Assembly: GCF_030463565.1 (NCBI RefSeq)
Contig: NC_134644.1
Span: 127,841,388-127,905,387 of the forward strand
DNA: 64,000 nucleotides
From: Pelecanus crispus
Taxonomy: Eukaryota; Chordata; Aves; Pelecaniformes; Pelecanidae
Direction of reading: 5' to 3'
Below, one piece after another: positions 1 to 64,000 of the stretch (position 1 is its first letter; each line of letters begins with the position of its first letter). The notes under the pieces are model-generated. The model was not told the DNA's origin and searched no databases. It was given only the letters and a program-made list of their open reading frames with translations. Both the position numbers and the translations under genes were made by a program.

Positions 1-1021
1 TGGCTGAGTATTTTTGTGTGTGTAAGAAAGAGAGAGTTTAACTACTTTAATTTACAATCCAGTAACCATTTGCTAATGGTTAAAAAAAAGACTCTTTAGG
101 CTTTGGGGAACTTCTTAAAATGTATTGTTTTACATTCAGCCAGTTTTAAAGAATCTACAGCAGTCAAATCCTGCCAATTCCTGTGAATAATCCAGTCTGG
201 AAGATTAGAGATTCTTTGGGATATTTCAGCTGATTATTCAGCTACAATAGGAGCTACGTTTGGGATTTGGGGGAGTTAAGCACACGTGACCCACAGCCTG
301 TTCCTAGGGAAGGAGTATTTCATGCAGCTCACAAGAATCTTTCATGATTGATGGCTAAGGGAATATTGCCAGGTTCAGCAGGGAAGCACTTCTAGATCCA
401 TTATTAGAAAGAGTTTAAAAGCAGCCTGGGGCTCTTTAGAGAGGCAATAGTGCTTCCTTTATTTTTTTAAAAAAGAGAGAGAGAGAAAGTAAATTATGGA
501 ATATACAAGAAAGTCCTTGAGAGGCTGAGAGGGAGCAGAGAAGAAAAATCCCTATCAGTCTTGATGAGGTCAAGTATGTTTCTTCAACATTTGCTGTAAT
601 TATCTGGCAAATACCTGGCAATAATGGTGTCGTTAAACAGAGCTGTGGGAACTTAGAGAAAACACTTCATTTCTTCCGTCCTCCCCCACAGACATTGTAA
701 ATGAGTTCATGCTGGATTTAATCTTCCAGGCCTGGTCTGCTGGTGTCACCACACAAATGCAAGCTTGATGGCAATGAATAATCTCCACATATCTGGCATT
801 GTGATTAAATGAAGCATGAGGACAGGCTTCTGCTCTTGCATACAGCATAAGTAAATGAGGCCATTCTGCAGAGAACTCTTCTGCACGCGTCCCTCGTAAG
901 GACTTTGATACCCTGAGTTATCACAATGGCAGCTTTCAACAGGGTTAAAACTGTTTTCAACAGGAAAACATATGTCTTGTGAAGAATAGTAACACGGTGC
1001 TTTGTCTGTCTCTTGCTCCAG
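1..1021 (+). other. DTNA: DTNA intron (3' part)
   Basis: This is intronic sequence upstream of the first visible DTNA exon. It ends in a pyrimidine-rich stretch and the acceptor AG at 1020-1021. A short GA-rich run lies at about 472-490. I looked for the preceding dystrobrevin exon, which in mammals encodes a Ser/Pro-rich stretch, and did not find it, so it must lie left of the window. No repeat family was recognised. Confidence 0.8.
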
Positions 1022-1111
1022 GTGCAAGACGAAACTTAAGAAATGATTTGCTGGTGGCAGCAGATTCAATCACCAACACCATGTCTTCTTTGGTAAAAGA
1101 ACTAAATTCTG
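1022..1111 (+). CDS. DTNA: DTNA coding exon, start of long-isoform tail
   Basis: This exon is preceded by acceptor tract TCTTGCTCCAG and followed by donor GTGAGT. It reads (xx)GT, then 29 codons, then G, so it enters with one base of a split codon upstream and leaves in phase 1. The peptide begins [15 protein letters not shown] and ends [10 protein letters not shown] recognise this as the C-terminal region of alpha-dystrobrevin, a cytoplasmic scaffold of the dystrophin-glycoprotein complex that binds dystrophin and syntrophins. The exon lies downstream of the coiled-coil region, at the start of the tail specific to alpha-dystrobrevin-1. The split glutamate codon is completed by the next exon, which confirms the pairing. 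Only one substitution (Ala for Ser near the start) stands out against the mammalian protein as I remember it. Confidence 0.95.
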
Positions 1112-1643
1112 GTGAGTGAGGCTAACGAGAATGGATAGTCACGACATTGACATTTCACATAGATTTGAAAAAATGGGAGGTAGGAAAATACAAACTTAGA
1201 AAAAAGCAGCGTAATGTGTCTTCAAAGCTTCTTATGCTTTTAGAAAAAAAATCCCTAAATAACAGATTCAGGAATACAGCAGTTCTGAAAGTCAAGGACA
1301 TAGTGGTGCAGCTGGATACAGTGAAAACTTTGAGCAGTTTGTGATTCCATGTGGAGTGGGATTTCGCTCTTCAGAAGTTTCATTCAGTATAGAACATATA
1401 GGACCTGTTGTAAAATGCAGTCTAGTATTCTCATGAAAATATCCTACAGAGATAAGCAAAAGCTTTGCTATTCCGTGAAGAAAACTATTAGCTCTGCAGA
1501 TGTATGTAGAATAATATACTGTCATTTGCTATGAGGAGGTGGCATTCTAAGTTGAAAAGGCAGAGAAAGGCTTAGAGAAATAGGCAAGTATACTTACTCT
1601 TATGAAAGTTAAATGGAACCATGTGTCACTTTTTCCTTCACAG
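1112..1643 (+). other. DTNA: DTNA intron (532 bp)
   Basis: This short phase-1 intron runs from GTGAGT to a TTTTTCCTTCACAG acceptor. Apart from the splice signals I see no repeat or conserved motif in it. Short open frames here have no recognisable content. Confidence 0.85.
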
Positions 1644-1812
1644 AAGTGGGCAGCGAGACAGAAAGCAATGTGGATTCTGAATTTGGTCGGACTCATTTTG
1701 ATGACCTTGTTCCGTCCCCAACGTCTGAGAAGGCTTTCCTCGCGCAGATCCATGCCCGGAAGCCAGGGTACATCCACAGCGCTGCTGCCACCGGCTCCAT
1801 CCGCAGTGACAT
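1644..1812 (+). CDS. DTNA: DTNA coding exon, tail with HARKPGYIHS block
   Basis: The exon reads AA + 55 codons + AT (169 bp). It completes the Glu codon from the previous exon and leaves an AT that becomes Met with the first G of the next exon. The peptide starts VGSETESNVDSEFGRTHFDD and contains LVPSPTSEKAFLAQIHARKP and GYIHSAAATG, a close match to the alpha-dystrobrevin tail. The GYIHS tyrosine lies in a segment known in mammals to carry phosphotyrosines. The residues from about 45 to 53 (SAAATGSIR) are the most changed relative to my recollection of the mammalian sequence. The donor is GTGGGT at 1813. A shorter reading frame that runs through this donor stops within a few codons and is not favoured. 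Confidence 0.95.
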
Positions 1813-2550
1813 GTGGGTACCTGCTTGATTCGCCGCCTTAATCTCATTCTTGTTCTGTTGAAAACAATATGCAGCAGGAATATTTTCTCCCCCTCTCAAC
1901 TATTTGATTACAAAAAAACCCCCGCCTAAATCCAGGTGAGGACAGGTTAATGGTTAGATAGTAGTGAGCTCTATAAACCATAAAGGGCAGAACTTAGGAC
2001 ACCCTCAGGAGTGAGCCGTCTCACATCCAGTCTGGTGCACTCGGACAGCATGGAGGCTGTGGGGCAGCTGTGCTCCCTAATATGCCCTGCAGTCCCATTC
2101 CCTGCCTATCCAGACTGAGGGGCTTGTTGCAGCCCAGTGGAAAAAGAGAAGTTTCAAAACGGAAAAGGCAGAATGCTTTTTATGGATCAACAAACTGATT
2201 TATTTTTAGAACCTGGGTCTTCCTATCAAAGACAATAGGCATCTTTCCAGCTATTTCTAGTTCAACCTCGTTGTATCAAGTTATTGAGAACTTCCGTTAC
2301 TCATTTCTGTAGGGCTGTACCCCCAAAAAGCCTTCAGCAGAATATGCCCTTTGCTCTACTTCATCAATGCCAGACCACTGGAGAGGGGAAACAGCAGAAT
2401 TGTTTTCCACTACCAGGAAAATACTAACCGGTGGAGCATGTGGTTGGACTAAGAGTATCCCACTCTCTTTATAGCTTACAAGAAAGGGAAGTTTTATTGA
2501 CTCTGAATGTCATTCATCTCAGGAGGCTATTTATTAATAATTGTCTTTAG
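1813..2550 (+). other. DTNA: DTNA intron (738 bp)
   Basis: This intron runs from GTGGGT to the acceptor TTGTCTTTAG at 2541-2550. It carries a short A/C run near 1912-1925. No mobile element or RNA gene was recognised. Confidence 0.85.
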
Positions 2551-2683
2551 GGTTACAGAAGATGGAGACCCCTATGTCAGAGCAGATGATGAAAATTATG
2601 AGAATGACTCTGTCCGCCAGCTGGAGAACGAACTGAAAATGGAGGAGTACCTGAAGCAGAAGCTGCAGGATGAGGCATACCAG
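2551..2683 (+). CDS. DTNA: DTNA coding exon with acidic phosphotyrosine motif
   Basis: One G plus 44 codons (133 bp), ending exactly on a codon boundary (phase 0). The peptide opens VTEDGDPYVRADDENYENDS, continues through VRQLENELKMEEYLKQ and ends KLQDEAYQ. This is the hallmark end of alpha-dystrobrevin-1. The tyrosines in PYVRADDE, ENYEND, EEYLKQ and EAYQ correspond to the tail tyrosines that are phosphorylated in mammalian muscle and help stabilise the neuromuscular junction. The donor is CAG|GTGGGAG at 2684. Because the exon ends in phase 0, it can join the phase-0 terminal exon at 13584 or read through into intron sequence as an alternative end. Confidence 0.95.
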
Positions 2684-2725
2684 GTGGGAGAAGGACACCA
2701 GCTGCCCTTACATCTCCATAAGTGA
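2684..2725 (+). other. DTNA: Possible alternative DTNA C-terminus by donor read-through
   Basis: If the donor at 2684 is not used, translation continues for 13 residues (VGEGHQLPLHLHK) to a TGA at 2723-2725. The mammalian alpha-dystrobrevin-1 I remember ends with a five-residue tail beginning Val-Ser after the same DEAYQ, which itself looks like read-through of a GTGAGC donor. The bird read-through tail is different and no AATAAA is obvious just downstream. I regard it as possible but unproven. Confidence 0.3.
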
Positions 2726-4198
2726 GAAACAACAATGCGCCATAGCTGTCCAGTGCCTTTCTTAACCTGTCCTGGGCCCTGGGGCGTGATCTCTTCTCAG
2801 TTACTAGAGCAGCCACATTCCAAAAACTGCTGCTGTTCTCTTCCACAGACACGCATGCATCTAGCCTTTGTGCATACCCAGGAAGACCACGCTGAGGCAC
2901 ACAACGGTAATCCTTAAACTTACCAGGGCATCAGGTGGGACAGAATTGCCTCTAAGCTTGTTCTCTGCCAGTGCCTAGCAAGTCACTTAGACCTCATTCC
3001 CTGTACCGCAGAGGCTGGTTGGTGGTGTCAAGCTTAGTTCTTGCTATATTTAGAGGGGTTTTTTTTCTCCAGTAGTGAAAAACATTCCTAATGGTTTCTC
3101 CAGTGTGAACTGAAGCTCAAGTGCAGTCTGTGTGTTATTGTCACAATCCAGAAGGAGAGGAAAGGGTCTGAAATGAATTGTATCCCAGATGACCAAGTAT
3201 TCAACAAGCATCTAGTATAGAGAAGCCTGGGGATTTGTCATTAAACACCTCCTGAGGAAGTTTTCAAAGGGCATTTGTTTAAGAGTCTGAGTAAAGCAAA
3301 TTTGCTGGGGGGAGCTGGAATTCTGTAGATATCCTGTCCTGTCTGCATAATGGTCTCTACTTCTGTCTGGTGTAATAGACTACCACCAGTTTTTAAGTTA
3401 TTCTGACTTGGATCATCCTAAATAAAATTCAGTACTTCTTATAATGTTGGTAGTAATGTCAGCAGGAGGGCACACCCAGTTCAGTTATTTGGGAGCAGAG
3501 CTGAAGCAAGCAAAAATAACTGTTTTCCCACACGGTGATCAATAAAAATTTGGAACTCACCACTGCAGAATGTAACAGAGACCAAAAGTATAAATGGGCT
3601 AAAAAAGGATTAAGCAGGTGCTGAGAGATCAGGTGTATGGAAATGAGGTTCAAAAGCACCTTCTGGGCAGGAATTCTTTAAACTACTGATTGCTGGGAGC
3701 TAACAAAATCTAGCCTTTTTTTCTGGTAGTTTTTCTCTAGTGTCCACTGCAAGTCACTTTGGAGACAAGGATCTGGGACTGACAGGCTTGTGATCTAATG
3801 AAGAATGGCTGCTCTTTTGGTCTTCTTTCTGTAAAGCTGCTAGGATAAGTTAGTCTTGTAAAAGTTCATTGATTCATATCAAAATTTCAGGTAGTTTTGA
3901 GTTTGACGTGAGCATCTTTTTTTTCTTTTGTTGTTTACCTAGGTCTGCTACATACCCATGGTAGCCTGCCAAAAGTCATTTCATTGCAAAGGTCTTTAAG
4001 GACATGACGACAGGAGCAGAATTGTTATAGACTATCTACTAAGGCAACAGTGGGTGACATGGGGGTTTTTGTCACAATTTTTTATCCAAGATAGGAAATG
4101 GCAAAAATGACAGCCTTTAAACTTCTGAACAGGTTGAGCAGCTACTGCTGATGTAATGGAAAGTAATTGGCAGTTATAAAGAAGGAATACCTCAATGG

Positions 4199-4210
4199 TG
4201 ACAGCTGTCA
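4199..4210. promoter_or_regulatory. 12-bp palindrome TGACAGCTGTCA
   Basis: This perfect palindrome combines a CAGCTG E-box core with TGACAG half-sites on both strands. CAGCTG is the class of E-box bound by myogenic bHLH factors, and TGACAG is the core of MEIS/TGIF-type homeodomain sites. It lies 1.5 kb into the last intron of DTNA, a muscle-expressed gene. Sites of this length also arise by chance, so function is a guess. Confidence 0.2.
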
Positions 4211-6767
4211 AGCATCAAATAATAAATGTTATTATTGCTGGTAAAAATTCCATTTTCTCCAGAAAGGATAGGCCAATTTAACTATACTTGGATTACAGTA
4301 TGGAAGTGCAGTATATGGCAACAGTGTTACATGAGTTTCACAAGTTACAATGGGATTTTGTACTCGCACAAAATGGAGTATGCATGTGCACTGCAAAATA
4401 AGAGCATTCGTTGTGCAGTAGAAGTTACTCAATAGACATGGGTGTTACTCTTGCTTCAGTCAAAATAGAGCTTTTCTGCTGTCTTCCAACAACATTCCCA
4501 GAAGAAGGGGAGGAAATCTTCTCCCTATCAATGTCAGAATAAAACTTTTTGAATTTAGGTCAGCCAAGACTACACCCAGGTGAACTTTGTTCCCCATTGT
4601 TTTACATGATTTGTTTCCACTGGGGGAAAAAAAAATCAGAAAAAGAAAAAGACTTTTTTCTTTCAAAAATGTATTCACTGAGGGAACAGAAAATCCTTAT
4701 TCTACACAAGTTCTGTTTAACAGCATTTTTCCAAAAGAAATTTCATTATGTACTTTACTGTCTGTGAGATTGTCAGCTCCTATCAGGCAATGATTTGACA
4801 GTAGTGACTTGTAAGTAGAAACTATTTTTAGTTGATAACCATAGACCCAAAGCATGCAACGTGTGATAAGTCCTTCCCATTATGGCTGTTGCCCTTTTGA
4901 TTAGGGAATGGGTTTAAAGCAAGCAAGAATAGGTATTAAGTTAGCAGGGACCACTAGGATGATAAGGAGATGGTTGGATAGTGTCATGTATCGATCCTGA
5001 GACATGTGCTTTGGCTTTGGCTCATTCTCTGCACTTTGCAGTTAATTTGTGGTATTTTGCTATTCTATTCCTTTTTCTACTAGTATCACTGAGTAGTCTC
5101 TAAAGATAAAGACACAACTTTCTTTCTACTTGCCAAAACAAAGGAAAATTGGGAAATTTTCCTGCTTAGGGCATCCTATTGAACAGTAGCCAGGTCAACT
5201 ATTCTCATTTTGCATCCAACCATTGGAATTTATTACAGGCTATTTTACTATTTGTACTCACATGTACACTGCATTCATCTGGATAGCCAAAAAAAGCTGG
5301 TGGCTGTAGCTATCGTAATGCAATTGTCAGCTGAAAAAATCTGCAAGGAGGAACTCCTACTAAGGTTATGGAATGATAACCTCAGTAATAATATGGTAAC
5401 CATTTTTATGTTATTAAATGTCTCACTTTGTGTAAAAGCAGCACATTTAGAAAAACGTGTAGATGTTGTGTAGCATGGAAGATGGTTGGTCAAAACCCAC
5501 TCTTGTTATTTCGTGTCACCTTGTCTCCAAGCAAGATTTTCAAGCTAAACTCTAAATTAGTGTTAAAGTGTGAGCAGAAAACCCGAGATACACAAGGAAA
5601 TATGAGACAGGGAACCTCAAAGGAGACTTCTTTCTCTCTCTTTTTTTTTTTTGAAGCATGTTGCAAATAACAAGTATCTGTACCAGAAAAAACCACATTT
5701 AGTGCACAAGTGTAAATGCAAACAGTGCTTATCCTCCCACATCTGCTACCAGTTGTGTTCTTGTTAGTGTTGTGTAAGACACTTTTCATTGGGTTTATTT
5801 TCTGGGTCCATAATTGCTCCCTTTATTTCTAGGCTTGTGCATGGCTTTCTTCAGAATAATACACTGCCTGGCTGCTCACTGGCTTAATTTGTCATCTTCT
5901 TGTTTTCTACCCTTTGTTATCTACAGGTCAGTTTGCAAAGTTGAGTGCAATATCCTTCTCTCTCTCCTCTCAAGTAAGTATCATTATAATTTAGAAGAAT
6001 GTTTGGAATGATTCCTCATGTGGTATTTCAGTTGCAGTGCACCTTGTGCTGCCTGAGTGTATGTGAAGATGCTGTTTCTTTCTTCTTTTAACCTGTGTTA
6101 GGATGCCTAGGAATGTCTCTAAATCATTTCTAATAATCTGTTTGAAATACGGTCCTAGTCCTGAGGATTCCTGTTGAGCCACCACCCTTTTTATCTTCTT
6201 CCTTTGTTGACCATAAGAGTAAGAATGTGAGCTTTTCATCCCTGGGGATGATGACAAGTATATTAGCCAGTACAGAGAAACATTATCCAGAAGATAAGGA
6301 ATAGATAACATTTCAGGAGACCCGAGTTCAATTCCTTACAATACTTTAGTCTTCCTAGGATAACTGAAATAAATAATTTCTGGTGAGACTGGAACATCTA
6401 CTCTAGTATGTGAAACAGGAGTTAGGCAAACATTAAAGAAAGCAATCCACCAGCTGCTTAACCATAGAGGTGTCCTCAGATGTTTTGTGGAAGTTTAAAA
6501 TGCCCCAATCCAAAGTGCAAGCTACTCGGCTACTAGCTAGAGTCTGGCAATTCAGAGATAAGGCAAGAAGGTCTATAAATTCCCTGCTGGCCCATATTCA
6601 GGTCATGTTCCTTACATGTGCCAACCTCACAGTTGCAGCACTGAGTTTAATGCCAAGTTCAACAGTTGTGTTTTTCTTCAGGAACACAGACAATGGCTAT
6701 TTTTATGAAGTAGCCTGTTATTCTGAACATTTGCCAAGGAAATGGGAGACCACAATTTCCTTTACCA

Positions 6768-7362
6768 GCAACGAAGCTGGTGAAGGGTCTAGAGAGCAAG
6801 TCTTATGAGGAGCGGCTGAGGGAACTGGGGTTGTTTAGCCTAGAGAAGAGGAGGCTGAGGGGAGACCTTATCGCTCTACAACTGCCTGAAAGGAGGTTGT
6901 AGTGAGGTGGGTGTTGAGCTCTTCTCCCAAGTAGTTAGCGATACGACGAGAGGAATTGGGCTCAAGCTGCATCAGGGGAGGTTTAGATTGGATATTAGGA
7001 AAAATTTTTTCACTGAAAGAATAGTCAAGCATTGGAACAGGCTGCCCAGAGAGGTGGTGGAGTCACCATCCCTGGAGGTGTTCAAATAGTGGGTAGACGT
7101 GGCACTTTGGGATGTGGCTTAGTGGGCATGGTGGTGTTGGGTTGATGGTTGGACTGGTGATCTTAGAGATCCTTTGCAACCTTAATGATTCCTAGTTTTT
7201 ACTTTCATTAAACAATAATGCAGCCACCAAGCCAGGAACCATGAAATTATTCCTCTCCCCTTAATTGGTTTAGTGGTGGACTTGGTAGTGTTAGGTTAAT
7301 GGTTGGACTGGATGATCTTAAAGGTCTTTTCTGACCTAAACGATTCTATGATTCTATAATTC
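6768..7362 (+). mobile_element. CR1 LINE, 5'-truncated, with double 3' end
   Basis: The copy begins at about 6768 in the C-terminal part of the CR1 second open reading frame (peptide [20 protein letters not shown]). It runs through the conserved CR1 3' coding end ([19 protein letters not shown]) to a first CR1 3' end near 7190. About 90 bp of other sequence follows (7190-7270, containing AATAATGCAGCCACC), then a second complete CR1 3' terminus with the ATTCTATGATTCTAT tail. A 2-bp deletion in GCTCTACAACTGCC breaks the frame. The copy at 18936-19854 has the same deletion and the same double end, but a different 5' truncation. Confidence 0.88.
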
Positions 7363-8377
7363 TTGCCTTATCTGAAGCTGTGGACTCTGCATTTCTGACT
7401 TTCTAGGAGAGTGCAGTGCCCTGCTGTGAAGATGGCAGTGAGATGATGCTGTCCATCCTACTGTGACACTGAACCGTGGGGTAACAAGGCCAGAAAGGGA
7501 GGAGAAATCAAAATAAGGGTCTGACTCTGGTCTGTAAACTGAGTCTCTTCCTCAAAGCCAGAACTAAAGGCAACCAAAGGTCAACTACCAAATGACACTT
7601 CAAGTTAGGAGCAGGGTCATGTTCAGATAAGCAAAACCAGTGAACTAGCCTGTGCCAACTTTAGCAGGAATACATGTTGCTAGATTTTGTATGCCACGTT
7701 TTGTGCTAGACCTCCTATTTATATGGCAATTTTGATGGCAAAATTTGACCCCAATTCAAGGGGTTTGCAACTTCTGATGACAGTAGAATTTGGATGTTAA
7801 CGCATGGACCTTGTGAAAGCAGCTGCCAGTCTTCAGAATTAAAAGGTGTTAGGTATTTCTGAAGCATCTGTCTCAGTGTCTCTGGCAGCTAAAGCAGAAT
7901 AAGTGGATGTGAAAAGCAAATAAACGGCAATACCCGGAGTACTATAAACACCAAATAACTGCTCATAAAAATTCTCCTAACATTGCCCCTCAGGTTACAT
8001 TCATTTTCTCAGTAGCCTTGTTAAAAACATGAGCCGTGTAGGGTTTCCTAAACATTGACAGCCAGAAAAATAAGTTTTCTTCTTCTATTTTGTTGCAGTT
8101 GTCAGTTATAGATCAGGTCACTTGAAAAGGAAAATAGATCTTTCAACAACAATGTATATGTGTGTGTAACTATGTATATAGTGGGAATGTTATATATAAC
8201 TGAATTTAATTACAGTTATGAATAACTATGACTTTAAAGGGTAGTAGCATTCAGACCAACCATTTGCAATATTAAGTCAAAAAAAAATCCTTTTCATTAG
8301 AATTATAAAGCTCAGGCAATCCCATTTAAGGTTTCTGCTTTTGTTAGAAAGCAGTGTTAACATAGTGATGTGGGGAA

Positions 8378-8429
8378 ATGCCGGACTGGATATATATGCC
8401 GGACAGCATAGTCCGGCATACTGCCGGAT
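8378..8429. repeat. GCCGGA motif cluster with perfect hairpin
   Basis: Four copies of TGCCGGA (three direct, one inverted) occur within about 50 bp of AT-rich intron. The sequence ATGCCGGAC occurs at 8378-8386 and 8396-8404, its inverse GTCCGGCAT at 8411-8419, and CTGCCGGAT at 8421-8429. The arms 8396-8404 and 8411-8419 pair perfectly around a six-base loop. No known element is assigned. Confidence 0.7.
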
Positions 8430-10769
8430 AGCCTAGCTTTCTTGAAAATATGTATTCTGTCTCAAATTAGCAGAGATCTGAGACTGAGCTACTATCTCAT
8501 CTCCTGGACACTTTTGAAACCTTTTGAAACCCTGTCAAAAAGAAATTTTTTAAAGCACGGTGCTCCAGTTAATTCCATAGTAAAACCCTTTTTAGCTCCC
8601 AGGGAAGCACTTCAGCTGGTACCAAAGACTGAAACATTCCCACCAGTTGTAAAAGGCTGTCCCTATAGAAATTAGGAACAACAATCAGTGAACTTGGCAC
8701 TTCACCTATATCCACAAAAACAAACTCTGTATTATGGTACATTGTGATAAATACATCTGCACATGATAAGTGTGGTTTAGTCTTCTCAATATTCACTCTT
8801 TCATGAGTATGGAAGATCAAAGTATCTTGTGTGTTTTATTTGGTACTAATATTTCGTAGCCTTGGAAAATTAAATCCAAAATTGTTCATACCGGTTGCAA
8901 TGTCTAAAGTGCTTTTGCTGTTTACATTGGATTTTTGCTTGGAGCTTAGCAATTGCATCAAGACTTCTGCTTCTAAGATAATACTATTCAATCAGTGATG
9001 ATACAAATACAGTCGGTATTATATTGTCTAGGTGGCCATATGAGGTAGAAAACCAACAGACTTTCTTATCTCAAAACAGTATTACATTTGTGCTTATTTT
9101 AAAAAAGGTGGGGAAAAAAGAATCAGTTTATTATAGCTTCTTATGAGTGATGTTGCCACAGATAGCCAGCCACTGAGTTTTGTTCATTTCCTCATTCATG
9201 GACAAGTGGTGTTGATGTCATTTGATTAAGGCTTTTTGCATTCTATTTGCATTTGCATTTTTAAAATTGCTATTCTCTAGAATTGATTTTGAAATAACAT
9301 CTAGTATAACAAATTCCCAGGAGACCAAGTGGTTCCAGTAATACATAAGACGTAATTTAATCACGTTCAGTTTACTTTTTTTATTAAATGTACTTTAATA
9401 CCACTTGTTTTATTTTTAATAGAGAAACACGGTGAATTTTAGCTTGTTTTCAGCAGGCTCTTTTTCAGCAGATCTTAAAATTAGGTGAACGTGCAACTTG
9501 GACGTTATTTTGCCTTTATCCCCCTGATAGCAGTTGCTTTTTTGCCAAGAATGGCCAATGGGAGCAGAAAGCCTCTATCTCCAAAAGTGGTTAAAAAGTT
9601 GTCATTTTCAATGAAGAGCTGTCAACTGGTGCAGTGGGCATGTTCCTACGAGACCTACAATTTCCTGGATTTTCTAAAGCAGTGCTTTCTTAGTGCTGGC
9701 ATAGCAACACTAGTTGCTCATGTCTAATTCATTTATATGCATTATTATAACAGAAAAGGAGGTGTGAAAAGCTAATAAAGATCAGATCTAAAGCATCCTC
9801 TTGAGAGGGAGTACAGGGAGGAGTCTTTATTAGAGGTTTCGTTCTTGATTTTTTAACTGTGATCACATTTTCTCTATGTTGACAAAAACATGTGACAATT
9901 TTAAGTTGAAGACTCAGTTCCATTCCGACTCCAAACCCTTTCACCTGCTCTAAACCTTATCACGCAAATTGTGGGGTCTGGGGCTTTGGGTGGCCAAGGG
10001 TGACATTTTCCATTGCAAACGTGACTGAATGGTTTGTATTGAAACAGGTGGAAATTTTTCAAACACAAAAACCCCAAATCCCTTCAACTTTTTTATAAGA
10101 ATGCATTGCTAAATTATTATTTATTCAACTTGGCTGTTTTTCCAGGACAGAAGTCTTATTGAGTAACACTTTAGTGGTTTTTCTCGTCTTTTCCCTTTTT
10201 CTCCAAACTCTGTTTTCATGTTTACCAGCAGAGATTAGGAATATTGCCAAATGTCAGGTGACAAAACCCACGGGCCAAGGGAGATGGTGTCATCAGCCTA
10301 GCCTGCCCGGTGTGCCGCTGTGAGAAGGGCTGTTGGTTAAGCCGAAGGGCACAGACGATTAATTTAAGTGCTGTGAAGACACAACTGCCCTGCATCTCTG
10401 TTTTTTTCTGGGAAGGAAATAAGATTTTAAAGCTGACATACATTTCACTGGCCATTGACATTTTCAGCCCTTTGCGATGTGGACCTGGCCATTTACTGTT
10501 GGGAAAGATGGGACGCAGGGTCTGTGGCCTGGGGCCCAAGTCAGGTTACTAGCCCACAGTTAATGGATGTGTGGGTTTCAGATTTGCTGTGCCCACTGCC
10601 TGAGGTCACATTTCCCATCAGTGTCCTGGCCTCTGTTTGGTTGTAGGGCCCCAAGCACTGCTAGTCAGAGTTGACTGGCTGCATTTAAAGCTCATGCACT
10701 GTGGTTCATTCCTCGCGTGGGCTTCATGCCAGGAGCTCAGGAGATCACAGAGGTGTAGGTGCATTGGTT

Positions 10770-10957
10770 GGTTGGACCCTCAGGAGGTCAGCTGGTCCAG
10801 TCTCCCATGTGATGCAGGTCTAGCTCCAACATGAGACCATGTCAGCCTTGGCTTTGTCTAGCAAAGACTTTAAAACCTCCATAGATGGAAGGTTCACAAC
10901 CTCTCTGGGCATCTCCCTTCCAGTGCAGTGCTACCCTCCTTGCAGGTTTTTTTCCCT
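10770..10957 (-). mobile_element. Old CR1 fragment, minus orientation
   Basis: The plus strand reads like a reversed CR1 3' region (GGACCCTCAGGAGGTCAGCT, then CTCCATAGATGGAAGGTTCA and CAACCTCTCTGGGCA). It stops at a TTTTTTTCCCTAAT that resembles the CR1 sequence upstream of the next block. At 10958 a second, better-preserved CR1 begins with its own 3' tail, so the older copy may have been interrupted by the younger one. Boundaries are approximate. Confidence 0.75.
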
Positions 10958-11347
10958 AATCACAGAATCATGGAATGCTTTGGGTTGGAAGGGACCTTTA
11001 GAGGTCATCTAGCCCAACCCCCCTGCAGTGAGCAGGGACAGCTTTAACCAGATCAGGTTGCTCAGAGCCCCGTCCAACCTGACCTTGAGTGTTGCCAGGG
11101 ATGGGGCCTCTACCACCTCTCTGGGCAACCTGTTCCAGTGCTTGACCACCCTCATTGTAAGAAATTTCTCATGTCCAACCTGAACCTCCCAAAATGCAAT
11201 TTGTCCTTTTTTGTGTGCTTCAGGACTGCCAAGAAGATTTTGGCTTTACTACCCTTGTAACTACCCCTCAAATAGCTGCTAACTGATCCTCCCTTGCCAC
11301 CTCTGCCCCAGCCTCAGCAAGCCCAGTTCCTTCGCCCTCTTCCTCCT
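10958..11347 (-). mobile_element. CR1 3' fragment, minus orientation
   Basis: It starts with the reversed CR1 tail (AATCACAGAATCATGGAATG) followed by TTTGGGTTGGAAGGGACC and CTCTGGGCAACCTGTTCCAG. It fades out at about 11347 in sequence matching the CR1 region for CAGCAAGCCCAGTTCC. It carries no intact reading frame. It directly abuts the older CR1 piece on its left. Confidence 0.85.
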
Positions 11348-12660
11348 AAGTCAGCGATGCAGTGGTAAAGAAGGAGGATACAGGCATTAGATGAACTTCT
11401 CACATCCATAAGTTGTAGTCTACTACCAAATGATTCAGCGTCTCTTTTTGGTTTTCTCTGAACAAATACATAAAAATACATAAAAACCAGCATTATGTGG
11501 ACCATTCCATTTGAAAATAACAGCAGGCTGACAGCACAGTAATTTTCAAAAATGTCTGCTACATTCACTCAGCTATATTTTGCATTTCCTCTTTATTTTT
11601 CTCCTTAAGTCCTCCTCCTCTTAGCATGTAGGCGTAAGAAAGCTGTAAAAGAACTGTGACCGACTTAACTGGGAAGAAGCAGCTTTAGTTTTATGAATTT
11701 AATTCTAAAATTACACAAGTTTTTTGGTTTTGAAAATCGCTGAATGATAAGTAACAGAAAAGAACCTGTGGATTAAGTTATAAAAAAGGTCACAAAACAG
11801 TTTTATAACATGACAAATCTTAACTTGGAATTAAATCTGACATTTCCAAAATGCTGCAATGAATTTAGAGCTCTGAGGTTCATTAGTAGTCATTATTTCT
11901 TCTATGAAAATCTCTCTATCCCAATGCTGGCTGTGGAACAGAAAGAAGCCTTGCACTCCACCAAAGAGAAGTAATTTATCCAGAAAATCCAAAGCAAACC
12001 CAAATACTTTGCAGTACCGTCAATGCATCTTAATGCATCCAGTGTTTCACAAGCCACTCTTATTTTGCTCTCGTGGTTTATAATACCATCAAGAAATACG
12101 AGATGTACCTATATTTACATAACCCTGAAATTGGTTCAATAAAAATCAGTCTCAGGCAGCTGAGAACTGACCTCTTCCATGCCTTTCATTTGCATTTTTT
12201 GGCTGAATTGTGAAGAGCAAAATTTTGCTTTACTGTGATTTCGAAATCGGTTTGCAGACTTAGGCAGTGCAGATGCATGCCTGATTTTTTAAAAATCCTC
12301 GTTTAAAATGTACCTCAGAAATTTTTTGTGAACCTCTCGTTAGACTTGCAGTGCAGGTTTCCTTTCCATTTATCAACAAAATGTTAATGCTAGGTCTTTT
12401 GTAACTGCCTGACACAAGGAGATACTAAATTAAGATCATCATACCGTTTGGCATGCTTAGATATTAAGGAATCAGATGGAAGAGTTTGTGCTTGAATAAT
12501 TAATACAATCAAATGGTGTCAGGAAGGAGAAGCAGCAAGGTAAACTACCTGACCTTTCTTCATTCATCAGCTTTAATTTAACTCTTTTTTGCTGAAGTAA
12601 TTTGCATTTCATCTCTCATCTTGTAGACCAGCCTTATGCCTGAAATGAGTAGCAAAGAAT

Positions 12661-13056
12661 TCATGTCAGTAGGGTTTGGTCTTTTATGCCGTTATTATCA
12701 GATCTCATGTAATGCAAATTGGTTTTCTGTCCGAGGTAGTTCAAGAGAAAAAGGCTGAGCTCCTTAACTTTGAATGAGTCAAGTATGTAAAGAGTGCCTT
12801 TACAATAAATACGCCAGAGTAAGTTGTTTGCGGTATTACCTGACTGTAGATCCTGACATAGTTCTGAGAAAGAGCAGCAGTCATCTATCATGCATTTTCC
12901 ATTACGAATTAAAACTTTGATGCCTCCGATACAGGAGTTTAAGATACTTATTGATACCTCAGGATACAGAGAGGCACCAAGGCAAAATTGGTGCACCAGC
13001 AGATTAGGCTGTTTATGAGCTATAGCACCCAGAATCATCCTTTTAAGTAACTGCAT
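12661..13056 (-). other. Unrecognised 131-codon open frame inside DTNA intron
   Basis: The frame opens with a true ATG at 13054-13056 (peptide MQLLKRMILGAIAHK) after an in-frame TAA nine bases upstream. It ends at 12661. It is leucine- and cysteine-rich (for example SFSELCQDLQ and LSLFLLNYLGQ) rather than the Lys/Asn/Phe-rich product expected from random AT-rich DNA. I recognise no family. A frame this long is expected a few times by chance in 64 kb of such sequence, so it may be noise, an old pseudogene, or an antisense exon. Confidence 0.15.
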
Positions 13057-13583
13057 GTCTTTTTAGACATAGGGAAATATACTTGAGCACATAAATTAAG
13101 GGTGAGACGTTTACACATGAGGGAGGGGTCCTGCCGCTGAATGACTCTTAACTGGGCAACTGAGCACTGTGTACAAGGGGAATGATTCGTGGTTTTGCTA
13201 CCAATAATCTATTTATAGAGCAACCTGGAAGGGTAAAATGGAAGGGAAAATGGGAATATCTAAATCTGTGTCACTGCAGACCCAGTTACCCCAGAGTCCC
13301 ACAGCAGAGCAGGCAACAGTCTTCTCACCCATGGTAAGAAGAGTTTCCAGCTTCCCAAGTGCCCTGTAAGTTTCTGTTTACAGCTCAAATACTTGTGGCT
13401 CCCCAAGGTAGAATGGCTTTTTCACTTTTTTAACTTTTTCAGGGATAACCACAGGAATTGGCCAGCTCCTCCTTGTTTCTCTCAATAAAGCAGCAGGCAG
13501 AGGCTTTACTTGCTCTGCCTGTGTGGGTGCAGCATCCTAAGCCAGCACTCTTTTTAAAACCTTCCCTAAACATTTCTCAACAG

Positions 13584-13739
13584 GCGAGCTGCAGTCAGAC
13601 AGACAACGAAAGCTACGTAAGAACTGATGATGAGGAGAGCTGCTTTCGGACAGACGATGAAGAAAACTCAGCTGCGAACTTCACAGAAGAGTGGAACCAA
13701 GAGGTGCAGCGTCTCTTGACAAAAAAGTCACATAACTAA
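13584..13739 (+). CDS. DTNA: DTNA terminal coding exon, 51-residue acidic tail
   Basis: The acceptor TTTCTCAACAG precedes 51 codons and a TAA at 13737-13739. Phase 0 matches the end of exon 2551-2683. The peptide starts ASCSQTDNESYVRTDDEESC, continues FRTDDEENSAANFTEE and ends WNQEVQRLLTKKSHN. It therefore contains two tandem copies of [YF]xRTDDEE, closely resembling PYVRADDE in the preceding exon, followed by a likely short helix with a basic end. Real coding status is supported by the matched phase, the strong acceptor and the polyadenylation signals that follow. I do not remember this tail from mammalian DTNA, whose best-known long isoform ends a few residues after DEAYQ. Whether it is widespread in vertebrates is something I cannot tell from here. 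Confidence 0.8.
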   Translation, partial: ASCSQTDNESYVRTDDEESCFRTDDEENSAANFTEEWNQEVQRLLTKKSHN

Positions 13740-14069
13740 GTTCTGAGGACTGTAGCACAGTACTTTTGTTCTAAGAGTTGTAGTTTGTAGATGTGTGTTT
13801 TTGACAACAAGACTTTTGTTTAAAGCTAACTTATATTAGCTACATCTTCTGTAACATGGCTCATTACCAGTAAAGACGACAGACTGACGTACGTACTGCT
13901 GTTACAAAGGATGGCGGTATTAATAACTCACGTAAACCCTTTGCACATGATATTGAACCTGTTCAGTTTACAATGACAATACTGTTTATAGATAGAAATT
14001 TGATTTCTGAATACTTTGAGATTTTAGTAGATTGGTTTACTATACACTGTACATTTTTTCCACGGAAGA

Positions 14070-14075
14070 AATAAA
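14070..14075 (+). terminator. DTNA: Polyadenylation signal AATAAA (proximal)
   Basis: Canonical hexamer 331 bases after the DTNA stop codon, in an AT-rich 3' UTR. Confidence 0.6.
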
Positions 14076-14186
14076 AAGCTACAATTATGCATTTAACACT
14101 GAATGATTATACTCCTGAGTGTATATATCTAGTAGCCCAAAAAACAAAGTACCAGACTATATTTGCAATTTGTTTGTGAGTCTTTA

Positions 14187-14192
14187 AATAAA
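14187..14192 (+). terminator. DTNA: Polyadenylation signal AATAAA (second)
   Basis: Second canonical hexamer 117 bases downstream of the first, in TTTAAATAAAGAC. Either or both could be used. Confidence 0.55.
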
Positions 14193-14213
14193 GACTTCTA
14201 CAAAATGTACGAA

Positions 14214-14251
14214 AATAATAATAATAATAATATAATTAATAATAACAATAA
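14214..14251. repeat. (AAT)n microsatellite, imperfect
   Basis: AATAATAAT-type triplet run with interruptions, directly after the second polyadenylation signal of DTNA. Confidence 0.85.
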
Positions 14252-17110
14252 AAAACCTCTCTAATTTAGGGCTAATGTGTAACTTAGGAATGTTTCTTTC
14301 AAAATAATCTAACAAATCAGCCATAGAAGTTAGTGTAAATATTTTTTTTCCAAATAGATATCATATACAAAAGGTGACATTCAAATGATATAGAATCTAG
14401 TTTTTAAATCAGCACAGATCTTCTTAAAACTGTGAACTATGTTTTGAAATACTCGTTGCTAAAGCTGTTTATAAACCACAGGTGCCATAAGATCCCTGAA
14501 CTGACTGATGTTATGTATAATCCTCCATGGTATTGTTTCACTGATGTTTTAGCTTTAGTAAGCATGTGTTCAACAAACCGGCTCTTTCCATCTCTCTGCC
14601 CCTCTTCCCGCCCCCCCGATGTTATTTTCGAGGCCTTCAGCTTTAAATGTACAGGCTTAAAGTGCGCTTGCAACTGTTTTCTTTTTATTTCCGAATGTGT
14701 ATTGCCTTAGCCAGCCACCAGATGTTCTGCATGCACTCTTGGAAATGTGTAGTGAGACTCTTTCGGAGCTGGAAGGAGAAATAGCTGTCAGTGAAAAGCA
14801 CAAGAGAAGCGGTGGATTTTTTCGGAAGGACAGACATACAGTTACAGAATTGGAGTTTTGTCCAATTTAGTATTTCTCGAGTATAAAGGCATTTCAGGAG
14901 AAAGGGGACTTACCTGGCCATGTTGGATTAGGCAGTGAGACTGCTAGCTAAAAAGCGTTTGCTCTGCTGTGACTACAAGCCTACAGATACTCCTGAGCAG
15001 GGATTGACACAAACTAGCTGGAATGTCCTCCCCGCAGCGTATTGCTTGGAAAGAAGGGTGACACCTGCATGGCACATAGCACTGCCATGCAGAGGAACCG
15101 GAGCCAGGCCAGGAACAGCTAGACCAGGCGGCGGGCAGTAACATGGTGCGGTGTTACGTGCTGGCCGCACAGCCCTCCCGACAAGCGCAGCGTGTTAGCT
15201 CAGGACGACCTCTGCGCTAATGTAATTCTACTGCCCTAATGCAATATTACAGCTTCCAGTATCTGGCTGACCTGAAGTGACACTATCCAACAGCCCTGCA
15301 AACGGTAGCGTTTCATACAGATATTTCACACCAGCACAGTTTGCCTACAGCAAGTGATGGGAGAACCATCTGAAGTAGGTTAACATGGTTTGTCTGTCCT
15401 CGCTTTCATGGTGATGTGGATGTGCGCTGCCGTATTTACGTGAGATTGCTATGTAGCTCGACCCAGTAAGTCCACTTGTTTGCATGCACTCTCGAGGCTC
15501 GTGGCTGTTTCCCTGGGCACTATGTGTTGGGGAACGAGTATCTGTATGAAAGAGCTGCTGCCATTTTTCGCTTTCGTATTGTATTATTGCGTATGCAGAT
15601 CTGTTGTCCGCATCTCCTTAAATATCTGGGCTTGGTCTCAGACATCCAAATGCATACTAAGGCATCCAGATATCTTCATGTGAGCTTTTCATTTCTGCAA
15701 TCACTGGTCTTTGCTCCTGGGGTATGTGCCGTCCTGGCAAGGCAGGCACCATATCCTCCGATGCCCCCCCTCCTCCAACCTCCTCTCAGGAATGGGTGAG
15801 CCTCCACTAGTGCCTAGCACTCCACATTTAAAGCTACTCCAGTGAAGCTGTAGATGTTGCTGTCAGCTCAGGATTCCAGACAAGCATTTCCTGAACAGAG
15901 ATAAAACAAGCTAGAACCCAGCTATGTGCAATGGCTGACTAATTCAACCCATGTCGTGTTTAACTGTACCCAGAGTAATAGATCCCTCCCATCATCTTAA
16001 TGTCTGCGTGTTCATTATCACTATGCTTAAAATAGATGCAATAGAATAAATCCATTGCAAGGGCTTCCGGACTAGGAGTAAGGAAAAAAGTTGACGGATC
16101 AAGCGCCTTTCTCTCAGGCTGGTGTCAACAAGGTGATCCCCAGCAGAGCTCTGGGTCCTGTATGCCCTAGAGCTCTGAGACGAAGCACCTCTTACTTGGT
16201 TCTCCAAATATCTATTTTAAGCAGTTTCCAACTGTTAAGCTGGCTGCGTTTTCGCCCAGCTGGTCTTTGTCTGCTTGTTGAATATTATTTTGGTTGTGGT
16301 TTGTGGTCATTAAAACAGAGTCACAGAAGAGGTCCCTGGCATGGGCCTTTTCTTAACTACCAATGGCCCACCACAGCAGTCAAAACTCCGGGTGGTTTTA
16401 CTGTCACTGGAGGGAAACCAGTGGTTTGGAATCAGGAGACAGGGATGTGAAGATGTATAGGGTCCTTGAATGTCCAAAGCGAAGGTGGAGAATGGGTTGT
16501 CTGTAAGTAGTAATGTTAACTAAACTGCATAAAAAGGTGTGTGGCCTTTGTTGTGATATAATATGTATTTTCTTATATGCATGAGCCAAATTGTTGCATC
16601 ATAATTTATCATAAGTGTGTCCACCTTTACTTTCAGTCATCTTCTCCCATTCTTATTGGTTCTTGGCAATTACTGTAGATAGACCTTGTAAATATTGCAA
16701 CCTCGCGTTGCTGTAATCACGTTGGTTCAATTCAGCAGACGGAGCTGTGAACAACAAGCACTCCACCGTGTCCTGAAGACAAAAGGGCATTTTTACCTTT
16801 GAACCAAAAAAAAAAGAACCCCTGTATGAAGAGTTACATCTTGAGGCTACTAACTGTAAGACATTTTTAAAACTACTGTACTTGACACCACTTGAGACAG
16901 ATACAGAGACACTAAAGATGTCACGATATTCATTGGTATTGTAACAGAACTGCTATTGTATGGGTTTTTTGTATTGCTGTTAAGTATTGTTTTGTGTGTG
17001 TGTGTTGGAACCTACTGGGGACATGTTATATTTTGAAGTGATTAAACTATTTAATTGTGTGTCTATATTTTGGAATGGAATTATTTCTTCATTAAAAAGA
17101 TTTTTAAAAG
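14252..17110 (+). other. Sequence downstream of DTNA; possible distal 3' UTR
   Basis: This is unique, moderately AT-rich sequence with no repeat I recognise. The stretch 16620-17100 has the look of a 3' UTR end: AT-rich, few CpG, a GT-rich run at 16992-17005, and ATTAAA at 17041-17046 and 17091-17096. A long DTNA transcript could end near 17110, giving a 3' UTR of about 3.4 kb. There is no direct proof. Confidence 0.35.
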
Positions 17111-17683
17111 TAATCTATGGAGCATCACGTTTGTGGCTTATTTTGGTTTCGGAAGTCCTGTTCCATGGAGCAGAAGCACAGCGTTTTTTTCACTAGGAAA
17201 GGAAAATGTTTCCCTGTGGCACAGCAAGCAGTCTTTGCTTCACCCACGCTGTCTCCTCCACCTCTGTGCAAGAGATCTCCTCCCACTACTTTCCCCAGAG
17301 CTTTGAGCATGGCACCGAGCAGCGCCCACGTTCCGGTGGCCCAAGCAGTTTCTTTTTTCTTCCTGGTCCTCAGGAACCTAAACCAAAGCCCCATCTGCAA
17401 TACTGTAATTTTTCTTACCCACTGTGTTTCTCTCTCTCTCTGTCCTTAGAAGGAGCAAAACCTTGGAGGAGGTGTATTTTAATGGCTTTGCCATACACAG
17501 TCATGTTATCTTTTATTGCAGAAGGACATGATGTCTTTATTTTTCCAATTATACTTTAAGGTGTCTTTGCATGTCAGGCGTTGGTAATTACAACCAGTTG
17601 CTAACCTGAAAGAGCATGGAGGTGCAAAGCAAGAGCTCTTACTTAAAGCAACAAGTTTGTGTCCTGGTGAAGTACCTCCAGGC

Positions 17684-17941
17684 ATGGCAAAGACAGCTGG
17701 GAGGCAATGCCCGGCTCTGCTTTTTGTGTCCATGGTGCTGGTGGTCCTCCAAGGGCAGCTTGTCGAGGGCTTGCTGCTGCCCCGTGGAGACAGCCCTTTC
17801 CAGCGGATGGACTGCAGCCGGCTGTCGCAGAGCGTGCCCCTGGCAGCTCAGCGCAGGCAAAACGTCCCCAGCTGTACACATGACGTTGCTAACTGGCCAA
17901 TTAATTACACGGGATGGAGTCACTTAGAAGGAAAGCAGTAG
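17684..17941 (+). CDS. Unrecognised 85-residue ORF with signal-peptide-like start
   Basis: The ATG at 17684 has a good initiation context (G at -3 and at +4). The N-terminus is basic, then hydrophobic (CPALLFVSMVLVVLQGQLVEG), like a secretory signal peptide with possible cleavage after about residue 29. The mature part would start LLLPRGDSPFQRMDCSRL and contains an RGDSP motif, two cysteines and a basic QRRQ site. The stop is at 17939-17941. The block is more GC-rich than its surroundings. I recognise no family, see no promoter or polyadenylation signal close by, and a chance origin is quite possible. Confidence 0.15.
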   Translation: MAKTAGRQCPALLFVSMVLVVLQGQLVEGLLLPRGDSPFQRMDCSRLSQSVPLAAQRRQNVPSCTHDVANWPINYTGWSHLEGKQ

Positions 17942-18935
17942 CAGCACACCAAAACCATCCTCTAATACTTACCACATAGTTAAATATTCCAGTATCTTGG
18001 GTTGCAGATAAAACCCAGTCTGCTGCCTCCTCCTTCAACATTGACTGCTGTGGTAACCTATAAATCAGCAGGGTTTGTTTGCCCTAATTCCCCTGTCTAC
18101 ATGGTGATGTTCTTTTATTAAAGACAATCATTTTACACTGTAAATTATTTGCCAGATCTGCTGAACTTTGCCTCCACAATCCCAGTCCAAATTCATATCT
18201 GCGAGATTGTGATATATGACATATCATCAGCTCATGAGGATAACTCCGTTTTATCCATGCGTAATCCCAAACTGCTGTATTTCTTCCTAACTCACAGTCA
18301 GCCTATGACCTTTGGGGAGCAAAGGAGCCAGTGAAAACTAATTTATAGGCAAAGGCTGTTTTCCTCTTTGCCTCTTGATTACTCTAGCTACTTTCTGCTC
18401 CCCACAAGGAAAATAGACTCATACGGGAAGAAATAAATGAGTTTAATTTGCAAAAAGAAATAGAAATAAGTAAAATAAAATAAAAGTTGTCTTTAGATCT
18501 GGGAAGTTGGCACCTTGGCTGCATCAGTGCTGAACTAGGTGACTGAAAGCACTTGGAACTTTCTAAAAGCGCCTGGGAGTTTCATGCAGCAGCACACGGA
18601 CCTATGGCCACTCTTCCAAAGTCGGCCGGGGAGGCCTATTGCTCAGCAGTTGCATATTCCCTTGCAAGCAGCCCTTAGTTCCGGGTGAAACCTTTTAAGA
18701 GAATATCACAGGAATACAAGGCTAAGTCTATCGCAGGAATAGGTTAAGTGGGGTGGGAAGAGAAATCTCCTCTATTGTTCCATGACGAAAAAATGCATTG
18801 AAGAATTTCATATGCTTCAGGCTCATCTTGTCTAAAACCCCAGATAATCCACAGATTAAGGATTCCCCTTTGCTTTCTTCTGAGTGATTGCCACCGGATG
18901 AGTTGTTTGTGGATTAGAACAGCTATCCCACTGCC
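17942..18935. other. Intergenic, nothing recognised
   Basis: Unique AT-rich sequence. A purine/AT-rich stretch lies at 18420-18485. No gene, RNA gene or repeat family was recognised. Confidence 0.6.
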
Positions 18936-19854
18936 AGCACACCCCATGCAACACTACAGGCTTGGGGAAGAGTGGCTGGAAAGCTGCCTGGCCGAAAAGG
19001 ACCTGGGGGTGTTGGTTGACAGCCGTCTGAACATGAGCCAGCAGTGTGCCCAGGTGGCCAAGAAGGCCAACAGCATCCTGGCTTGTATCAGGAATAGTGT
19101 GGCCAGCAGGAGCAGGGAGGTGATTGTCCCCCTGTACTCGGCGCTGGTGAGGCCGCACCTGGAATACTGTGTCCAGTTTTGGGCCCCTCAATACAAGAAG
19201 GACATTGAGGTGCTGGAGCGTGTTCAGAGAAGGGCAACGAATCTGGTGAAGGGTCTGGAGCACAGGCCTTATGAGGAGCGGCTGAGGGAACTGGGGTTGT
19301 TTAGCCTAGAGAAAAGGAGGCTGAGGGGAGACCTTATCGCTCTACAACTGCCTGAAAGGAGGTTGTAGTGAGGTGGGTGTTGGTCTCTTCTCCCAAGTAG
19401 TTAGCAATAGGACAAGAGGAAATGGGCTCAAGCTGCGCCAGGGGAGGTTTAGATTGGATATTAGGAAAAATTTCTTCACAGAAGGAGTGGTCAAGCATTG
19501 GAAGTGGCTGCCCAGAGAGGTGGTGGAGTCACCATCCCTGGAAGTGTTCAAAAAATGGGTAGATGTGGCACTTTGGGACATGGCTTAGTGGGCATGGTGA
19601 TGTTGGGTTGATGATTGGAATGATGATCTTAGAGATCCTTTGCAACCTTAATGATTCCTAGTTTTTACTTTTGTTAAAAAATAATGCAGCCACCGAGCCA
19701 GGAAACATGAAATTACTACACTCCCCTTAATTGATTTAGTGGTAGACTTGGTAGTGTTAGGTTAATGGTTGGAGTTGATGATCTTAAGGGTCTTTTCCAA
19801 CCTAAACAATTCTATGAGTCTATTCTACGATTCTATGATTCCTACGGTTTTTTC
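18936..19854 (+). mobile_element. CR1 LINE, 5'-truncated, double 3' end (sister of 6768 copy)
   Basis: It begins near 18936 in the distal CR1 reading frame. The peptide runs from [20 protein letters not shown] through [19 protein letters not shown] to [10 protein letters not shown]. It then shows the same 2-bp deletion (GCTCTACAACTGCC) that breaks the frame in the 6768 copy, the 3' coding end, a first CR1 3' end near 19650, the same roughly 90-bp linker with AATAATGCAGCCACC, and a second CR1 3' terminus ending in TCTATGATTC at about 19852. The sequences beyond either end do not match those of the 6768 copy, so the two are separate insertions of one lineage. Confidence 0.9.
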
Positions 19855-22800
19855 TGTTTGTGGTTTAGGTTTTTTCTTTCTGAACCACAGCACCAACATG
19901 CCTTTGGCTGCAAAAGGCAAAGTGGCAGAATTAGGCTGCACCTCTCACCAGCTTCCCATTCCCCCGAGAGAGGTACAAGCCAATAATGAACAGGTCCCAG
20001 ACTGGAATAAGCCTTTCTGCAGGTCCACAAGTCTGGAGCTTGCTAGAAAAAGCTGTTTTGGGGAAGTGACCTCCCAGGATGTGGGACGTGCACAGAGGAG
20101 CAGGTGAATAGTACAGATGCATCATGCAAACTTTGAGATAGGATGGTTAATGCAGCTTGGAGATAATAAAGACTAAAAAGGTAGGCAATGTGAAAGAGTG
20201 GTTGCTTTTCTGTGTCTTGGAAGGAAATGGAGGAGGCCACAGTGCATTTTATCATTGATATTCAACGGCGCAGAATGTAGTTTGCTATTTAATACAATAT
20301 AATTTACCCTTAGAAAATTAATTTCCTCGTGACTTACGTTTTTTACATAACACTCAGCGGTGGCCAGATGGCAGATGTGCTAGGCCTGCTGTTTGTTATG
20401 CTAATTGGCAGCCGTAAAGGCCTGGCGGCTAATGTTTCTTCTCCTCTGCTTGTTGCAGCCCAGCATTGCGTGCAGTCTGCGTGTTCCTTCAGAAAAGAGG
20501 CACCCTGCAAGTATGTGTTTTGAAGGGTTTTCTTATTACTGCTGGGTTTGGCCCCTCTTGGTACATTCCCGTCTAAAAGAATATGGGGCAAAGGGTTTCC
20601 AATCCAGGGATGTGAGCGTGTGCACCTACGTTTCTCAGCCTTTGGTCTTTGCATCCCCCAGATCTCTGAAAGCCTCCCCTAGCCCCAGCCCGGGGTGCAA
20701 AGACTCCCTGCTCCTCCTCCCTCCACCACGTGCACCTCAGTGTGACTGCAGGACCTCACTTGCATGAACGCTTCTCCTTATACTTCCGCTGTTGTTCCAG
20801 TCTCACACTGGGTGTAAAGGCATTTGCCTGAAACCTCCCCAAAAGCAGGCACCACCTCGCAGAGCAGGTCCCTGGGAAGCACATTTCTCACCCTCGGTGA
20901 GCATGCATCTCTCTCTGTCCTCCTGTCCCACTTCCCACAGGAGCTGACATGAGGGCCAAGCTGGAGCTTCTCCTGCATGCAGTCCCTCACTCAGGTCAAA
21001 AAGTTTCTTTTGGACATCCAAAGCTCTTCCCTGGTTTCACCAAAAACATTTGTATAACCCTGCGCCGCGGGCTTACCTCTCCTCCTGCACCCCTGACTGT
21101 TGCCTAATCCAATTACACTCTTTTTTTTTTCTTTTTTAGCTTTGTTTTTTAAGGCCACCAACAGTAGCCTTAAATCCCCAGCAATGTTATGCACATAACA
21201 CTGCCGCTATCACCAGGAATCAGGTGCTTAGCAAGCCTTGAAGTTCTATGCTTTTGTCTCCACACTTCTTTGAGGGCTGCCTTCATGTGAAAAAACAAGA
21301 GCTTACAGGCACTGTAAGAAGCAGCTTTCATCACCATATATATTAAGTAGGTGCAACTAAAATCAGAACCCCCCCGACAGACCTCAGCTCTGAAAAGACA
21401 CCCTTTTGCCCTCTCTACAAAGTAACAAAGCAGTACTTTAGTATTTTTAAATGGCATTGCGTGCTCTCCAGAGCTGGTTTTACATTTGCTCCCTATAAAT
21501 GCACCCAGAGCCCCTCACAGTCCCGCGTCTCCCGGCAGACCGAAGGGTTCGAGCCCTGTTTGTTTCGGCTGAAAGGCTGATATTGGAGCTATTGCAGATG
21601 GTAATCAGTACTCGAGGGAGCGCTGCTTCCAGGGAATCCTCTCATCACTTGCTCTGAGTCATGCGCATGTTGGAGGACACTTCACCAGAAACACATTTTC
21701 TGCTGCGTTTTGGATGTAAGCTCTCACAAATTAATTGAGTTCATCTATAAATGCAAGAAGGAGGAATGCAGAGCACTCTCCTAAGGTTGCGATTGTGAGA
21801 AATGTATGCAGAAAGACACCTGTTCGCCAATTAAAAACTGGTTTTATAGAGGTTATACAGAGTCTGCACAGCTCTACCACTAGTTGTTTGTCTAGCAAAG
21901 TGATAATCAACAGAAAAATAAACTGGGTTTGGCTGCAAGCTGGCATTACCAAGGCTGGTGGTGCCTGGAAGCAGAAAAATTAAACCATCTTATGTTTAGT
22001 TGGGGATCCATCGCTTAACCTAAAGGGAGCAAACCTGGAGCACTACAACCAAATGAAAACCAGATCACTGGTTAGGTAGCTATTCAGTGGCCAGCTACTG
22101 CTTTCCTTGGGAAGTGATTCATTATTCCCCTTACGTGTTGCGTTGCTGGCAGCGATACAGCTCATCTGCTCGGCTAACGCTGCCGAGCGGCAGGTGGTTT
22201 TCCTGCTGCAAGGACACAGCGGGCTTGCTCCTGCCATGGCTGGGCCATTAGGTACAGCTGAGGTACAGCAGGCTGAAGTTTGCCCTAATAGCTCTCTCGA
22301 GTTGATAGCAGGACTGCATCTGGTCACCCCTTTAACAAAACGTGATGAATAACCATGGGGTGTTTTCTGTGGCAGCTGAAACCTTTTCCAAGATGGAAAT
22401 AATGTTCATGTCTTCAGCCACGTAACAGATGAGACAGAAACGCTAGTGGCCTTGTCCAGAAAGCATGAGCCTGCCTAATTCTGGGGTGGGGTTTCACACT
22501 GGGCTGTGTGATAATTCAAAGTGCCAGAACCCTTGTGTCAGGTTCCCCTATCCTTTGCTATAGACTGTACAGTAATAGTATTTATTCTCTCACTTCTGAA
22601 TATAGAACTTGGCCAACACAACTTAAGCCAACACATTATAAAAAAGCTGGGAAAGGCGAGGCTTGAGTTTTGTTGAGTATCTGCGTCATGCCTTGTTGCC
22701 TAGGTGTCTACATTCAAAATTCAGGGGCTTGTTTCTAGTTGTCATGAGTTAGAGAAATAAACAAGCTCTTTTAAGGATGCAGAAGAGAAGAGGAGGCAAA

Positions 22801-25800
22801 TTTGCTTTGCTATATTTACTTTGTTGTGCTCATTTGGACATTCATTGTCTAATGATGGCCTAGAAACATAGATACCCTGCAGAAGCATTTCCCTTACTCG
22901 CTTCAGCCAGCTTTATATGCCTAGCCCTGTATATGTCCATATGGCACGGACAGCCATATGCACATGTACACCGATGAGTTTGTTCTTGTTACGATAAATA
23001 AGAAGCGTCATTCCAGAATGCACAGGGTGAGTCAGATGGGGTAAGAGGTTATCCTATCCAGTTTGCATGGATCAGGTTGTTCTCATTTTCACTGTACAAG
23101 AGGATGAACCTCACCAGGGTAAGGCAAGAGCTGTGCTTCACATGTCCTGATGCCAGTCCCCTAAGGCAATGCTGGCCATACCCCACCAGAGGCAGCACCC
23201 ATCCACGCCCCAGGAATTGCCTTTCCTTGGCTCACAGCTCAGGCACCAGCTCTGCTTTTGTGAGATCCCCTTGATGTGAGGGCTCGGATTTTACTGCACA
23301 GCAGCCACCAAACACTCTGGCCTTGGGTTTGTATCTTCAGAGTGTGCAGATGCTGCGGTGGAAGTCGGGGCCCCACCATACCAAACGCGGGCGGGTGTCT
23401 GTCCTCCTCCAGAGATGGGGTGCTCCAGACAAAGAGGAAAAACATATGAAGAAAGTGTAAAAAGGCGAGGTGACGGGGATGTTCACCTGCTAACGTGAAG
23501 TATCAGTAGACATAACTGGTGGGCCTCAGGCCAGTTTACCTCTAAGATGCGAATAGACAGTAGCTATTTGGAGTGTCGGCAAGACGTGCTTGCCTGTTAG
23601 CCTCATCTGATTGAAGCAGCACTAGTGCAGCTCCCCTTATCAAGACAGAACATTTCTTGAAGTAGTAATGAAAATCTTTATTCTTTATGGCCTATGAATG
23701 CATTACATTACCATTTAGCGATACCATAGCTGCTCTCCAGAAAAACCTATTTTTAATATACTGTATGTCTACAGAGATTGTCAAGCTTGCTCCAGAATTT
23801 CTGGGCTGAATTCTGACAAGTTTAGCCCAACCCAGCACTTCCCTTCATCTAATTTCCCACAGAAGCATGTGGACGTGTCTTTAGCTGCATAAACCTAATT
23901 ATATTCCCGCAGCCCCAAAACTGACAACTAAATTACTGTTCCAGAATACTTGCAGAACAAAGCTTAACCAGAAGTGTTGCAGCTTCATTTGTTGGACCAG
24001 CAGTCTGAAAAGAAAGATTGTTATGTAAATTTAATTTGGAAATTATTAGCAAGAGCGATGCCGTAGATCAGAATCCTTTTATTTTTTTAAAGGGATTCCA
24101 ACTTACTATCACCACATTTTGTTTCTGGTTACATTAGCATAAATAAATTGCAGGTATATAAAGTATTTTTGGTAGAGGAGACAGGGTTTTGAAGAGGAAT
24201 TCTTTCTCATACAATGCAGTCCTAAAGGAGGTCTTCAGTATTCTTAAAAATCCAGCATTGATTGAAAGTGTGATTTCTTTCCCCTGTAAAGCAGCAAAAT
24301 TGTTGTTCTGGAAGCACTTGTTTTCAGCAGAAAGTTGGCAGCATTCATAAATGAAGTCACACTGTGAAAATTAAAAGATACCCACCCTGGCCAGTTCTAG
24401 TCCACACCTTGCTGCCTCCAGTGCCTTTCCTTCTATATTTGCTGCCTGAAGTCAAAGTCAGACAAGGTCTGAATTTTTGTAAAACCTACAATCCATGAAG
24501 ATCTGTTGCTAAATAGGGGTGATACAACATAATCATGCCAGAAGTAATCTCTGTCACAGCTGAGACTTCATTTGTACGCCTATCTTTCACAGTTAGAAGA
24601 ACTGATATACCTTCAAACTACAGAAGGATAGATAAGTGTCTTGCAAACCAGGGCAAGGACCTATTGGAGATGTAAGTCTTCTTTACATTAGTTGTTGTAT
24701 CTATCAATAGGGGTTAAAGTTTCTATCTTTGTTGAAATTAACACAATTTATACGCTACTGACATTATTTATACTTGTTTACACATGACATAGTAAGGCTT
24801 GGTAAAATAAATCAATCCAAGTCCAGAGCTCATAGAAGAATATTGGCCTGATCCATTATCCACTGATCTAAAAGATAAAGCTCTTATTTTTGGAAGTATG
24901 GGATCAAGGCCAATATGATAGTCTGTTGGGTCACAGAATATGGAGAAATTTTCAGCTTTTTCTTACATTTCTAAAGAATCTAAAAAGTAACATCCAACAG
25001 ATGTGAAACAGGAAAAAAAATAGTTGACTTTTAACAAATACAAACCTGAGACTGTGGAAGTCAGAGAGAGCAAATGCAAAACCCATTCAAATAACTACAG
25101 AAAATGCAGAAAGACAGGAACGTGTACGTATTTCTCTATAGTAGTCATCGGCACATCTGTCTTCTAAAAAACTCTGCTGCATTTCCACTAACAGCTGTAT
25201 CCTGACTTTTTCTTGTAGTGAAGCAGAAATTAAGTAGCAAAGTTTTAAAACTAGAAGAATTCAAGAAAAATAAATAAGCAGTGAAGTAAACTCAAAAGGA
25301 TGGGGTTTATTTATTGCAGATAAGGACTTTCCCGTAGAAAATAATTGTAAGAATGGAAGAGTTGTGTCACATTTTTCATGACAAACAAAAAAAACAACAA
25401 GCACAGATTTTTGGCATGACAATTAGGCTTGAGATTTTGAACAGCCCTTTTCACTGCGTGTAGAGACAATAATCCTGGTGCGATGTGAGCCAAGTGCTGG
25501 CGTGCAGCACGATTTTCAGCCATCCTCTCCTTCCACGCTGCAGCCCCAGCTACTGTACGGCTTGGTGTGAAATCTTGATCCCGCGATTTGCTCTGCGTCC
25601 CTTCAGGTCTTCGGTGGAAACAGGGCAACTAGTGAGCAGTGGTGAATGAGAGCAGGAAAGAATAAAAATCACTTTGGAATGATTTTGAAGCATTTCCCTG
25701 AGTTTTTGTAGGCAAACAGTAAATTAAGACATGAGGGATATTTAAAACATTGCCCTTAAGCATACCTAAACCCCACTGTTGGCTTTTCAATCTATGGCCA

Positions 25801-27155
25801 AAAGCTATCATTCTTGCTGCCATTGCTGCATTTCCTCTCCTCCTTCATTCTCCTAACCTAATGAGTTTTTTCTTCTTCAACGTCTCCAAGCACTGGCTCA
25901 TCCCTGCTCCAGAGCGTCCTCCTCCAGGCCTCAGTCAATCCACACGACCTGCATGTTGGCCTGGCTTGTCTCACCAGTGGGACATGGTAGAGTCAGAGCT
26001 GCCTCCTCACACCCAGGGGACACCATCCCAGTCCTGTGTGGCCGGTCCTGCTTCCTCCCAGCAACCGGGAGGCTTGATGTGCTCATGTCCATGTGCTGTC
26101 TTCGGCTTGAGGCTAAATACGTGCCTGAAGTGCACCCCAATGAGCTCTCCAGGAGGACATCCTCCACCCTGGCTCTAGGAAGCCTGATCCTGAGTCACAC
26201 CTTTCCTCCCCACAGCAGAGTCTACTGCCTTCTCCGTCCCGCAGATTAACTTAATGTTGAAGGTCAGCGAGATTCACAAGACGTGGACTGTGACCTCCGA
26301 AAGAGAAAAGACAAATTGTTTTTTCCCATGCCTTTTGCTCTTTCTATGGTTCAGCAAAGGCCTTGACTTCCATGGCTTTGAAGTTTTTCTTCTTCAAGGG
26401 TGTCTTTGTTTTCTGTATGAGACATTTACATCTTGTCTAGCCTCGAAAATTCAGGTGTCTGGAAAGTTGGAGAAATTACAACTTCAGAGGAGCCTCAAGA
26501 CTAAGCAATGAAGAAGGAGAGGAGCTTCCAGGCAGCCTGTAAATTCCTAGGGCTGAGAACGTAAACTTGTCCAAGCTTACAGTCCCTTCCAGCACAAAAC
26601 TGGTGTAAAAGAGCATAGGTACAAATATGAAAAAGCGCTTTGTTCATTTTCTCAAATATCTGCTTTAATGCAGTGATAAATTAACATTTTATGGTGCCTC
26701 TGTGTAAGTTTATAGAGCACAGCACTTACTATCACCTGTGAGAGCTGAGGTTCCCAGCTGATCAGCACCTGCGAAAGCAGAGAACAGAGCTGGCTTCACC
26801 ACTGTTTCGAGGTCACATGGAAAAAAATTTTGAGACAGTTTTTTCTTTTTCAAAAAATTACATTTGAGCTTTTAAAATGCACCAGAAGAAACAGTTACAA
26901 AGAGCCACAACACGACTTTAAAGTATTTTTCATGGGCGGTCACCATTAAAATCTTTTTGAATGACAAATAGACTAACTCTGTCCAATTTTGTACACAGTT
27001 TTAGTAAGAAAAAAACACGGCTTTTTTAAAAATTATTTTAAATTATTTGTTTAATTTGATATTTTGTAGATTAAACATGGATTCAGATGAAAAACAGTTG
27101 TAAGAGAAAATTTCCTTTTCCGAGAGACATTGACATAGCTAAAAGGGAAAAAAGA

Positions 27156-27195
27156 ACACACACACACACACACAGAGACACACACAGACACACAA
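27156..27195. repeat. (CA)n microsatellite
   Basis: About 40 bp of CACACA with two GAGACA/CAGACA interruptions. Confidence 0.9.
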
Positions 27196-30100
27196 TGTTG
27201 AAGGAAGTAGCATTAACTAGTTCTAAAGTGAGAGCTTTACGATTACATTATATATTACATTTTTTAAATAAACCACATTTGAATACATGCAATCAGTCCA
27301 AAACTCCACAGACATCAGACTCGGGCAGGGAAGGGGGCGAGGGTGCACATGCATGTGCGCACATGGCTGGGGGGGCAACGGGGGGACACTCATGTGCCTT
27401 CTGCATTCCAGATTTATTTCGGCTTTAAAGAGAAAACCTTAATTAACAAAATCGAGTTGCTGTCAAATGTGTTCTTTTCTGTCGGTTTCTATTTATAATT
27501 ACCACAGGACAGAAATTAAGCTGAAACACAAATTGCAGAATATAACAGTTGGAATACATGCATTCTAGCAGCTCTGGCTGCTCCACTGAAGAACCCGTGT
27601 GAGAAGGCAGGACAGGTGCCTCCTCACTTCCATCCATCCTTCTCCTGGCTTTCGATCGCTTGGAAAGCAGGGTGTGGAGCTGTACATATGCTGTGCACCA
27701 AGACCTGGAGCAATGTTGTTGCAAAGATTTTCTACTTCCTTTGGGGATTGTCCAAGGCAAGCAAATGCCAAACTGCTCAGTGTTGTTCTACGAATACATT
27801 GCTGCTGGAGAGGGGGATTTCAGGAGACTGAGCAGTGCTGGAGGATGTTAACACACACGAGGTAAAGTGCTGACAGCTTTATTCCAGTCTGCTAATAGCC
27901 CTGGTGAAGCTGTGGCAGGACACTTGCTAAACCTGCTTATTTTGTTTGGGCATCCATCAGGACTTTCAAAGTTACTTTATCCACTGTTTTGGAATAACAT
28001 ACCAACTGGTGAGTAAGTGAGTAAAACTTTAAGTTATGCATAAGTAAATGGTTTCATTTCTGCCGCAGATCCTCTGCGCAGGAGGTAATGTGCTGCCGTC
28101 ACGCTTTGCAAAGCTCAGCCAAAGATCACAGTGCAACTCCCTGGCCAGCTATGCCATCCTCTTACTTACGCGGCAAAACTGCTTTTATGCATCTGCTCTG
28201 GTCACATTTCTCCTCACTTAGCTCATGAAGAAACCCCAATAAATCTCCCTTGAATCCAAATTCACAGTTTCCAGAAATTGGTTCAGTCTGCAACGTCTGT
28301 ACTCTTCTCTGCTGAGGAGAACATGCCCAAATTATCCACGTGCCTCCTGGCTCTGCCTGTACAGTCAGAAGCCAGGATACTTCATAGCCCCAGGAGCTAA
28401 ATCCCATTGCACTCTTCACTTAGTCCTTTGCCACAGGCATTCCTCATCCCTTCCCCTGTGCAACGTCCTTGCACGATGCTTCCTAGCAGAAAATTGCCAT
28501 AAAATGTGTTGATGAATTAAGGACTGTGGCCCCAATACCTCCAGGAAGAATAAAGAAGCTTTTTAGTAGCAATTAATAACAAGCAAAACTGGTTTAATGG
28601 CATGGGGAGGCTGTATTAAGGAAATTGCTTGTTCATTAGTTAAGAGCTCCAGGAACCATAGATCATACTGCTCTAACTGAGGCTCAGCCAAAGAATGAGA
28701 CAAAGATGGTGACATCTCTACTACAAAAAATTGAGTTCAGTAGTACTTAGATCATGCTTTGCACTAATGATGGAAAATATTAAAATTGCTTAGTAATAGG
28801 TGTAAATGCATGGCGTGTCCAGTGATACCAAAATTAATAAGTATTACCACCATACCAGGAAACCAGACTTGTGCCCCACTTTGCATGGCCCTTTCCTGGT
28901 GGTGTCATGGTAGTCTTTCATAATACACAAAATAAAGTAAGTTCATCCTTACACTTTATCACAAAGATTAAGAGTTTTTTCATTCATCCATGGGGTCGAA
29001 CATCGCTGCCATAGGGTACCCATAGCCAGGCATGCACCAGCCCTGTTGCGAGACCTCTCCTTTGCCCCCACAGACCGGGGGTTCCCGGTGGATAAGGCAA
29101 GCAGAAAAGCCTTCAGGTCTCACATCAAATTGAATTTAGCCAAACAGCCCCAAATCCTGATGTTTCTGTCTTTTCTACAGTCTCTTGAGACGTGCTCTGA
29201 GTGTATTCTTAGCAAGGGTAATGTGGTTGCCCCACACCTACTAATAATTTGTCTCCACCTCAGATCCTGTTTCCCCAGAATAATGAGCAACAAGCAAAGG
29301 CATTGCAGCAAAGGGCGGCCGCTTGCTTTTGACTATTTTAAGGGTTAGACATTTTCTCAGTCAGGCTACAATTATAACTATTCAAAGCAACGATTTCTGT
29401 GTTTCTTGTAGAATTGCCATAGAAATGCTTTAGCCACTTGTATGCTTTGAACAGTGATTTTTATTGAATGAGAGCACTGTGCCTCACCTTGCTGTATCAG
29501 CTGCCGTTAGGACTCTTTTAAGGCTTCATTCCCCCAAGTGGTCACAAGGGACCCTAGTTACCACCTGCACCCCATCATTACGGGTCCTAGGAGATGGCCT
29601 CAGCCCAAATCCCAGGCTTGGTGTGTACTCCAGCTTTGCTCTCTTGATGCAGCTCCATTTATTTCACCCTTTGCACTCAGTCGTCTCTCTGCTGTGGCGA
29701 TTTGGAGGGGTCAGTTTTGTACAACCAAAAACGAATTAATTAGATCAATCTCTTGAGGCCTATTTGTAAGGGGGAAATACCTCCCAGCATTAATTTGCTT
29801 CGGTAATGTAAACGATGCATTTCTGGCTTGTGTTCTCAGACACTCTCCACTATTTTCACACTTCTAAAAAGAGAGCGTAGAGTGCGGCAAACAGTCCATG
29901 TTTAGCCTGGGAGCTCCTGCTGCGTCATTGACCTCGGGGCTACAGCTCAGATCCTTTCCTATGTGCACTAAATACTACTTTAATTTTTATATAAAAGTGC
30001 AGTTATATAAAATTCCACATCATGGAGACGTTCAGGCTAACATATCATGAAAATCCTGCCATAGCCACATGTCTTTTTAGATCCTCCTTCTCTGTGGATC

Positions 30101-33100
30101 TTCTTTCTATGGCTCCTTGCACCGCACTGGGATAATCAAGGCAGCAGCCGCCGCCCTTTTTCACATCCTCCACCAGGACAATTCTTCCGCCTTCAAAGCT
30201 GTTGCATAGCTCCTGGCCCTGCCCCATGCCAGCGTCCCAGAAAGCAAGGGAGCTCCACTGTGCCCCCAGCAGCGGGAAGGACCTCCCAGACGGAGGCAGC
30301 ATTGCAGGGGAGCTTTGTGGAAGCTCTGGGTCAAGGCACTTTTGGAGGCATCACCCAGACACTCAGCTGCTGCCCCTTGCACCCTGCTGCAGCAAACACC
30401 AGCCTGGGCACCTCTCGGAGGAGGGACTGACTGGCACGGCTCCCTGTGACAGCACGTTACCACGGCTCCGCTACCTACCAGGCAAACTAAGTTCAAGACC
30501 ACAGGTATCTCCTTGTGCAAGCTTAGTTCAGTAAGTCACAGTAAAACTGAACTGGCAAGGAGGGAAAAAGGGAAAGTATGATTTCTGTAGAGTACAGGTG
30601 GCTTTTCAACATCTGCTGGTTTCTGACATGAAGGAAAAGGAGCTTTTACATTCCAGTCATTCCCATTCTTCCGCTTTCTCTCTTTTGGTCAGCAAATATA
30701 CTCAGTTTGGAACAGTCAGTTCACAAACTAAACATGGTGTGGAATAGGGCAAGAGCCAAGAGCTACTTTTTCTAGCTACTGACTTGTACCTAGTACACAC
30801 TCTATGTTGTTTTTAATAACTTCAATACATAAAGACTAATGTAGTTCATAACTATAGGGAATAATTTCACTTAAGGGGAACATTTGGATTCTGGGAAAAT
30901 ATTGGCTTTTTATTGCTTTTTAGCTGCTCTGATCTATCGCAACTCAATGTCCGCAGAGAGTATGGAATGGTAAATGCTTACCTATGATTTGCAGTTCATT
31001 AAGTTCAAAGTCCTACAGAAGGTGTGACATACAATACTACATGGGACTTGTGCCATGCAGAGCTTTGGTGTCTACCAATCACCAGTGTGCCAAAAAAATT
31101 CAAATGCAGTTTTATATCTATAAGGCAATTGTCAAACAGCTTCACTGCCTCATACACCCTGGTCTCTGGCTGACTGAGCCCCACAGAAAGTCTGTCTCCT
31201 GCATCAGCGAGATGATGAGCGAGGTCGATATCGGTACAGTACCTCAAACAACTGTCAATTTATAGTAGGCGACATCCATCAGATAAAATGATTAAGAGAT
31301 CAGCTTTCCAAACCATGACCCCGATTGGCCAACAAAGATGCAGGGTGCGAGCGCTAGTATGACTGCATCTGTCAGGACGTATTAGCTCTGAGAAATCATT
31401 ATGCACCCCAGGGAGGAAAATTAGCAAAGAAAACCACTCGCCCCCTCCCCCAGCATTAGGCTGAACTGTGTGTAAATGGGACTTTCAACAAACAGGAGAA
31501 GGAAACAGCAGAGCTTTTCCTTGCTGCTGGACTGTCCAGATCTATGCCTGGAGAAACAAAAGGCAGATCAGTTTGGGAACAGTGACTTTTTTAAAGAGAG
31601 CTCCTCCTGGCCTCCCTAGCCTGCCTTTTGTGAGAATTGGGTTTGGCAAGACCTGGGAGTTATTTCTTCCTTTTGGTTTTGAGGTCATGTTCCCTAAGCA
31701 CTGACAGCTTTAGCTTCCAAGGATACAATAAAACACTATTAATTCATAAACTAAGAAGGGTTTTTCCCTTTTTTGAGGTGTTTTTCGTTGTTGTTGCTGT
31801 TTTCACTACTAGTTTAGAATCCTAGTAAAAGCACTTCTCCTACCAGAGGCTGCCTCTGGGAAGGCTAGCAAGTCTTTAAATGAATGCATAGCTTAGTCTT
31901 TAGGAATTGTTATAGCTGAGCTAATCCTTGGCACTTACAATTGCATGGTGTGCTCTACAGAGGTGAACCAGCAGCATTAGCTCTGTTTCACAGATAAAGA
32001 AGTAGGAGCACAAAACTTTCACTAGTTCTAGATATTCAATTCAAGGAAATTATGGCCTTGATTTTCAGAGAAGTTATTATCTCACTGAGCCTCAACTTCT
32101 CATTTTTACCCATTTCAGCTTAAATTACTCTCTGTTCAGCTTGCAACACCAGTCTTTAATATACAGTCCTAACTTTTGCATATGATGCACAGAATGAAGT
32201 CGTCTATGGTGGGGAAGATGGTTTCATTGTGCATTTCTAGGCCTGGTAACATTCTGAGCTCGTAGGAGGTGTAAAGTTTTTGGTAAAAAAGATAGAATTT
32301 CTGGCACATGAAGTTGACAGACAAATATATATCTTCTTTTGAAAGATCATGTTAATGTCATTTTCTTTTTCTGTATTTTTTTAAAAAACAGTGTGCTGGT
32401 TTTGGAGTGCTTCTTTTTTTTTTTCCAAGTACTACATTAGAATATAATCAGTAAGGAAAAATCTATCCAGGTCATACAGTACAAAGGAATATTCCTCTTA
32501 CTTGGTGACAGACAGTCACTGGTGATGGAAATAGGTAAGAAAAGTCTTTGAAGTTAAAACTTTACTTTTCTATCCCAGTTGTGTACCAGACTGAAGGCAG
32601 AAGAAACATGTACCTGTGAAAGCAAAGCACTCAAGAAAAACCTTGAGAAAACATCCTGGGAAAAATCTTAGCTCTGCTGAATGAATTTTGCTGTTGACTT
32701 TTGTACAAGAAGAGGCATTTGCCAGCTTGCCCCAAGCTGCGCTACTGGTCCTGTTGCTGGTTACAGGGTACCTTGGGACCTAACTGGTCAGGAGGGATGG
32801 CCAGGACATCGGGGGCTGCTTACCTATTTCTCTCTGCCTTGTCCAATGTCTGCAAGCACATCTAGGCTTAAACACTTAACACAAGTATTAGCATAGCCAG
32901 TTCTCTTTGCTTATTCTCCCTTCCACTACAAACTTTGCCAAGATACTCAAAGATATTTACACTTTTTAATAGTTTTCAGAATCTTGGCCATACTGATGGA
33001 CTCTACAGCCCTGGCAGGGCTGATCCTGACCCACAGTCATACTCCCAGAGGACTGCAAAGATGCATTAAGCAAGTTAAAAGCATTTGAACAGTAAAGGTA

Positions 33101-36100
33101 CTTATAGGCAAGGGTTATTCCCACATTTGTGGCAGGTTTCCTGGGTGGCTGTGGGTATGTCACCAAATCTCCATGTGCACCAACAACTCATCACCGGGAA
33201 GGAGCATTTCACTTTGTTTTCTCTTTTTACAATGTAATTCAAGTATTATTAATGCAATGTAGTATCTAAAGAGCCTCTGCCATCTTTCTTTTCCTCCTTT
33301 CCTCTTTTAATCTTGTTCCCTGTCCTTTTGTCAGCTGTCCTACACTTCAGTCTTAATGTGATGATGCTCAAACTAGGTTTTAAAAACAAACTCAAAACCT
33401 ACATGGTTTTGCACGTTACCACTGTGACCTCTGTTTGCACACTTTTGGAAGTGGTTCTGGGTTCTGCAACAGGAGTCAGCCAAATAAGTCCAGCAGGGAT
33501 TATCAGGAAAGACACTCAGATCAAAAATGGTGGGTAAATCAGAAGATCCCCACATGCCTACTTGCAAGGTACCTGCTATAATGGGAATCCAAGCCTGAAT
33601 GAAAACTGGGGTTAAGTTACAATGTGAATTTGAGGGGATTTTGATGAGAAAGCCAGACTGTGCCCAGTTGCCCTCCACACCCCTTTGGTGGCAAACGAGA
33701 GCATATCACCGCACTTTGAATTTGGCCATGTACTAGGATCTAGCCTAGAGCATCTTTCCTTCAGAAACCAGGGGTGCTTCTGTTGCTTTTATTTTTAGTT
33801 CATGCAAAATTCCCAGGCAATAGTAGTTCTATAAGTGGAAGAGAATCAATGGAAGTGTTTTGAATAAAAGCAAATCAGAAAATAGGCCTGGCATCGTTTC
33901 CTTTGGCCTCTGAGTGCTCTTCTAGTCATTCTTCTGCAAATGAGTAATGCTGGGCGTGGAAGCTCCCATTTGTCAGTGAGGCTGCATGGACTGTGAAAAA
34001 TCAGAACTGTAGGTTAATGAGGCACACAGCGAACCGAATAAACACAGCAGTGGTGGTAGATATCGTGAGAACATATAGCAAAATTTCAAAGCAAGAGAGA
34101 AAAGTTCAGATTGAGGTGACTCAGTTGTTGAGTGTTTACCTTGGCCCAGCGTGCAAGTCTGTAAATAATACAGTGTATTAATACACTGGCATACTTTCAG
34201 CCATCGTTGTTTCAGCAAGAAGCAATTATAACCTGCCAGACATCCACGTGTTTCCAAAGGCAAGATGCTGTGAGGTAATCTCAGCCCCAGTGTCTCTCCA
34301 GACCTAGTTCATGGATGACTGAAGACACTGGAGGGTCCTCCAGGACCTACGGCATATGAGACACGAAACAAGGATCTGTCACTTCACAAGCATGGGGATG
34401 ACAGAAGCGTCAACCAGATTTCATTAGCTGTGTACAGGCAGGTGTTGGATTAATGCAAGTCTGTGCTTTGGTTTAAAAAATATTCCCTTGGATGCGCCTG
34501 CAGCGTCATAGGACTGAAAATGCTCACAATTTTACACCTGTTTTTCAGTGGATCTCTTCCATTGCAACATTTTTAGCTCTTTACTGTCTCCCACCAGACT
34601 GCTTATCAGGAGGAACTGTCATCTCACTGGCAACAAATGTAAATCACGGGGTGTCTGGTCTTGTAGCTGCAGAGTGGCTGCGGGATCACACACGGGGCCA
34701 TCCCAGCACAGGCATGGCTATGGACAAGCCCACATGCTGTGTGGTGTTGGCAGGCGTTCGTGTTCTTTAGAGAGAGAAGAGGGACAACACAACACAAAAA
34801 CGAAGAGACCGAGGCTGCCTTTTAATCCTGTGGCTGCTAGCTGATTTTTGTTGGATGGGAACATGAAAACAAAGGAAAGCATCAGCCCAAGGCTGAGATC
34901 TTTGGACAAAATTCACCCTGGCATGAAGCGGGAGCAGCTCCCTTCAGGAGCTATACCTGCCCACTCCTTGTCTGGAGCCTTCCCATCCTGGAGGGTTTGT
35001 TCAAACATTCTGCTGTGTGCTGCTTTTCTGCTCTTTTGGCATCACTTTTGGGACTGGGGAACAAGAAATCTGCTGATCTTCGGTACAAAGGAGCAAAATG
35101 AACAAATGCATGCCTGTAAATCACAGAAAGGGTGATGGTATCGCTTTCCCCATTGCTGCGTGCCCTCTGGCCAGTGTGTCTCATGCTCAGCAGCCTCCAG
35201 TGCCGAGGCTGGTGGGGCTGTGCCATGGGCAGTGCCACAGAGGAGCAGCCACGGTGGCCCGTGCTGTGCGGCTCCTGGGTGCAGCGGTGAAGATGTGCTG
35301 CTGAGCCGGCTGCGGCAGAGACACTGCCGGCTGCTTCTCTGCAGCCTCCACTTCTGATTTATGATGGTGCAGGGCACAGTCATGGCGCAGGGACAGCACA
35401 AAAATAGGCTGTGCAGACAGACTGACTTTCTGCAGCAGCGACAGTGGATCTATGGAGATAGGGCTTCCTATGATTTATCATGCTGCTTTCAATTAGCAGT
35501 CTGTCAGAAAAATACAGTCATAGAAACCAATCATAGCGAAAATCTGTAAGCACATGTAGGCGCTGAAATAGGGGGTAGCATGGAAAATGGAAATCCCTGG
35601 AGATGGCTTAGCAGACCCAAAGGGAACAACAAATATTTTCCTTGCAAAATAATGCATGCCAATACCTTGAGCTATTTGCAATGAAAAATTTATTATAAAC
35701 CTTTAACCCCTTTTCTCTCCATGATTTCTCTACAACTAGACTCAATTGTTTATGATTACCCTTCTTAAAGTAGTCCATAAATGTTTTATATGAACATATT
35801 TCAGTCTATTCATGCTCTTGAATACTATATGGCTTTAGCCTTGAGTGTTTGCTTATCCTGATTTGCTCCATGTTCTCCCGTTGCTCATCTAAACAACAGA
35901 AGTTATTTTTCTTCCGTACTATATGAGTGAGCCTGCACAGATGGGAAGATCATTTGTTATTACTTTGCTGAGAACATACAAGTGACCACGTAAGAGATCC
36001 ACGTTTCAGATAAGAGGGAATGCATTTATTTCCCCAACATATGTTTATGCTGTTATAAACCTGTTACCCAAGGAAATCAAGGCACTCCTTGTATTAAATT

Positions 36101-36460
36101 AATTCTCACAGAATTCTAGTGTATTACTACCCACATTTTACAAATAAAAAACATGGAAGAAAGAGGACATCACTGATGTGTCTTGGCTTACACAGACAGA
36201 AGTTTAAGGAAAAACAAAGAACTGAAGACATATTTTGCTGCAACAAGGTCTTCTTTAACAGTGAAGCCGCTCCATTTTTCCAAAATGCCATCATCTGATA
36301 GTGAAATAACACAATCATAAATTGGGGAGTTTCATTTTTGCTTTTCTATTTCTGTAGTTGAATCTCCATTGAGACATTTAGAGGTAGGTGAAGCAATGAA
36401 CTCTTTGCTTGCTGAAACGATCCAGTACTCACCCCATCTGCTTTTCTGGAGGAAAAAATG

Positions 36461-36490
36461 ATGCCCGTCTGTCTGTCTATCTGTCTGCTT
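36461..36490. repeat. Short (CTGT)n run
   Basis: GTCTGTCTGTCTATCTGTCTG-like tetranucleotide run of about 25-30 bp. Confidence 0.75.
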
Positions 36491-37435
36491 GTGTTGGTAT
36501 ATGCTCTTAATTTTCACTTTCTTCAGAAGTAATTGCTTCGCTCATATTTCGCTAATCAAATATGATCTATAGATCAATTTTCATTACATTGCATTTCTGC
36601 CTCACTGGTTATGAGGAATGAGCCATGCACTGTAGACCATATCTCATCCTGGCCAGGGGAGATAATCAAAGAGATGGTTAAATCTGCTTCCTCTACAGTC
36701 TGATAATTTTGAGCAATAATAACTTTTTTTTCCCTGTCTCCCTTCTGACCCCTTTGAACATGACTTATTAATCAGAGCTTCAAATGGAAGAGGAGGGGAA
36801 AAAGTAAAGCTACATACAGTATCATACTGTGGCTCAAATTAACAACTTCATTCAGTGATTCTCTCTTGAATTCAGAACTGCAGTAGAACAAATCACATTC
36901 TTAATCTTTTAATTAGAATTTTTTAATTTGAGTCATGAGAAGTTACACTTCATAATATAAAACCACAGATGTGACACTTAGCAGAGGGAGATCCTGAACA
37001 ATTTGTAGAAAACTGCCAAGGAGCTTCAGTTGATTCTTGGTATTTTTGAAGAAAAATATGTGTGGAGAAAGAACTACTGTTTTATAATGTTGCCAGAGTC
37101 TTATCTGAAAATCAGGCATTGCACCAAAACAATGGTGCAATCTATTGTATTTGAAGATTATCAGAAAACAGCTGTGAATATGTTTATTATCTATGCTCTA
37201 TTTTGGACTCTTTTGGCATATCAAAGTTCTGTTTTACTATGCAATATAGCCCAGGTATTCAGGAATCCCAAATCACTCAAAAATCATTATATTGATTTGA
37301 TATCCATAAGATTCAAGTTCTTTTTACTCAACTCTGGAAACTGAACATAGAGGCTTCAAAGTTTAAAAGTCCTGAGTACTAAGATCCACCCCCCTTTTTT
37401 CTCTATCTGAAAGTTAATATACGATCACAAGAACA

Positions 37436-37990
37436 GATACATTGGATCAGATTCAAGGTCCAGCTAGCCCAGGATCCTGTCTCTGGCAGTAATAAATATC
37501 ACCAACTTCGGGAATATAAAAATAGGCAGTAATGTAGTGACATTCTCTTAATATAGTTCCCAGCCTTCTGTGACTGCAGGTCAGGGAATGCCTGCACCAG
37601 AGATGGCATCTTTGTGCTCCACAGTCCCTGAGGACTTTTCTTCCATTGATGTATTCAATTAATTTTAACCCTTCTAAGCCCTTTAGATCCATAACATCCT
37701 GTGGCAATGAGATCCACAACTTAGATACCTGTTGTGAGAAGAACACATTTGTTCTTGTGTCTGTTCTCAGTCTGCCACCTAGAACCTGGATGTTTTACCC
37801 CAAATTCCTTTGTTCTGGGAAAGAGCAAACAACCACTTGCAAACAACCTTTTTAGTGCTGCTCAGGACTTAATAGAGGTCTCTGTCATATCCTCTCATTG
37901 CCCTTTCTCCTTGCTGTAGAGCACTGGTCTATTTGTCACTCCTTGAACAGAAGCAGCACCACATCTTTGGTCTGCCTGGTTGCCTTTCTG
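37436..37990 (-). mobile_element. Ancient amniote-type CR1 remnant, minus orientation
   Basis: The plus strand shows a chain of phrases typical of an old reversed CR1: CTAGCCCAGGATCCTGTCTC, then CATCCTGTGGCAATGAGATC and GTTGTGAGAAGAACA, then TAGAGGTCTCTGTCATATCC and CCTTTCTCCTTG. This arrangement is the one I know from reptile-wide CR1 copies, and it is clearly different from the avian CR1 that begins 79 bases to its right in the same orientation. It is heavily diverged and has no intact reading frame. Boundaries are approximate. Confidence 0.75.
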
Positions 37991-38068
37991 TGTAGCTCTT
38001 CCTCTGCTATTATATTCTTTCAGCAGTGAGTGAGGGAGAGAAACCAGATCCAGATGCACCATGGACTT

Positions 38069-39710
38069 ATAGAATCATAGAATCATTTAGGTTGGAAAAG
38101 ACCTTTAAGATCATTGAGTCCAACCATTTACCTAACACTGCCAAGTCCACCACTAAACCAGGTCCATGAGCACCACATCTACACGTCTTTTAAATACATC
38201 TAGGGGTGGTGACTCAACCACTTCCCTGGGCAGCCTGTTCCAATCCTTGATAACCCTTTCAGTGAAGACATTTTTCCTAATAGCCAATCTAAACCTCCCC
38301 TGGCACAGCTTGAGCCCATTTCCTCTCGTCCTATCGCTAGCTACTTGGGAGAAGAGACCAACACCCACCTCACTACAACCTCCTTTCAGGTAGTCCTAGA
38401 GAGCGATAAGGTCTCCCCTCAGCCTCCTCTTCTCCAGGCTAAACAACCCCAGCTCCCTCAGCCGCTCCTCATAAGGCCTGTGCTCCAGACCCTTCACCAG
38501 ATTCGTTGCCCTTCTCTGGACACACTCCAGCACCTCAATGTCCTTTTTGTATTGAGGGGCCCAAAACTGGACACAGTATTCCAGGTGCAGCCTCACCAGC
38601 GCCAAGTACAGGGGGACAATCACTTCCCTGTTCCTTCTGGCCACACTATTCCTGATACAAGCCAGGATGCTGTTGGCCTTCTTGGCCACCTGGGCACACT
38701 GCTGGCTCATGTTCAGCCGGCTGTTGACCAACACCCCCAGGTCCTTTTCCACCAGGCAGATTTCCAGCCACTTTTCCCCAAGCCTGTAGCGTTGCATGGG
38801 GTTGTCGTGACCCAAGTGCAGGCCCCAGCACTTGGCCTTGTTGAACCTCATACAGTTGGCCTCGGCCCGTCAATCCAGCCTGTGCAGATCCCTCTGTAGA
38901 GCCTTCCTACTCTCAAGCAGATCAACACTCTTGCCCAACTTGTTGTCTGCAAACTTACTGAGAGTGCACTTGATACCCTCGTCCAGACCGTTGATAAAGA
39001 TATTAAACAGAACTGGCCCTGATACTGAGCCCTGGGAAACACCATTTGTGACCGGCCACCAACTGGATTTAACTCCATTCACCACAACTCTTTGGGCCCA
39101 GCCATCCAGCCATTTTTTTACCCAGCGAAGAGTACACCTGTCCAAGCCATGAGCAGGTAGTTTCTCCAAGAGAATGCTGTGGCAAACAGTGTCAAAGGCT
39201 TTACTAAAGTCTAGGTAGACAACATCCACAGCCTTTCCCTCATTCACTAAGCAGGTCACTTTGTCATAGAAGGAGATCAGGTTAGTCAAGCAGGACCTGT
39301 CTTTCATAAACCCATGCTGACTGGGCCCGATCCCCTGGTTGTCCTGTATGTGCCATGTGATGGCACTCAGGATGATCTGCTCCATGACCTTCCCCAGCAC
39401 CGAGGTCAGACTGACAGGCCTGTAGTTCCCTGGATCCTCCTTCCAGCCCTTCTTGTAGATGGGCGTCACATTTGCTAAGCTCCAGTCAACTGGGACCTCT
39501 CTGGTTAGCCAGGGCTGCTGATAAAGGATGGAAAGTGGCTTGGTGAGCACTTCCACCAGCTCCCCCAGTACCCTTGGGTGGATCCCATCTGGCCCCGTAG
39601 ACTTATGAGTGTCCAAATGGTGTAGCAGGTCGCTAACCATTTCCCCTTGGATTATGGGTGCTTCATTCTGCTCCCTGTCCCTGTCTTTCAGCTCAGGGAG
39701 CTGGGTACCC
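38069..39710 (-). mobile_element. CR1 LINE with reverse transcriptase remnant
   Basis: This is the longest mobile element in the window. On the plus strand it opens with the reversed tail ATAGAATCATAGAATCAT and GTTGGAAAAGACCTTTAAGA. It extends 1.6 kb to about 39710, where the coding match stops (5' truncation, as is usual for CR1). No target-site duplication is visible, which is normal for CR1. It contains much of the second reading frame, described separately. Confidence 0.93.
38154..39710 (-). pseudogene. CR1 ORF2 reverse transcriptase, decayed
   Basis: The product copies the element's RNA into DNA at the insertion site. Reading from 39710 downward, the frame shows [10 protein letters not shown], motif [13 protein letters not shown], motif [12 protein letters not shown] (normally GVPQGS) and motif C at 38942-38953. 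Motif C reads FADN where FADD is expected; a codon has also been lost just after it, so one catalytic Asp is missing. An in-frame TGA at 38870-38872 replaces the usual Trp codon after LHRLD. The same frame then continues ([35 protein letters not shown]) to a second stop at 38396-38398. The C-terminal block ([15 protein letters not shown]) ends at 38154. The endonuclease domain is absent through truncation. This copy cannot move on its own. Confidence 0.92.
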
Positions 39711-42700
39711 CTGGTTATATATATTATGGCATAATGATAAATAGCATAATAATGTGAAATACAATAAAATAGCAAGAGTTAGCAACACTGACACTAAAAG
39801 CACTGACGCATTAGCAATAGAGGAGAACAAACAAAATCTAGTTTAGATGGTGGTATACGAGCATTATAATCACATTTGCAACTTCACTTCCATGAATTAA
39901 AAAAGCTGCACTTATTATTGAATCATTACACCTGTTTTAGAAATTTCAGGTCTTACGGAAATAATGAAAATACTATAAACTCCAGTCTGACATGTCAATT
40001 TTAGGTCAGCCTGTACTCATAGCCCAACTAGGTTTTCAGGCCCAATGTTTACTTTCAACTCCTCAAACTTTGGTAATATTTTCAAGTTTCTAAATGAAAT
40101 ATTTCTGGTTCTACCTTGGTGTAGATTATTTCAATTCAAATGTAAAAACAAGGAAAACTGGAAAAATACAGAATTTTTTTTCTGTTTTTAATAACTTTGC
40201 AGCAGATCTGTACAGCTGAAGTTCTTCCATGCCAAAAGCTGAAATTTATCATGGAACAGCTCCAGTTACTGAAAAGGGCTTTGAGTGTTTTGGTAGAACT
40301 GATTGTGTGACTGATTTAAATCAACCTAGAGACCTATCACTGCACAGGAGTGCTCATTCTATACAGGCGGTGGCAAAGTCAGGGCTAATTTAACACCACA
40401 GAGAGGAGTGCATTGAAGCTACACAGAAGAGACCTTTGCAGAAATCTTCAATAGGGTGTCCACAGGTCAGATGCATGCAGGTGTTATCCAGAGCTGCTAC
40501 CTTCTTTGTAACTCATGGCTGATGTGGGACACATGCTCCATGAGTTATGCTTCACGTATCCAGGAGTAGTGATCAGTCCTCAAGTCACTACGCCAGAGGT
40601 GCTCCCCATGGAAAGCAAGCCACAAACCCCTGAAATTGCACACAATATTTCCTCCTTCTTCCTCATCACCTCATGTTGGCATAGGTGCCAACTTCCCTAT
40701 GGCTGGTTTCCAGTTCTCCTGGACATTTGTGGGATGGGTGGAGAACGGCATTGCATGCACCGAAAGAGAGAGACCCAGGGCTCGGAGTTGCAGAGTGTGA
40801 TGTCCTGCAAACTCATGTTGCTGCCTTACGTCCCCTTTGGACCATGGAGGCAGTAAGCCAGGGTGCTGGCAGGGCTGGCAAGTGACTGTCCTTGGGACAT
40901 GGGGCCATCTGAGCTACAGAGGAGAGGACCCCAGTCCCACAATGCATTCCCAGCCCACTTTCGCCTTCAGGGTCTTGCTGCTGTGACAGCGACACTTCTT
41001 AATCATGAGGTGCATTGAGCAGCCTGGTGATGATGGACATATATGTGACCTATACGTCTGTCTTGGGTTGTTGTCTGTTTGAAACACATAGAGAGCTGGA
41101 GGGCAAAGGGAACACGACTGTGTGTGTGCAAAGGACAGATAGCCTGCTCCAGCCCAAATGCAGAGACCAGGACAAATCTTATCTTCCTTACAATATTTAC
41201 TCTGCAACTCATGAAGCTGAAACAAGCTTACTTTTGTGGACAGCTAATTTTTAAAACATAACAGTGTTGGATAGGGAGGAGTATTTGAGAGGTTTTATTT
41301 TATTTTTTTGATATTTACTTCCCCAAAGCACAAGGAGCAGCAAAAAGCAATAGCTATCCTTATTGGGTATCTTTCCATGAAGCCTCATTAGTATCAGAGC
41401 ATCTGCAGGGCAAAGAATTGTGACTGATATTTGTTTAACTAAATGATTACAAGCAGCCACTTTCTGGACAATTTGTAACAAAAATATCTGTGTAGTTCTC
41501 TTCTTTCTTCCTCCTACCACTGCTTCTCCTGGCTTTGCTCCCAGACAACTCTCCTCTCCAATGCAGAAAATGTCCTTTATTATACAACAAAAGCGACACA
41601 TCCCAATAGTTAAAAAATGTTTGCTATTGGTTTTTTGTTGTTGTTGTTCCTGACTAGTTTGAGTCTACGATGTATACTCTGTGTCTACTACAGCAATGCT
41701 TGCTTTCAAACTTCCAGCCTAACAAGCAATACCACGAAATAGTTATATTTCTTTGCCTGCAAATAAATAATTAAAACCAGAATGATGGTTGTAAGAGACA
41801 AAACTAATCTGACTTTCCTTATTATCATCATCAGAAATTGGAGGCTGCATGAGAATACGGGCCAATATATTTATGTGTGCCAAATACTAACAAAATTCTG
41901 GAGTTATTTAGGTGTCTCCTCTGATTTCAGGATGTTAGACAACTAATTATTTTTGAAGTAAGCTTAAGCAAGACTTTGGGAATTAAGTTCTTAGCTCTGG
42001 GAGCTTAGTTCTTGTTGAAACTCTGCAGGGGTGGGGCACGGTGATTCGCCTTGGCTCATTTGAAAAGCTCTGCTCACCTTTTCCTGTCAATAGAAGTTGG
42101 GAACTCCAGCCCCAGTCAGTAAAAGATGTGTTGACATGAAGGTTTTAGTTCACGTCAGAAGTGGTTTTTTACAGGAACTCACCTGATTGTCCCCACTGGG
42201 CTTTGTTTCACACTGTGCAGCAGGTGCGGAAGCCACAAAATGGATTTATTCTGGAAGAAACCAAACCAGATGATGCAATGCATTTACAAGTGCAAATGCA
42301 TTTAACGATCGTCAGGTGCTAAAGGCCTTCAGTCCACAGGACCAGCCCAGAGCTCATCCAGGTAACCCCTCCCCGGCACACACGTAATGTGGCCCTCAGG
42401 TTCACCAGCACTTCCCTCTGCAAAGCCACTGCTTGCTCCTGTAAGCAGAGCCAAACCCGTGCCAAGGATAATGCCCTTTGCTAAGCTGCTGCCAAAATAT
42501 TCAGCTCATCTCAAAATACAGACCATGACAATATAAATATGTTGTTGCTGGAGTTACTGAAGTGCTGTGCTACCCACAGCACTTATAGGAAGTGCAGAAG
42601 AGAAAGGAGGCAACTGGGCAGGGCACGGATATGGGATATATTTTCTTATCCTGACTGATGGGGGAAGCAGCTCTTTCAGCATCAGTGGGGCACTGCAAGG

Positions 42701-45700
42701 CCAGAGCTGCTGGACTGTGCCCTTTGTAACTCTCCAAATTTGTGACAGCATTTCAAAAGAAATCCCGTGCATCCCATACGAGCTGAAATTCATTTACCAT
42801 CTCATACTAATCCACCCTTCCGAGATCTCTACTACCTGTTTAAAAATGATCATTTCCTCACTGAAATCACTTTAACTGCACTGGTATGTGTGGTGTCAGT
42901 ACTTCTACACAAGTTTCCATCCTCTATAAACAGCGTGCCTGGGTTTTCAATCAAACTCTGAAGCTGTAACTCCGATCAGCAGTCATGATATAGACCTCTA
43001 TTTCACTTCCTTCTTGTGCTATTAGGATGGTATGAATATTTCTATTTTTATGTAAATGAGAACTGGGGAGCTTTTTAAGTTCGACAACGACTGTATTTGC
43101 TCAGGAGTCTGGTATTTCTTCCTTATTTTCTTTTATGAGTGTTCCTCACATATGACATTTAAGTTAAAAATTTACTGTCTTTATGGGAGAGAAAGTGGCT
43201 TGTGGAGGTAGGCATCGCTTATGCAAATTGTTCAGTCCTCTGGGAAAAGGTTTAGTCACTTGTCATTAGTTTCCCTATTACCCACTGTAATGGATGAACA
43301 GTTACTGGTTTGAATACACATTTTCAAACGTAATATTTAATAAAAACTCACCTTTCATACAGCAGAATCATTTGTGAACCACTCATAGAAAATCTACAGC
43401 CTGACAGGAAAAATGTGTTAATTTTTGTTCTCTTAGTGTTAGTCACTATTATGAGACAAAGCCAAATGTGCGTACATGGATAGCGCACAGAATTAATTTC
43501 ATCGAGAACAAAGAAACACATGGTGGCAGGGTGAACAATGTTAGGGATTTTCAGTGCTCTGCTGACTGGGATATTCAGTCCCCTGGACTCTTCCACCATT
43601 GTTCATTTTATTCCTATGGATTCAATAAGACTTGATCCGGCTCTGTACACACAGTTCATTTACTTCTTACATGGCTTGTTTCTATGGTAATACTAAAACA
43701 GGAGATTTCTAATTACTCATGCTTCCTTATTTAGAATAACAATGTTAGATGCCATAAACAGAACCGTTTTAACCCATGATACTAGGTAAGTGCATTACTT
43801 TGCATCTGGGTATGGCAATGCTTCTTGCTGCTATGATTACCCAAAGTGACCTCAGCTTTACAGGAATTAAAAAAAAAAAAGCTTTTTCAGATGAGATGGT
43901 TCCTCACTTTACCTTATTTCATTGCTTCCGTTCCTGACAGTCACAGGAGGAACGGCATGGCTCTCTCCAGCATCTGTTACAGTGAGATGTGCACAATGTT
44001 TTCAAAGCAGAATTACCCTCCAAGTTCCAAAGGAAAACCACTGTAAAGGGAAAGTGTGTTCAATGTGAGTTTCAGCTCAGCTTCCTAATTATTCCCTCAG
44101 GGAGCAGAATTTCTTCCAGTGGTAATCAGGATAAGTCTGGCGCTTCAAAGCAGAAGATTTCCTGAATTTTACATGGTTTGGGGGCCACCTGTAGAGGGTG
44201 AGGAGACCTTGTATAATGGCACATTGCCATCAGCAACCATTTTGTCAGACCTTTGCTGCTTTCCCTGAGGCTACTCAGGAATGGCGCTTCCCACGGTGCC
44301 GTAGGGATACGGGGACAAGCTTCACACTTGGTTAGGTACTATCCGTCCACTCTGCTAGGTGCCACAGCCGGTGTCTGCTCAGCCATCTGCTCCTGTCCTG
44401 CAGACATCACTACGATCCCGCCTCCACGTAGGTGAAGTTTCCAAGGAAAGGAGATCTTCAGCCTCACTGCTCCTCACTTTGTCAGTGTATTCCCCCTGAT
44501 TATCATCCGGCAGGTCCCAGCAGCTGGGGACTGTCCCCATCCTCAGTGGGGCTATAGTCTCTTTTCACTCAAAAAGGAGACCTACCTGCTCTAACTACCT
44601 TCAAAACAACAGTGTTGCCAGCTCGTTTGGACTGCTAACTAATATTTCTCTGCTGTTGATGGCAAAGATTAAATTAATCTTGAGGGGTTTGTTTCTTTCC
44701 CAACTTGCACAATCCAGAAATTCCCCTGGGGCATATTGGGAAAGCAGCCACCAGCCTCGCAAAGAGCTTTCACACTTCGCGGACCCTAAAAGATTCAACA
44801 TCACAATTTCAGCAGAAAGCAACTTAATTAGCCAGGCTCTCATTGATGAAAACTTCTTCCATCTAATGAAAGAGAATACTCCCAAATCCTGAAGTTTGAA
44901 GGTCAAAGGTGAATCAGAAGATGAACTTGGGCATCCCTTTGGAAATTAGAGATTTAGCATACATTCAAGAAATCATCCTAGTCAGGAAAACAGTTAGATG
45001 TGGGCCTGTTACGAGGTGCATACTTAGGAGCTTTCTTGAAAAGGACCTCGGTTAACAGGTACCATTGCATAACCCCTGGTAAAGAACTTGGGTGCAGCAT
45101 CTATTTTTTTCAAGTGTTGCTGATTCCCTTTAAATGAATACATTTCTCACCGCTATCTGACTATTTCAGAGTTAGAAAAACTCCTCCCAGGAGACAAACA
45201 TTTTAAAAGGCCATACTTGGGTCTAACCTCATGATAATACCCGTTAAATTAAATGCACTCTTAAAACTCATTCATTCATTCCAGTGATAGGGTGTATCAG
45301 GGCCACAGCGAGGTTAGATAAGAGGGATTGCTCTCCAGGGATGCTGGTAGAGTGGGCAAATATGTAAATACAGCTAAGAACCTAATTTTTAATGCCAGGA
45401 CTGGGCTGAGGCAATTACCAATTAACGCTGTCCTTCCCTGAGGCAAGCGAGTTAGGTTAAATGAGCGAGGGGAGGACTGTGCCAAAAAGTCTTGCTTTGG
45501 TCCAACTAGAAATAATATATTAGGACAGCAACAGAAGCAAATGATCATGAGCCAGGAATTGCTCTATTCAAGCCTGCCTTTGAGCAACAGAACACAGAAG
45601 GTGATGCCCTTGAGTAAGACTTTTCAGACTTACCCCTCTGAAAATTTATATACTTCATTATAAAATATGAAGAACGACAGCTGATATATTACATCACTTC

Positions 45701-48700
45701 TGTTCCGCACACCATGTAAAATAGGCTGCATGTATCCAACCGAACAATTTAATAACCCACTATAAATTTGGGGTTTGTTTTCTCAAGGTTTCGGCGGGGA
45801 AAAGACCTTCTGTTAAAAATACCATACAAGGTATCTATCAGATTACCCTGTCGACACAACACAAAGTACAGCTTTCTCAAACCTCCTTCCATCCCCATGC
45901 TCTGCTCTGCTCACCGCAGCTACTGTAAGAAAGAGGTAGCAGAGGCACCGTGTACAAAAGTAAGACCCCACGGTCTTCAACGCACTGTGCCCTGTGGGAC
46001 ACAGCAGTGTGTAAGGCTGCACACCTGTAGTATGATGGGGGACTGTATGTTAAGCTGGAGTTGATACTTTACCTTATTATTGGGTTCCAGAGTAATTTTT
46101 GTGGGTGCTGGGCATAGTCACCTGCTGTTGACTGCATGGTGCCTCCTGGGTGGGAAGGGGTCTGAGGTTGGAGCTCCAGGCACATTGGAAGCACTCAGGT
46201 TACAAGGTAAAAAATAAATAAAAGTATCAACAAAGCAAGTAGAGAAATGAATAATAGTAAAAGATTATGTTTTTCTGAGGATTTCCTCAGATGTTTCTGG
46301 ATATCAAATTGTAAGGTTTGACCAAATGCAATACTTTGTGGGAAACTTGTGGTTTGGGAGGACAGTTGGTCAGAGAAGAAAAAAAAAAGAAAAGACTGAA
46401 AAGCTTTATTTCAGCTAAGATGGAAATTTTGAACAAGGGAAAAAAACCACGTTCTTCCAACATGTTCTACAAAACAATTTAACCTGTCTAATTGTGACAT
46501 TTAGGAAGTGCTACTACTTACCCTGAGACAAATTTGGGTTTTCTATGTTCTGTAAACACAGGCTGCTGCTATATATTGTAATAGGGTCTGTTAATTTGAA
46601 CTCGTTCCATTTGTTTTAACGGGAAATATATTGCACATTTTTGGCTACTGTAAAAAGTCACTAGTCAGGAATCCCTCAAGTTAATGAAGTAGTAAATGAA
46701 GAAACAGAGAAGCATCTGCAAGCAGGAATGCTAAGTTTTCTCTTCAGATAGATGTATTTACATGGATGCTTTAGTGTCTGTCATTGCTGGAAGAATCAGC
46801 CCACACGTTTGCTTTTCCTGTGGGATTGTGTGATGGGCAAGATCCAAACGCTGACAGAGGAGCATCTAAATAAGTTATGCATTAAAGAGATTGATGTCCC
46901 TTTTGTTCTTCCTTTCTTTAACGGCACTCACTGATGAAGATGATGCAGATAATTAATTACAGCTATGAAGAATGAAAGTGAAAGGGCCATATTCCCTCCT
47001 CAGCCATGACCCTCCACTGGATTAACATCAAGGAGGTTGCAGGGTCAAAGGAGTTCAGGGAAAAGCCTTTGGTAATAAATTATACTGAGATTATATCCTG
47101 TAACCTAACTGCAACTCTTCCATCAGCGATTAAAGATCAAGCGTAAAGAGCTCTTAAAATACTGAAAGTCATCGTTTCTCCCTGCAAGGAAAGCATGGCT
47201 GAAGATGGATGTGCTTTCCTAAGGCTCTGCAGGGCAGATTATTTGGCAGCCTTTTCTGAACCAGGGCAGCCCTGACCGGGTCACAGCTGTGTCTGTAGGT
47301 GCTTCTCTCACTGTGTTTGAGGGAAAGCTAGGACCCAAGTGTGTTGCTTTGCCCTTTCCTTTGCCAACTTGGAGTCATCTTCTGGTTTTTCACTTGCTAA
47401 TCAGGAATCCATGCGTGAGCTGCAGAGTAAGTTTTGTTAAGAAATAACCAGCAAGCATCCAGTTTTAGAGATGAGACAAATGTTCATTTTGAAGCAGTTT
47501 TGGTAGGTAAAGCCAGTTTGCCAGCCCATCCCGCTGCCAGCTGCTACCTCCAGCATCATTGGTGGAACATGGCAAATGAGTTACACAAAACCAAACAGTT
47601 TCTTTTAACTAACCATAAACAGATCGTTAGCCTAATCCAAGCACCCCATGATGCTAGGGAACGTGTGTGACCCAAACTCCTCTCCACTGGAGGAAACAAA
47701 ATCCACTGCAGAGGGACTATAACAGAAAGTGGCTGTTTCTGCAGCAATGGTGCTTATGCTGGTTGCTGGCATTAGAGTAGAATGGAAACATGGGAAATGT
47801 CTGAGGGAAGGAAACACATGTCAGGATATTTATAGAGAGGACAGCTTTCACAGTACTGTAGATGACCAACAAATCCCCAGCCCAGACCTTCCATGGACCT
47901 CAGCATGTGCACCTCTAGTTTTAAAAGACCTCATTTCTGGGCATTCAGTACCTGAAGGCTCTGGGAGATGATATCCATCAGATTGGGCTGCTTCGGCTTA
48001 GGAAATCACAGCCATGGTGTGCTGTGGTGTGCAGGGCACAGAGTGAGCCACGCTGCCCACCATGACCAGTGGCGATGGATGTGGAACACCTGGCCATAGT
48101 TGAGACCCAACACACCTCTCACCTATAAAGCAGGAGAGATAGACCAGCCAGCGGTGACCTGCAGCTAAATATCCAGAGCACAGGTGTCCTGAGACAGCAG
48201 GTCTCCTCATGGGCATTTAGACGGGACATGCTCAAAAATGAGGGGATGTTTTTAGCTTGACTCTGTCCCTCTGCTCTGCAGCCTCCCTTCTGCACAATGA
48301 AGATAACAATTCCTGCACCGCTCAGGCACACACTGATGACAAAATCATCCACCAGCACCTCAAACACTGCTCTGCGGAGTTCCAGAGAAGGCCGTACAAA
48401 AATAGCATATCTTTTGATCTTCAGACTGTAAATGCAGCCTGCAGACGCAGTAAAATCCTTGAATTGTTCTGTGGGCACAAAATAGGTTTCTTGTCACTAC
48501 GACATGAAGCGACAGGATTAGGACAAATTGCAGGAGTTTTCAGACACTGCCAAAAAAGCCAGAAAGTTCCTTTGGCTCTGAGTGGCAGGTTTTTGAGGGG
48601 TTGGTCACTCTGCATTACCTGAGAATGCTCATATTTGAGATTTTTTGACCTTCAAGAGATGTCTGTGACCTGTGGAAGGCAGCAGGGCTCACAAGCGTAC

Positions 48701-49255
48701 TTGACCTCAGGCCCAGTTTCACGGCTTCACAGTCTTAGCACTGCCTCATCAATGGTGCAGAGCGGTGCCAGTGGCATGGCACTGTCATCGCTCTTCTGCC
48801 ACGAAACATCCAACTGCTATGAGCCCCACTCCACACCCAGTCAGAGCAGATGGTCTCAACCCACTTGGTGGTGGTGAGCCCTCTCCGCCTCATCCTCAGC
48901 CCTAATGCATTCCCAAGGCAGGTGGTGGTCTTTTCCTAGCAATGGGAAGGGTTGGAGACCCCATGGGTTTCCCCCATCTCTATTTCCAGGCTGCCCCTTC
49001 CATCAGTTAATTGGGACAGCAGAGCTGCTTGCCAGGTCTATATGGGGTCCATGCATCCCTAGGGACATGGAATCCCTTAACCTACGTGACAGGAGAGGTC
49101 CCATAAACACTGGCTGGGTCTCAGCCCTGCTTTTTCACACAGAGCTGCTCAGAAGGGAATGGCACTATTCCCTCTAACGTGCATAATGCTTTTCCATGTC
49201 TAAAATAACGGGGTTACAGCAAATTCAGGTTATTTGTTTCATAGCTTTGGGGATT
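39711..49255. other. Intergenic, mostly unique sequence
   Basis: AT-rich unique sequence with GC-richer patches (about 40700-40950, 44230-44560, 48000-48350, 48640-49180). Open frames in them match no family I know and often overlap on both strands. There is no RNA gene and no further CR1. A short GTT/TTG run lies at 41630-41650. Confidence 0.6.
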
Positions 49256-49260
49256 CCCCG

Positions 49261-49291
<31 letters not shown>
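49261..49291. repeat. Poly-C run (31 C)
   Basis: Thirty-one consecutive C, preceded by CCCCG. The opposite strand is a G run able to form quadruplex structures. Its length in the assembly may be unreliable. Confidence 0.9.
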
Positions 49292-49294
<3 letters not shown>

Positions 49295-49639
49295 TTTTAA
49301 TTCTGTCTTCATTTAAATGTGCCCTAACATAACTCCCAGGGGGAAATACTGGGTTGCATTAAAAGGGAGGCAAGGCTCTACGCCATTTCTCTTTTTCTCC
49401 AAGCCCTAGTTGGTGGTTACCATTACAAAAATAGGAAAAAACATCCTACACAGAGATCACCTCCCCTCAGCATTTATGGCTACATGACACAGAGCTTAAA
49501 AACGTAAAACACTAGACTCCACGTGGGCAGGACTTGACTAACAGTCCATCTGCAGTGCAATGAACTAAAGATAGGGCCCTGACAGCTTCCTCGGCTAGCT
49601 CAGTTTCCGAGAGCAGGTGGGATTTTGATGCAGGGGGCG

Positions 49640-49967
49640 ATTTCTGAGAGCCTGTGGAAATCAGCGTCTCCTTCTGCGGGGCGGCATCTTGCGCTGTGCC
49701 CCTCAGGCTTTTCCCACAGGGCTGCGGAGCCGAGGCGTGGGTATTCCGGGAGGAAGCGGGCCAGAGGGGCAATGCTGGAGCCGCTTCCCAGCTCCAGCGC
49801 TGTTCGACAGCCCTTGGGCACCCCGGGGACCGGTTGCTGCGGGGGGGGCTGCGGGGGCTGCATGTCCACCGGGGCCTCACCGGCCTGGGGCCACCTGCCA
49901 TCCCTCAGGAGCCACCGGGCCTCGGGGCAGGGAAGGTGGGCTTGGTGCTTAGCTTTATGCCGAAGGT
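49640..49967. promoter_or_regulatory. GC-rich, CpG-containing block (distal part of island)
   Basis: GC-rich sequence with many CpG (for example GCCGAGGCGTGG and CCGGGAGGAAGCGGG) lies immediately left of the polypurine tract. Together with 50670-51200 it forms a CpG-rich zone split by that tract. Both strands are open here because stop codons are rare in such GC-rich DNA, so I do not call a gene. Confidence 0.55.
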
Positions 49968-50577
49968 GAAGGGAGAGAAGGGAGAGAAGGGAGAGAAGAG
50001 AAGGAAAAGGGAAAAGGGAAAAGGGAAAAAAAAGGGGGGGGAAAGGGAAAAGGGAAAGGGAAAGGGAAAGGGAAAAGGAAAGGAAAAGGGAATAGGGAAA
50101 GGGAAAAGGGAAAGAAGGGAAAAGGGAAAAGGGAAAGGGAAAAAGGGAAAAGGGAAAAGGGAAAGGGAGGGCAAAGGGAAAGGAAAGGGAAAGGGAAAGG
50201 GAAAGGGAAAGGGAAAGGAAAGGGAAAGGGAAGGGAAAGGGGAAGGGAAAAGAGGGAAAGGGGAAAGGGGAAAGGGAAAGAAAGGGAAAGGGAAGAAGGA
50301 AAAGGAAAAGGAAAAGGAAAAGGAAAGGAAAAAGAAAAGGAAAAAAGGAAAAGGAAAAAGGAAAAGAAAAGGAAAAAGGAAAAGGAAAAGGAAAAGGAAG
50401 GAAAGGGAAAGGGAAAGGAAAGAAAAGGAAGGGAAAGGGAAAGGGAAAGGGAAAGGGAAAGGGGAAAGGGAAAGGGAAAGGGAAAGGGAAAGGGAAAGGG
50501 AAAGGAAAGAGAAAAGGAAAGAGGAGGGAAAACGGAAAGGGAAAGGGAAGAAAAGAAGAAAAAGAAAAGAGGAAAGA
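49968..50577. repeat. 610-bp polypurine tract, (GGGAAA)n / (GGAAA)n
   Basis: The + strand is almost entirely purine. I count only three pyrimidines (T at 50093, C at 50172 and C at 50533). Units drift between GGGAAA, GGGAAAA, GGAAAA and GGGGAAA. Such homopurine mirror-type DNA can form triplex (H-DNA). It lies directly upstream of the CpG island with the probable promoter. Long open frames through it (Lys/Arg/Gly/Glu on one strand, Phe/Pro/Ser/Leu on the other) are artefacts of the repeat. Confidence 0.95.
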
Positions 50578-50669
50578 TAAAAAAGAGAAAGGAAAGAATA
50601 ATAATATAAAAATAAAAAGGAAAATATGGAAATAAAACTGAAATGAAAATAACTTAATAATAATAACAA

Positions 50670-51200
50670 AAATGCAGGCAGGCGTGCGTTGGTGCCGTCG
50701 CTGCCCCGTGCGTGGAGCGGCCGCCGGGAGGGATGCCCCACCGGGGCGGGCAGGGCACTGTCCGGGGTGCGGTCGGTGCGGTGCGGTGCGGTGCGGTGCG
50801 TGCGGTGCAGTGCGGTGCGGTGCGTGCGGTGCGGTGCGGTGCCGTGCCGTGCCGTGCCGTGCGGTGCCGTGCCGTGCCGCGCCGTGCCGCGCCGTGCCCG
50901 GGGCGGTTCCCGTGGCGCCTCCCGCGTGGGGCGGAGCGGAGCGGGGCGGGCGGACAAAGCCGGGCTGTCAGCGGGGCGGGCGGGAGAAAGGAAAAGCGGC
51001 GGCAGCGGGGAGCGGAGCAGGTGAGGCGAGCGGCGCGGCTTGTGCCACGCTGGCACCGGGAGTGGCCGGCTGGCACCCGGGGGAGGCCATGCCACGCGTG
51101 GGCGGCTTCGAGCGCCGCGGGCGAACGGACCCCCCCGGGGGCGGGGGGGGGATCCCCTCACCCGTGGGCAGCTCGGGGGGTGGCAGGCAGCGGGTGACGG
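50670..51200 (+). promoter_or_regulatory. MAPRE2: CpG island, probable MAPRE2 promoter and first exon
   Basis: Very GC- and CpG-rich, with GC boxes GGGGCGGAGC (about 50928-50937), GGGGCGGGCGG (about 50943-50953) and GGGGCGGGCGGG (about 50973-50984). They are followed by a purine-rich leader ending GGAGCGGAGCAG and a good donor GTGAGG at 51021. That arrangement fits a TATA-less housekeeping promoter with an untranslated exon 1 ending at 51020. MAPRE2 (EB2, a microtubule plus-end binding protein) follows DTNA in the same direction in the vertebrate order I know, so it is the natural candidate. I see no MAPRE2 peptide in the island or downstream, so the gene name is inferred from position only. 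Confidence 0.5.
50765..50898. repeat. GTGCG to GTGCC pentanucleotide array
   Basis: About 130 bp of five-base units. The left half is GTGCG and the right half switches to GTGCC, with a few four-base and variant units between them. It lies inside the CpG island, just upstream of the GC boxes. Such arrays often vary in length and are hard to assemble. Confidence 0.9.
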
Positions 51201-51287
51201 ACGGCGCCCTCTGATGCAGCCACTGCCCCTGCCCGTGGGTCCGAAAGTACTTTGGGAAGGGAGCGAAACGGTTATCGCTCACTCTTC

Positions 51288-51289
<2 letters not shown>

Positions 51290-51318
<29 letters not shown>
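51290..51318. repeat. Poly-A run (29 A)
   Basis: Twenty-nine consecutive A just right of the CpG island, followed by GGAAGTG. It is not attached to any recognised retrocopy. Confidence 0.9.
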
Positions 51319-51320
<2 letters not shown>

Positions 51321-54060
51321 AAGTGAAATTTTAGCGCTGTGACGGTGCTAAAACAATCTCTTGACTCGAACCGAGTCCGCTATCCCGTGGCGATGAAGGC
51401 AGAAAAACCTCAGGAGTATCACAATGAGTAGCATCACCAGAGAGTAATTAGTATTTAGGGGGCTTAAGGACTGAGAAGCGTGTTTATGTGTTTGTTTTGT
51501 CGATGTGAACAGTTGAGAAACACAGGAGTTGTTGGCTGGCTCTGCAATGCGTTCTGTCAAAACCAGGAAGGCGCTTACTACCGCAGAGAATTTAAAATCC
51601 TTCGATACGTAACCAGTTTGCACGTCGCCGCTGAGTTGTGAGCGTCCGAAGCGGCTTCTGGTAACGGAGGCTTGAACGGAGATTTCGTTGGGCATGCTGC
51701 ATGATAGGGCAGCTCCGTGATGAATCCATCCCATTCCAGAGAATGCACCTAAAAGCCCGATGAATCAGCACGCTGCATTCACTGACCAAGGGTGGCAGCT
51801 CCTGCAAGGAAGGGTGCAGCGGTACAGGGGGGATACTAATGCTATCTGAACCTGCGAGCTAGGAAGCTCGCTAGTGGCAAGTGTGAGGTTGTGGAAAAAA
51901 ATATTTACCGATAGTTTTTCATTTTAAACAGCTGCTTCTGATAATTCAGACAACCCTCTGGTGCTTTCTATGGTGAGTGAGTTACAGTCCTTTTTGTACT
52001 TTATTTGCTTCGCAAAGGGATATTTGCTATTTATCTATTGCCCCAAACCATGCAGCAAATGAAATGAGGCTAATAGTATAAGCTCATAACTTAGCGTTAA
52101 AGAAGGTGAAAACTTTTTACAGGAAATACTGTAGCAATTTTGCTATGTTTTAAGAGAAGATAAACACTGAGGCAGAGATGACATTTTAGAAAGGGAATAG
52201 CAGAACAGTATTTCAAGCAAAGCATCGCTACAGCTTAAAGGTTATTTTGCAAGGTGCACTTGCTCTTTTAAAAGACACTGTCTTTTGAAGTCAACTGAAT
52301 TTGTAAAAACTACAGGAGCAGTGTCACAGGGTAAATCTTTTAGTCAGGATACAGATTGCTTCAACAAAGCGCTAAGTAAGAACCATCTCAAGGGCATCTT
52401 GAAATATTTATTATTCTACGGCTGTATGAGCAACTGTACGCACTGTCATGTCAGGATACCCAGGTCATGGGCATAACGCTCTCCAAATCCTTGGTGTATA
52501 TATGCTCGCTCTGTCTCTTTTCCCTGAGATATGGGGACTCCTGCTTCAATCCTTGGTTATGTCTTTACTCATGTAACTGGGTGTGTGGGGCAGGCCTTCA
52601 CCCAACTAGTGAGAACATACAAGGGGCACAAAATGTCTTTGTCTCACCCAGGGGTTGTCTGCAGCCACTGCTGAGATTCAATGGCTGCTTGTTAGTTAAG
52701 CCCTTGCAGTGAAAATCATCCCTAAAGTGAAGGATAGGAGGGTTATGACCCCTTAACTCACCTACTGCCATATCCTGTGCGTGCAGTGTTTGAGTTATAG
52801 GAAGATCTGCATCTTCCTAAACCACTCAAGATTTATGGTACAGCTGCTGGGAGAGTGAAGTTTCATGCTGTCCCTAGTAGAGAAAGCTGACTGAGATGCT
52901 CTATAACCTATTTAAATACAACCAAGGACTTCAGAAACATCTAGCAGTTGATAGATTTGACTTTTCCTGAGGGGAAGTGTGGTTTCTTTCAGTTTGCCTC
53001 AAATCATAAATTCAGCCTTATGGAATCCATGAGTTGCTTCAGCTTCGTAAGGAGAAAAGGATCAGCTTAGGAAGAGAGGCAGGGAGTCAGGGACAGCAGC
53101 ACACAGGGCAGTTAACGTCTCATGGGCTTGGTGTCTATCTCGCCTTTTGGAGATGTTTCAGAGACAGGAAAACATGGATGTTTTTTCTATGACCTCACTT
53201 TGTGGGGTGTGCCATGGCAGGTTGGCATAAGTTGGCCAGTTGCCCCTAGCAGACTGTTATCAGAACATCTGGTGCTGAATATGGTTTGGTCATGTGGGGT
53301 GTCTTCTGCTTATTTAAAACTTTTGGCAATTGGCCACTTACCAGGTATCTGTTCTTCAATGTTAAGTCTTCCTGTAGCGTATCTCTTCCCCAAGAAGGAG
53401 CAGGAATTCTTGTGCCATCGCTTTTGCTCCTCAGGCAGGAGAAGCTTCCCATCCTCATGGGCAGTGGGGACAGCTTACTCGGAAGCACATGGAGTCTTTC
53501 GAAAGTGTGTTGGAAATAACCAGTCAGCATCATCAATGCCTAGGTTGTCTGGGGCTGGAATAGTTATTCCAGCCCTATGACTTAGTTTGTAATGTCCTGA
53601 CGTAGTTTTAGTTGTCTGATAATCTAAATCTAAGTCCTCTCTCTGACAATAAAACCCTCATATTGAGTTTCTTTCAGCCCTTGCAAGTCCAAGTGTTTTC
53701 AACTATTTATCATTGTCTCTTCTGGCTAATTTGGCATTTTTCTGTTATTTTTTGACCATTCCTCCAAATGCCAGTGAAATATTTGGAGGAGTTAAAAAAA
53801 AATTACACCCCCTCACCCACCCACCCCACCCCACTCCTAAATGGATAATCACAAGAATTCATCATCAGTTAATCTTGGAAAAAAACATTTGGGGGCCTTC
53901 AAAATTGCTAAAACTTTTGCTAAAACATGTCATTCAAATTCACCTTAAAATAGTTTTTATCCTGGCCCTTTTCTTAAACCTTGCGGCATTGAAACCTTAA
54001 TACAGTCAAGTTAGTAGCTTAATTCCAGAAGAAGCATTAGACTAACACAGTTAGGTGAGT
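51319..54060. other. Probable MAPRE2 intron 1 (left part), nothing recognised
   Basis: Unique sequence between the CpG island and the assembly gap. I found no coding exon and no repeat family. A C-rich run (CACCCACCCACCCCACCCC-like) occurs near 53813-53833. Confidence 0.5.
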
Positions 54061-54260
54061 NNNNNNNNNNNNNNNNNNNNNNNNNNNNNNNNNNNNNNNN
54101 NNNNNNNNNNNNNNNNNNNNNNNNNNNNNNNNNNNNNNNNNNNNNNNNNNNNNNNNNNNNNNNNNNNNNNNNNNNNNNNNNNNNNNNNNNNNNNNNNNNN
54201 NNNNNNNNNNNNNNNNNNNNNNNNNNNNNNNNNNNNNNNNNNNNNNNNNNNNNNNNNNNN
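54061..54260. other. Assembly gap (200 N)
   Basis: Exactly 200 N, typical of a placeholder of arbitrary size rather than a measured distance. Sequence content and true length are unknown, and an exon or repeat could be hidden here. Confidence 0.99.
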
Positions 54261-55466
54261 AAGACACTGTCTTGCAGGAGTACCTGCAAATACAAATCTT
54301 GTTTGGCAATGTTTTGGTCTTATTTATTTGGTGGCCAAATAAATACATTTCCAAATACCTGCAAGTATTGTCTGCTTTGCTTTGTAAAATTAGAAATAGC
54401 TCATTGGCAGATGGCATGAGCACATCGTTAGTATTAATAGACCTATACACACAAAAGGAGAACCGGTGACTTCTGTTTGTAATTAAGCTAATCACAGAGG
54501 CAGGAGAGAGCTCCTATCTTATCAGGATTACTGCTTAACCTCAACTAGACTGCACCAACAGAGCAAATACTTGCCTTGGCATTTGATCCTCATACAGCAT
54601 CGCATGCTTTGGGGTTTCCCTGGAGTGGTTAGTGGCCAGGGCAGGACATCCCACTCATGCAGCTCTCTTCCACTTCAACAGGTTAGTTTGCAGTAAAGCT
54701 GCTGTAAATGTAAAATGCTGTAAAGCTAAATAATTTAGTTATTACCAAACAATCAGATCTTTAAAAACCCTGATGTAAATCAAGTGTGCAAAGTATGCAG
54801 ACTAAGCCTTACAACTGTTCATTTATTTTTTCCCCCAAACTTCTACATCTTTTTCCTGCAGCTCAGGTTCTCAGCCATTAGTAATTGCAATAACTGCTCA
54901 CAGTCAGTTCTATTCTGCTTCTTTCAACTCCATTAACCCTTTAACTCCCTAGTGAGCTTTGGTGTCAATCATAGTCATGAGAAATATTTACAAAAAAAGC
55001 AGGAAATTTAGAGATACAAGAGACTAGACATTGGCAATTGGTTGTGAAGGTCTCTATGCCTTGTTAGCAAGCCACAGGAAATTTGCCAGGAATATACATT
55101 TCTGTAGGGGAAGCAGAACAGTCTGGGGAATGTCAGAAGAAAACTGCATTTGCTGAAGTTTTGAACAGCAGCTCTAGGTTGGCTGTCTCTTGGAAGACTT
55201 TTGAAGTGCAGATTAAATAATTCCAGATGATGACAAAAAACTCTGTTAAGAAAACAAAAGGTCTGGGCTTTCAGCCACTTTGGGGTGGTTGGTTTTCTGC
55301 CTGGAAATGGCCCTGCACCCATTCACTGCTGCCGCTCCGGCTGCTCCTCTGGAGCGGCCCTGTTCTTTCTCATACAGTGCCTCTGAAAAGGGACTTATTT
55401 TTGTCAGTTTGCTTTTTTCCTCCCTCTGTCTTTACTCAGGGGGCTGGATAGCCGCCTCTGTTTTAT
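54261..55466. other. Probable intron sequence, nothing recognised
   Basis: AT-rich unique sequence to the right of the gap. I see no exon or repeat up to the composite retroposon at 55467. Confidence 0.5.
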
Positions 55467-55618
55467 AGAACGGTTTGGATTGGAAGGGACCCTAAAAGGC
55501 CATCTCCTGCCAAGCCCCCTGCCATGGGCCAAGAAAGGGATCCCCATCCCTGGGTGGGCTCAAACCACCAACTTTTCAGTTAACAGCTGAACGTGCTAAC
55601 CAATTGCACCACAGAGAC
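55467..55618 (-). mobile_element. tRNA-Asn/CR1 composite SINE-like retroposon
   Basis: On the minus strand this 152-bp unit has a 74-base tRNA-Asn-like head (55618 to 55545). A CR1 3' tail follows immediately (GGATCCCTTTCTTGGCCC, CATGGCAGGGGG, GGGTCCCTTCCAATCCAAAC), ending at GTTCTATA. The head keeps an A box (TGGTGCAATTGG) and a decayed B box (GGTTTGAGCCC). A tRNA head with a LINE 3' tail is the defining layout of a SINE that borrows LINE machinery. Birds have a precedent in a tRNA-Ile-headed CR1-tailed SINE of passerines; a tRNA-Asn head is not one I can place. Confidence 0.75.
55545..55618 (-). tRNA. tRNA-Asn(GTT)-derived pseudogene (SINE head)
   Basis: It is full length at 74 bases, starting GTCTCTGTGG and ending CACCCAGGGATG, with anticodon GTT in CTGTTAACT. 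Against the vertebrate tRNA-Asn gene as I know it there are eight differences. Seven are C-to-T or G-to-A changes at former CpG sites, including one that damages the B box and others in the arms. This is what methylation-driven decay of an inactive copy looks like. The 3' end runs into CR1 sequence, so it is not a functional tRNA gene. Confidence 0.85.
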
Positions 55619-58600
55619 CCCCTTTTCCCTCTCCTGTGTGCCTTGCTGACATGGGTTCCTGCTTGTGACTGGCCATGATGCTTTAACACCGACTCTTTAA
55701 ACCCTTCTTCTACCAGGCGGAGCGTTGGTTGCCGTTTGACAACTATTTCCTGTTTTCCAGTCTGAGCGGGGGTTCGGTAGGAAAGGCACGGCACCAGGAA
55801 TGGGGTACAGCAGAGGTTTTCAGGTTAGCCATACCCCAGCCATGCAGCAGAGCCAGAAAATGCCATGCCTTACCAAGAGGAGTAAGAAGCAGTTATTGTG
55901 TTCAGGGGTTGAACACGTTGTTTTATCAAACCAAAAGCTTTTGATCCAGGTGGCTGTGAAGAGGGAGAGGACAGTGGAACAAAATGGGACTAAAACTCAG
56001 TCTAAGTTTTCCCCTGGACCTGAAGTATCAGCAGTCAGGCTAATTCTGTACTTTAAACATCGATGCCTTGCTAAGTCTGAGCGGATTTTGAGAAGCCCTT
56101 GCAGCCATCCTTGCACAGGAAAGCAAATGCAGTTTTAAGGCTTGCCTTCGCATGACAGCAGCTCGCAAAAGCAAGATGACATCGATAGAGAGGGGTATGA
56201 CTGAAGTGCCTTCTCAGTGAGGACTAACCTACTTGCCCCCTGCTTGCAGCTGTGTACTCACCTCTCCTAGTTTTGCCTGCTAAAATATGATCTGGTCAAC
56301 TAAGCTTCAGCAATTTCCTGTGGTTATGATGGCAAAAAGTGTGATTGCTCTTACACCTGCCTAATGCTGTTCTTGCCAATAGGACAGTAATAAAGTAGTT
56401 CTGGCAGGCAGTGCAGGTGTGCAAGAGGTGTTGGTGATATTCAGAAAATAAGATTTGGTTTTTGGTTTTTTTTTTTTTTCCCATGTGCAGGGTTTATTAG
56501 GAGTGAATCCCAGGCACCGAGCATTTTCTCTCTTGATTTGATTTGCTAGCAGCTACAGACAAGACCATACTCAGTTTCACCATTTCATGTTTTAGTATTG
56601 GGGTATAGTTATTACCAGCTAAACCAGCAGATCCTTTAAAAGTTAAAGCATCATCTCTGGTCTCTTCCCAGTCCTGTATTTCTAAACAGAGCATTGTTTC
56701 AAGCCCTAGCCTAGGAACTGCATCAGTACAGTTGGCTGCACAGAGCACAACACACTCATATTCTTATCCTGATTTCTGGTCTTGCCCGTCTCCTGTGATA
56801 TTCCTCCTCCTTTCATCCACACCTGTGGATTCCCCCACCATGCCTGGGGAACATCAATTCAAAAGAAGTGAGAATTCAATCAAGGATGTCAGAGCTGACC
56901 TATTTTGTCAGTTGTCACTGAAGTGGATAGAGAGGAAACCTGCCTATGGTGTGCACTTCTGCTAGAGGACCTTGCGGTGGTAGGAGAGAAAATGGGCTCG
57001 TCTCTATTTCTCCCAACTCTGCATTTAAATAGAACCGCTTTCTTTACTCTTCCGTGCTATATTTAATTTGTGAACTTGCAAAAGTGTTATCTTTTTCCCA
57101 GAATCATCGGACTTTCTGTAAAGGGTGGAATGGTTTTATTGCCCTTGGAGAACGCTGCAGAATTTTTGCATTCACGTATGGTAGAGCATGAGATTACACA
57201 CTTTCAGCCACAGAAAGGGACATGGGTATCTGTCCTTTAAATATGGATGTTAAAGTAAAAGATGCTTTATCTTGCCTGCAGAAGTACAGAAGCAATGAAA
57301 AGTGAATGCTGTAGTTTCTTAAAGTTTCTTTTTGCAATTAAGGCGGCTTTTTTCCTCCATCTGACACTCTGAGGGGTGGCAGAAGAGGAGTACAGGCAGT
57401 ATTAAGCTTATATTCTAATTTCATAGTAAAAGTTCCACATGGATACATATATTTTAAAGATCAGTCAGCATTTTCAGACAGAAATGGCCTGGTACTGTGC
57501 AAAGGGATGGATGTTCTTCTTGTAATACTTTCTAAAGTTAAGACTTGGCCCAAATCACTAATTCTCAAGAAAATACCTCAACTCTTCATATCAAGATGGA
57601 ATAATCACTTCAGCTTAAATACAGGAAACATTGGGCATAATAGCCATTACTTGCACAGATCTTGTTAACAAGAACATAATTTCCTAATCACTCCCTTGAA
57701 AGCAAACCCAGATGATAGAAGCATAGTTGAGCTCCTGCCAAACACCTCAAGAACTCCAATTTCACACCCAAGTTCCTGCAGGAGTGCCAGGATAACCTCA
57801 ACTATTCAGTGAAAAAAAAAAAAAAAAAACCTTAAGCACTATGCTTATAGTTCCTTATACTTGTATTCTTAAAGACAAAAACTATCAGTTGGGATAGTAC
57901 AAAAACTTGTGTAAGAAACAAGAGCGCAGACATCTGGATGTGTTTGTATTACACACCAAGGCAATATATAACTCTGCAGGCCATATTGCCTTAGTGGCAA
58001 CATCCTAGTCCCTCTCCTCATTCTCTTGAATTAGGCCTTGAGAAAAAAAAAGAAAGTTGACCTTTTTTTTTTTTTTTTTTAAAGATGTAGAGTAGTTAGA
58101 GAACAAAAGAACAGATTCAAGGTTTTATTGGTGGCAGTTCCTCCACAGTGATGGCATGTGTGTGATTTAATGAGGCATGCAAAGGGCTTTGATCTTGCAT
58201 CATCTTCATGATGTGATGAAAACAGGAGCCTCCACTGGTGGTGGAGGCTCATCAAGAGGTGGTGCAAGTGGCAAGCACTGTGAGTCCATAGATGTGTTGG
58301 TTTTCAGTATAATGCACCTCTAATATAAATAAATGCTAAAAGCTGTTAGACTTCCCTCAGGTTGTTACAGCAGTGCTTTTAAAAAGCAAACAACCCAGCA
58401 AGCTCACCCACTAAATGTTTGTAAACCATGTCACAGGAACTGCAAATATTAGAAATAACTTTAATTTTATTTACCTACATTTTTCCCATTAGCTTGTGAA
58501 GCTATCAAGTAGCTAGATAACTAGTTGATAGATATAAGATAACTTTTTTTTTAAAAACAGAGCATATGACAAGTAGACAAAATTATCATCTTGCTCCAGA

Positions 58601-58640
58601 GAAGTTTTTTATAGGCTCCCTGGCTTTCCAAATGAGATGA
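55619..58640. other. Probable intron sequence, nothing coding recognised
   Basis: Unique AT-rich sequence with homopolymer runs (T at about 56466-56480, A at about 57811-57829, T at about 58063-58080). It holds the short hairpin at 58226-58250. No exon, RNA gene or further mobile element was recognised. Confidence 0.5.
58226..58250. repeat. Perfect 10-bp hairpin
   Basis: GAGCCTCCAC and GTGGAGGCTC pair perfectly around a five-base loop TGGTG. A smaller inverted repeat (CATCAT/ATGATG) lies just to its left. No RNA family is assigned. Confidence 0.6.
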
Positions 58641-58711
58641 AGGGTGGAGCTAGTCATTTAGCCACACCCATGGTGAGGTTTATAAAAGGAAATTTTCCAG
58701 GGGAAAAGCTC
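58641..58711 (+). promoter_or_regulatory. TATA/CACCC promoter candidate
   Basis: TATAAAAG lies at 58681-58688, with CCACACCC at 58662-58669 and an inverted CACCC motif (AGGGTGG) at 58641-58647. A start site would be expected near 58711. The combination of TATA box and CACCC boxes at close range is typical of tissue-specific promoters. A coding-looking exon with strong donors starts 84 bases further on. Confidence 0.45.
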
Positions 58712-58794
58712 TTTTCTACCAGTCTATGACAACTGGGAGTTTTATTTGACAGGGTTTTATCTTTCTTAAAAAAAAAAAAAAAAAAAATCCCACT

Positions 58795-58866
58795 ATGTCA
58801 AGGCCTCGTAAAGGTTCCCATAGTGGGGATGCTCCTCTGAATGGATCTTTGAAACAACAAGGTAAG
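58795..58866 (+). CDS. Candidate first coding exon, unrecognised
   Basis: The ATG at 58795 opens MSRPRKGSHSGDAPLNGSLK followed by QQ. The exon can end at 58861 (AAG|GTAAGG, phase 1) or at 58866 (AAG|GTAAGT, perfect consensus, phase 0, adding Gly-Lys). The peptide is basic and serine-rich, with no signal sequence or membrane segment. A TATA box sits 114 bases upstream. The leader contains a run of about 20 A just before the ATG. If the CpG island at 51 kb belongs to MAPRE2, this could be an alternative MAPRE2 first exon that replaces the usual N-terminus. It could also belong to a gene I do not recognise. No matching downstream exon was identified. Confidence 0.35.
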
Positions 58867-61800
58867 GTAAGTCATGGAGTCTGCTTTACTATTTTAGTTT
58901 ATTTTTACTCATAATATTTCTCTGATAGAGAGCTGAGTATTACTGTAATTTTAAAGGTCTGTATTTTCTCTGCTGCTATGTATAATTGGAGTTTTGTTCT
59001 CTGTAGGTTTGTATTCCTGTAATGCTAACCCAAATGGAGAAAAAACAAGCTTAAAAAAACATCCCCAAACTTATTAGGGTTTGGAGAGGTTGCTATTTGT
59101 CATAGGGTGGTCAGGCTTTCAAGACTGATGACTTTGAGAGCTAATTTGCACCACCTGTCCACAACACTCAGGTTAACGTGGTTGTTGTAATTGGGCTGTT
59201 GTTTGTAAGTCACACCAATATTAATTTCTCAAGCATACAAATAAAAGATATGCTATGCTTTATTGCACAATTGCTGTGACTTAGTCATGACTTTTTGATA
59301 CACCCAGGAATCCTACCATAGTTTTTGGTTTATACTGTATCACAGTTTCCTTGTGTATACATGCAAATAACTGCTTATAAGTTGCTCTGTTCAGCAGAGG
59401 TCTCGTGAGTTACTGTGGATATCCCACAATGACATTAGGTACTATAAAGGTTTAATTGCTATTGAGCACGGGTGTTCATGTCGGTACAATAATTCTGTAG
59501 ACAGGTCTGTATCAGTTTACAAGATGACTGGGTGAAACCTTTCATCATCATCAACTGAAGCCAAATGCACTGTATCAAAAAGTGATTGCAACAATGTAAG
59601 GTGTGTAGCATGGATATGTCAAGAATGCTGGTCAGCATAGAAAAATACCTATCTCATTACACTGGTTACCTAGCTCTGGGCTTATTGCTGCTGCGATGGT
59701 AAAGTAGAATTGTAAGGAATTGGAGAGAGGGGAATGAACCTTGACAATACTTTTTAGGAGCTCCTTTCAGGCATCTGGGAAAATGGAAGAAAGTCCAGAC
59801 TTCTTTGGAAACTTAATAAGCAACCAGACACAAGTTTCTTAAAAGTTAACTTTTTCCTCCAATTACTTTATCTGTACGTAACTAGATTGGAGAAGAGTAA
59901 TAAGTTTTCTCTTGTGAGCCTTCAATTTAGAAGGAGTAAAAGTTACTAATATTTTTGTTATTCAGTGCACCCAAAACATGGGAAGTATTTGAGGGTCACT
60001 AGTCTATTAGTTGTTCTTCAGAGTACACTAGGATAACTACCACATGCTACAAAAATAACCAAAGTAATGGTTTCCACAAAAATGGTGGTGTTGATGGGTT
60101 CTCTTTTTCAGGCTGTAAGCAAAACTCTGAATTAATGTAGCTGGCAAAAAGCTGACTGATGACCTCTTGGGCAAAATTGTATGATGTAAGTTGGAGAGGC
60201 TGTCAGAGAATTTTGACTTCATGTGATTAGTAGACATGAGAAAATAAATGCATCCTGCATTTGAATAGACACATTTTCCACCTTGATAATGCTGTGTTTT
60301 TTCTCTGGAGCTTTTCCTGTCAATATTAAACTTGTAGGATGCTTAACTTGAGCAGTGTGGCCATTTCTGCTTTTTACCATGTGTTTTTACTGATATGTAA
60401 CAAATTGTGGCTGTGCTGGATTGTGGTGAGAGGAGTCTTGTTTGACAGCATAGCTGCCTCCTGCAAGGGAGTCCCCTTGGCTTTATCCGCTGCCATTCTT
60501 CCGGGAGGTTGACATGCTGCAGTTAGATTGTTCATAGGTATTTTTAAGTGCCTGATGTACACCAAAGTGTTAAAAAAATACTTTCTGTTATCTTTTGTTG
60601 TATTAGTACAGTAAATGGGAAAGATGAAGGAAGAGGAAAATACTGTCAATACTGGCAGAGAATCTTAGGTGTCTCTGCTCTTGGATACTTTTGGATGAGT
60701 TTTCTGAATCACGGAGAAAGTTTGAGCTTTTTCAATTGGGTAATGTAGAGTTACTTTTTGACATCGCTGCATAGCTTAACATGTGTTTGTAAAGTTGGTC
60801 AGCCCTCTAAGCAGGGATTAAAGCGACTTCTGCCGTTTTGTGACTTGAAAAGCAATATTTAGGGAATAAAATACTTATCCAGAGTAACTCTGACACTAAC
60901 CTGCTATTCAAAACAAATGAGTCAAGGGACACTGACTGTCCTATAGCCAATTACTTGTTGTCTTTCATAAATTTAGGTAAATCTTCAAAAGTCTACTTTT
61001 GAGTAGCGACACTACAAACCTTAGGGTGTCATCTTCCACTCCTGATTTGATTTTTGGAGCCACGTATGTACTGAATGCAGAAAGTCCGCAAATGTGACTT
61101 CTTGGTGGCAAGCTGAGTAATTAAGAGGCAGGTGGCCAATGACAATCTCTTAGTAACTTATTTCTTTGAGGTGGTGTATGAAGACGGACACTGACAGCTA
61201 GATTACTCTGATGTGGTATTCTGTTAGTCCCTTCACATTTCAATACTTTTTCTATCAGAATATTCAAGCATAAAACTTCAGCATATTTGGGTGGATGATA
61301 AAATTAAGTCTTGCTCTGGATTCTCCCTCCTTAATTCATGCGTGGCAACACAAGTGTGTTCAGAGCTGAGCTGGGGGAGGGATGTGGGGCGTCTTGCAGG
61401 TTTGGCTGGGGTGGGTGCAGGGGTGGTCATGGAGAAGGGGCTGGTGTGGGTGGCCTGAGAGGGTCCAAGGGGAGGAGGGAGGTTCCCAGGAGGATGGGGA
61501 GAGCAGAGTGGAAGGAGAGAGGCCCTGTCACAACAGCAGCTTCTGAGTCTTGGCCCAGACTTTAAACCTTGCTGGCCCTGCACAGTCTTCGGTGTCTCTC
61601 CTTGTTTCTCATCGTCTCTTCTGCTACCACCAAGAAAGTGGGTTTTTTGGCTTCTGGATGAGGACAGAAATGTTTTTTTTTTTCCTACATTCCTGGGTCA
61701 GCCAAAGTCAGTTTTACCTGTACCACCAAAAAGACCCAAGCTGACCCTGCTTAGCTGGGTGCCTTACTGCTTTATGAATCAGCACACCACTATGGATTCT

Positions 61801-64000
61801 CCTGTTCAGCTGTCATTTATTTAGATTTGTAGAATCCTGAAATCAGAAGGGTTTCACAGATCCTAAAATCACTGCAGTTTCTTTAACATGACTGGATTTC
61901 CTTAAAAAATATTTTTTTTTTCTCAGGGCAGTGCTGTCAGAGGAAAAAGTCAGCTGGCTTTTGCTGCCCTAGTTTAGTTCAAGTCAAACCAAGTTGCTGA
62001 CTTTAAACAATAAGTCTTATAGACTTGATTTTTTTCAGTTTTTGTCCACCAATCATGCATATAGGCAACAATTTCCATCACAAGGAAGAAGCCTGAAGTT
62101 CAGCTCCTTTGTGCAAGGTGGAAGGGGAATTGCAAAGGATGCGGTATACAATGAAAACTCTCCTTAGATAACTGACATCTGACTAACAGAGAAAGAGATA
62201 TAACTGCCAGTCAGATGTCACAATGTTTTTGAGGTGTGTTTGTAAGATGCTTGAAGGCCGTATCAGGTAAAGGATGTGATTAGCATCCTGCGTATGACTT
62301 TAGGATGGTGTATCATCTCTGCTGCAACAATAATCCTTCATTAGGGTGCAGGGACTACAGGCAACATGCAATCATGTTAGAAAACCAGATAGAGAAATCC
62401 TACGATGGGCTTGTCAAACGACAGGGAGCTTATTATGTAGCTGTGGGACAGACCAACAAGAAACATTTGTCTGACCGATGGCAGTGATATCTCGTCTTCC
62501 CTTGAAAGGAACGCGTAGCTACTGGTACAGTTCTGTCCATTAAAACAATGTGGCACAGAGGAGTGGATGCTGCTTTGTTACAGCATTCACTGTGCGCTAC
62601 AGCAAGAAATTCGAAGTGCTGCCTTCTGCTCTTTGACCATGAAGATCTTGTTCCAGGTTTTATTGAATTCAGTGATACACAATAAGACATAAATAAAATG
62701 TGTATGTTATGCAGTAGCCTAAATGCATTCATTTAAATCCACTAAGACTGATGGTGTAGGGTATAGTTGCCTCTGAGTTATTTCCTGTATATGTCCTGCT
62801 GTGCAGTATGGTGTTTACCTAGGGTTTTTTTCATGATGACCTGTTTACATTTCATAACTCGCTTCTAAAACTTGAAACTGCAGGAAAAGATTTGTTCAGA
62901 GTGACATCTGAGGTAAAACTGAATGGTATTTCTGCCTTTCTCATAGCCCTATGCGTACAGGCTGGTCCTGGAAGGTGCTGGCAAGCCTGCTCAGAAGTAA
63001 TCGATGGGAGCTGGGTATCAGCCTGTGTGCTTCCAGAATGCTGCAGTGGGGCCTGGAGCTGGCCTGAGCATTATGGGGGAACCACCCACTCTTATCTATG
63101 ATATGAGCATAAGTGAGGTGTTAGAGGCTTCCAGCCCACAAAGCTGATTTTATTAGAACATAAAAATACATGTTAGAAGAAAAAGCACTTACCAACAGGA
63201 GAGCTATCTGGTAGGTGAGATTAAAGCTCTTTAATAATATATACTTTCCATGTCTGATGTATCCTGTGCAGTAGGGTCCTTCCCTCCTATCTTTTGTAGT
63301 TCTCTAATTTTTTGGCTTCTTAAGTTGAAGAAATTCTGCACCGTCCCCAGGACAGTTTATTTTCACTTCTTGCTGGGCTTGCCTTTTGGTTCTAGTCCCT
63401 GGTACGAACCCAGTACTTTGCTCGGGCACCTCCTGTTGTCCACTTGTGTGTCATGTTGACCATGGAGGGGTTTTACTCCAGGCTCACCCCATGGCATGGC
63501 ATGCACACACAGCTAAGCCCCACAACAGTCAAATAAATACCTCTCTGTGTGCGTACAAACATAAAAACTCTGTTTGAGTTGGATTCTCTTGCTGTGGTAC
63601 CAGATGCCTTTCCACTGGTATCAAGCAGAGACAGGCCCACCTCTTCTGGGATGCAGACTTTATTCCAAATTAACAAATCGGCTGTAAAAGAAGCAGCAAC
63701 TTGTGTTCCTGAATTTATTGAGTTCTTAGTATCAGAAAACTGTTACACTGGCTTGCATACCCTGTCTTCCTGCATAGTAGGGGGAAGATCACAATGTTTC
63801 AAACAAGAAAAGGTTGTAAGCATCTCTACTGGCTAAGGAAAGCAAGAGTATTTCTGTGTCACCTGGTTAAAGTTGAGACAACTTCAGTTGTATTATTCTT
63901 TACACATCTTGTGTGTCAAAATATATTATCTCAATCATTTTCATATTCTGGAAATTAAACTTCAACATCAATTTGTCACTGAAAAGGAGTAGGAAAGCTG
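58867..64000. other. Right end of window, probable intron, nothing recognised
   Basis: AT-rich unique sequence. A GC-rich purine patch lies at 61360-61520 and a 12-bp inverted repeat at 62173-62220. I searched for EB-family calponin-homology-domain exons and found none. Confidence 0.5.
62173..62220. repeat. 12-bp perfect inverted repeat, 24-bp loop
   Basis: TGACATCTGACT (62173-62184) and AGTCAGATGTCA (62209-62220) pair perfectly. The pairing does not extend on either side. The unit is too short to call a transposon. Confidence 0.6.

Follow-up and report, generated by a model that had tools for sequence, protein, structure and literature searches.

A tRNA-Asn/CR1 chimera in the genome of Pelecanus crispus, probably a very small retroposon family with an origin of its own

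The window, i.e., the whole stretch of 64,000 nucleotides analyzed here (C2:127841388-127905387), carries on its minus strand a tRNA-Asn(GTT) sequence followed by the 3′ end of a CR1 LINE. The parts of this element are listed in Table 1. It was compared with the whole host genome (1,314,409,820 bases, 310 contigs).

Table 1. Parts of the tRNA-Asn/CR1 element in the window.
Feature	Position in window	Strand	Remarks
Pre-tRNA leader	55619..55622	-	GGGG in the window copy
tRNA-Asn(GTT) head	55545..55618	-	ARAGORN and Rfam
Pre-tRNA 3′ trailer, GGGATCCCTTT	55534..55544	-	Related to the CGCTCCCCTTT(T) terminator stretch of the tRNA-Asn gene at C2:21.14 Mb
CR1 3′ end, hairpin base through a single decayed terminal unit	55465..55533	-	Nine mismatches plus indels relative to the CR1 majority
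Stretch 3′ of the CR1 end, common to the C43 copies	55385..55464	-	BLAST match to 55418, local alignment to 55385

The head is recognized as one full tRNA with anticodon GTT by both ARAGORN, which folds it into a good cloverleaf, and Rfam (RF00005, 59.9 bits, E 1.9e-10), and no CCA follows it. This bears out the original prediction of a full-length tRNA-Asn(GTT) head without CCA. A chance tRNA-like sequence is ruled out by the two programs and by a shuffle control, as ARAGORN returned no tRNA in 20 shuffles of the window in blocks of two bases. Compared to the tRNA-Asn gene at C2:21.14 Mb, the head differs at 8 of 74 positions, seven of which represent CpG decay. The A and B boxes were read by eye, the B box of the window copy being without its CpG; a cloverleaf head with these boxes is of the pol III type, as in a CR1-mobilised tRNA SINE. 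The tail is matched by many genomic CR1 copies and derives from a CR1 3′ end, as is also the case in such a SINE; the hairpin is predicted for the C15 copy, and the terminal repeat is reduced in the window to one decayed unit, TTCTATA. The stretch beyond it ends near TTTT. While the proposed SINE-type architecture is thereby supported, the view that the tRNA runs straight into about 75 bp of CR1 needs correction. The full tRNA and the CR1 3′ end are both present, but the first ~11 of the 78 bases after the tRNA (55544-55534) correspond to the trailer of the tRNA-Asn gene, CR1 starting only at ~55533, and the head corresponds to a pre-tRNA, leader and trailer included.

Elsewhere in the window, CR1 copies at 6768-7362, 18941-19823, and 38064-39778 are 84-95% alike over their common stretches, which suggests fairly recent CR1 activity. 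Positions 49956-50623 hold a long purine-rich low-complexity tract on the plus strand (G and A runs) with a strong strand skew around it.

When the 152-base unit was used as a query (best 40 of 198 candidates scored), full-length matches came from the window itself, from C15, and from eight copies in C43. The locus at C2:28.04 Mb appeared as a head-only match, in which a decayed CR1 tail was found on inspection; its trailer is mostly lost and its tRNA-CR1 junction partly deleted. The 157-nt unit of C15 (best 40 of 1652 candidates scored) brought the same four places to the top, C2:28.04 Mb matching its positions 1-145. These were followed by the tRNA gene at C2:21.14 Mb, matching 1-89. With the C2:28.04 Mb copy as a query (18/18 candidates scored), no fifth chimera place was found. 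Among the matches scored, the chimera is thus present at no fewer than four unrelated places with 11 copies in total, the C43 array included, and for strongly decayed copies the searches give a lower bound. Searches with the head only gave 15 places (15/15 candidates scored) and 14 places (14/14 scored). With the C43 array taken as a single locus, the 15 places reduce to eight loci, of which four have CR1 tails; those without are C2:21.14 Mb, C2:18.83 Mb, C46:28.38 Mb, and C43:25 kb, the last one being clustered with genes for tRNA-Ala, -Ser, and -Gly. The original prediction had left room for a one-off template-switch chimera, a reading that is ruled out by the copies at C15, C43, and C2:28.04 Mb. 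It took many copies in a genome search with the 152-bp unit as support for a SINE family; the junction does recur at four loci, but the copy number of an ordinary SINE family (hundreds or more) was not reached in the searches made. The best interpretation is a minimal SINE-like family of low copy number, which is more than a one-off event and less than an expanded SINE.

To determine the boundaries of the element, the four chimeras were compared by BLAST in all pairs, together with the gene at C2:21.14 Mb and the locus in C46, each sequence including ~1.5 kb on either side. Among the chimeras, homology starts 3-6 bases 5′ of the tRNA in 6/6 pairs, and the ~1.5 kb of 5′ flank gave no match in any of these six pairs. 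At the other side, homology ends inside the CR1 end or at most ~20 bases from it in five of the six pairs; the alignment of the window with C2:28.04 Mb covers just -5 to +74. Against the tRNA gene at C2:21.14 Mb, the window, C43, and C15 align over -3 to +85; C2:28.04 Mb aligns over -3 to +79. The search for target-site duplications gave no convincing pair, the longest words common to the insertion flanks being 6-7 nt. Only between the window and C43 does homology continue, to +201/+207, as their copies have a further ~50-80 bases downstream of the unit in common. The local alignment of this stretch scores 68, compared to a maximum of 56 in 300 shuffles. With 76 bases of the C43 stretch as a query, just nine places were found, all in C43 (9/9 candidates scored), and the window itself was missed. 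If the CR1 reverse transcriptase invariably began at the terminal repeat, such a stretch would be unexpected; it may stem from a longer pol III read-through RNA.

In C43, the 20 kb compared (C43:1136000-1155999) consist of partly inverted repeats that are 99.8-100% identical and hold three full chimera copies and a truncated one; spread of the array copies by DNA amplification, not by retroposition, is what this identity indicates. The array also contains a retroviral pol-like frame and an olfactory-receptor frame that is intact (Pfam 7tm_4, E 7.6e-40) and is matched a second time over its full length at 98.75%. One of the tRNA-Asn/CR1 copies ends ~235 bp upstream of the start codon of the olfactory receptor, on the same strand. 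The C15 copy has different surroundings: a degraded 18S rRNA fragment lies 5′ of it in the same sense (L016, ~3640-3881) and ends ~13-19 nt before the pre-tRNA leader. Used as a query, this fragment was found at four or more places including itself, and no further 18S match occurs after the CR1 tail of C15. The whole looks like a three-part 18S-tRNA-CR1 chimera.

The join between tRNA and CR1 is alike in most copies. The leader GGG(A/G) is present in 4/4 chimeras, being GGGA in C43, C15, C2:28.04 Mb, and also the gene at C2:21.14 Mb, and GGGG in the window; an 11-base trailer comparable to the CGCTCCCCTTT(T) of the gene is present in 3/4. CR1 sequence starts at TCCCTGCCCATGGCAGGGG, where a predicted hairpin has its base. 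This hairpin forms when the C15 copy is folded but is absent from the minimum-energy fold of C43, and folding z-scores of the whole units are unremarkable (-0.61 and -0.49). The join is placed at the oligo-T of the trailer, because the homology with the gene runs to +85, and 28 of the best 40 matches scored with the C15 unit are CR1-only and start at unit positions 86-89. As leader and trailer are common to the chimeras, a mature tRNA is disfavored as the template. In the tRNA-Ile/CR1 family of this genome, which resembles TguSINE1, the CR1 part starts at the same hairpin-base position. Furthermore, two of 20 fetched CR1 copies (L064 and L076) are 5′-truncated at or near this base, where both tRNA heads are joined to CR1; the 20 were picked for likeness to the C15 tail, so that 2/20 is no rate. 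The hairpin base is possibly a stop site for the reverse transcriptase, and a template switch by the CR1 enzyme onto pre-tRNA would be the best explanation for the join.

The position at which the tRNA-Ile/CR1 tail starts, together with the abundance of this family (1318 first-look candidates, best 40 scored), would suit an origin by head replacement of an existing tRNA-Ile/CR1 SINE, as proposed for PittSINE. The tails themselves largely refute this. Seven columns separate six tRNA-Ile SINE tails from the 20 CR1 tails, the former being taken from fetched TguSINE1-like copies, which is not the published consensus. The four tRNA-Asn tails have the tRNA-Ile state in only 1/28 diagnostic cells, so they most likely derive from CR1 directly. 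Head replacement is therefore unsupported and very improbable. The birth of the tRNA-Asn/CR1 chimera was probably separate from that of the tRNA-Ile/CR1 SINE, as had been predicted. Whether there was one birth or several depends on other positions. T36C occurs in 4/4 tRNA-Asn tails, 4/20 CR1 copies, and 2/6 tRNA-Ile SINE tails; A63G is shared by the window, C43, and C2:28.04 Mb (3/4 tails), and T38C by C15 and C2:28.04 Mb, both being found in 0/20 CR1 copies. On one simple tree A63G and T38C conflict, so homoplasy is present, and with just four loci the case for re-mobilisation rests on few common bases.

The copies could alternatively be independent chimeras, with the CR1 reverse transcriptase switching repeatedly from the hairpin base to pre-tRNA-Asn and each copy being dead, without any family. 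The hairpin base is a recurrent breakpoint and may be a hotspot, being shared with the tRNA-Ile SINE and the truncated CR1 copies, so that it is a less telling sign of shared ancestry, and the 18S fragment in front of the C15 unit looks like another template switch. The loss of most of the trailer at C2:28.04 Mb also counts against a family. Nevertheless, the copies have one tRNA type, one leader, and, in three of four, one trailer endpoint, besides tail substitutions in common and the 3′ stretch of the window and C43, which leaves independent chimeras unlikely. That 3′ stretch would also fit a CR1 fragment that inserted beside a tRNA-Asn gene, after which gene and LINE spread together by DNA duplication, as the C43 copies clearly did. 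Since homology begins at the pre-tRNA leader in every chimera pair and the 5′ flanks lack a match, this is quite improbable. On balance, a low-copy retroposon family of independent origin is considered likely: a real but very small CR1-tailed family would probably be what the four loci represent.

For this retroposon family, the following course of events would fit the join. The CR1 reverse transcriptase, copying the 3′ end of CR1 LINE RNA, would have halted at the hairpin base and continued on an unprocessed pre-tRNA-Asn from its oligo-U end, so that leader, tRNA, trailer, and CR1 tail became joined in this order. After insertion, the chimera would have kept both the internal pol III promoter, i.e., the A and B boxes of the tRNA, and the CR1 3′ end that is recognized by the CR1 reverse transcriptase. 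Recopying may then have carried it to a few unrelated places, including the window, where its CpGs have since decayed; the pattern is observed and the process presumed. Finally, at least the C2:28.04 Mb copy, and perhaps those of the C43 array, may have been retained as tRNA-Asn genes as their tails decayed.

The last step is suggested by comparing heads and tails, with differences counted without indels. In the window (head 8/74, tail 9/69, p = 0.8) and in C15 (9/74 and 7/69), both parts have decayed alike. At C2:28.04 Mb, the head differs at 1/74 positions and the tail at 19/69 (Fisher p = 3e-6), and in C43 the values are 3/74 and 9/69 (p = 0.07). The contrast at C2:28.04 Mb suggests what is expected if this copy became a working tRNA gene, although an older CR1 source for its tail would mimic erosion. 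In Rfam bits, the two genes score 68.4 and 68.4, C2:28.04 Mb 66.1, C43 66.0 (three array copies scanned), C46 61.7, the window 59.9, and C15 50.6. Some tRNA-Asn/CR1 copies may still be working tRNA genes. In the D and anticodon stems of the window, C15, and C46, double CpG decay is fully compensatory in 5/6 cases (counted by eye, with half as the chance expectation; binomial p = 0.11), which was not accepted as proof of selection on the window head. In all, 12 little-changed tRNA-Asn heads were found: the two genes, C2:18.83 Mb (called by ARAGORN only), C2:28.04 Mb, and the eight array copies, seven of which have identical heads while the eighth has a changed last base. Nine of the 12, i.e., the array copies and C2:28.04 Mb, are CR1-tailed. 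That CR1-driven retroposition supplied most of the bird's intact tRNA-Asn genes is conceivable on these counts, albeit doubtful. If true, this would mean turnover of an essential tRNA family by way of a nascent SINE, with its origin on a pre-tRNA at the CR1 hairpin base still readable.

SINE families are usually seen after their expansion. A chimera at four loci with a legible join suggests how CR1 SINEs start, namely with a pre-tRNA ending in oligo-U that is joined at the CR1 hairpin base, a position also used by the tRNA-Ile SINE. It may also serve as a test case for tRNA genes that a LINE disperses and that are retained as the LINE part is lost to decay. The main value of the element lies in this readable pre-tRNA/hairpin join and in the possibility that copies were recruited as tRNA genes.

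In the literature searched, mostly titles and listings, no tRNA-Asn/CR1 SINE was found named. A CR1-mobilised SINE is named in tuatara in the part of PMC7116210 consulted, where tRNA-Asn refers to the mitochondrial one. The best comparison is TguSINE1, the tRNA-Ile/CR1 SINE of passerines, which reaches ~2000 copies in each oscine genome according to the excerpts seen (Suh et al., 2017; PMC5729268). According to these excerpts, it likewise combines a tRNA head with a CR1 3′ end that has the hairpin and a terminal microsatellite. It differs by its tRNA-Ile head and by its copy number, compared to the four or more tRNA-Asn/CR1 loci found here. The TguSINE1-like family of the pelican has a CR1 tail in 6/6 fetched copies and differs as well: its tails have other diagnostic bases, and 38 of the best 40 tRNA-Ile matches scored stop at position 63 of 74, whereas the tRNA-Asn chimera has a full tRNA with leader and trailer. 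Should the distribution given by Suh et al. (2017) hold, a family of this kind would indicate a passerine other than a New Zealand wren; as the largest contig fetched measures 228 Mb and passerines usually have a split chromosome 1, the alternatives are a tRNA-Ile SINE outside passerines or an unusual passerine karyotype. PittSINE, the tRNA-Asp/CR1 SINE of pittas, is also attributed to a template switch onto a tRNA, and in the excerpts seen it is inferred to have taken over the tail of TguSINE1 (Suh et al., 2017; PMC5729268), while the tail of the tRNA-Asn element most likely came straight from CR1. Identity with PittSINE was rejected, as the head is tRNA-Asn and no expanded, PittSINE-like tRNA-Asp family was seen in the genome search (4 candidates, 4/4 scored). 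Other lineage-specific births of avian SINEs are known, some of them on small-RNA or rRNA heads. ManaSINE1, GymnSINE, MeloSINE, and others were mobilised by AviRTE; the first three have tRNA-Glu, 5S, and 28S heads, respectively, and their tails come from AviRTE instead of CR1 (PMC4844689, as far as excerpted). Lastly, a highlight (PMC8044554) on the work of Ottenburghs et al. (2021) describes transposon-borne tRNA genes in birds, where selection holds the tRNA while the transposon erodes. The tRNA-Asn/CR1 copies may have taken this route, known from tRNA-like sequences on transposable elements.
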